NCBI GenBank assembly: GCA_013816255.1
Contig: JACDET010000011.1
Span: 1-41,875, forward strand
Source: Candidatus Levyibacteriota bacterium
GTDB lineage: Bacteria > Patescibacteriota > Microgenomatia > Levybacterales > UBA12049
Reading direction: 5' to 3'
DNA: 41,875 bases
Below, piece by piece: positions 1 to 41,875 of this stretch (position 1 is its first letter; the number at the start of each line of letters is the position of its first letter). The notes below the pieces were generated by a model that saw only the letters and a list, made by a program, of their open reading frames with translations, did no database searches and was not told where the DNA came from. The position numbers were made by a program, and so were the translations under genes.

Positions 1-106
1 GGATATACGTTATTGTTTCAGCTAATTGCTTTTCAAACTTTTTGATTTCATTATCGTTGAGTGGGAGACTGGCTAACTTTGCTGTGTGTTTTACGTCAAG
101 TTTCAT
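1..106 (-). CDS. gatC: Asp/Glu-tRNA amidotransferase subunit C, N-terminal part (truncated by window edge)
   Basis: Reverse strand from CAT at 104-106 reads MKLDVKHTAKLASLPLNDNEIKKFEKQLAETITYI, a typical GatC N-terminus; too short for the ORF track. Confidence 0.8.
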   Translation of the reverse strand, partial: MKLDVKHTAKLASLPLNDNEIKKFEKQLAETITYI

Positions 107-120
107 AATTAATGATTGGA

Positions 121-146
121 GATCCTGAAATGAATTCAGGATGACA
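121..146. repeat. REP-like palindrome (GATCCTGAA-ATGA-ATTCAGGATGACA)
   Basis: Stem ATCCTGAA/TTCAGGAT (122-129/135-142); same family as the elements near 8650, 11672 and 12071. Confidence 0.8.
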
Positions 147-156
147 ATGGTTGTTA

Positions 157-957
157 TTATACCCTAATTCCTAGCCTCTGTGCAATTGCGGACTTGGCTT
201 TTTCTTCAAGAGAATCATCAAGCGTTGCGAGGTGTATCTTCTTTTTATATTTTACTTCTAATGCTTTTTGGATAAGATAGTCCGCAATAATAGGATTTTT
301 TGGGAGAAGGGGACCGTGGAGATAGCAGCCAATGGCATTTTTATATATGACCCCTTCAGTCAAATCAATCCCATTATTCCCAAAGCCTTTGAGTACTTTT
401 GCAAACGCTTTGGCGTTCTTTCCAAGAAAAGTCCGGCCACCGTGATTCTCAAAACCAACAATAATATTGTTCGAGCGAAGTCGAGAACTTCTCGATTCGT
501 CGCCTTGCTCCTCACTCGAAGAATAACCTTGCGCAACCAAGTTACCAATCAGTCTGTCATCTTTTGGTCCCGGATGTTTAGTGTGCATGTCGAAGATGCC
601 AAGTCCTTCGATTCTTCGGCCTTCAGCCGTTTCATAATACTTTCCCATAAGTTGCGGGGCCCCGCAAACGAAGAGCGCTGGAACATCTTCTTCAATTAAA
701 TCCTGAATAATTTTCTTTTTAGAACGCAGATTTTCCATGACAATTTCTTGCTCCCGGTCCTGTGCACCGCCACCAAAAAGCAAGTCAATTGACTGAAGTT
801 CTTTGTCACTGGTTGACTGATCAATCGGTAAAATCTCAACTTTGATCCCACGCCATTCACAACGTTTTTGCAGTACCATTACATTGCCCTTATCCCCATA
901 TGTACTCATAAGTTGGGGGTAGAGCCAGCCTATTTTTAACGAATAATTAATTTTCAT
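157..957 (-). CDS. gatD: Lipid II isoglutaminyl synthase glutaminase subunit (CobB/CobQ-like GATase)
   Basis: LYPQLMSTYGDKGNVMVL start, FVCGAPQLMGKYY nucleophile motif, GFENHGGRT, GCYLHGPLLPKNP; same gene string as murT. Confidence 0.88.
   Translation of the reverse strand: MKINYSLKIGWLYPQLMSTYGDKGNVMVLQKRCEWRGIKVEILPIDQSTSDKELQSIDLLFGGGAQDREQEIVMENLRSKKKIIQDLIEEDVPALFVCGAPQLMGKYYETAEGRRIEGLGIFDMHTKHPGPKDDRLIGNLVAQGYSSSEEQGDESRSSRLRSNNIIVGFENHGGRTFLGKNAKAFAKVLKGFGNNGIDLTEGVIYKNAIGCYLHGPLLPKNPIIADYLIQKALEVKYKKKIHLATLDDSLEEKAKSAIAQRLGIRV
470..520. repeat. 51-bp palindromic in-frame insert within gatD
   Basis: Outer arms TTCGAGCGA/TCACTCGAA (one G-T wobble), inner perfect TCGAGAA-C-TTCTCGA (481-495); encodes the low-complexity SSSEEQGDESRSSRLRS stretch. 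Confidence 0.65.
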
Positions 958-1597
958 CGTTACTCCGTTTCTTATAGTCCTCCTGGATATGTTTGGGAAG
1001 TTTATGAATCAAGTTCGCTTCAGTGATTTTCTTTCGGGACATTTCTTCAAGTTCGTCTCGCAAATCTTTGATAAATGGTTCAAATTGATGAAACTGCATT
1101 TTATAACCACCATGAAAGTCAAAGTCGTTTTGATCCCATTTTTCAGGTCCGAAAATATTGTGCTGGAGAGGTGCTTCAAATTTATCAATTGCTTGAGCAA
1201 CTTTTGATTCATCAGTTTCCCTTGCCTCATATTCTTCTATGAGTGCTAAAAATTCATTTCTAGTGTTCTCAGGAAGTGGTGTAAATAATTCATCAATCGC
1301 AGCTTTTTCTCTCTCTTGTTTTCCTACTCTAGCTTTCGTATCAAATGCTGGGATGTCACCTGTAATTGCTTCAGCCAAATCATGAAGTATGAGCATTTTC
1401 AGAACTTTCAGTTGATCAACTTTAAGACTAATATGCTCGAATAATGTCATTGCAATCAGGCAAAGCATCCACGAATGTTCAGCAGAACTTTCCGTTCGGT
1501 CAGTATTGCTTGTATACGAATGCCTAATAATTGTTTTGAGCTTTTCGGCACCAATATAAAAGGCAAATAAGTTGGCTATAAGTTCTTTATTTTTCAT
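947..1597 (-). CDS. HD-domain hydrolase (YfbR/HDDC2-like 5'-deoxynucleotidase family)
   Basis: AEHSWMLCLIAM...LILHDLAEAITGDIPAFD HD signature. Confidence 0.8.
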   Translation of the reverse strand: MKNKELIANLFAFYIGAEKLKTIIRHSYTSNTDRTESSAEHSWMLCLIAMTLFEHISLKVDQLKVLKMLILHDLAEAITGDIPAFDTKARVGKQEREKAAIDELFTPLPENTRNEFLALIEEYEARETDESKVAQAIDKFEAPLQHNIFGPEKWDQNDFDFHGGYKMQFHQFEPFIKDLRDELEEMSRKKITEANLIHKLPKHIQEDYKKRSNDEN

Positions 1598-2138
1598 TAT
1601 CTTGTAAAAATTTTTCGAGCTTCATTAACGCTTTTTTCCTCATAGATGTTTTGCCTTGATCTTCGAGATTCATTTGCCCCCATGTTATATGATAACCTTC
1701 TGGGATAAAGATCGGTGTCCATCCAAAATCGTTTGTTCCCATTGGCTGCTCGGCTATTGTTCCTTTTGCTTCGCCATAAAAAAGATGTAATTCTTTACCA
1801 TCGTATAAGCCGTAGGTTACTGACGCTGTAGCACTTTTGTCCTTGTATGTATGAAGTAAACGACATAAGCCCTCATTTCCAATCTCTTCAAGAAACCATT
1901 TGACCAATGGACCTGGCAATTTGCCCAATGCATGAAAGGTGAGTGATACATCTTCGATTAGAACAGGCTTCTTAATGATTCTAAACGCTTCTTTGGCTTT
2001 ATGTTCAACAATTGTATTTACATCTAGAGACTGAATTTCAGATAAATCTAATTCAACGTGCGTGACTGGAACGTTACAATACTTGTAAAAAGATTGCAGT
2101 TTATGTTTATTACCAGTTATAAATGTTAGCTCTGTCAT
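1587..2138 (-). CDS. Ham1/RdgB-type non-canonical purine NTP pyrophosphatase
   Basis: FITGNKHKLQSF start, VLIEDVSLTFHALGKLPGPLVKWFL. Confidence 0.85.
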   Translation of the reverse strand: MTELTFITGNKHKLQSFYKYCNVPVTHVELDLSEIQSLDVNTIVEHKAKEAFRIIKKPVLIEDVSLTFHALGKLPGPLVKWFLEEIGNEGLCRLLHTYKDKSATASVTYGLYDGKELHLFYGEAKGTIAEQPMGTNDFGWTPIFIPEGYHITWGQMNLEDQGKTSMRKKALMKLEKFLQDNEK

Positions 2139-3436
2139 AATATTTTCTTTCCTGTAAGAATTTTTCTTGCGTCAAGCATAGCAGAGTAGGTTGGGAGGAT
2201 AAAGAACGTCGCGTCTTTTTCTGTAAGCGTTATGCCGGTATTTATAGCTTCATCTAAATTCTCAAATGTCTTTATGTTCTTATAATTTTCGTATTTTATC
2301 CGTAAAGCCATATCATAGACTCTGTCACCGGCTACCAAGATATGTTTGAACTTTTCAATTCCCGAAAGATCGGTATCCCAAATCCATGAAACGTCCTTTC
2401 CGTCTGGGATCCTATCATTGAGAACGATAAGCAGGGTTGATGCATGTAACTCTTTAATCGTCGCAAATGATTGATTAAAACTCGTCGGGTTTTTTGATAA
2501 AAAGAGTTGTACGTTTTTATTTCGATATCTAATTACTTCTTGTCTACCAAAAACTGGTGTGAACCCTTTAAAGGCACCTGCAATAGCTTTTTCTTTCATA
2601 CCTATTTCCCGAAGAACCAAGATTGCCGCATGCGTATTATATTTATTGTACATGCCTGAAAGTGGATACTCAAAGAAGCTATCTTGATCAATCTTCGGAC
2701 GCTTCAGTCCACATGATGTACATTCCCATTTCCCGAGGTGTGAGAAGAATATCGTATCGAAAACTAATTGTGTACCGCAATTTGGACAAGAGGTTGCATC
2801 AGCTGCTTGCTGAACTATGTTTGAATGTTTGTTATCTAATCCAAAATAAAGATTATTCTGAACCGCATCACCCGCATCCCGACCTTCTCCCAAACCTAAA
2901 TATGCAATTTGCGGATCATCAGCATTGAGTATGAGCGTTGTTGAGCTCGGTAATAGTGAAAGTGCTTCTTTCCATTTTTTGACAATCGTATTGATTTCGC
3001 CATATCGATCTAACTGATCACGGAACAAGTTTAATAGTATTAGGTAGTCAGGTGTGACTTGCTTGAGAACTTGTGGTAAAGCATTCTCATCAACTTCAAA
3101 TATAGCGAACTCCTGTGTCAGTTTGCCTGAATGATTGGTATTGAGTATCAATGTTGAGGCAACACCATTGAGGAGGTTTGCTCCTGAATCGTTTTGTAAT
3201 ACTTTGTAGCCATTCTTTGTGAGTGCTGTCGCGATCAGTGATGACGTAGTCGTTTTACCATTGGTTCCGGCAACAATAATAACTTTCATCTTGGAATCTT
3301 TGAGGAATTCTTTGATAAAATTCTTGTTGCCTTTGAGTGCAATATGTCCAGGCCATGTTGAGCCATTACCTCGGTTTAGCTTTTTACTTATTTGTGAAAT
3401 TGTTTTACCTACTTGAATAAGGATTGGATTTACCAT
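2135..3436 (-). CDS. murT: Mur ligase family protein, lipid II isoglutaminyl synthase subunit MurT
   Basis: VAGTNGKTTTSSLIA P-loop, CPNCGTQL...CTSCG zinc ribbon, DUF1727-like C-terminus. Confidence 0.9.
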   Translation of the reverse strand: MVNPILIQVGKTISQISKKLNRGNGSTWPGHIALKGNKNFIKEFLKDSKMKVIIVAGTNGKTTTSSLIATALTKNGYKVLQNDSGANLLNGVASTLILNTNHSGKLTQEFAIFEVDENALPQVLKQVTPDYLILLNLFRDQLDRYGEINTIVKKWKEALSLLPSSTTLILNADDPQIAYLGLGEGRDAGDAVQNNLYFGLDNKHSNIVQQAADATSCPNCGTQLVFDTIFFSHLGKWECTSCGLKRPKIDQDSFFEYPLSGMYNKYNTHAAILVLREIGMKEKAIAGAFKGFTPVFGRQEVIRYRNKNVQLFLSKNPTSFNQSFATIKELHASTLLIVLNDRIPDGKDVSWIWDTDLSGIEKFKHILVAGDRVYDMALRIKYENYKNIKTFENLDEAINTGITLTEKDATFFILPTYSAMLDARKILTGKKIL

Positions 3437-3456
3437 TACAGATTATTATATAGTAT

Positions 3457-3481
3457 TGTCATTCCTGCGTAGGCAGGAATC
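3457..3481. repeat. REP-like palindrome (TGTCATTCCTGC-GTAG-GCAGGAATC)
   Basis: Perfect stem ATTCCTGC/GCAGGAAT, 4-nt loop. Confidence 0.8.
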
Positions 3482-3494
3482 TATTTTTCATGAA

Positions 3495-4391
3495 TTACAT
3501 TGATCGAAGTATTTTTATCCGCTCTTGCGCAGATGGGTGCGTACTGAACAGACCAGAAAGCCAGCCTGCAAATCCTTTGCCTTTGAATGGATTCACGATA
3601 AAAAGGTGAGCTGTGGCATTGGTGGCTGTTTTTAATGGTCTTGGATCAGATGAAATCTTTTCCAAAGCACTAGCCAAACCTTCAGGATATCTCGTCAATA
3701 GCGCACCAGATGCGTCAGCAAGAAATTCTCTTTTTCGGGAAATAGCAAGCTGAATAAGGCTTGCGACAATTGGGGCAAGGATAGCAAGTGCGATCGCTAC
3801 CACAAAAAATATAAGTTGGGCGCGGGCATCTCTATCACGGTTCCCGAGACCGTTCCAAAAAACATGCCGTAGAAATATATCTGTGATCAATGCAATAAAG
3901 CCTACAAGGACAGCTGTAATTGCAAGCAGTCTTGTATCGTAGTTTCTGACGTGGGAAAGTTCATGTGCCAAAACTCCTTCAAGTTCTGATTTGTTGAGAC
4001 GTTCTAAGATGCCAGTGGTTACGGCTACTGCTGCATGTTTTGGATCTCGTCCAGTTGCAAATGCGTTGGGGGATGGGTCTTCCATGATATACACTTTAGG
4101 CATTGGGACACCTCCTGCAATTGATAAATTCTCTACAATATGAAAAAGTTGGGGATGGTCTTTCACTTCAATTTGTTTTGCTCCTGACGCAGCCAAAACC
4201 ATTTTGTCAGAGTAGTAATAACTAAAGAAGCTATACACGATTGAAAAAATAAAAATGACCACACCAAGTCCCGGCCCGTATCCAGTGGCACGTCCTATGA
4301 CATACGCCACGGTTCCTGCAAAAATAATGAAGAGAAAGAGGATTAGGTAACTCTTCCAGATGTTGGCTGAAATGGCTGAATAAATATTCAT
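3495..4391 (-). CDS. htpX: Membrane zinc metalloprotease HtpX (M48)
   Basis: AHELSHVRNYD HExxH motif, TM segments, DPSPNAFATGRDP. Confidence 0.92.
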   Translation of the reverse strand: MNIYSAISANIWKSYLILFLFIIFAGTVAYVIGRATGYGPGLGVVIFIFSIVYSFFSYYYSDKMVLAASGAKQIEVKDHPQLFHIVENLSIAGGVPMPKVYIMEDPSPNAFATGRDPKHAAVAVTTGILERLNKSELEGVLAHELSHVRNYDTRLLAITAVLVGFIALITDIFLRHVFWNGLGNRDRDARAQLIFFVVAIALAILAPIVASLIQLAISRKREFLADASGALLTRYPEGLASALEKISSDPRPLKTATNATAHLFIVNPFKGKGFAGWLSGLFSTHPSAQERIKILRSM

Positions 4392-4426
4392 AAATTAAAT
4401 TTGAAGCACGAAATTTGAAATATGTT

Positions 4427-4504
4427 CAGAATACTCAGAGAACTCTGAAGATCGGAAAATCAGACTTTCTGAGATTCAGACTTTCAGATACGCTGAGTAT
4501 TCTG
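4427..4504. repeat. Long intercistronic inverted repeat between lemA and htpX
   Basis: CAGAATACTCAG (4427-4438) vs CTGAGTATTCTG (4493-4504), perfect 12 bp; nested TCAGAG-AA-CTCTGA; neighbouring CGAAATATTTCG (4512-4523). Confidence 0.7.
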
Positions 4505-4538
4505 AGTTTCCCGAAATATTTCGATATTCGGATTTGCA

Positions 4539-5090
4539 TTAAAATTCAACCTTGACCGGTTTTTTATCTGCTTCATCAGCGGCGAAAAATTCTGCTTCTT
4601 TGAAGTGGAACATGTTCGCGATAATTGAATTCGGGAAAAGCTGTATCTTTGTATTGTAATCAAGAACATTACTGTTCATAAATTGTCTTGAGTACGCTAC
4701 TTTATTTTCAGTATCAGAAAGTTCTTCCTGAAGACTTTGAAAATTTTGGCTTGCTTTCAAATCGGGATATGCTTCAGATACTGCAAAAAGTGATTTCAAC
4801 GTATCAGAGAGCATATTGTTTGCTGCAGCCTTTTCTTGTACTGAGCCAGCTTGCATCAGGTCGGCGCGTGCTCTCGTAACGTTTTCGAGAACTCCTTTTT
4901 CGTGTTTGGCGTACCCTTTTACTGTCTCAACCAAATTTGGAATAAGATCAGTTCGTCGTTTTAATTGCACATCGATCTGTGATAATGCTTCAGCAATTCG
5001 CATTCTTGCGGCAACAAGCGTATTGTACACAAACCATGCGTAGACAAGAAAAGCTACAATGACACCGATAATTATAATTGTTGCATTCAT
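4539..5090 (-). CDS. lemA: LemA family protein
   Basis: N-terminal [41 protein letters not shown]; strong SD GGGAGGTGATT 5 nt before ATG. Confidence 0.92.
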
Positions 5091-5149
5091 ATGTTAATCA
5101 CCTCCCTTCGCCCCGCGTAGCTTTAGCATAGTGGGGTTTAATTCCTTAA

Positions 5150-6919
5150 TCATTTTTCAAACCAATCTTTAAGTTCATTATAAGGTAATGCGTTGAGAAT
5201 GTCATTAGGCGTCGCCCAGCCACGTCTAGCGACACTGACACCATATTCCATAAGATCCATTTGATTTATGGCATGACTATCTGTGTCAATAAAAAGTTTG
5301 ATACCTTTTTTAATTGCTTCCCGCACAATGATGTCAGGCAAATCTAATCTTTGTGGTGCAGCATTAATCTCAAGCGCTTTATTATGTTTCAAGCAATAAT
5401 CAAAAATCTGATCCCAATGTAATTCATATGCTGGACGTTGGTTCAATAGTCTTCCAGTCGGATGCGCAAGTATCTTCGCCTTGGGATGAGAAAGACCTTT
5501 GAGCACGCGCTGCGTCATTGCATCACTATCCATATCAAAAGCACTGTGCACAGAGACGATTGATCCATCAAGTAACTGTAATGCATCGTCCTCAATAGCC
5601 AATGAACCGTTCGGAAGAATATCAGTTTCGAGTAAAGAAAATACCCGTATAGTATTTTTATACTTTACGTTTAATTTATCGATAAAATCTTTACGTTTGG
5701 AGAGAATATCAAAAACCTGTTTCTGCGTGTGTTTTGAGATACTTGGATTGTGTTCTGAAAATCCGAGGTATGTATACCCAAGCTCCAAAGCCCGTGCAAT
5801 CATCTCATCCATGGAATTCAGCCCCATGTCATGACTTGGTTCAATTGGATAGCTTGAGTGTAAATGAAAATCTCCTTTCATGTCTTTTATTTCAAGAAGC
5901 GTTGGTAAGGTATTTTTCAGAGCTAATTCTATCTCTCCAGTATTTTCGCGCATTTCTGGTGGCACCCACTGTAATCCGAGTACCGCATAAAATGATTCTT
6001 CAGTTTCATAGAGTGTATAAGGATCATCAGTGTCTCTCTTACGGATACCGTAATCTGACAGCGAGAGGCCTTTTGAGAGTGCATATTCACGTAAATGAAC
6101 ATTATGAGCTTTACTTCCGGTAAAGTGTTGCAGAAGAGCTCCAAAACCTTTTGGGGACTCAACCATAAGATCAATTTGTTTACCCGAAGAAACGATAATA
6201 GATGATGTACGTTCTCCGCGTTCAATGATGCGTTCTTTGTGCGGATATGCCGTAAAGTGATCGAGTACTGCTTTTGGATCATTTGTCGCTACGGCGATAT
6301 CGATATCTCCGACAGTTTCACGTCTTCTTCTCAAACTCCCAAGTGTTGATGCTCGTATAACGGCCGGGGATTCTTCAAGGTACGCAATCATTTTACGTGC
6401 AAGTTCCATTGCATAGGGAAGTACCATGCGAGCGGTTTTTGTTTTGCCTCGACCATATTCTTCAATCGCACGGAGAATATCTGCTTGGGATTTCTCGCCA
6501 AATCCAGGCAATGTTGCAATCTTTCCTTCTTTTGCAATTTTCACTACATCCGCAATCACCGTTGCTGGGTCCTGCAGATCAAACTCACTTACTAACCGGA
6601 AAGCCTTTTTGGGACCAAAGCTTGGCACATCCAAAAGAGGAAAGACACTTGCTGGAACACTACTCAGTACTTCTTCAAAATGTGCAACTTTGCCAGTACT
6701 TAATAGTTCTTCAAGACGTCCTTGGATCGTAGGACCGACTCCAGGAATGCCTGAAAGCTTGCCATCCTTATAAAGTTCCCGCAGTTCAGTCGGGGAATGC
6801 TCTATTGATTCTGCAGCTTTATCATACGCGATAATCTGAAAGCGGTATTTTTTCTCATCCTGAATACTATATGCTGAGGCTACATTTTTGAGGATTTTGC
6901 TAATCTCAAGGTTTGTCAT
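5150..6919 (-). CDS. polX: DNA polymerase/3'-5' exonuclease PolX (pol beta + PHP)
   Basis: HhH motifs, GSLRRRRETVGDIDIAV nucleotidyltransferase motif, GDFHLHSSY PHP motif. Confidence 0.92.
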   Translation of the reverse strand: MTNLEISKILKNVASAYSIQDEKKYRFQIIAYDKAAESIEHSPTELRELYKDGKLSGIPGVGPTIQGRLEELLSTGKVAHFEEVLSSVPASVFPLLDVPSFGPKKAFRLVSEFDLQDPATVIADVVKIAKEGKIATLPGFGEKSQADILRAIEEYGRGKTKTARMVLPYAMELARKMIAYLEESPAVIRASTLGSLRRRRETVGDIDIAVATNDPKAVLDHFTAYPHKERIIERGERTSSIIVSSGKQIDLMVESPKGFGALLQHFTGSKAHNVHLREYALSKGLSLSDYGIRKRDTDDPYTLYETEESFYAVLGLQWVPPEMRENTGEIELALKNTLPTLLEIKDMKGDFHLHSSYPIEPSHDMGLNSMDEMIARALELGYTYLGFSEHNPSISKHTQKQVFDILSKRKDFIDKLNVKYKNTIRVFSLLETDILPNGSLAIEDDALQLLDGSIVSVHSAFDMDSDAMTQRVLKGLSHPKAKILAHPTGRLLNQRPAYELHWDQIFDYCLKHNKALEINAAPQRLDLPDIIVREAIKKGIKLFIDTDSHAINQMDLMEYGVSVARRGWATPNDILNALPYNELKDWFEK

Positions 6920-6975
6920 ATGTTTGTACGCGCACTGGTTATGCGGTAACTTATTAAACTGAGTTTAGCAGAGGA

Positions 6976-7004
6976 TTGACGAGGGTGCAAGATTACGGTA
7001 AAAT
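6976..7004 (+). promoter_or_regulatory. sigma70-type promoter for tRNA-Asp
   Basis: TTGACG - 17 nt - TAAAAT. Confidence 0.65.
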
Positions 7005-7086
7005 ACAATCAACTTAGAATAGAAAATCAAGAACAAAAATAGTTCTTAGTTCAACGTTCTTCGTTCTCAGTTTGGCATAGCCAAAT

Positions 7087-7163
7087 GGGGTGATAGCTCA
7101 GTTGGTTAGAGCGCTTCCCTGTCACGGAAGAGGTCGCGGGTTCGAGTCCCGTTCATCCCGCCA
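7087..7163 (+). tRNA. tRNA-Asp (GTC), CCA encoded
   Basis: Acceptor GGGGTGA/TCATCCC, anticodon loop CTGTCAC, T-loop TTCGAGT, 3' GCCA. Confidence 0.95.
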
Positions 7164-7384
7164 CATTCATCTCGCGTGGCTCGTGAATGTGGCAGGCCAC
7201 GTTATTTTCACTCATCTTCATTTACTCTTCTCAAGTTACTATACAGATTGCAAGAATGAACTGTGGCCCGCCACGTTCAGCTCGCGTTGCTCATAAACGT
7301 GGCAGGCTACGTAATTTACCTCAAATATTATTATTCCCAAAGTTGCTAAATTAGTTGCGAGAATGAACTGTGGCCCGCTACAAT
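7157..7384. repeat. Imperfect tandem repeat starting in the tRNA-Asp 3' end (units 7157-7266, 7267-7373, partial 7374-7384)
   Basis: Each unit starts CCCGC(C/T)AC; units 1 and 2 end GAATGAACTGTGG; units share a terminal hairpin with one compensatory pair change. Confidence 0.8.
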
Positions 7385-7390
7385 AGAAGT

Positions 7391-7642
7391 ATGTATTATA
7401 TGTATATACTTAGGAGTTTGAAAAATAAGAAATTATACATAGGCCAATCGCCTGATATAAAAGCAAGAATAGCCTCTCATAATAATGGTGAAAACAAAGC
7501 TACAAAGCCAAACATCCCTTACGAGTTAATATTTTATTCAGGATTTAAAAGTGAAAAAGATGCAATAACTTGTGAGAAATACTTTAAAACTACTGCAGGA
7601 TGGAAAAGATTGCATAGAATGCTAGAAGACACGCTCAAGTAG
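7391..7642 (+). CDS. Stand-alone GIY-YIG nuclease-like protein (UPF0213-like)
   Basis: MYYMYILRSLKNKKLYIGQSPDIKARIASHNNG...CEKYFKT; ATG at 7391 preferred over the upstream alternative start because TACAAT lies at 7379-7384. Confidence 0.85.
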   Translation: MYYMYILRSLKNKKLYIGQSPDIKARIASHNNGENKATKPNIPYELIFYSGFKSEKDAITCEKYFKTTAGWKRLHRMLEDTLK

Positions 7643-7676
7643 CACTAGCAACTACTTACTACGAGACAATTTAATA

Positions 7677-7705
7677 TTGCAATATCACTAAAAGTGAGGT
7701 ATACT
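7677..7705 (+). promoter_or_regulatory. sigma70-type promoter for the LysM gene
   Basis: TTGCAA - 17 nt - TATACT; implies a start at 7757 rather than the ORF-track start at 7694. Confidence 0.6.
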
Positions 7706-7756
7706 CTCACGGATACCACTGTCACTAATAATTCCTGTCCCCAAATAAGAACAACT

Positions 7757-8593
7757 ATGGCTAAAAAGATAATTACAACAGAAGAAGTCCAAGCGGATGA
7801 ACCAGAGAGATCTGGAAATGGTTTTTTCGACTATCTGCGTTTTGGTGAATCATATACAAGTTTGATCCTCGGAATTGTCGTCGTTATTATTTCCACTGCA
7901 CTATTATTATCATTTTTTAATAACAGAGATGCCGTCCCTACAAATCCTGTCACACAGGAATCACAAAGTATTGCACAGATCTCACAACGGGCAATAGCAC
8001 TATCTGGTACACCTAAAGCAACAGGAACAGTGGACAGCCAAGCTGCGACAACAGGACCTGCTGCGACAAAGGCTCCAAACGTAACACCTACAGTAATGCC
8101 AACTGTCAAACCAACAGAAGCCGCGAAAGTAGCTCAAGCAACGACAGCTCCTGTAAAAGAGGAAACGAAAGTGACAACTCCGACAGCAGGTGAATATGTT
8201 GTAAAAGCTGGAGACACTCTTTGGACAATTGCTGAGAAACAATACAAAAGTGGGTATAACTGGGTTGATATCGCACGAGCAAATAATTTGTCCAATCCGG
8301 ATCAGATCAGTACAGGCAATAAACTGAAGCTTCCAAAAGTAACTGCAAAAGCGGCAACAGTTGTTGATACAAAGAAACAAGTAGCTAAAAACGATCAACA
8401 AAAAACAACAGTCGAGCCTAGTAAGATTACAGTTGATACGTATAAAGTTGTTAAAGGAGATTCACTTTGGACTGTTGCAGTCCGTGCCTATGGTGATGGA
8501 TACAAATGGGTAGATATCGCCAAAGCAAATAAATTAACAAATCCAAACGTCATTCACGTAAATAATCAACTAAAACTCCCACGCGGTAAATAA
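7757..8593 (+). CDS. Membrane-anchored protein with two LysM domains
   Basis: One TM (SLILGIVVVIISTALLLSFF), T/A/P-rich linker, two copies of YxVxxGDxLWTxAxxxYxxGYxWVDIAxANxLxNPxxI. Confidence 0.9.
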   Translation: MAKKIITTEEVQADEPERSGNGFFDYLRFGESYTSLILGIVVVIISTALLLSFFNNRDAVPTNPVTQESQSIAQISQRAIALSGTPKATGTVDSQAATTGPAATKAPNVTPTVMPTVKPTEAAKVAQATTAPVKEETKVTTPTAGEYVVKAGDTLWTIAEKQYKSGYNWVDIARANNLSNPDQISTGNKLKLPKVTAKAATVVDTKKQVAKNDQQKTTVEPSKITVDTYKVVKGDSLWTVAVRAYGDGYKWVDIAKANKLTNPNVIHVNNQLKLPRGK

Positions 8594-8649
8594 TCAGTAA
8601 ATTCCATCTAGCCAAAAGTTTTCGTATTTATTTTGTAATATATTTTAAT

Positions 8650-8720
8650 TGTCATCCTGAATTTATTTCAGGATCTCATATATTACAGTTGGGGATACTG
8701 AAACAAGTTCAGCATGACAA
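8650..8720. repeat. BIME-like pair of inverted REP palindromes
   Basis: TGTCATCCTGAATTTATTTCAGGATC (8650-8675) then GATACTGAAACAAGTTCAGCATGACAA in opposite orientation. Confidence 0.8.
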
Positions 8721-8774
8721 TAAGTTTAGCTGATGAATTTTCTCTTGGAATTTGCTATTATTGCCTTGTTAACC

Positions 8775-8845
8775 GCGGGGTTAGTACACCGGTAGTATGC
8801 TGCCTTCCCAAGGCAGAGAAGCGAGTTCGATTCTCGTACCCCGCT
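8775..8845 (+). tRNA. tRNA-Gly (CCC), CCA not encoded
   Basis: Acceptor GCGGGGT/ACCCCGC, anticodon stem CTGCC/GGCAG with loop TTCCCAA, T-loop TTCGATT. Confidence 0.93.
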
Positions 8846-8859
8846 CAAAGCTTATAGTG

Positions 8860-8888
8860 TTGATTTTTTAAACTTATTTAGGTATAAT
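8860..8888 (+). promoter_or_regulatory. sigma70-type promoter, leaderless configuration
   Basis: TTGATT - 17 nt - TATAAT, then 6 nt to ATG 8895. Confidence 0.7.
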
Positions 8889-8894
8889 TCTCCT

Positions 8895-9464
8895 ATGGTA
8901 GAAAGTAGAAGTGTTAATCCAAATGAACGCAGTGATCGTCGTGGTAAATTTACACCAAGTGAATTAAGAAACGCTAAGAATGTCATTTTATCTTTTGCTG
9001 GTGATAATCTCTCACTTGACCATCTAGGAACAGTGGGATTTTTGGGAATAGAAATTGGCAAAGAGTTACCTCAGGGACAAGATAAAACAATTTATCCACA
9101 TGAACTTGGAGCAACTGCCTATAGAGATGCAAGTGTTATTTTTGAAGATTTAAAACACAATCCTACTATTAAGGAAGGATTACAATCAGGGTATGTTAAT
9201 CCTGAAGTTATGGATACAATGGAACAGCAAATAGGTGAACGGTTAAGTGCCTTCGAGGATATTGAAAAAGCTGAGCAAAGAAAAGTAATGCAAGAAAAAT
9301 ATGAAGAAACAGGTGGGTTAACCGTAGTTGGTTGGGGGCCATTTCGGTTACCAGGTGAAAAGAAACGAATGATTAAATCTAGAAAATACGCTAGAGTGAT
9401 GATGGCAATCATTAACGGTGAACCCGTCACATCAGAGCAATTAAAACTTCTTAGAAAAAAATAG
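8895..9464 (+). CDS. Hypothetical protein
   Basis: 189-aa ORF with its own promoter; no recognised family. Confidence 0.75.
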   Translation: MVESRSVNPNERSDRRGKFTPSELRNAKNVILSFAGDNLSLDHLGTVGFLGIEIGKELPQGQDKTIYPHELGATAYRDASVIFEDLKHNPTIKEGLQSGYVNPEVMDTMEQQIGERLSAFEDIEKAEQRKVMQEKYEETGGLTVVGWGPFRLPGEKKRMIKSRKYARVMMAIINGEPVTSEQLKLLRKK

Positions 9465-9568
9465 ACAAAAAGGGTATGTAATATTTTCATAGAAAGTCGC
9501 TCTAAGGTTACAAAAAAACAAATATTGATCAGAAAATATGGTTTTTTAAAATAAAACCTCTTCTCTTA

Positions 9569-9597
9569 TTGACTAATTTATCTTGATTTGGTAACAT
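9569..9597 (+). promoter_or_regulatory. sigma70-type promoter for pyrG, leaderless configuration
   Basis: TTGACT - 17 nt - TAACAT, 5 nt before GTG 9603. Confidence 0.6.
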
Positions 9598-9602
9598 AAA
9601 TC

Positions 9603-11276
9603 GTGCCCCGAACACAATTGAAAAAACGAACGAAATATATTTTTGTTTCCGGTGGAGTCATCTCCGGAATCGGCAAAGGCCTTACATCGGCCTCAATCGG
9701 TTTCCTCTTAAAACAAGCAGGCTATACAGTCGCCCCAATAAAATTTGAAAACTATCTCAACCTTGACGCTGGTACTATCAATCCTATTGAACATGGTGAT
9801 CCATTCCTTTGTGAAGACGGCACTGAAGGCGATATGGACATAGGAACATACGAGAAGTTCCTTGACGTCGATATGGACAAAGATAGTTTTGTGACGATTG
9901 GACGAATTTACCAGACAGTTATCGACCGTGAGCGTCGCTTTGAATATAAAGGTGAAGATGTTGAGGCTATCCCGCACATTACTGATGAAATAATTAGCCG
10001 TGTTACTGGTTTGGGCGACAAAAAGAAAGCTGATATCGTTTTGATTGAACTTGGTGGGACAGCTGGCGAATACCAGAATGTTTTGTACTATGAAGCATCC
10101 CGCATCATGACACTGAGAAATCCAGGAGACGTAATCCACATCCATGTGAGTTATGTACCCACTCCAGGGCATCTGGGGGAGCCTAAGACGAAGCCTACGC
10201 AGTTATCAGTGAAGACATTGAACTCAATGGGTATTCAGCCTGATTTCATCATTGCACGGTCTGAAAAGCCGATAGATCAAAGGAGAAAGGATAGATTTGC
10301 ACTGTTTTGTAATATGCATCCTGAAGATATTATTTCCAATCCAGATTTGGATTCTGTTTATGAGATCCCATTGATTCTTCATAAACAAGGTATCGTCAAA
10401 AGAATCTTAAAGAAATTCAGTCTTCCCTATAAAGAGCCAAAAATTAAAGATTGGAAAAAGTTTGTCGAGAAAGTAAAAGCACCAAAGAAAAAAACTATCA
10501 ATATTGCAATTGTTGGAAAATATTTTGGGACAGGAGAATACCAGTTACGCGATTCCTATGCAGCTTTGTTTGATGCCATTGATCATGCCAAATGGGAAAT
10601 CGGAGTTGATGTAAAAACACATTGGCTTAACGCAGAGAAGATCGAGAAAGAAGGAGCGGAGAAAATTATCGGTACACCTGACGCAATCATCGTTCCAATC
10701 GGTTGGGGAGAACGGGGAGCTGAAGGAATGATCGCTGCTGCCGATTATGCACGCGAAAAAAAGATACCATATTTGGGTCTGTGTTATGGTATGCAACTGG
10801 CTGTTATCGCTTACGCACGTTCAGTGCTAAAATGGCGGGATGCAAACACAACCGAAAATGAGCCTAAAACAAAGCATCCGGTCATATATATGATCCCAAC
10901 ACAAAAAGAACTTATGGAAAGACGGGCATATGGTGGGACGATGCGATTGGGTGGTTGGGACGCAAAAGTAAAGAAAAACACTTTAGCATGGGATCTTTAT
11001 AAAAAGTATGATCAATTCATTGACGAGTCAAAAGGATTGACATCAGAACGACACAGACATCGGTTTGAAGTCAATGGAAAGTTTGCTGAAGATTTGGAAA
11101 AAGCAGGACTTATAATTTCTGCAAGATCAGTACAAGAAGGATTAGTCGAAATAATCGAAGTCCCTGATCATCCATACTATATCGGTACACAAGGACATCC
11201 AGAATACAAGAGTAGACCTTTGAAACCACATCCGGTTTTCCTCGGCCTTATAGATGCCGCTGCGAAGGATAAATAG
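9603..11276 (+). CDS. pyrG: CTP synthase
   Basis: KYIFVSGGVISGIGKGLTSASIG, GGTAGEYQ, GLCYGMQLAVIAYAR glutaminase motif; GTG start. Confidence 0.97.
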   Translation: MPRTQLKKRTKYIFVSGGVISGIGKGLTSASIGFLLKQAGYTVAPIKFENYLNLDAGTINPIEHGDPFLCEDGTEGDMDIGTYEKFLDVDMDKDSFVTIGRIYQTVIDRERRFEYKGEDVEAIPHITDEIISRVTGLGDKKKADIVLIELGGTAGEYQNVLYYEASRIMTLRNPGDVIHIHVSYVPTPGHLGEPKTKPTQLSVKTLNSMGIQPDFIIARSEKPIDQRRKDRFALFCNMHPEDIISNPDLDSVYEIPLILHKQGIVKRILKKFSLPYKEPKIKDWKKFVEKVKAPKKKTINIAIVGKYFGTGEYQLRDSYAALFDAIDHAKWEIGVDVKTHWLNAEKIEKEGAEKIIGTPDAIIVPIGWGERGAEGMIAAADYAREKKIPYLGLCYGMQLAVIAYARSVLKWRDANTTENEPKTKHPVIYMIPTQKELMERRAYGGTMRLGGWDAKVKKNTLAWDLYKKYDQFIDESKGLTSERHRHRFEVNGKFAEDLEKAGLIISARSVQEGLVEIIEVPDHPYYIGTQGHPEYKSRPLKPHPVFLGLIDAAAKDK

Positions 11277-11293
11277 ATTCTTTAAACTCATTC

Positions 11294-11322
11294 TTGAGTA
11301 ATCGTAATTTTTACGCTATAAT
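11294..11322 (+). promoter_or_regulatory. sigma70-type promoter for rplS, leaderless configuration
   Basis: TTGAGT - 17 nt - TATAAT, 8 nt before ATG 11331. Confidence 0.7.
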
Positions 11323-11330
11323 ACACACAT

Positions 11331-11618
11331 ATGTTGCAAACAATTAATTTCGCACCGGGAGATGTCGTCAAAGTTCACCAGAAAATCCAAGAAGGTGAGA
11401 AGACTCGTATTCAGATATTTAAAGGTATTGTTCTCGGGATCCGTGGACGTGCGAGTAATAAAACCTTTACTGTACAAAAAATGGTAGGACAGATCTCCGT
11501 TGAGCGTATCTGGCCTGTCGATTCACCAAATATTGAAAAGATTGAAGTAGATTCACATCCAAAGCGCAGAATCAGACGCGCAAAGCTCACATACCTCAAA
11601 GTTCCTAAAACTTCCTAA
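11331..11618 (+). CDS. rplS: 50S ribosomal protein L19
   Basis: FAPGDVVKVHQKIQEGEKTRIQIFKGIVLGIRG...RRAKLTYL. Confidence 0.95.
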   Translation: MLQTINFAPGDVVKVHQKIQEGEKTRIQIFKGIVLGIRGRASNKTFTVQKMVGQISVERIWPVDSPNIEKIEVDSHPKRRIRRAKLTYLKVPKTS

Positions 11619-11671
11619 TCACCCCTTTTCCGTTTTCAAAACGAGAATTCATCTTAGAAAAATTATTTCCT

Positions 11672-11738
11672 TGTCATCCTGAACTTGTTTCAGGATCTAC
11701 TAAATTGTCTAAGATGCTGAACTGAATTTAGCATAACA
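11672..11738. repeat. BIME-like pair of inverted REP palindromes
   Basis: TGTCATCCTGAACTTGTTTCAGGATC (11672-11697) + GATGCTGAACTGAATTTAGCATAACA (11713-11738). Confidence 0.8.
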
Positions 11739-11800
11739 AATAATTGATAAGTTATCATCGCATAATCTTTTATAATAAGAATATTGTATAATATTTTCAT

Positions 11801-12094
11801 ATGTACTATATTTATATTCTAACCAATAAATACAACACGACATTCTATATTGGAGTCACAAACAATATTGCCAGACGCTTAGATGAACATGGCGGGAAGC
11901 ATGTGCAAGGATTTACTAATAAATATAATCTTACGAAACTCGTTTACTTTGAGGAATATACAGATATAAGAGAGGCTTTGCAACGTGAAAAGCAGTTGAA
12001 AAATTGGCATAGAGAATGGAAGATGAATTTGATAAAGGTGATGAATCCAAAATTTAAGGATTTGATGGGGGATCCTGAAACAAGTTCAGGATGA
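11801..12094 (+). CDS. Stand-alone GIY-YIG nuclease-like protein
   Basis: MYYIYILTNKYNTTFYIGVTNNIARRLDEH...ALQREKQLKNW; C-terminus DPETSSG* lies in a REP palindrome. Confidence 0.9.
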   Translation: MYYIYILTNKYNTTFYIGVTNNIARRLDEHGGKHVQGFTNKYNLTKLVYFEEYTDIREALQREKQLKNWHREWKMNLIKVMNPKFKDLMGDPETSSG

Positions 12095-12096
12095 CA
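12071..12096. repeat. REP-like palindrome overlapping the GIY-YIG stop codon
   Basis: GATCCTGAAACAAGTTCAGGATGACA; reverse complement TGTCATCCTGAACTTGTTTCAGGATC is identical to 11672-11697. Confidence 0.9.
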
Positions 12097-12128
12097 AAGT
12101 TGCGGTTCATGATGATAAAAATGAATAT

Positions 12129-12503
12129 ATGTCTTTATATAATAATAATCAGGGGAGATTTGGGGAGGAGTTTGCGGCTTCATACCTCCGGAAACATGGA
12201 TATCAGATCATTGACCGGAATTTTAGAATTCGCGGAGGAGAGATAGATATTATCGCCATTGATTTTGATCACGGAGTAAAGACATTGGTTTTTATTGAGG
12301 TCAAAACGCGGAGTTCGACAGCATATGGAGCGCCTCTTGAGGCGATTGGCTATTATAAACTGCGTACATTGGTCAGAGCAGCACAAATTTATAAAGTACG
12401 TCATCCTGGTCTTCCTAGCCTGATGCGGATAGATGCTATAGCGGTTGTCGTCAATAGTGAACAACAACTACTAAATATCTATCTTGTCAAAAACATCTCG
12501 TAG
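12129..12503 (+). CDS. yraN: YraN/UPF0102 family nuclease-like protein
   Basis: GRFGEEFAASYLRKHGYQIIDRNFRIRGGEIDIIA...FIEVKTRSS. Confidence 0.92.
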   Translation: MSLYNNNQGRFGEEFAASYLRKHGYQIIDRNFRIRGGEIDIIAIDFDHGVKTLVFIEVKTRSSTAYGAPLEAIGYYKLRTLVRAAQIYKVRHPGLPSLMRIDAIAVVVNSEQQLLNIYLVKNIS

Positions 12504-12512
12504 GTATATACT
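12484..12512 (+). promoter_or_regulatory. sigma70-type promoter for pyk
   Basis: TTGTCA - 17 nt - TATACT, overlapping the yraN 3' end. Confidence 0.55.
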
Positions 12513-12520
12513 TATATTGT

Positions 12521-12537
12521 CCCGGACTTGATCCGGG
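12521..12537 (+). promoter_or_regulatory. REP-derived hairpin in the pyk leader, followed by a T-rich tract
   Basis: CCCGGA-CTTGA-TCCGGG then CCCTTATTTTTT directly before ATG 12550. Confidence 0.6.
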
Positions 12538-12549
12538 CCCTTATTTTTT

Positions 12550-13953
12550 ATGAAAATGAAACCAGTCAAAATAGTTGCGACCACCGGTCCAGCTTCAGAT
12601 AGTTACGAAATGGTTCTCGCTTTAGCAAAAGCAGGTGTCGATGTTTTTCGTATTAATTTATCCCATGCAACTCAGGAAGAAATTGATGGGCGATTTGAAT
12701 GGATCAGAAAAGCAGAAAAAGAACTTGGGCGGCCTTTAGCTATTATGGGGGATTTAGCAGGTCCAAAGATCCGTATTGAAGAAATCGATGAAGGTGCAGT
12801 TCTGGATAAAGGTGATAGAGTTACTATCGTCAAAGAGCGTATTTCAGGGAATAAAAAGCGGTTCTCTTTAAATTTTCCGGATATCATTGACATGATTGAG
12901 CCTGGTGCTGAGATATATGTCGATGATGGTGCTATCAAACTTCGTGCAGAAAATAAGACTGATGAAGGAATTGAGGCTGTTGTTACTGTTGGTGGACCAT
13001 TACTTTCTCGAAAAGGATTTCTTGCTGAAGGTATTGCACTTAGTAAAACCGGTATCTCAGATAAAGATAAGAAATCAATTGCGCTTATGGTTGCGATGGA
13101 CGTTGATGCTTTGGCTCTTTCTTTCGTCCAATCAGCCGATGATGTGACTGAAGTCAAAAACCTACTACCAGAAGACTCCCAAATCATGACCGTTGCAAAG
13201 ATCGAAACAGCTGGTGGAGTGGAGAATGCTGAATCAATCCTCGAAGTAGCTGATGCTCTGATGGTAGCACGGGGTGACATGGGACTTGCAGTTCCAATGG
13301 CAAAAGTTCCGCACATCCAAAAAGATCTTATCAATCTTTGCCTCAAGAAATCAAAACCAGTCATCACAGCCACGCAAATGCTTGAATCTATGGTTAGCCG
13401 TTCAATCCCAACCAGAGCTGAAGTAACAGACGTAGCAAATGCTATCTTGGACGGTACTGATTGCGTTATGCTTTCAGCTGAAACAGCACGAGGTCAATTC
13501 CCGGTTGAAGTTATTGAAACAATGGCTGCAATTATCAAAGAAGCAGTCAAACACAAAGATCATCTTGAATATGCTGAACATCATGCAATCAGTCACGCTG
13601 TCAGTGCTTCAGCTGGAACAATTGCTGATCATATCGGGGCCGAACTTATTATTGCCTTTACTGAAACAGGAAGGTGCGCGCGCAATATCTCAAGACACCG
13701 ACACAAGGAACAGATCATCGCAGCATCACCAAATGCAGCAACAGTTCGTAAGATGAACTTTACTTGGGGAGTCTATCCATTGGAAATTAAGCCAACAAAG
13801 AACTTTGAAGATTTTAGAAAACAAGCAAACCATATTGCTACACATAATCCTGTACATGAGCTTGAAAAAGGTCAACCATTTGTGATTGTTGCTGGTATGC
13901 CTTTTGGTGAGGTTGGAACCACAAATATGATCTTCGTCCAAAAAGCAGAGTAG
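12550..13953 (+). CDS. pyk: Pyruvate kinase
   Basis: KIVATTGPASDSYEM, DLAGPKIRIE, VARGDMGLAVP, TATQMLESM. Confidence 0.97.
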   Translation: MKMKPVKIVATTGPASDSYEMVLALAKAGVDVFRINLSHATQEEIDGRFEWIRKAEKELGRPLAIMGDLAGPKIRIEEIDEGAVLDKGDRVTIVKERISGNKKRFSLNFPDIIDMIEPGAEIYVDDGAIKLRAENKTDEGIEAVVTVGGPLLSRKGFLAEGIALSKTGISDKDKKSIALMVAMDVDALALSFVQSADDVTEVKNLLPEDSQIMTVAKIETAGGVENAESILEVADALMVARGDMGLAVPMAKVPHIQKDLINLCLKKSKPVITATQMLESMVSRSIPTRAEVTDVANAILDGTDCVMLSAETARGQFPVEVIETMAAIIKEAVKHKDHLEYAEHHAISHAVSASAGTIADHIGAELIIAFTETGRCARNISRHRHKEQIIAASPNAATVRKMNFTWGVYPLEIKPTKNFEDFRKQANHIATHNPVHELEKGQPFVIVAGMPFGEVGTTNMIFVQKAE

Positions 13954-13984
13954 GCACTCCCTTTCTGATACTTCCACAGATTTT

Positions 13985-14683
13985 ATGAAAGAACTTTATT
14001 TTAAACGTGTTATTTCTCCTAGTGAAGCAGAATTTAGTAGCAGTACAAGGACAAAAGCTCTCACTGAAGCTGTTGTCCGTCGTGTTCAGAAAGAGACAAA
14101 TGAAAGATATTACCAACATGTCCCCGATGCGTATAAATCGTTTATTGATGAGATGGTTGTTGAAAACGTTGATACGGCTGATACTTTATTCAGTGGTGCT
14201 TTACATGAAACGATTGCCGAAAGCTGGATTTTGCGTCAGAGTGCATTACCACGTGTCCTTGCCTTGGATGGATTTCAAGACGTCCAAGGTTTGCCGTATG
14301 AACCTAATCAAGGAGATTATAATAGATCAACGATTGCTTGTTTAACTGCCAAAGGAACAATTCTCGTGGTAGGCAAAGGCGGATTGGTTACACCCGAAAG
14401 CGCAGGTACTGCTTTGGTATGGGAACAGCTTCCACAGAGGAGTATAGATAAACCAGTTCCTACAATAGAGAAGGGTGCAACTATTGTCGGAAAACCTATA
14501 TTGGGAGAACCATTACAAGTACGGTATAGATTACCTGGAGATTATCAGCGGGAACGAAACGAGGAAGCTGCTCCTTTGATAACTATTTTTAAAGGCCCAG
14601 GAAATATACCTGTGCGTATTATAGAAGAGAGGGTCAGAACGATGAATGAACAAATTAAAAAAATGATGAAGAATTCTAAATAA
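13985..14683 (+). CDS. Hypothetical protein
   Basis: 232-aa ORF filling the pyk-uvrB gap; no recognised family. Confidence 0.7.
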   Translation: MKELYFKRVISPSEAEFSSSTRTKALTEAVVRRVQKETNERYYQHVPDAYKSFIDEMVVENVDTADTLFSGALHETIAESWILRQSALPRVLALDGFQDVQGLPYEPNQGDYNRSTIACLTAKGTILVVGKGGLVTPESAGTALVWEQLPQRSIDKPVPTIEKGATIVGKPILGEPLQVRYRLPGDYQRERNEEAAPLITIFKGPGNIPVRIIEERVRTMNEQIKKMMKNSK

Positions 14684-16681
14684 TTACTTTTTCTTCTGTA
14701 CTTGTTTGATTTTATCTCTAATTGCAATTGCCATCTCAAAGTCCAAGCGTTCGGCAGCGCCTTTCATTTCGCGGCGTAAATCTTTGAGAAGCGTTGCCCG
14801 TTCATCTGGCAGTAAAACATCTTTAGCGCTAAATTGCATAAGTGACTCGACAGTAGCTTTGGCAACTTCTTCTTTCTGATCAACGAGTTTGGCGCGAATC
14901 GCTTTTATAATTGTTTGGGGAGTGATGTTATGTTCTTTATTGTAGGCAATTTGAATCGTCCGCCGACGATCTCCTTCATCAATTGCTCCCTGCATAGAAT
15001 TAGTTATACGATCAGCATACATAATTACTTTTGCATCGACATTTCTTGCCGCGCGTCCCATTGTCTGAATTAAGGAAGTACGGGATCGGAGGAAGCCTTC
15101 TTTATCTGCGTCAAGAATTGCCACGAGAGATACCTCAGGAAGGTCTAATCCTTCGCGGAGCAGGTTAATACCGACGACGACATCATATTCGCCACTTCGC
15201 AAACTATCCAACACATCTTGCCGTTGCAGTGTCACAATATCAGAATGGAGATATGCTACTTTAATACCTTTTTCTTCAAGATAACTGGTGAGCTCTTCAG
15301 CCATACGCTTTGTCAATGTTGTAACAAGAACACGCTGATTACTCTCTACACGTAATTTAATTTCTTTTAATAGATCATCAATTTGTCCTTTACTTGGTTT
15401 GATAATAATTTCAGGATCGATCAAACCTGTTGGCCTGATGAGTTGCTCGACAATACCATTTTCTGTTTCTTGTGACAGTGACACTTCATAATCGTCAGGT
15501 GTTGCTGAGACATAGACAATTTGGTTGGTTTTACGCATGAATTCATCAAATTTAAGCGGTCTGTTATCGAGAGCTGAAGGAAGTCTGAAACCATAATCAA
15601 TTAACGTTCTTTTACGTGCTTGGTCGCCGTTGTACATGCCGCGAAGTTGCGGGAGAGTAATATGAGATTCATCCACAAGAAGCAACCAATCATCTGAAGC
15701 AGCTTGGAAATAATCAATCAAAGAGTATGGTGCCTCACCTGGCTGGCGGTTATCGAAGTAAGTCGAATAATTCTCAATACCATTGACATAACCAACCTCA
15801 CGTATCATTTCAAGGTCATAATGTGTTCGTTGTGCTATACGTTGTGCTTCGATGAGTTTGTTCTCTGATTTCAATTCTGCAACTCTTTTCTCTAAATCTA
15901 CATTAATCTTCTCAAACGCGTCATGATAGCCTGCTGGATCTGTCATGTAATGTTTGGCTGGATAAATAATTGTGCCTTCAAGTTGATTAAGTATATCTCC
16001 GGTTAAAGGATCGAATTCATACATATTGGTCACATAGTCATTTACTTCAATTCGTATCCCATGCTCAATATACGCGGGAAAGAGATCAATGCTACCGCCT
16101 CGAACACGGAAGGTTCCGCGACGGAATTCATAATCATTGCGTTCGTATTGTAGGTCGGTCAAGCGGATCAGAAGATCCTGCTGCGTCACTTTGAGCCCCT
16201 TTTTGAGTTCCAAAACAAACTTTCCGTATTCAACAGGTGAACCCAAGTTATAGATACACGAAACCGAAGCCACGACAATAACATCTTTTCTGGTTAAAAG
16301 GTTGGTTGTCGCAGCCAAACGCAAACGGTCAATTTCTTCATTAATCTCCGATTCTTTCTCAATATACGTGTCAGTTGTCGGCATATACGCTTCAGGTTGA
16401 TAATAGTCATAATAAGAAACGAAATACGAGACTGCATTATTTGGGAAAAAGTCACGAAATTCCTGATAAAGTTGTCCAGCCAATGTCTTATTATGCGAAA
16501 TGATCAGTGTAGGCTTTTGGACATTTTGAATAGTATTAGCCATGGTAAACGTCTTACCACTTCCTGTTACACCCAAAAGCGTTTGGTGCTTAGCGTTATT
16601 TTTGAGGTTCTTTGTCAGTGTTTCAATAGCCTTGGGTTGGTCACCTGTAGGTTTGAATTTAGATTCAAGTTGAAAATTCAT
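14684..16681 (-). CDS. uvrB: Excinuclease ABC subunit B
   Basis: MNFQLESKFKPTGDQPKAIE, LLGVTGSGKTFT, YYDYYQPEAY; start moved to 16681 (extended -10 TGCTACAAT 6 nt upstream). Confidence 0.97.
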   Translation of the reverse strand: MNFQLESKFKPTGDQPKAIETLTKNLKNNAKHQTLLGVTGSGKTFTMANTIQNVQKPTLIISHNKTLAGQLYQEFRDFFPNNAVSYFVSYYDYYQPEAYMPTTDTYIEKESEINEEIDRLRLAATTNLLTRKDVIVVASVSCIYNLGSPVEYGKFVLELKKGLKVTQQDLLIRLTDLQYERNDYEFRRGTFRVRGGSIDLFPAYIEHGIRIEVNDYVTNMYEFDPLTGDILNQLEGTIIYPAKHYMTDPAGYHDAFEKINVDLEKRVAELKSENKLIEAQRIAQRTHYDLEMIREVGYVNGIENYSTYFDNRQPGEAPYSLIDYFQAASDDWLLLVDESHITLPQLRGMYNGDQARKRTLIDYGFRLPSALDNRPLKFDEFMRKTNQIVYVSATPDDYEVSLSQETENGIVEQLIRPTGLIDPEIIIKPSKGQIDDLLKEIKLRVESNQRVLVTTLTKRMAEELTSYLEEKGIKVAYLHSDIVTLQRQDVLDSLRSGEYDVVVGINLLREGLDLPEVSLVAILDADKEGFLRSRTSLIQTMGRAARNVDAKVIMYADRITNSMQGAIDEGDRRRTIQIAYNKEHNITPQTIIKAIRAKLVDQKEEVAKATVESLMQFSAKDVLLPDERATLLKDLRREMKGAAERLDFEMAIAIRDKIKQVQKKK

Positions 16682-16741
16682 AAAAGCATTGTAGCATAGA
16701 CTGTCCAACGATGGTGTCAAAACCTATTTCCCGATGTACGA

Positions 16742-16768
16742 AGCTAGTTACCATCGGATGTTAGTTTA
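16742..16768. repeat. Short dispersed repeat, second copy at 40318-40345
   Basis: AGCTAGTTACCATCGGATGTTAGTTTA vs AGCTAGCTAACATCGGATGTTAGATTTA. Confidence 0.6.
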
Positions 16769-16789
16769 TCCAAATTGAGAAGATATGGC

Positions 16790-17662
16790 TTACTTATGAA
16801 AGTGTTCTTGTATTTCAACTGATGGCTTGGCATCTCCAAGTATGCTTTTCCACCCAGTAAAGAGAGCTTGGGTTTTAAATTTCTCTACCGAAACTAATAA
16901 CCATTGTTTATAAAAGTTGGGTAGTTCTGGTGCAAAAACTTGTTGCCAGAATTTTGTTTGATCTTTTTGGAAAATATCAATCTTAATCTTTTGTAAACCG
17001 TGTGCTTCTTTCGGTGTTGGAATTGTATCCAATGTAATTCTATATGCAGAGTCTCCATTAACAAAGTCGAAAAGCGGTTCATTTGTAATAAATGAATCAA
17101 AAAAGTTGCGGTAGTTATTAAGAATAAGATCAAACGTCTCATTGCCACAACGGATCTCATGGATCGTCTCGCATAGGCCTTCAATCTTGTCTGCAATGTT
17201 GACGACTCTGGCTTCAGGAGATTCCTTTTTTGTCATATCTTTTTGATATTCAAGATATTGCTGACGTTTTCTATTCCATGGATTCACGCCAAAGTAGCGT
17301 GTAGCGAGCTTCCGTACTGCTTCGGCTTCTGCTGTTCTCAAGGCTAAACGTTCATGCGGTTTCATAGCATATTTGATGGGTGTCGGGATATCACCAGTTA
17401 TAACTTCTGGATCGTCATGATAGACTGCCAGTCGTTGTGCCCGTATGGGATCAACGTGTAAATCATATCGCTCATGCAAGCGTTGTGCCAAGTCATAACT
17501 TAAATAGCTGACGCGAAGCATGTGTGTGTGAAGATTGTTGCGGTGAATGACCCTTTCAGCTTGATCGAACCGTAAAACGCTTTCTAAATCTTTAATACGA
17601 CGTTTTTCTCCACGTAGCGGTATAAGCACATCATTAAAAGTAATACTATTGGTTGCATTCAT
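16790..17662 (-). CDS. HD-domain protein (YfbR-like)
   Basis: NLHTHMLRVSYL...LAVYHDDPEVITGDIPTPIKYAM; ATG at 17662 preferred. Confidence 0.8.
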   Translation of the reverse strand: MNATNSITFNDVLIPLRGEKRRIKDLESVLRFDQAERVIHRNNLHTHMLRVSYLSYDLAQRLHERYDLHVDPIRAQRLAVYHDDPEVITGDIPTPIKYAMKPHERLALRTAEAEAVRKLATRYFGVNPWNRKRQQYLEYQKDMTKKESPEARVVNIADKIEGLCETIHEIRCGNETFDLILNNYRNFFDSFITNEPLFDFVNGDSAYRITLDTIPTPKEAHGLQKIKIDIFQKDQTKFWQQVFAPELPNFYKQWLLVSVEKFKTQALFTGWKSILGDAKPSVEIQEHFHK

Positions 17663-17903
17663 TTGGATTAGTAGTATAGCAGATTGATTCAATATTTTAC
17701 ATATAGGCCTAATGGAAGAGTTGGAATGAATTATCAATGAATTTGTTGAGCACTACTAGAGAAGTTTGAGGCTAGAAAAATGATATAGTAATATTGATAT
17801 ATTTTGATCACAAAAGAAGTATTGATAAAATACACGAATTGTCGTATATTTTTCATTAACAGTTCGCTTTTATTTTTATAGTAAATTTGAACCCAATACC
17901 ATT

Positions 17904-18533
17904 ATGCCAGGAGTACTATACAGAAAAGAAAGACAAGTCCTTGAGTTCTTAGTGCAGTTCCAGAACAAACACGCATATGCTCCAACGCTTCGGGAAATAG
18001 CTGACGCAACTGGTCACAAAAGTGTTTCGACCATTCATGTTATTCTCAGAAACCTTGTCGACAAAGGCTATGTCCAAAAGGTCGATGGTAATGCCCGGGT
18101 ACTCAAAGTAAAAGATGAAAATGTCATATCAACGTTCATGGGTGTTTCTCCATCTGTTGAATTACCACTCATGGGATATATTGCAGCAGGAAGACCTCTT
18201 GAACCACATATTGATCCAAATGCAACGTTCCAGATTTCAGCTTCTATGTTGACAGGTTCTAAGACTGCCTATGTTCTGCAGGTCAAAGGTGAATCTATGA
18301 TTGAAGATGGTATTATGGATGGAGATTTCGTCGTCATTGAAAAAGTAAATGATGCTACCAATGGTGAGATTGTTGTCGCATTAGTTGATGACAGCTTAGC
18401 AACGTTGAAAAGATTTTATAAAGAAGGCGGCAGAGTTGTCCTCAAACCAGCCAATGCCTCAATGGAACCTATTTATCCAAATACGGTTAAGATTCAGGGC
18501 AAAGTCGTCGGCTTGGTTCGTAAGTACTTCTAG
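17904..18533 (+). CDS. lexA: LexA-type SOS repressor
   Basis: N-terminal wHTH, AAGRP autocleavage site, GESMIEDGI serine, LATLKRFY lysine. Confidence 0.93.
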   Translation: MPGVLYRKERQVLEFLVQFQNKHAYAPTLREIADATGHKSVSTIHVILRNLVDKGYVQKVDGNARVLKVKDENVISTFMGVSPSVELPLMGYIAAGRPLEPHIDPNATFQISASMLTGSKTAYVLQVKGESMIEDGIMDGDFVVIEKVNDATNGEIVVALVDDSLATLKRFYKEGGRVVLKPANASMEPIYPNTVKIQGKVVGLVRKYF

Positions 18534-18541
18534 CTTAATCT

Positions 18542-18599
18542 TCGTCATTCCAGCTTGTCTGGAATCGGTCAACTGATCCTGGACAAGCCAGGATGACGA
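18542..18599. repeat. BIME-like pair of inverted REP palindromes
   Basis: TCGTCATTCCAGCTTGTCTGGAATC + GATCCTGGACAAGCCAGGATGACGA; both stems intact with different base pairs. Confidence 0.85.
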
Positions 18600-18630
18600 T
18601 TACAACTACCTTTATAGTATAATGTCCTCT

Positions 18631-19338
18631 ATGGGAACACTTTATATTGTACCGACACCAATTGGCAATCTTTCAGATATAACCTTGCGTGCACTCAAGA
18701 CGCTTTTTAATGTCCAAGTTATAGCATGTGAAGATACTCGGAGAACCGGAATGCTTTTGGATAAACTCATTCAGGAGTTCTCTACCAATCCGGAAGAAAA
18801 GCAAAAACCACGTTTTCTCTCATATTACGATCAAAATGAATTGCAAAGAATTCCTGAGATCATTACATTACTGCAAGCAGAACAAGATGTCGCGCTTGTC
18901 TCTGATGCCGGGACACCAGCCATCTCAGATCCTGGATTCAAACTTGTGCGTGAGTGCTTGAAGGAAAAAATAAAAGTCGTTTCATTACCTGGTGCGTCCT
19001 CAGTTTTGACCGCTTTAACAGCATCTGGTTTGCCAACTGATAAATTTCTCTTTGCAGGTTATCCACCGCATAAACCTGGACATCGACTCACATTCTTTGA
19101 AAATATCAAAACATCACTTGATTCAGTCCATTCGACAGTTATACTTTTTGAAGCACCACATAAAGTTATTAAGACTTTAGGGGATATGAATACAGTCTTT
19201 GGAGACATCGAAATTGTCTTTGCAAGAGAGCTGACGAAAATATTTGAAGAAGTAAAAAAGAAAAAGATTTCTGACGCGTTATTGAGCTTTAAGAAAAAAC
19301 CACCAAAAGGTGAATTCGTCCTTCTATTTCATCTTTAG
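18631..19338 (+). CDS. rsmI: 16S rRNA 2'-O-methyltransferase RsmI
   Basis: GTLYIVPTPIGNLSDITLRAL, CEDTRRTG, LVSDAGTPAISDPG. Confidence 0.95.
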   Translation: MGTLYIVPTPIGNLSDITLRALKTLFNVQVIACEDTRRTGMLLDKLIQEFSTNPEEKQKPRFLSYYDQNELQRIPEIITLLQAEQDVALVSDAGTPAISDPGFKLVRECLKEKIKVVSLPGASSVLTALTASGLPTDKFLFAGYPPHKPGHRLTFFENIKTSLDSVHSTVILFEAPHKVIKTLGDMNTVFGDIEIVFARELTKIFEEVKKKKISDALLSFKKKPPKGEFVLLFHL

Positions 19339-19429
19339 TATATTTAAAAATCCTCAAATAATTTTTGCTAAAACAATGGTTACATTCAGGAGGTGGGAAG
19401 CCTACGCCAGCTTCGAGGTGGGAAACTGA

Positions 19430-20044
19430 TTATTGTGTAGTCCCTTTAATCTTTTCCCATTTCTCTCGTGAACATTTCTTTGGCCAATCTCTCCAGCCTT
19501 CATTTGCTTTATATTCCACCCATTCCTCTTTCTCAACCCAATGCAGTTTTTCAGGATCTGCGATTCTGCTAATGAATTCTTGGCCTTGTAGATGATCAAG
19601 TTCATGCTGAAATATTCTTGCCACATATCCTTCATGTTCTTCTATCACTTTTTTGCCTTCTCGTGTATATGCTTCAAGTTTGATCCTGCTCGCACGAGAT
19701 ACTGCACCGGCAACCCGACTTGTTGACCAACAGCCTTCACACCATTCATCTTGCTCCTCTGATTGCCAGGTAATTTTGGGATTAATATACACTTGGAGGT
19801 TGCTTAGGCCGCCCCTTTTACTAGCACCGATATCGACCAAAATGATTTGTTTGGAGATCCCGACTTGTGGTGCAGCAAGTCCTACGACTGTTGGCTTGGT
19901 ACGATCAATTCGATTATCATATGCAACATCAAGCATCTCTTCAATCAATTCCTGTGTTTCTGGTTGGGTAATTGATTCAATAGGGATTTCTTGGGAGACT
20001 TTTTGCAAGAGTGGGTCGTTTGGAGCTGCAAGCGTGCGTTTCAT
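19430..20044 (-). CDS. def: Peptide deformylase
   Basis: GLAAPQVGI, EGCWS, QHELDHLQG. Confidence 0.93.
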   Translation of the reverse strand: MKRTLAAPNDPLLQKVSQEIPIESITQPETQELIEEMLDVAYDNRIDRTKPTVVGLAAPQVGISKQIILVDIGASKRGGLSNLQVYINPKITWQSEEQDEWCEGCWSTSRVAGAVSRASRIKLEAYTREGKKVIEEHEGYVARIFQHELDHLQGQEFISRIADPEKLHWVEKEEWVEYKANEGWRDWPKKCSREKWEKIKGTTQ

Positions 20045-20667
20045 TAGTGCGTATTCGTATTGGTTCCGCGGATTTCTTTTGCGGTTACATTGCCTTCTCC
20101 ATCTAATTCATAGACATACAATCCACCGGTTGGTAGTTCAAGTTTTGTGATTTCTTCATCTGAAATGTTTTCCAAGTATTTGATCAGTGCTCTTAGGCTA
20201 TTGCCATGTGCTGCGATAATGACATTTTTACCTTCTTTGATCTTTGGTTCGATTTCGGATTGATAATAGGGAAGGACGCGTTCGTAAACCATTTTGAGCG
20301 ATTCACCATTTGCAGGAGGATAATCCCAGCTCCGTCTGATTTTTTGAAATTCCTCTTCACCAATTTGCTCTTTCACTTCCCATTTATTCTTCCCTGTGAA
20401 ATCACCATAACTCCGTTCATTGAGCGCTTTATCCGCAATTGGTTCTAAATTTGTTCCTAAAACACCTTGAATTTCTTCAAGTGTTTGTTGTGCACGTTTC
20501 AATGCTGAAGTGAAAGCTACATCCAAATGAATATCTTTCAAAGCTTCACCTGCTTTTTTTGCTTCTTCGCGTCCGTTTTCGCTGAGGTTTACATCAGTCC
20601 ATCCTGTCCAAAGACCTTTTGCGTTCCATTCCGATTCGCCATGCCGTACTAATATAAGATGTGCCAT
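20044..20667 (-). CDS. gpmA: 2,3-bisphosphoglycerate-dependent phosphoglycerate mutase
   Basis: LVRHGESEWNAKGLWTGWTDVNLSENG...AAHGNSLRALIKYLE; TAATG overlap with def. Confidence 0.95.
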   Translation of the reverse strand: MAHLILVRHGESEWNAKGLWTGWTDVNLSENGREEAKKAGEALKDIHLDVAFTSALKRAQQTLEEIQGVLGTNLEPIADKALNERSYGDFTGKNKWEVKEQIGEEEFQKIRRSWDYPPANGESLKMVYERVLPYYQSEIEPKIKEGKNVIIAAHGNSLRALIKYLENISDEEITKLELPTGGLYVYELDGEGNVTAKEIRGTNTNTH

Positions 20668-20713
20668 AAGTTGTACTTAGTATAAAGTATTTGGAGGGGA
20701 GATTCAAGAAAAT

Positions 20714-21913
20714 TTAGTGGTGGCCGCCTTTGTGTATTTCTCCTTTGCCTCCGTGGATGGTTATAATGTGGCCGTTTTTGAAATGTTTTGTTGCGTCTTT
20801 CACATTAAAGAGCGCTGGGATGCCCAACTGTCTAATGTGTGCTGAAACTTCAGAATGTTTATGATTTGTTTCACTGATAATTCCTCTGACATTTTTTAAA
20901 TATGGCAGTTGTGCTTTCTTTATACTTTTCAGAACCACCACATCATGGTCTTTGATCTGTTGCAATTCTTGATCGTTAGTAACGATTTTTACTGAACCTG
21001 TGCCTATGGTCGGTGTTATTGCGACCCCTCGGGTTGAAACAGGTTTCCGTTTACTTACTTTTTCTACTTTAGGGAGCGTTGTGATTGGTTTGGTATGTAT
21101 GAGGTAGACTTCGTCCCCGATAATACTCCATTGAGCAACTTGTGGGAAATACAGATGATTTTCTAGCTGTCTTCCAAGTTCACCAATCGCAAAAAGCATT
21201 TCAAGATCAAGCTTCGGCGTTTTATCATGATGCGAGAGACTGCGCTCAAGAACCATGAGTGTTTTCTTTGAGAGCGTATAAGTATCGGTAGTATATGGAT
21301 GATGGACAGTGATGACGAGCCGGTCTTTGGCATGAGAATGCGGATCAATCGTGTGTATAGTCCCTTTTCGTTGCGGCGTTACCAAAGGATAGACATGGAG
21401 TTCAACAGGAGTATTGATGTGATCATGTGCCTGTTCATGCCTGCTTGCGAGTAAATTGGCATCAAAATGATTTGCCCATGCATCCTTGATAGTTGTTTGC
21501 AACTGCTCAAAATCCTCAACCGTATGCGTATTGTATTTATGTGGTTGTTTCGATCGTGAAAAAGCCCCAAGAGCAAGTGATGTATCTTCAAACTTCTCAT
21601 AATATTTTTTTAGATCAGTAATCAGTTCATGTGAAAGAGGTGTGTCCATAAAGTGATGCTTTATATGGTTGGTAATTTGATAAATAGATTCTGGTCTTTT
21701 AAAATTCACTGTGGAAAGGAGATGTTTGATTTTGTGTTCAAGCTTATTTTGCTTTAAATATGCATGATACGCAGCTGTCGTGATAATAAATCCTGGAAAG
21801 AGTGGGAATCCTGCTTGCGTGAGTTTGCCAATATGATGTCCCGCCTGACTGAAAGTCGAAGCTTCATGCGTATCAATATCCGCGAACCATACAATAAAAG
21901 GAGCTGTTCTCAT
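20714..21913 (-). CDS. Degenerate PEP synthase/PPDK-like protein (predicted pseudoenzyme)
   Basis: N-terminal GKLTQAGFPLFPGFIITTAAYHAYL, QWSIIGDEVYLIHTKPITTL, C-terminal swivelling-domain-like SEVSAHIRQLGIPAL; start MRTAPFIVWF at 21913. Confidence 0.75.
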   Translation of the reverse strand: MRTAPFIVWFADIDTHEASTFSQAGHHIGKLTQAGFPLFPGFIITTAAYHAYLKQNKLEHKIKHLLSTVNFKRPESIYQITNHIKHHFMDTPLSHELITDLKKYYEKFEDTSLALGAFSRSKQPHKYNTHTVEDFEQLQTTIKDAWANHFDANLLASRHEQAHDHINTPVELHVYPLVTPQRKGTIHTIDPHSHAKDRLVITVHHPYTTDTYTLSKKTLMVLERSLSHHDKTPKLDLEMLFAIGELGRQLENHLYFPQVAQWSIIGDEVYLIHTKPITTLPKVEKVSKRKPVSTRGVAITPTIGTGSVKIVTNDQELQQIKDHDVVVLKSIKKAQLPYLKNVRGIISETNHKHSEVSAHIRQLGIPALFNVKDATKHFKNGHIITIHGGKGEIHKGGHH

Positions 21914-21926
21914 ACAATATATATGT

Positions 21927-21978
21927 AGTATACATAAAGCGGGGTTTCGTTGACAATGCAACTTTTTATCAGTATAGT
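21927..21978. promoter_or_regulatory. Bidirectional promoter with overlapping -35 boxes
   Basis: +: TTGACA 21950-21955, 17 nt, TATAGT 21973-21978. -: TTGTCA comp(21951-21956), 18 nt, TATACT comp(21927-21932). Confidence 0.75.
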
Positions 21979-21990
21979 AACTGCAGAACT

Positions 21991-22380
21991 ATGCCATTAT
22001 CTGCGTCAGACAAAATAAAATATAAAGAGCTCTATCTCCAAACCGCGAAGCCGTATGTAGACGATTTACAAAAGATAGCTTCACTCCAAGACGGAGATGT
22101 TGAAACGGTTGATGTCATTCACCGTGCAGCGCACTCAATGGGAAGTCAAAGCCAAATGATGGAATACAATTCTATTGCCAATCTCTCACGACTTATAGAA
22201 AAGATCTTCAAGGCTAAAAAGGATGAAGGATATATCTTGACGCAAGAAACAAAAGCTCTCATGATAGGCGATGTGTCAAGAATGCAGGATTCACTTGCAT
22301 CGATTGCAAATAACGATAGTGAATTGGATCTTACACCAGAAATAGAAGCATTACGTACAAGTAGTAAAATTATTGTATAA
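21991..22380 (+). CDS. Hpt (histidine phosphotransfer) domain protein
   Basis: VIHRAAHSMGSQSQMMEYNSIANLSRLIEKIF resembles the Hpt motif; small helical protein beside a CheY-like protein. Confidence 0.75.
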   Translation: MPLSASDKIKYKELYLQTAKPYVDDLQKIASLQDGDVETVDVIHRAAHSMGSQSQMMEYNSIANLSRLIEKIFKAKKDEGYILTQETKALMIGDVSRMQDSLASIANNDSELDLTPEIEALRTSSKIIV

Positions 22381-22457
22381 TATACCTATCGTTATAAACG
22401 ACGAGGCATACTATGCTATTAGTAAAATGATTTAAAAGGAGTATATAATAAACAAAC

Positions 22458-22823
22458 ATGAAGGTACTGCTCATTGAAGACGATACATTTTTTCGAGGCT
22501 TTTATGCAACAAAGCTCAAGGAAAAAGGAATGGAAATAGAAACCGCTGCTGATGGTGAAGAAGGTCTTTTGAAGATTACTGCATTTAACCCCGATCTCGT
22601 ACTCTTAGATATTATTATGCCAAAAAAAGATGGTTTTGAAGTTTTAGCTTCTATGAAGGAGTCAGGACTTACTGTAACGATTCCGGTTCTCGTTTTCTCG
22701 ACATTAGGACAAGAGAAGGACGTGGAAAAAGCCCGACAACTTGGCGCCCGTGGGTATGTCAATAAAAGCTTTTTTGATTTTGACAAACTCTATGCCCGAA
22801 TCATGGAACTCGGTACGAAGTAA
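22458..22823 (+). CDS. CheY-like response regulator
   Basis: LLIEDD, LVLLDIIMPKKDGFE, VNKSF. Confidence 0.93.
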   Translation: MKVLLIEDDTFFRGFYATKLKEKGMEIETAADGEEGLLKITAFNPDLVLLDIIMPKKDGFEVLASMKESGLTVTIPVLVFSTLGQEKDVEKARQLGARGYVNKSFFDFDKLYARIMELGTK

Positions 22824-22870
22824 GACTTTTGCATTTCCTCATTTTGCTGTACAATTAAATCAGCCTGCCT

Positions 22871-24556
22871 ATGCTTATTACAGACGATCAATTAAAGACA
22901 CTCCTGCTTAGTGTAAAAGTGCTTGATGAAAAAAAGCTTGAGGAAGTAATCGATTACGCCAAAAATTCAGACATCCCACTGAGTGATGCTTTAATTGAAA
23001 AGGATGTTATTACCGATGAAAATCTGGGAGTACTTATCTCCGATGCATTTAAAATTCCTTTTGTTGTTCTCGGTAAAATCTCAATTCCACAAGAAGCCTT
23101 CCGTATTATTCCTGAGCGTTTGGCACGTAAGTATCAAGCTATTCCATTTGCACGGGATAGTGAAGGAATTAAAGTTGCAATGGTCGATCCGAAGAATACA
23201 TTAATTGCGGAAATGATTGCCAAAAAGACCGGCCAAAAGGTTCAAGCATATTTAGCTACAGAGCGTGATGTCTATAACAAACTTTGGCTCTATCGGCGGG
23301 ATCTGCAAAAAACCTTTGACACACTTGTTTCAGAACAGATCCGGAGTGCTGGCAAAACGACCTCAATTGAAGTGCCAATTGCCAAGATTGTCGAACTTAT
23401 TATTCAATACGCATATCAAGATCGTGCATCTGATATTCATATTGAACCTGAAGAGAAAGACTCATTGGTACGCTTCCGCGTGGACGGTATTTTGCATGAT
23501 GTCCTGTTCCTTCCCAAGAAGCTTCACGATCAGATCACAACTCGTATCAAAGTGCTCGCGAGTCTACGGACTGATGAACATATGGCACCGCAAGATGGAA
23601 AATTGCGTGTGGCACTGGAAGAGGAGAACTTGGATATCCGTGTTTCCATCCTGCCTGTTATTTACGGCGAAAAGATTGTCATGCGGTTACTCGCTTCACA
23701 TTTCAGACAATTTTCACTTGCTGATTTAGGTATGACTGAAAGTGATCTGCAAAAAGTGACCAATGCTTTTAAAAAATCATTTGGACTTATCCTCTCAACT
23801 GGTCCGACAGGTTCGGGTAAATCGACCTCTATTTATTCAGTACTGAAAATTATTAATTCCAGAGAAAAGAATATTACAACCATTGAAGATCCTGTCGAAT
23901 ATCGCCTGAAAGGTATCAACCAAATTCAAACTAACGCCAAAACCAATTTGACGTTTGCTAGTGGTTTACGCTCAATCTTACGTCAAGATCCAAACGTCAT
24001 TCTTGTCGGAGAAATCCGGGATTCAGAAACAGCTGGTATTGCGGTAAACGCCGCATTAACCGGGCATTTGGTTCTTTCAACGCTTCACACCAATGATGCG
24101 GCCGGTGCGTTGCCGCGTCTGACTGATATGAATGTCGAACCATTTTTGGTCGCGTCCACTGTCAATATCATCATTGCTCAGCGTTTGATCCGTAAGATTT
24201 GTGAGATGTGTAAGACCTCAGAAGATGTAACGAGTGAGCAGTTGATACTTAATTTACCAGCCGAAGCTATCAAAAAGCATTTCGGCACCAAAAAAGATGT
24301 CAGAATTTATAAAGGAAAAGGTTGCGAAGTTTGTCATTTGACAGGATATTCAGGTCGGCTTGGTATTTTTGAAGTGCTTGAAGTCAATGCGGAAATCAAA
24401 CGGCTTATTATCGAACAGAAAGACTCAACAATCATTTTGGAAAAAGCAGTAGAATCAGGTATGAATACGATGCTAGATGATGGATTGAGTAAGGTAGCAA
24501 AAGGCATGACTACCATTCAAGAAGTGCTTCGTGTAACCAAAGTAGAAGCACTCTAA
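22871..24556 (+). CDS. pilB: Type IV pilus assembly ATPase PilB/GspE
   Basis: GPTGSGKST Walker A, RSILRQDPNVILVGEIRD, STLHTNDAAGALPRL, tetracysteine CEMC/CEVC. Confidence 0.97.
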   Translation: MLITDDQLKTLLLSVKVLDEKKLEEVIDYAKNSDIPLSDALIEKDVITDENLGVLISDAFKIPFVVLGKISIPQEAFRIIPERLARKYQAIPFARDSEGIKVAMVDPKNTLIAEMIAKKTGQKVQAYLATERDVYNKLWLYRRDLQKTFDTLVSEQIRSAGKTTSIEVPIAKIVELIIQYAYQDRASDIHIEPEEKDSLVRFRVDGILHDVLFLPKKLHDQITTRIKVLASLRTDEHMAPQDGKLRVALEEENLDIRVSILPVIYGEKIVMRLLASHFRQFSLADLGMTESDLQKVTNAFKKSFGLILSTGPTGSGKSTSIYSVLKIINSREKNITTIEDPVEYRLKGINQIQTNAKTNLTFASGLRSILRQDPNVILVGEIRDSETAGIAVNAALTGHLVLSTLHTNDAAGALPRLTDMNVEPFLVASTVNIIIAQRLIRKICEMCKTSEDVTSEQLILNLPAEAIKKHFGTKKDVRIYKGKGCEVCHLTGYSGRLGIFEVLEVNAEIKRLIIEQKDSTIILEKAVESGMNTMLDDGLSKVAKGMTTIQEVLRVTKVEAL

Positions 24557-24560
24557 TCAC

Positions 24561-25613
24561 ATGAAGACCTACAATACAACGCTTTCAGCAAACGATAAAA
24601 TTGCATTAGTCAGTAATTTGCACACAATGCTTGTTTCAGGTATTCCGATTCTTGAGACAGTTGAGTCACTTCTCGAAGACGCAAAAGGCAACCAACTGAA
24701 GCTCCTTCAAGCAATGCGAGACGATCTTGGCCAAGGACAGCACATGTACGTGACCTTTCAAAAGTTTCCGAAGATGTTTGATAAAGTAACGGTCAATATT
24801 CTGAAAGCATCTGAAGAATCCGGGACACTTGATACTGCACTCGAAGATTTGAAGTTAAGCATCCGCAAAGAAATTGAATTTAATGACAAGATCCGCTCAG
24901 CACTCCTCTATCCAGCATTTATTATGGTTGTGTTTGTCATGGTAATGGTGGTCATTCTGGTTGTGGTTGTTCCAAAGATCTCAACTGTCTTTACCAACCT
25001 TAATGTCGTTCTCCCATTGCCGACAGTCATCATGATTTTTCTTTCCAATGCACTTCTTACCTATACTATTCCTATCATTTTGGTTGTCGCTGCAATTATT
25101 GGTGGAGTAATATTTCTTTTCAAACGCAACAGAATGATTATCATCAGAGCGCTCACGTCGTTGCCACTTATCAGTCTTCTCACGCAGCAAATAGATTTGA
25201 CGCGTTTTACAAGAAGTCTTTATTTACTTCTGACAGCAGGTATTCCTATTACAACTGCATTGGAATTGACGCAAGATGTAGTGATCAAAAAGAATATTCA
25301 AAATGCAATTAAGCACACCAAGAATGTCGTTTTTGATGGAAAGAAATTGTCAGAAGGTTTAAAAGACAGTAAGAAAGTTATTCCTCCAATTATGATCAAA
25401 ATCATTGAAGCTGGAGAACGAAGTGGTTCACTGGATAAAGCGATGCTTGACGTTTCAGATTTTCTTGATTATGAAGTTTCAAGTACTTTAAAAACTGTGA
25501 CTGCTTTGATCGAGCCGATTATGCTTGTGGGAGTTGGTGTTCTTATCGGCGGAATGATGATGGCGATTATTGCTCCTATTTATCAGCTTATCGGTTCTGT
25601 AGGAGTAAAGTAA
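24561..25613 (+). CDS. pilC: Type IV pilus inner-membrane platform protein PilC/GspF
   Basis: GIPILETVE...ASEESGTLD, second repeat GIPITTALE...IIEAGERSGSLDKAM, TM helices. Confidence 0.95.
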   Translation: MKTYNTTLSANDKIALVSNLHTMLVSGIPILETVESLLEDAKGNQLKLLQAMRDDLGQGQHMYVTFQKFPKMFDKVTVNILKASEESGTLDTALEDLKLSIRKEIEFNDKIRSALLYPAFIMVVFVMVMVVILVVVVPKISTVFTNLNVVLPLPTVIMIFLSNALLTYTIPIILVVAAIIGGVIFLFKRNRMIIIRALTSLPLISLLTQQIDLTRFTRSLYLLLTAGIPITTALELTQDVVIKKNIQNAIKHTKNVVFDGKKLSEGLKDSKKVIPPIMIKIIEAGERSGSLDKAMLDVSDFLDYEVSSTLKTVTALIEPIMLVGVGVLIGGMMMAIIAPIYQLIGSVGVK

Positions 25614-25647
25614 GTTTGAAGTTGAGAGAAGTAATCATAAAAGATAT

Positions 25648-26166
25648 ATGAATAGATTAATAAAATATTTCTCAACTCTCAACTCTCAACTTTCATCTCA
25701 AAAGGGTTTTACTCTCATTGAATTAATTATTGTCATGGGGATTTTTGCAACGCTGACAGGCTTGTCGACGATCAGTTTGATGAATGTACAACATAAATCG
25801 TCATTAACTGCGACGGTTAATACGCTTACTGCTGATTTACGATCGCAACAGCTCAAGGCAATGGTAGGAGACACAGAGGGGAGAGCTGCTGTCGATACGT
25901 ATGGTATAAATTTAGCCACAAATACCTATACGCTTTTTCATGGTACATTTTCATCAATGGAATCTACCAATTTTGCTGTGAACGTACCATCTACAATCCA
26001 AGTTACGACCACTTTGCCGAACTCGCAAATAATCTTTCTTAAAGGGAGTGGAGAGGTAAGTGGTTTTGTAAATGGCTCCAATACTATCACGCTTAGAGAT
26101 ACCGTCAATGGAAGTCAGTCTACAATTACCGTGAATAGATTGGGCGTGATCACAGGAGTTAATTAA
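25648..26166 (+). CDS. FimT/GspH-like minor prepilin
   Basis: QKG^FTLIELIIVMGIFATLTGLSTISLM class III signal. Confidence 0.88.
   Translation: MNRLIKYFSTLNSQLSSQKGFTLIELIIVMGIFATLTGLSTISLMNVQHKSSLTATVNTLTADLRSQQLKAMVGDTEGRAAVDTYGINLATNTYTLFHGTFSSMESTNFAVNVPSTIQVTTTLPNSQIIFLKGSGEVSGFVNGSNTITLRDTVNGSQSTITVNRLGVITGVN
25671..25691 (+). repeat. 3 x 7-bp CTCAACT repeat in the prepilin leader
   Basis: CTCAACTCTCAACTCTCAACT read directly; complementary GAAGTTGAGAG lies upstream at 25618-25628. Confidence 0.85.
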
Positions 26167-28169
26167 TGAAAAACTTTATGAAGATACAGCAAAAAGGGCA
26201 ATTATTACTTGAATTAATGCTGACGATCGGTCTTGCTGCCATTTTGATTCCTGCACTGCTTACAGGACTCGTGGCCTCTCGTGAAGGAAAAGTCCAACAA
26301 GAGAACCGAATGCAAGCAGTATCCTTACTCAAGGAAGCTGAAGAAGCTGTACGTTTTATCAAAGAGAATAATTGGAATGCCATCGCTGATGTAACCGTTG
26401 GAAGCGCATATCATCCAGTCGTTTCAGGTAGCACCTGGGCGCTTACCTCAGGTACTGAGACAATAAATGGGTTTACCCGTGCAGTAACAGTAAGTAATGT
26501 AAGTCGTGATAGTGCTGGCAAAATTGTATCTTCAGGTGGGACGATAGATCCTTCGACAAAAGCAATTGATATTACGATATCATGGAATATCCCCAATATC
26601 TCTACCGTAAATTCAAAATTTCTCCTAACTCGTGTAGGCAATATGACGTACACGGATACGACAACAACACAATTTAACGCTGGAACAACAACAACATCGA
26701 CTGTCCTGGCGACAACAGGAAGTGGCATAGCAAATGATGGGCAAGTACAATTAGGTGCTGGAGGCGGATCACAATCTGATTGGTGTGCGCCATCTCTTAC
26801 AATTACTCCGCATGATCTGCCCAAAAGTGGTGTCGCTAATGCGATCACCGCCATTGAAGGGAGAGCATTTGCTGGTACTGGTGATAATGCTTCAGGAGTA
26901 TCGTTTGCGAATTTGAGTATAACAACGGCAAGACCACCTATAACGACAACTTTGGGGACATTTGATGGATTCAAAACGAATGCTGTTTTTGGAGACGCAA
27001 ATTATGGATATCTTGGAACAGACAATAACAGTAAGGAAGTTGTCATTGTCAACTTTGCAACAAATCCATATTCTGAAGTAGGGTACTTTAATATTTCTGG
27101 TTCTAGTAATGGTGAGAGTGTTTTTGTGCTTGGGAATATCGGTTACGTTATTAATGGGAACACGCTCCACACATTTAATCTTTCTAGCAAATCGGGTTCG
27201 CGGGCACAATTAGGAAGCATTACATTGGATGGGACTGCGACAAAAATCTATGCCGTTGGTAATTACGCATATGTTGCAATCAACGGAACAGCAAATCAAC
27301 TAGAGATAATTGAGGTAAGTAATGGCGGTGCAACCCTTACCAAAAGAAGTTCACTAACAGTAGCGGGGCAAGGTGGAAAAGATATCTTTGTAAATCCGTC
27401 AGGAACACGTGCATATCTTGCAACAGGCACTTCAACGACACAACGTGAATTATTCATCATTAACACGACAACAAAAACGAGTCCATCATTGGTCAGCAGT
27501 TATGAGGCAAATGGTCTCAGTCCAAAAGGAGTTACTGTTGTAACCAATAATAAAGCAATTCTTGTAGGTACTGGAGGTGAAGAATATCAGGTTATCAATA
27601 TTGTGAATGAAACTGCACCGACTCGCTGTGGAGGGCTAAATATTGATTCAGGTGTGAATGGTGTCTCCTCAGTTTTAGAAGCAGACGGAGATGTTTATTC
27701 ATATATCATTACAGGCGATGCAAGTTCAGAGTTCAAAATTATAGAAGGAGGAGCCGGAGCAGCATTCTCAAGTACTGGTACTTTTGAGTCAGCAACGTTT
27801 GATCCTTATACTGTAGATGGAGGAATAAACACGAGATCGTTTAACAGATTCGTGGCGACTGTCGCAAATCCTAATCAAACATTTCTAAAAATGCAGGTAG
27901 GGGTTGCAGGTGTAAATGTGAGTAATAATTGCACAGGTGTTAGCTTCCGTTATGTAGGGCCTTTGGGTAGCTCAGCACTTGATGGGTCTGGAAAACCTAT
28001 CGATTATTTCAGCCCTGTTGGGAGTACTATTACTGGCTTAATACCGCTGATTACTTCTGGTAGTTATCAAAATCCGGGGAGATGTTTTCGATACAAATTA
28101 TGGTTTGATACAAGCGATTCAACACAAACGCCCATATTTTATAACGTAATAGTGAACTATTCAGGATGA
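26166..28169 (+). CDS. PilV-like prepilin with a large LVIVD/beta-propeller-like domain
   Basis: QKG^QLLLELMLTIGLAAILIPALLTGL N-terminus with PilV-like helix; repeats such as EVVIVNFATNPYSEVGYFNISGSSNGESVFVLGNIGYVINGNTLHTFNL and KDIFVNPSGTRAYLATG. Confidence 0.8.
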   Translation: MKNFMKIQQKGQLLLELMLTIGLAAILIPALLTGLVASREGKVQQENRMQAVSLLKEAEEAVRFIKENNWNAIADVTVGSAYHPVVSGSTWALTSGTETINGFTRAVTVSNVSRDSAGKIVSSGGTIDPSTKAIDITISWNIPNISTVNSKFLLTRVGNMTYTDTTTTQFNAGTTTTSTVLATTGSGIANDGQVQLGAGGGSQSDWCAPSLTITPHDLPKSGVANAITAIEGRAFAGTGDNASGVSFANLSITTARPPITTTLGTFDGFKTNAVFGDANYGYLGTDNNSKEVVIVNFATNPYSEVGYFNISGSSNGESVFVLGNIGYVINGNTLHTFNLSSKSGSRAQLGSITLDGTATKIYAVGNYAYVAINGTANQLEIIEVSNGGATLTKRSSLTVAGQGGKDIFVNPSGTRAYLATGTSTTQRELFIINTTTKTSPSLVSSYEANGLSPKGVTVVTNNKAILVGTGGEEYQVINIVNETAPTRCGGLNIDSGVNGVSSVLEADGDVYSYIITGDASSEFKIIEGGAGAAFSSTGTFESATFDPYTVDGGINTRSFNRFVATVANPNQTFLKMQVGVAGVNVSNNCTGVSFRYVGPLGSSALDGSGKPIDYFSPVGSTITGLIPLITSGSYQNPGRCFRYKLWFDTSDSTQTPIFYNVIVNYSG

Positions 28170-28669
28170 TTATAAATAAAGTTACACAAGAAAAAGGTTT
28201 TACCCTCATAGAAATGATCATATATATTGGTATATTTTCTCTCCTTATTGGGGTGCTCAGTGCAATCTTTGGCGCAATTCTCGATGTACAATTAGAATCT
28301 GAAGGTACATCAAAAGTTGATCAGAATGGTAGATATATACTTGCTAAATTGAATCATGATATTGAAGACGCGACGGCAATCACTACACCATCGAGCCCGG
28401 GACAAACAACTTCTACTTTGCAAATTACAGTAAATTCTATAATATATACATATGGCCTTGATGGGAGCGGTAATTTGCAGCTTACCACACCAACTGGAAC
28501 AAATAATCTAAATAGTCAAGGTATAACTGTATCTGGTTTGTCTTTTACAAGATTGGGAAATGGTGGTGCCAATGATACTATACGGGTAAATTATACAATA
28601 ACAAGTACTATTCAGTCGCCATCAGGCCCAGAATCACGAACGTTCCAAACCACGCTTGGATCGTTATAG
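28166..28669 (+). CDS. PilW/GspJ-like minor prepilin
   Basis: EKG^FTLIEMIIYIGIFSLLIGVLSAIFG; ATGA overlap with upstream gene. Confidence 0.85.
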   Translation: MIINKVTQEKGFTLIEMIIYIGIFSLLIGVLSAIFGAILDVQLESEGTSKVDQNGRYILAKLNHDIEDATAITTPSSPGQTTSTLQITVNSIIYTYGLDGSGNLQLTTPTGTNNLNSQGITVSGLSFTRLGNGGANDTIRVNYTITSTIQSPSGPESRTFQTTLGSL

Positions 28670-28671
28670 CA

Positions 28672-29094
28672 ATGAATACGAATAGAGCACATGTGTTTAA
28701 TAAGAAGATAGTTAATTTGTTTGATCAAAAAGGACAAGCACTCATAACGTTGCTGTTTTTTATGATTATTGGTATTACTATCACCTCGGCAGCGGTGGTG
28801 ATGATATTGGTAAATTCGTTAAGTGGGGCAAAGTTACAGCAAGGTGAGATAGCATATCATATCGCCAAAAGTGGTGCTGAAAATGGAGTACTACGTTTGT
28901 TGCGAAATCCTTCCTATACAGGTGAGGACGACTTAGGGATAGGAGGAGGGCTTGTTGATATTACCGTTTCAGGAAGTGGACCATATACAATTACATCAAC
29001 AGGAACAACTGGTAATTTCACAAGAAAAGTCGAAACGACAGTTACCTATGTAAATAATCTTTTAACGGTAACTTCACAAAAGGAGATATATTGA
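28672..29094 (+). CDS. PilX/GspK-like minor pilin
   Basis: QKG^QALITLLFFMIIGITITSAAVVMI (no Glu+5), AYHIAKSGAENGVLRLLRNP. Confidence 0.75.
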   Translation: MNTNRAHVFNKKIVNLFDQKGQALITLLFFMIIGITITSAAVVMILVNSLSGAKLQQGEIAYHIAKSGAENGVLRLLRNPSYTGEDDLGIGGGLVDITVSGSGPYTITSTGTTGNFTRKVETTVTYVNNLLTVTSQKEIY

Positions 29095-29095
29095 A

Positions 29096-30259
29096 ATGAC
29101 AACAAAAACAGGGATCATCTATTTACAAAAAGATAAATTTCAATTCATGTCGCCATTCTTGGCTTCTATTGTTGAGTTCCGTTTTACGCAAGAAATGGTA
29201 CAAGATCTTGATGTGTTAAGTAGTGATCTGCTTGAAGAGCAAATAAAACTCTTTGTTGCCAATGGAAAGATCCCTCCGAGTAATGTAATTATTGTTCTTT
29301 GCGACAACGCGTATTTCATCAAAGACATCTTGCTTCCAAACCAACCACCACCTATTCCACCAAAACCTGGTCAACCAAATACTCCTGTCGCCAAAGTTTC
29401 TCTCGATGATCTCAAGCCGCAGATTGATCTTTTTGTCGAGCATGTACCATATGAAAATGTTGTCAGTAAAACGTTTCCTTTAAAAAACGGTGTACGAGTA
29501 TGTGCTGTGAATCAGGATTTTTACGGTACTATCCAATCTGCTTTTGAAAAAGCTGGCTTTATAGTCGCATCTGTTTTTCCGGGAATGGTACTTGGAAACG
29601 GATTGAGTGCGCGGCCTGTTATGGATGGGGCAATGGCCAATTTGATATTGCAAAAGGCTCCTTCATTTAAACAATATGATTTGATATCACAAGTTGCTTT
29701 TAGTGCGATCAAAGAAGAGGTTGAATCAGTTGATGAAGTGCAAGACGCAAAAAATAAAAATCAGGAACCACCTAAAACAAATAAAACAAGGATGATTGCT
29801 ATGGTTGGTGTTTTGGTTGTTCTGCTTGTAATATTAGTTGTCGTCTTTATGCAAAGTCAACAGCCGCCACCGCCACCTCCGCCTGTTCAACCAGCGTTTG
29901 CCCCAAGTCAACCAATTACTCTTTCACAAGTACCTTCAGTTCCACTAGAGACGCCAACTTCTACTACTATTAACCCAGCACAGATCCAGAATGTAAGTGT
30001 CCAGATCATTAATGCTTCATCATCTGCTACTGTCACTAGGAATTTGCAAAGTGAATTAAACAAATATAAGTTTAAAAGCGTAGCAGTTCAAACGCAAAGT
30101 AATACGGGAGCTGCCAATACCGTTGTTTATTTTTCAGCAAACACGAATCAGGCAGTAAGAAATATAGTTCTTGAAGAAGTAAGAAAACTTGTTTCTGATA
30201 TAACAGTCCAAGAAAGACAAAGCGATGCAAATAACGTCACCATTATTTTAGGAAAATGA
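29096..30259 (+). CDS. T4P-locus membrane protein: N-terminal cytoplasmic domain + TM + Pro-rich linker + LytR_C-like domain
   Basis: TM MIAMVGVLVVLLVILVVVFM; QQPPPPPPPVQP; VSVQIINASSSATVTRNLQSELNKYKFKSVAVQ. Confidence 0.65.
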   Translation: MTTKTGIIYLQKDKFQFMSPFLASIVEFRFTQEMVQDLDVLSSDLLEEQIKLFVANGKIPPSNVIIVLCDNAYFIKDILLPNQPPPIPPKPGQPNTPVAKVSLDDLKPQIDLFVEHVPYENVVSKTFPLKNGVRVCAVNQDFYGTIQSAFEKAGFIVASVFPGMVLGNGLSARPVMDGAMANLILQKAPSFKQYDLISQVAFSAIKEEVESVDEVQDAKNKNQEPPKTNKTRMIAMVGVLVVLLVILVVVFMQSQQPPPPPPPVQPAFAPSQPITLSQVPSVPLETPTSTTINPAQIQNVSVQIINASSSATVTRNLQSELNKYKFKSVAVQTQSNTGAANTVVYFSANTNQAVRNIVLEEVRKLVSDITVQERQSDANNVTIILGK

Positions 30260-30295
30260 AGCTAAATGTTCGTCTTTATTTCTCTTTTTGCTCTC

Positions 30296-30325
30296 TTGAC
30301 AACAGAAGAGCAAAGAGGCAATAAT
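30296..30325 (+). promoter_or_regulatory. Major pilin promoter with -35 in a hairpin loop
   Basis: TTGACA - 18 nt - AATAAT; stem TTTGCTCT (30287-30294)/AGAGCAAA (30307-30314). Confidence 0.6.
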
Positions 30326-30360
30326 GGATACAGATCAAACAAATTGATCCAAACAACGAT

Positions 30361-30843
30361 ATGACAGTTCGAGAAGTATACAACGAAAAGAATAAAGGAT
30401 TCACCCTCATCGAGTTACTGGTCGTTATCGGTATTCTCGCAATTCTCCTTGCAATCACACTGATTGCTATCAACCCAGCAAGACAGTTCGGACAAGCAAA
30501 TGATACAAAGAGAAGAAGCGATATTACACAGGTATTAAATGCAGTAGGTCAATACACAGCATCTAATGGTGGTATTTTACCAACTGAGATTACAGCTTTG
30601 ACTGCAGGCGCAGCTGCTACAGCTGTTAATAACACAAACTTCCCTAACCTTTGTGGACAATTGGTGCCTAATTATGTTCCAGCACTTCCAATGGATCCAA
30701 GTTTGCCAAATAGCCAAGCAGGTATTTCTACTTGTACTGGTACGTGGGGAGATACAGGCTATTCAATAGCGAGAGACGCAAACAATAGAATAACAGTCAC
30801 TGCACCAAGTGCATATTCAGGTCCGATTCAAGTTACAAGATAA
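30361..30843 (+). CDS. Type IV major pilin-like protein
   Basis: NKG^FTLIELLVVIGILAILLAITLIAINPARQFGQANDTKRRSDI. Confidence 0.92.
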   Translation: MTVREVYNEKNKGFTLIELLVVIGILAILLAITLIAINPARQFGQANDTKRRSDITQVLNAVGQYTASNGGILPTEITALTAGAAATAVNNTNFPNLCGQLVPNYVPALPMDPSLPNSQAGISTCTGTWGDTGYSIARDANNRITVTAPSAYSGPIQVTR

Positions 30844-30989
30844 CCTCAAGAAAATCTCATATAAGTATATATTCCCATTCAGCTGTGGTTTAGGTAACAA
30901 GAATCTTATTTTGCGCCTATAAAATATCTATTCAAAATATATAAATACCTACTTAACATATACTTATATGATCTGGGATACTATGTATA

Positions 30990-32300
30990 ATGAGAATAAA
31001 TAGTACTTTTAAAGCAACTTCTTATAAAATATTTGTTGTATTTATTATCTGCCTAATATATTTCTTTTTTACAGATACGACAATACTTGCTGCTTCGGGA
31101 TGGGTTAATAAAGGAGACTTAAATGTACAGAGATATTTGCATACTGCAACAGTATTAAGTGATGGAAAAGTTTTAGTTGTTTGTGGGGGAAGAAATGGTA
31201 CTCCTATCCGTCAATCTGAGATTTTTGATCCAACTACTGGGAATTGGACAAATTCTAATAATACACTATTAAGCCGAAGATATCATACAGCAGATTTAGT
31301 AAGAGTAAGTGAAATTACAGAAGAAACAAATGTTCTTATAGCTGGAGGAATCGGAGGTACTGAAATAACTAATACTGCTGAGCTCTATAATCCATTATCA
31401 AATACCTGGAAATATGCTTCTAATATGAAAAACGCACGTTTGTTTCACGCTTCATCTAGTCTTAATGACGGTAGAATTTTAGTTACTGCTGGTGCAGCGA
31501 CTGGAGGGTTTATCAAAGAAAAACATAGTTCTACAGAAATTTATGATCCAATTTCAAATACGTGGACTCTCAAGGCACCATTAGGCACTGCGCGAGCCTA
31601 TCATGAACAAGTAACGTTTAAAGACGCACAAGGCAACACTAAAGTAATGGTTATTGGAGGCATAGATACAAATGGTAATAGTGAAGCAAATGCACTAGCT
31701 ACTACTGAAATTTATGATAGCTACACTAATACATGGTCATATGGTCCAAATATGAATTTTAAACGTTATGACTTTTTAGCAATAACATTACCTGACGGAA
31801 GAGTATTGGTAGTAGGGGGTAATATAAATAATGATGTTACTTCAGAAGTTTATAATCCAAACGATAATTCTTGGACTGTCTATTCTGCAAGTAAAGCTTT
31901 TAGGTACGGTGGTGCAATTGCGTTGGTGGGAAGCGGATCAAGCAGTAATGTGTTAGCTTCTGGTGGGAACACACCTGACGCTACTGCACAGTTGTTTAAC
32001 CCCTCCACTAATACATGGGGTATAACAGATTCAATGAGTAAACCTCGTAGTAGGTTTATGTTGACTACCTTAAAGAATGGATCAGCTCTTGCAATAGCTG
32101 GGGCGTCAGAAAATACTTTAACAAATACAAGTGAAGTTTATACACCTGATCAGATAATTGTTCCTACTCCTACCCTAGTTCCAATCCCAAGTGTGTCTCC
32201 CACTCCAGAACCTTTTTTAGATTTGCCTTGGGATTATAGGAGTCAGGGGAGTAGTTTTGAACAGGTTGCATTAAATCCAGAATCTTGGTTTGATACATAA
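30990..32300 (+). CDS. Secreted kelch-repeat protein, 5' part of a probable kelch-M23 protein
   Basis: N-terminal hydrophobic signal, kelch repeats (TEIYDPISNTWTLKAPLGTARAYHE...), ends PWDYRSQGSSFEQVALNPESWFDT*. Confidence 0.85.
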   Translation: MRINSTFKATSYKIFVVFIICLIYFFFTDTTILAASGWVNKGDLNVQRYLHTATVLSDGKVLVVCGGRNGTPIRQSEIFDPTTGNWTNSNNTLLSRRYHTADLVRVSEITEETNVLIAGGIGGTEITNTAELYNPLSNTWKYASNMKNARLFHASSSLNDGRILVTAGAATGGFIKEKHSSTEIYDPISNTWTLKAPLGTARAYHEQVTFKDAQGNTKVMVIGGIDTNGNSEANALATTEIYDSYTNTWSYGPNMNFKRYDFLAITLPDGRVLVVGGNINNDVTSEVYNPNDNSWTVYSASKAFRYGGAIALVGSGSSSNVLASGGNTPDATAQLFNPSTNTWGITDSMSKPRSRFMLTTLKNGSALAIAGASENTLTNTSEVYTPDQIIVPTPTLVPIPSVSPTPEPFLDLPWDYRSQGSSFEQVALNPESWFDT

Positions 32301-33990
32301 GTATCCGTTACAAAATATAGCTTGTTGTACATTTAAAGTTTTGACTTATGTCGGTGGTGAAGACAAAACGGATGCCTACCGTTCCCATAGTGGATACGAT
32401 TATGCAAGAAGAAATGGGATACGATTCCACACGCCTGTCCTAGCTGCAGCTACAGGATCAGCTATATTTATTCATAAAGCAAATAGTAAAGGTGCGGGAA
32501 ATATTATTAAAATCGATCATAAAAACGGCTATCAAACGTGGTATGAGCACTTAGATGATAATGATTTAATTGTTAAAACTGAAGGGACAGAAGTTTTGGT
32601 TCAAAAAGGTCAGCAAGTTGGTAAGGTTGGTATGACAGGAAATACAAATGGTCCACATATACATTTCTCAGTCTTTAAAGATGGTAATAATAATGGTACG
32701 TTTACTGATGATTACCCATATGGCTTAGTTGATCCACTTGGATGGGATGGAGATTATACTGACCCTTGGACAGAGTATGCAAATGGAAATACTCATGGCG
32801 CAACGAGCTATAACCTTTTTACAGCTCGATTAAAGCCTGTAATACAATCTGTTCCTACGTCAGGAGCTACATTATATATGGATAAAGTACAAGTTGATGT
32901 TCCTGGAGGAGCTTCTCCAGTATTTGTTACAATCTCATCTAAGTATGGCCCATTTGAATCAAGTCAGGGTAATCTAGAAAGTATAATGCCATCAATATTT
33001 CTAACTGCACTAGATAATCTTAATAACAAAATTACGCAGTTTTTCCAAAAGATAAAGATATCGTATGATTACTCGGATGCTGAATTATATGGTATTGAAG
33101 AAGATTCAATTAGATTGAACCATTACAATGAAAAATCCAAAGCTTGGGAGCCACTTCCTACCACACTTGATAAAACGAATAAAATAGCAGTTGCCTATAC
33201 TTCGCATTTTTCACAGTTTGCGCTTATGGGAGAAATAACGGATAAAATTTCCCCTACAACAGAGGTGGTAATAGATGGTGATAAAGGCGAACAAGGTTGG
33301 TACAAATCATCCTTGTCAGTTACATTGCTTGGGAAAGATAATGAAGGAGGAGTTGGGGTAAGTGAAACATTATATACCACTAATGGTGAAGACTGGCTTG
33401 AATATACTAAAGCTTTAAATTTTGAAGAAGAAGGAGAATATGTAATAACATATAAATCTATTGATAATCTTTACAATGTAGAGAATCAAAAAACTGTCAC
33501 ATTTCATATTGATAAAACAGTACCTGAGGCTATCATAAAGTATGATTTAGGTAGACAGGAAATAGTTATAGTTGGAAAAGATGCTAGCTTGGCTTTCTTT
33601 ACGGAAAAAAATACTGGAAAGAATAAGCAAGAAATAATAATTTCGGATAAAGCTGGCAATACTGCCAATTTCTCAGTAAAGGATAAAGAAAAAGGGAAAA
33701 ATGCCAGAATAACAATTGATTCGATGCAATATAACGATAATTCCCCTATATATCTGGGTGATAATAAGTTTTCTGTGCAGTATGTTGTATCAGCATCTGC
33801 AGTGAAAGCATTTAACCAAACCTGGCAAGTGGGAGAAGAGGTAAAAGTTAAGACTAAGTATTCTTCTGATAATAATATAACAGAGATAAGTACGCTGGAT
33901 TCTAATGGAATTATACAAAAAGAAGATATGCCAGGTATGAAACTCTTGCTTCTTCAAACTGAAAATGGTACAGTAAACTATAGCTATTAG
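32290..33990 (+). CDS. M23 metallopeptidase + Ig/OmpL47-like region, probable continuation of the preceding ORF
   Basis: SHSGYDYA, GYQTWYEHLDD, GPHIHFSVF motifs; begins HKYPLQN in a different frame; TTG start unconvincing. Confidence 0.8.
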   Translation: MIHKYPLQNIACCTFKVLTYVGGEDKTDAYRSHSGYDYARRNGIRFHTPVLAAATGSAIFIHKANSKGAGNIIKIDHKNGYQTWYEHLDDNDLIVKTEGTEVLVQKGQQVGKVGMTGNTNGPHIHFSVFKDGNNNGTFTDDYPYGLVDPLGWDGDYTDPWTEYANGNTHGATSYNLFTARLKPVIQSVPTSGATLYMDKVQVDVPGGASPVFVTISSKYGPFESSQGNLESIMPSIFLTALDNLNNKITQFFQKIKISYDYSDAELYGIEEDSIRLNHYNEKSKAWEPLPTTLDKTNKIAVAYTSHFSQFALMGEITDKISPTTEVVIDGDKGEQGWYKSSLSVTLLGKDNEGGVGVSETLYTTNGEDWLEYTKALNFEEEGEYVITYKSIDNLYNVENQKTVTFHIDKTVPEAIIKYDLGRQEIVIVGKDASLAFFTEKNTGKNKQEIIISDKAGNTANFSVKDKEKGKNARITIDSMQYNDNSPIYLGDNKFSVQYVVSASAVKAFNQTWQVGEEVKVKTKYSSDNNITEISTLDSNGIIQKEDMPGMKLLLLQTENGTVNYSY

Positions 33991-34070
33991 GTACGCCTCT
34001 GTAGTCTATTTTACACTTCTAATCCAGACACTATTTGTTTACTGGTAAAATATTCTTTATAATACTTATT

Positions 34071-34442
34071 ATGGACATAAAAGCTAAAATTTTATTGGTG
34101 GAGGATGATATGTTTCTTCGGGATATTTATTCTGAGACGTTGAGTAGTGCTGGATTTGATGTAAGTACTGCAGCTGATGGGAGAGAGGCTTTGGAGAAGA
34201 TAAAGCTTGGTGGTTGGGATATGGTGCTTTTGGATGTGATACTTCCGTTTATGACAGGAATCCAGATTATGGATGAAGTGAAAACATTTCTTGAGAAGCC
34301 TTCCAAACACATTCTTTTCCTAACCAATAGTGATGATACCGCAGAACTCGAGCATGTACTTGGATTTACTGATGGGTATTTGTTGAAGAGCTCATTTACA
34401 CCTGCACAGTTGATTGAAAAGATACATACCTACGTTGGATGA
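34071..34442 (+). CDS. CheY-like response regulator
   Basis: LLVEDD, MVLLDVILP, LTNSDD, LLKSSF; ATG 34071 preferred (TATAAT 34058-34063). Confidence 0.92.
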   Translation: MDIKAKILLVEDDMFLRDIYSETLSSAGFDVSTAADGREALEKIKLGGWDMVLLDVILPFMTGIQIMDEVKTFLEKPSKHILFLTNSDDTAELEHVLGFTDGYLLKSSFTPAQLIEKIHTYVG

Positions 34443-34451
34443 CAATGAGGA

Positions 34452-35492
34452 TTATGCAGAAAGTTCTTTTTTGAACCAATCTACCCATGGGTTTGTTCCG
34501 GGGTTTTGTTTGTAATATAATCCAAGATACAGTGTAAGAAAACTTCCATAAAATATTGTCTCCAGAATATCATCATATTCAGTTTGGCCGCTTGTCATAA
34601 ATTCGTGGACAGGGTATTTATTTTGGTTGACGACTTGTTCTGTGAGATTAATGCGCTTTTTGATTTTGTCTGAATAGTTGGGAGAGTCAAGGACGATAAA
34701 CTGTAATGGAGCATTCTCTGGAAATTGTAAACCTTCCATTAGGTGGTGATTGAGATCTGGGATGAGATAAAATGATGAAAAGGTTTTACTTGTTTCGTTG
34801 AATTGATTCCGCAATATTAGCGCGTTTCCTGATAAATGCTCAGACGCGAAAACAATAGGTATTTTATTTATAAATATTTCAGAATCTTTGAGGGCTTGGG
34901 CTTTTATATCCTCAAATTTGTCGTGCATACGTACGAGTGCATCGGTAATTTCCTTTTCTTCAATATCTATAACTCCTACTTTATTTAAAAGACCAATCAT
35001 GCCAAGAACAGTATAGCCTGTACCAAGCCGTGGGACATTATTTGGATTAAGCACTGGATTGAATATGTAAGCTGGGAGATTATTATCTTTCGCAAATTCT
35101 GCTAAAGGTCCTCCTTTGGTTATGACGACTATTTGTGTCTCTTTTGACTTCGCGTCCGTTGCGCAGGATAGCACTTCTTCAGTGGTTCCAGAATAACTTG
35201 TAAGCACCACCAACGTGTTCTTGCCAGCATAATCAGGGAGATAGTAATCACTGACAATTTCAATAGGATAGGGGAGGTTGCGTCCCAAAACAGATTTCAG
35301 TACAAGCGCTCCATACATTGATGCACCCATACCACAGAAAACGATATTGGTAATGTTTTCAATCTTTGGAACAGAAAGGGAAGTTGCTTCGTTCCACGCG
35401 GCTTCACATTGCTTGAGGAGGTTTTCGGTTGTGCCAAGAGCGTCTAGTTCATCTATCTTTTGCAGTTCTTCTGTATTGGTTAGATCTAGCAT
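34452..35492 (-). CDS. Bifunctional phosphoglucose/phosphomannose isomerase (SIS domain)
   Basis: IVFCGMGASMYGALVL, VVLTSYSGTTEEVLSC, NLNHHLMEGLQFP region. Confidence 0.88.
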   Translation of the reverse strand: MLDLTNTEELQKIDELDALGTTENLLKQCEAAWNEATSLSVPKIENITNIVFCGMGASMYGALVLKSVLGRNLPYPIEIVSDYYLPDYAGKNTLVVLTSYSGTTEEVLSCATDAKSKETQIVVITKGGPLAEFAKDNNLPAYIFNPVLNPNNVPRLGTGYTVLGMIGLLNKVGVIDIEEKEITDALVRMHDKFEDIKAQALKDSEIFINKIPIVFASEHLSGNALILRNQFNETSKTFSSFYLIPDLNHHLMEGLQFPENAPLQFIVLDSPNYSDKIKKRINLTEQVVNQNKYPVHEFMTSGQTEYDDILETIFYGSFLTLYLGLYYKQNPGTNPWVDWFKKELSA

Positions 35493-35929
35493 TATACTTC
35501 TCCACGTTCTTTTTTCCGTTGCTCAGGAGTTTCGTTTGGTCGTGAGTAATCATCTTCTATTCTCCATGTCGTACCAACTTCATGCATAGAGGCTTCCATG
35601 ACATCACAATCGGTTACAGCCTCATGTCTATGCTTTTGGCCAACTACTGTTGTATAGCTAACTCCTTTTTCCATCTTGATCGTTTCAATTTCACCTTCTG
35701 GATTTTCAATAAGTAAATTACATTCACCATTAAGCAGCCAATACGTTTCTTGTTTTTCATCATGGATTTGAAGAGATAAACGTCTATTGGCATCTATGTG
35801 AAGAATTTTTCCCATGTAAGGCATACCTTCAGGGACCCAATGAATTTCATAGCCCCAGGGTTTCTCGACTCTTTTGACATAAGGTTTTGTAATAAAAGTT
35901 GATTTATCAAACTTTGGCATTGTTGGCAT
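35492..35929 (-). CDS. Cupin, mannose-6-phosphate isomerase type II-like
   Basis: KPWGYEIHW, ANRRLSLQIHDEKQETYWLLNGE, QKHRHEAVTDCDVMEAS. Confidence 0.85.
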   Translation of the reverse strand: MPTMPKFDKSTFITKPYVKRVEKPWGYEIHWVPEGMPYMGKILHIDANRRLSLQIHDEKQETYWLLNGECNLLIENPEGEIETIKMEKGVSYTTVVGQKHRHEAVTDCDVMEASMHEVGTTWRIEDDYSRPNETPEQRKKERGEV

Positions 35930-35981
35930 GACTTCATTCTAACGGTTGTGTATGTATTTTTCAATATGGTAAACTTAAGCG

Positions 35982-36641
35982 ATGAAAACAGTACATATAG
36001 ACGTAAAAAATGTGAAAGCAGCGATCTTTGATATGGATGGTACGATGGTTGATAATAATGAATTTCATAAGAAAGCCTTTCAGAAATTTTGTCAGCACTA
36101 TGGATTTACATTAACCGAAGAAGATTTCATGAAGAATTATTCTGGGAGAAGTAATAAGCAGCTTATGCCTAAAGTGCTTGGCCACGACCTCAGTGATGAA
36201 GAAATCAAAAAATATGCTGAGGAAAAAGAGTCTTTATATAGAGATATCTATGCAGCACACATTAAACCTGTGGAAGGGTTACATGAACTTTTAGCAAAAT
36301 TGCAAAAGAAGCACATAAAAATAGCAATCGCAACTGGTGCTATACAAAAGAATAGAGAATTTATTCTTAACGCTTTGCAATTAGTGGGTACGTTTGATGT
36401 CATTGTTGGAGACGAAGAGGTGAAATCAGGAAAACCTCATCCCGATATTTTCTTGAAAACAGCTGAGAAACTAGGTGTTAAGCCTGAGAACTGTATAGTA
36501 TTTGAAGATGCTCCTGCAGGCATAGCTGCAGCGAAAAAAGCAGGAATGAAAGTAATTGTTCTCACGACTTCTCATTCAAAGGATGCGCTTAAAGATGCAG
36601 ATTTGCTTATTGAGAACTTTTCCCAACTTGAACTAGTGTAA
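35982..36641 (+). CDS. HAD hydrolase, beta-phosphoglucomutase-like
   Basis: AAIFDMDGTMVDNNEFH, GKPHPDIFLKTAEKLGVKPENCIVFEDAPAGIAAAKKAGM. Confidence 0.92.
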   Translation: MKTVHIDVKNVKAAIFDMDGTMVDNNEFHKKAFQKFCQHYGFTLTEEDFMKNYSGRSNKQLMPKVLGHDLSDEEIKKYAEEKESLYRDIYAAHIKPVEGLHELLAKLQKKHIKIAIATGAIQKNREFILNALQLVGTFDVIVGDEEVKSGKPHPDIFLKTAEKLGVKPENCIVFEDAPAGIAAAKKAGMKVIVLTTSHSKDALKDADLLIENFSQLELV

Positions 36642-36686
36642 TCATTTTGCTCTTCACGGGAATGACAATAGAGTTTGTAATAGTAT

Positions 36687-38072
36687 TTATTCTTTGGCGA
36701 GGGATTTGATGAGACTGATGACTTCGTCGCGCTTTTCTTCCATAACAGCTTTTTCGTAACTTTCAAGATTGAGTCTGAGAAGTGGTTCTGTGTTTGATGT
36801 GCGGACGTTGACTCTCCATGTAGGATAGGTTATAGAAACGCCGTCCATTGTTTCGAGTTCTCCATCAGCATATTTTTCTTTCAGTGCATCAAGTATCTCT
36901 TGTGCATTGGTAACTTTGAAGTTGAATTCTCCTGATTCTTGACTACGGCGGAGATCATCGGCAACTTGTGAAAGCGTCTTTCCTTCTTGTGTCAACACTT
37001 TGAGTACACTCACAAGGGTTGCGAGCTGTGATTCACCATTGCCTGCTGATTTGAAGTAGAAATGTCCTGAAGATTCACCTGCGAAGGCGCCTCTTGTTTT
37101 ATTCATAGCTTCAGTGATGTATGCATGACCAACTTTGGTTATCTCAGTAACGCCACCCAATTCTTCAACAAGCTTTTTGGTACCGAGTATATAGCGAATA
37201 TCTACGTAAATCCGTTCGCCTGGATGTTCTTTCAAAACTTCTCTTGCGACAAGTGCTGTGATTATTGTGGCCGGGACGACTTGTCCTTTTTCATCAACAA
37301 AGTATAGTCTATCTCCATCCCCATCAGGTGCAATACCGAAATCTGCTCCTTCGGCGAGTACTCGTGCTTGCAAATCCACCATATTTGCAAGATCAAGTGG
37401 ATCTGGTTGGTGAGCTGGGAAACTTCCATCAAGATCGAAGTTCATCTTAATCAAATCCGCAGGGACTTTATTGAAAAGCGCTTCAATGTATTGCGCGCCC
37501 ATAGCATTTGCGGGGTCTGCAACGATCTTGAATTTGTTAATTTCAGGGTGATTAAAAATAGATAATGCGTTCTCTACATCATCTTCAAGAATCCCAGTCT
37601 TTGGCGTGACTGAACCGGGTTCTGTAGGTTCGAACTCTACACCTGCAATTGACATCTCTTTGATCTCATCCATACCTGTTGATTTACCAATTTTGATAAG
37701 ACCCTCAGGAGTGTAGCGGACAAATTTCAAACCATTGTATTCTTTGGGATTATGTGACGCGGTGATTTGGATTCCGCAGTCATAGGCATAGTGAAAGACT
37801 GTGAAGTAGAAAGATGGTGTAGAGAGTTGTCCTGCGTCAATGACTTCGGCACCAAGTTCGACAAGGGTTTTCTTCGCTGCGGCGTAGAGTTGTGGACCGG
37901 ACAGACGCATGTCATACGCTAGTACAACAGTTGGTTTTTCTTTACCGATGCTTGTATAGAAGAATTTATAAATTGCGCGGACAATGTCGACAATATTGTG
38001 TTCGTCTAATTGATCCGGATATATACCGCGGATGTCATATGCTTTAAAAATTTTAGGATCAATATTTGCCAT
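36687..38072 (-). CDS. manB: Phosphomannomutase/phosphoglucomutase
   Basis: FKAYDIRGIYP, ITASHNPKEYNGLKF, PDGDGDRLYFVD, GESSGHFYF, RTSNTEPLLRLN. Confidence 0.95.
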   Translation of the reverse strand: MANIDPKIFKAYDIRGIYPDQLDEHNIVDIVRAIYKFFYTSIGKEKPTVVLAYDMRLSGPQLYAAAKKTLVELGAEVIDAGQLSTPSFYFTVFHYAYDCGIQITASHNPKEYNGLKFVRYTPEGLIKIGKSTGMDEIKEMSIAGVEFEPTEPGSVTPKTGILEDDVENALSIFNHPEINKFKIVADPANAMGAQYIEALFNKVPADLIKMNFDLDGSFPAHQPDPLDLANMVDLQARVLAEGADFGIAPDGDGDRLYFVDEKGQVVPATIITALVAREVLKEHPGERIYVDIRYILGTKKLVEELGGVTEITKVGHAYITEAMNKTRGAFAGESSGHFYFKSAGNGESQLATLVSVLKVLTQEGKTLSQVADDLRRSQESGEFNFKVTNAQEILDALKEKYADGELETMDGVSITYPTWRVNVRTSNTEPLLRLNLESYEKAVMEEKRDEVISLIKSLAKE

Positions 38073-38141
38073 CTGTTAGTTATTAGTGCTTAGTTTTTAG
38101 TCAAGTAGTTCTATTTTTCTGCTCTAACAATATAATATATT

Positions 38142-38834
38142 CTAAATCTCAAGCAGTAAAAAGTCAATGACAGATGTCATCGGTGCGGACAGTCCTCCAG
38201 TTTTTTGTCCTGCTTCGACTTTATATAATTGCTGATAGATATGTAACAATTCTTCGTGTGTGAAGAGAGAGGCTTGTTTTTCTAATTTGGTTCTTTGCCA
38301 CGGAGCCATTCGTTTGAGTTCTTCAATTTCGGATTCACCCGTTTGCGAAAGCGCGAGCAAAAGACGGAATTGACGGATGAGCATGAAGAAGACCATTTCA
38401 GTTTCTGCTGATTCGATTGTTTGATGAAAGAGTTTTACAAGTTGTTGGCCATTGCCAGGTTTAAGACTATCCAACAGGACAAAAAGCGTTTGTGGAAGTT
38501 TGAACGGTCTTTGTACGGCCTTTTTAAAACTTTTGAGTGTACCAATATCGAGATCTTTATTCTCCCATAAATAAATTGTGTGTTCGTCTGCATGATTTTC
38601 TAAGTAGGTTATGATGTCAACAAAATCACTGCTTTTTTTTTTCTTTGTAATCAATAATTCAATAAAGATATACTTACTTTCGCCAAAAAGTCCACCACCT
38701 TCAAAAATTTGTGCTAAATCCGTGAGATTAACTTTATCCGCGTCAAGCAGTAACGCATCAGGGGAGTGCTGTTTTTCGTCCAAAAAATATTTACGTGATG
38801 CTGCAGTATCACTGCCATGGATTATGGTTAACAT
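38142..38834 (-). CDS. holA: DNA polymerase III delta subunit-like protein (short)
   Basis: LTIIHGSDTAASRKY...EGGGLFGESKYIFIE...LLDSLKPGNG...MLIRQFRLLLAL. Confidence 0.75.
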   Translation of the reverse strand: MLTIIHGSDTAASRKYFLDEKQHSPDALLLDADKVNLTDLAQIFEGGGLFGESKYIFIELLITKKKKSSDFVDIITYLENHADEHTIYLWENKDLDIGTLKSFKKAVQRPFKLPQTLFVLLDSLKPGNGQQLVKLFHQTIESAETEMVFFMLIRQFRLLLALSQTGESEIEELKRMAPWQRTKLEKQASLFTHEELLHIYQQLYKVEAGQKTGGLSAPMTSVIDFLLLEI

Positions 38835-38849
38835 ATTAGCGTTTAGGTT

Positions 38850-38903
38850 CTAGCTTCTAGCGTCTAGAAAAATAATTACTAAACCCTAACCGCTAGAAGC
38901 TAG
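38850..38903. repeat. Inverted repeat between holA and the GH gene
   Basis: CTAGCTTCTAGCG (38850-38862) vs CGCTAGAAGCTAG (38891-38903), perfect 13 bp, overlapping the GH stop codon. Confidence 0.8.
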
Positions 38904-40059
38904 GCGCTTTACTATTGATTAAATATTCGAAAACATCTTGTAAGACCGTGCTCACTGAAAATGATCGGGTTTCTCTTTGATATTCTGAGAAGTCACGAAT
39001 GTCACTAGTACGGGAAGTCTTGGCAGACAATACCCGGGTTGTCGGATAACTTGGTATTCCTTTCACTTTGGGTATACTGAAAAGAGTTTGGTATTGTTTG
39101 GTTTTGTTCCCATCGGCCGTTATAAATGTAAATTTCTGGAATGGTCCTGCACCGGCTTGGAGGAGAAATGGCATGACCGTCACAATACCGGGGTCGCTCC
39201 AAACCGTTTGGAATGCTTGTGCATAATATTGTGCTCGTTTATCATCATTGACTACTTCAGCAGACCAACCGGTTTCTGTTATAAAGACAGGCAAATCTTT
39301 ATTGCTCATAGTGCGGATCAGTGCACGCTCATGTGCAAAGCTTCCAACGCCCATCATACTTCTCGGATTGGGAGGTTGCGAGAATCCGGGATTTGGATAC
39401 GAATGACTACTGATTCCATCAATTTGGTTGAATATGCCGGGAACTGCTTGATTCATTCGCCTTAAATAATTATATTGATTCGTATACTTTGTTCCTTCTT
39501 CAGGTGCAGCATTATCCATACCAGCGCTGATGATAAAAAAATCTGAATTCATGGATTTAAAAACTGATACGGAAAAACTTAACAGCTCAGCATATTCTTT
39601 GGGATTGGCACTTCCACCCCATTCATCACCGCGGTTTACTTCATTAAAAATGATGACGTAACGGTTTTTGGTAGGCCATTCAAGTGAATCCAAGAAATTG
39701 GCAAAATCGATGATATCTGCCGGATTTGGTTCACGCCATACTGCTGTGTTGAAGTAATCACCTTCAGTTGCGATACGGATAATCGGAATGACACGGTATC
39801 TTTTACAGTCATCCATGAATTTCTGCCATTTGATAAGGTCTTTATCAACCGACTGAATTGGCACAATAACATACCCCCAATCACCGCCATTACTGTTCAC
39901 AAGTTGTGCAGCCTGTGGCAATTCAAGTTCTGAGAGAATATGAATTCCCATCTTGTTATTGGCAACAGCCAAAGGATTTTCTGCTGCTGCGGCAGGTTTT
40001 GGATTTATGCATAATGAGATACATAACAAAAAGACAAAAATCAGAATTTTTCTGGACAT
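38893..40059 (-). CDS. Secreted glycoside hydrolase (clan GH-A-like)
   Basis: Signal peptide; YVIIFNEVNRG acid/base-like and PVFITETGWS nucleophile-like glutamates. Confidence 0.82.
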   Translation of the reverse strand: MSRKILIFVFLLCISLCINPKPAAAAENPLAVANNKMGIHILSELELPQAAQLVNSNGGDWGYVIVPIQSVDKDLIKWQKFMDDCKRYRVIPIIRIATEGDYFNTAVWREPNPADIIDFANFLDSLEWPTKNRYVIIFNEVNRGDEWGGSANPKEYAELLSFSVSVFKSMNSDFFIISAGMDNAAPEEGTKYTNQYNYLRRMNQAVPGIFNQIDGISSHSYPNPGFSQPPNPRSMMGVGSFAHERALIRTMSNKDLPVFITETGWSAEVVNDDKRAQYYAQAFQTVWSDPGIVTVMPFLLQAGAGPFQKFTFITADGNKTKQYQTLFSIPKVKGIPSYPTTRVLSAKTSRTSDIRDFSEYQRETRSFSVSTVLQDVFEYLINSKAPSF

Positions 40060-40073
40060 TATCTTATTATAGA

Positions 40074-40108
40074 GGGTTTAGGGTTTAGGGTCTAGGGTTT
40101 AGGGATTT
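40074..40108. repeat. Heptanucleotide GGGTTTA repeat (about 4.5 units, telomere-like sequence)
   Basis: GGGTTTA GGGTTTA GGGTCTA GGGTTTA GGGATTT. Confidence 0.9.
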
Positions 40109-40317
40109 GACGTACAATTCCCCGGTGTCTGAACCCAGTTGACTCCTGGTGTCGAGTTAAGATCGGGGTACTAAATTTATTGAAATAAAAAGATTTAATG
40201 GTTTGGATTCAAATATATATTCTGAGCTTGAATTAGAAAAGATTTTATCCCAAAGTATATCCACCATAAAGTTTGAGAAATAACTAGTCTATAAATCTGC
40301 TCAGATAACAAAATATG

Positions 40318-40345
40318 AGCTAGCTAACATCGGATGTTAGATTTA
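40318..40345. repeat. Short palindromic dispersed repeat, partner of 16742-16768
   Basis: Contains CTAACATC-G-GATGTTAG, a perfect 8-bp palindrome. Confidence 0.6.
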
Positions 40346-40408
40346 GTAGTCGTATCCATACGAGCACTGAAATTTTTATTTGTTGTGAGACATATGGTAG
40401 AAAGAGTG

Positions 40409-41119
40409 TTATTTATGATTTCCAAAAGGATATTTAAATAAACGTTCATCTCTTATTGAACCTAAAATAGCTATATATATACTCATTCTAATCTGATCAA
40501 ATGCCGATTTCATTCTTCCATTCTCTTCGAATCTTCTTACTGATACAGGTATTTTTTGTGAATATAACATGCCATATCTGCCATATCTCATCGCTCTTCT
40601 GCTATATTCCATATCTTCACCAAGCACTATTGATTCGTCAAAACCATTAATTTTATTATGTAATACTTTTTTTATAAAAATGCAGTAGCCAGGAGTAGAA
40701 AATCTCCATTTTGATATAACTTTGAGATATAAATTGAGAAAGAAAAATATAATTTTGTCTATCCAAAAAGAAGATAACGGTTTACTGTAACATGATGCAA
40801 TATCTAAATTAAATTTCTTTATTTCATTTGACGTGGTACATAAAAAATTATTTGGGAGAATAACATCTGCATCTAAGAATAGTAATAATTCTTGAGAAGC
40901 CAAGCGTGCTCCATTATTTCGAGCTTTAGCGATTTTTCCTCCTTCAATTACTTTGCAACCAAATTCTCGAGCTATTTTTCTCGTTTTATCTTGAGATTTT
41001 GCATCTGCAACAATAATTTCATACGGTTGGCAGGTTTGTTTTCTGATAGAACGGAGAAGTTTTGGAAGGTACGTCTCTTCATTATATGTCGGGATAATAA
41101 TGCTTAGTGGAAGAGTCAT
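40409..41119 (-). CDS. Family 2 glycosyltransferase
   Basis: LSIIIPTYNEETYLPKLLRSIRKQ, ARNNGARLA, LLFLDADVILP. Confidence 0.92.
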   Translation of the reverse strand: MTLPLSIIIPTYNEETYLPKLLRSIRKQTCQPYEIIVADAKSQDKTRKIAREFGCKVIEGGKIAKARNNGARLASQELLLFLDADVILPNNFLCTTSNEIKKFNLDIASCYSKPLSSFWIDKIIFFFLNLYLKVISKWRFSTPGYCIFIKKVLHNKINGFDESIVLGEDMEYSRRAMRYGRYGMLYSQKIPVSVRRFEENGRMKSAFDQIRMSIYIAILGSIRDERLFKYPFGNHK

Positions 41120-41162
41120 GTGCACATAATTATAACAAGAAGTTGTATATTTAACTCAATCA

Positions 41163-41188
41163 GATTCTGGACACCGCCAGAATGACGA
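41163..41188. repeat. REP-like palindrome
   Basis: GATTCTGG-ACACCG-CCAGAATGACGA. Confidence 0.75.
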
Positions 41189-41279
41189 CATATGTTGATT
41201 TAGTAGGAAAGTAACCATCGACTTTGCTCAGGCAAAAATTATTGGATAGTTGTTATTGGTAGTATTAGAAATTCAAGCT

Positions 41280-41875
<596 letters not shown>

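Follow-up and report, generated by a model that had tools for sequence, protein, structure and literature searches.

The open reading frame at 26166-28169 (+) of the window, a stretch of 41,875 nucleotides from a Candidatus Levyibacteriota bacterium, encodes a protein of 667 aa in which a prepilin is followed in one polypeptide by a predicted seven-bladed beta-propeller of the LVIVD type and a predicted C-terminal beta-sandwich. The fusion of prepilin and propeller inside a minor-pilin operon, as proposed in the initial annotation, was thus recovered in the predicted structure. The best explanation, and one that we consider fairly probable, is a modular minor pilin whose propeller would act as a ligand-binding, exchangeable head at the pilus tip.

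The N-terminus of the protein reads MKNFMKIQQKG^QLLLE, with Gly at -1, Glu at +5 and a hydrophobic helix thereafter. The leader peptide (residues 1-11, 26166-26198 (+)) was predicted to be cut after Gly11, and Glu16 is then the +5 residue. Gly-1 was invariant in 15 of 15 aligned proteins, and the +5 acid was Glu, with Asp in one of them, so the class III prepilin N-terminus noticed at the outset (Gly, four residues, Glu/Asp, hydrophobic helix) was present in the whole aligned set. The Pfam model N_methyl matched 9 of these 15 members weakly, the window protein not among them. In the AlphaFold model, the pilin stem and pilin head (residues 12-175, 26199-26690 (+)) appeared as a helix at residues 7-68 and a pilin-like sheet to about residue 162 (strands 81-162), followed by a linker mostly of low confidence (residues 176-221, 26691-26828 (+)) that holds the invariant Cys207. 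The protein therefore has the class III signal and hydrophobic alpha1 helix of a modular type IV pilin and, in the same chain, an extra domain that is not specific to pilus biology. The label PilV-like agreed with the operon position between the FimT-like and PilW-like genes, but not with the model searches: no NCBIfam model matched the window protein, so that a PilV/GspI match above cut-off was absent, and some same-slot relatives gave weak PilV, GspI or ComGE matches, all below cut-off.

The propeller occupies residues 222-541 (26829-27788 (+)). AlphaFold placed 28 strands in residues 226-541, grouped as seven blades of four strands each. The model of the whole protein (residues 1-667) had a mean pLDDT of 79 and a pTM of 0.55, and at this overall pTM the arrangement of the domains is uncertain. 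Foldseek against the PDB gave WD40 propellers as the best matches, with a target-normalised TM-score of up to 0.77, while a PDB sequence search with the window protein returned a weak match to 6-phosphogluconolactonase alone (E 0.33). In the Pfam scan, PF08309 (LVIVD) was the only match of the window protein, at 23.8 bits against a curated cut-off of 20.2 and with one stretch above the cut-off; LVIVD matched 15 of 15 members at E<=0.1. Profile-profile comparison linked blades 2-7 to each other, mostly via blade 4 as a hub and with up to 96% probability, in comparison with at most 21% for control blocks, and blade 1 was not recognisable by sequence. Both a repeat above cut-off and several four-stranded blades closing a propeller were thus found, and the recurring blades first seen by eye were borne out by the LVIVD match, the profile links and the model. 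The propeller length of about 450 aa given initially had to be corrected to about 320 aa; the last 125 aa or so form a separate domain.

This C-terminal domain (residues 542-667, 27789-28166 (+)), which had been missed, appeared in AlphaFold as a beta-sandwich; modelled alone, it reached a pLDDT of 91 and a pTM of 0.83. Foldseek with this domain gave nothing significant (best match Kex2, E 0.011), and we therefore name it only a beta-sandwich. It contains Cys589 and Cys640, which together with Cys207 of the linker and Cys488 of the propeller were invariant in 15 of 15 aligned proteins. The same domain, in part as repeats, was also seen in other prepilins and in very large open reading frames of 1000-4000 aa (e.g. 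L085), and is apparently a generic patescibacterial surface domain.

The gene order was as first described: FimT-like, PilV-like, PilW-like, PilX-like, membrane protein, pilin. Directly upstream of the minor-pilin genes lie genes for a PilB-type extension ATPase (22871-24556 (+); PF00437, 8.3e-129; syntenic in relatives) and a PilC-type platform protein (24561-25613 (+)), the latter assigned by its conserved position after pilB and ahead of the minor-pilin genes. The FimT/GspH-like prepilin (25648-26166 (+)) was recognised by N_methyl, by ComGD/GspH models below cut-off and by synteny. The modular prepilin is followed by a PilW/GspJ-like prepilin (28166-28669 (+)), named mainly by position, and a PilX-like prepilin (28672-29094 (+)), assigned by operon position and without a library match. 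A membrane protein with a C-terminal LytR_C domain (29096-30259 (+); 28.3 bits; conserved in the operon) and a major-pilin-like prepilin (30361-30843 (+); IV_pilin_GFxxxE, GspG-like) complete the series. The N-terminal part of the membrane protein may be PilM/GspL-like, which would make it a possible alignment-complex subunit. One prepilin peptidase and further secretion-type ATPases were found in the same genome.

Several other features were observed near these genes or elsewhere in the genome. Two proteins named by eye, one small and Hpt-like, the other a CheY-like response regulator, are encoded before pilB at 21991-22823 (+); such pairs also precede pilB in several relatives (L011, L013, L014), and signalling control of the pilus by this pair is possible. 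Directly downstream of the pil operon is a Kelch-propeller protein with a signal-like N-terminus (30990-32300 (+); Kelch_1, 7.8e-33), which seems to continue, after a change of frame, as an M23 peptidase protein (32290-33990 (+)). The two frames are probably one Kelch-M23 protein broken by a frameshift or assembly error, and they lie outside the operon conserved in relatives. On contig C59 of the same genome (L076, about 4400-8600), a second prepilin cluster stands beside the only prepilin peptidase found. It encodes a short PilV-like pilin of 157 aa without an extra module, for which the best NCBIfam match was PilV, below cut-off.

One scan of GTDB species yielded 15 relatives in Levy-, Gottesman-, Roizman-, Ames- and Woesebacteria and two further Patescibacteria. 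One of them (L013) is spread over two frames and was excluded from the alignment; the other 14 were full-length homologues with 46-56% identity to the window protein, and the context search showed the same fusion in the same operon of these related CPR genomes. Of the genomes of the class, 374 were sampled and searched with the profile; 306 matched at all, many through the pilin part only, and 80 matched at E<=2.4e-149, counted among the matches listed. In the fetched loci with the slot, the order pilB-pilC-fimT-like-slot-pilW-like-pilX-like-membrane protein-pilin was conserved within the limits of the contigs; among the few exceptions is L065, where the slot comes after the PilX-like gene. 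Since 14 full-length homologues and the class-wide matches stand in one conserved operon, the propeller pilin is not a chance fusion.

The propeller was the most conserved part of the aligned set, with a mean pairwise identity of 54% in comparison with 42-48% for the other parts, and it was also the best conserved domain in many individual pairs; its ligand may therefore be common and conserved. In most lineages, such conservation speaks against rapid host-specific evolution. Between some close relatives, however, the propeller was the most divergent part. A tandem duplicate of the propeller pilin was also observed in L073 (6750-10666 (-)), with near-identical N-terminal stems and propellers that are roughly 40-55% identical.

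Across the class and beyond it, the propeller was usually retained in this slot and only sometimes exchanged for another head, as would suit a swappable device for gripping at the pilus tip. We then read the slot proteins for which profile matches covered only parts. The pilin stem was kept in these proteins, and several also kept the C-terminal domain around another middle. This middle was a canonical LVIVD propeller in L067-L069, L087 and L093 (Pfam 69-127 bits where scanned), a propeller with large insertions in L064-L066, and a DUF4082/Lectin_like module in L062; DUF4082 was just below cut-off in L089, and the middle of L063 was similar to this type as judged by eye. In L056-L061 the middle consisted of beta-rich-looking modules without an assigned family. 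Other slot proteins were without the C-terminal domain and carried an LVIVD propeller only (L125, L126), an 'SWS'-rich module (L072, L074, L075, L122, L123; L124 is truncated at the contig end) or a short Cys-rich tail (L117-L121). The last group is only 199-246 aa long, and its conserved tail, often ending in TCCC, stands in place of a large head.

Replacement within a lineage was clearest in families f8 (L107, L062) and f30 (L069, L061). In L107, with the propeller, and L062, with DUF4082, both of f8, the stems were 46-68% identical and the C-terminal ends about 50%, in contrast to 11-37% for the part between. L012 and L110, a close pair, share 76-96% identity in the other operon parts but 55% in the propeller. 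Identity at third codon positions was about 0.32-0.47 inside the module, in comparison with 0.63-0.72 in much of the flanks, although low values also occurred outside it, in one block of the stem (0.45) and in a part of the C-terminal domain (0.34). As the divergence of the module extends to third codon positions, the pattern points to recombination rather than solely to selection on amino acids.

Module labels were assigned by hand to a PilC tree, with inserted-propeller versions counted with the window type. The labels needed 13 changes, where the minimum is 7 and the mean of shuffled labels was 26. The window-type propeller was mainly in one clade within the class and was thus mainly passed on vertically, which likewise speaks against rapid evolution of host specificity in most lineages; it turned up again at a great distance, in family f64 of the phylum. 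A second PilC lineage held the SWS-like, Cys-rich-tail and bare LVIVD versions, all of which are without the C-terminal domain, so that part of the diversity lies between paralogous pilus systems; genome G349 holds both kinds (L034 and L072). General rapid swapping of heads across the class was rejected in view of the 13 changes against 26 for shuffled labels, the mostly single propeller clade and the second PilC lineage.

The protein is of a kind already known. A catalogue of modular pilins lists 264 architectures, CPR proteins included, and among them a Falkowbacteria pilin of 860 aa with 12 IPR013211 motifs (PMC8179133); IPR013211 is LVIVD (PMC10210494). In Streptococcus sanguinis, a pilin with a bulky module modelled as fitting only at the tip binds ligands (PMC8179133, PMC9934059), and the window protein resembles S. 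sanguinis PilB and PilC in having a functional module on an N-terminal pilin and a predicted place at the filament tip. In contrast to the catalogued modular pilins, it has one seven-bladed propeller plus a C-terminal domain, belongs to a class-wide core operon and has a middle that is replaced between relatives. Another likeness is to PilX2 of Nanosynbacter lyticus TM7x (Saccharibacteria), a minor pilin, likewise patescibacterial, for which a seven-bladed propeller of the RCC1 type is predicted and deletion of which roughly halves host binding (PMC12206443). However, PilX2 has no predicted PilD signal and its pilin locus is apart from the assembly machinery, whereas the window protein has a class III signal, the PilV slot of a pilB-pilC operon, an extra C-terminal sandwich and an LVIVD-type propeller, LVIVD rather than RCC1 being its only Pfam match. 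With LVIVD-repeat surface proteins (PF08309) it shares the repeat family and the predicted propeller fold, but it is divergent, with a single stretch above cut-off. Such surface proteins are usually without a pilin fusion. In the literature searched, a class-wide conserved operon slot, a two-domain head and a framed replacement of the middle module were not found, and a search pairing LVIVD with pilin gave no match. The new element is the constancy of the stem, and often of the C-terminal domain, in a single operon slot whose middle module varies.

How the propeller came to the pilin, and what it does there, can be read in several ways. The initial annotation held that the PilY1 propeller had been moved onto the minor pilin. 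Both propellers are attached to the minor-pilin complex, and the proposed mechanism is like that of the proteobacterial PilY1/PilC tip adhesin, in which a propeller is presented by this complex. A search for PilY1 in the same genome (80% complete) and in 287 Patescibacteria found none, the control genomes being silent too, and PilY1 is likely absent from this genome. However, PilY1 is a separate non-pilin protein with a propeller of another family (PF05567), whereas here the propeller is fused to a prepilin, is LVIVD-like and gave no PF05567 match in the Pfam scan, and the propellers of other same-slot pilins are closer to the canonical LVIVD repeat. It is therefore simpler to assume that a generic surface propeller was acquired independently, and transfer of the PilY1 propeller itself is highly improbable.

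The propeller might instead stabilise or cap the initiation complex, like PilY1 in Proteobacteria, without itself being the ligand-binding part. Its strong conservation, its place in the core pilB-pilC operon and the failure to detect PilY1 (in searches with silent controls) fit such a priming role, and a xanthus study (PMC7541494) counted in favour of it. We nevertheless consider it unlikely: elsewhere the slot holds middle modules of entirely different kinds, or no more than a short Cys-rich tail, so a specific propeller is not needed for assembly, and the module is the part that diverges most between some close relatives. Less probable still is a head for DNA uptake or substrate capture, whose propeller would bind DNA or a polymer rather than a partner cell and so serve competence or scavenging. 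For another modular minor pilin, ComZ, a role of the head in capturing DNA has been discussed (PMC8179133). The strong conservation of the propeller would follow from a conserved ligand, and the lectin-like and DUF4082 replacements would suit polymer binding too, but the Pfam scan gave no DNA- or polymer-binding signature. The exchange of modules between relatives and the host-binding role of PilX2 in Saccharibacteria make the tip adhesin the best reading, and by analogy a tip-displayed binding head is the most likely role of the LVIVD module. We know of no established ligand of LVIVD propellers.

For this tip-adhesin reading, we infer processing, tip location and ligand binding as follows. 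The prepilin peptidase would cleave the N-terminal prepilin part, and, together with the FimT-, PilW- and PilX-like pilins, the processed subunit would form the complex that initiates the main type IV pilus and sits at its tip. The propeller and beta-sandwich would then be shown beyond the filament, where the head could bind a partner cell, a glycan, a surface or another ligand. In this reading the head is an exchangeable cassette, since other lineages have on the same stem, and often with the same C-terminal domain, a different middle module. A broader version, in which a framed cassette in the PilV slot exists throughout the Patescibacteria, its middle head being replaced by recombination and deciding which partner or substrate is gripped, is a tentative and rather doubtful extension.

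The source bacterium is tiny and probably partner-dependent, and the finding bears on the means by which uncultivated members of the CPR recognise a partner or a surface. The head domain is defined and recurs in an operon slot that is fixed and easily found; it can be expressed and tested for binding, and the module swaps between close relatives are natural comparisons.
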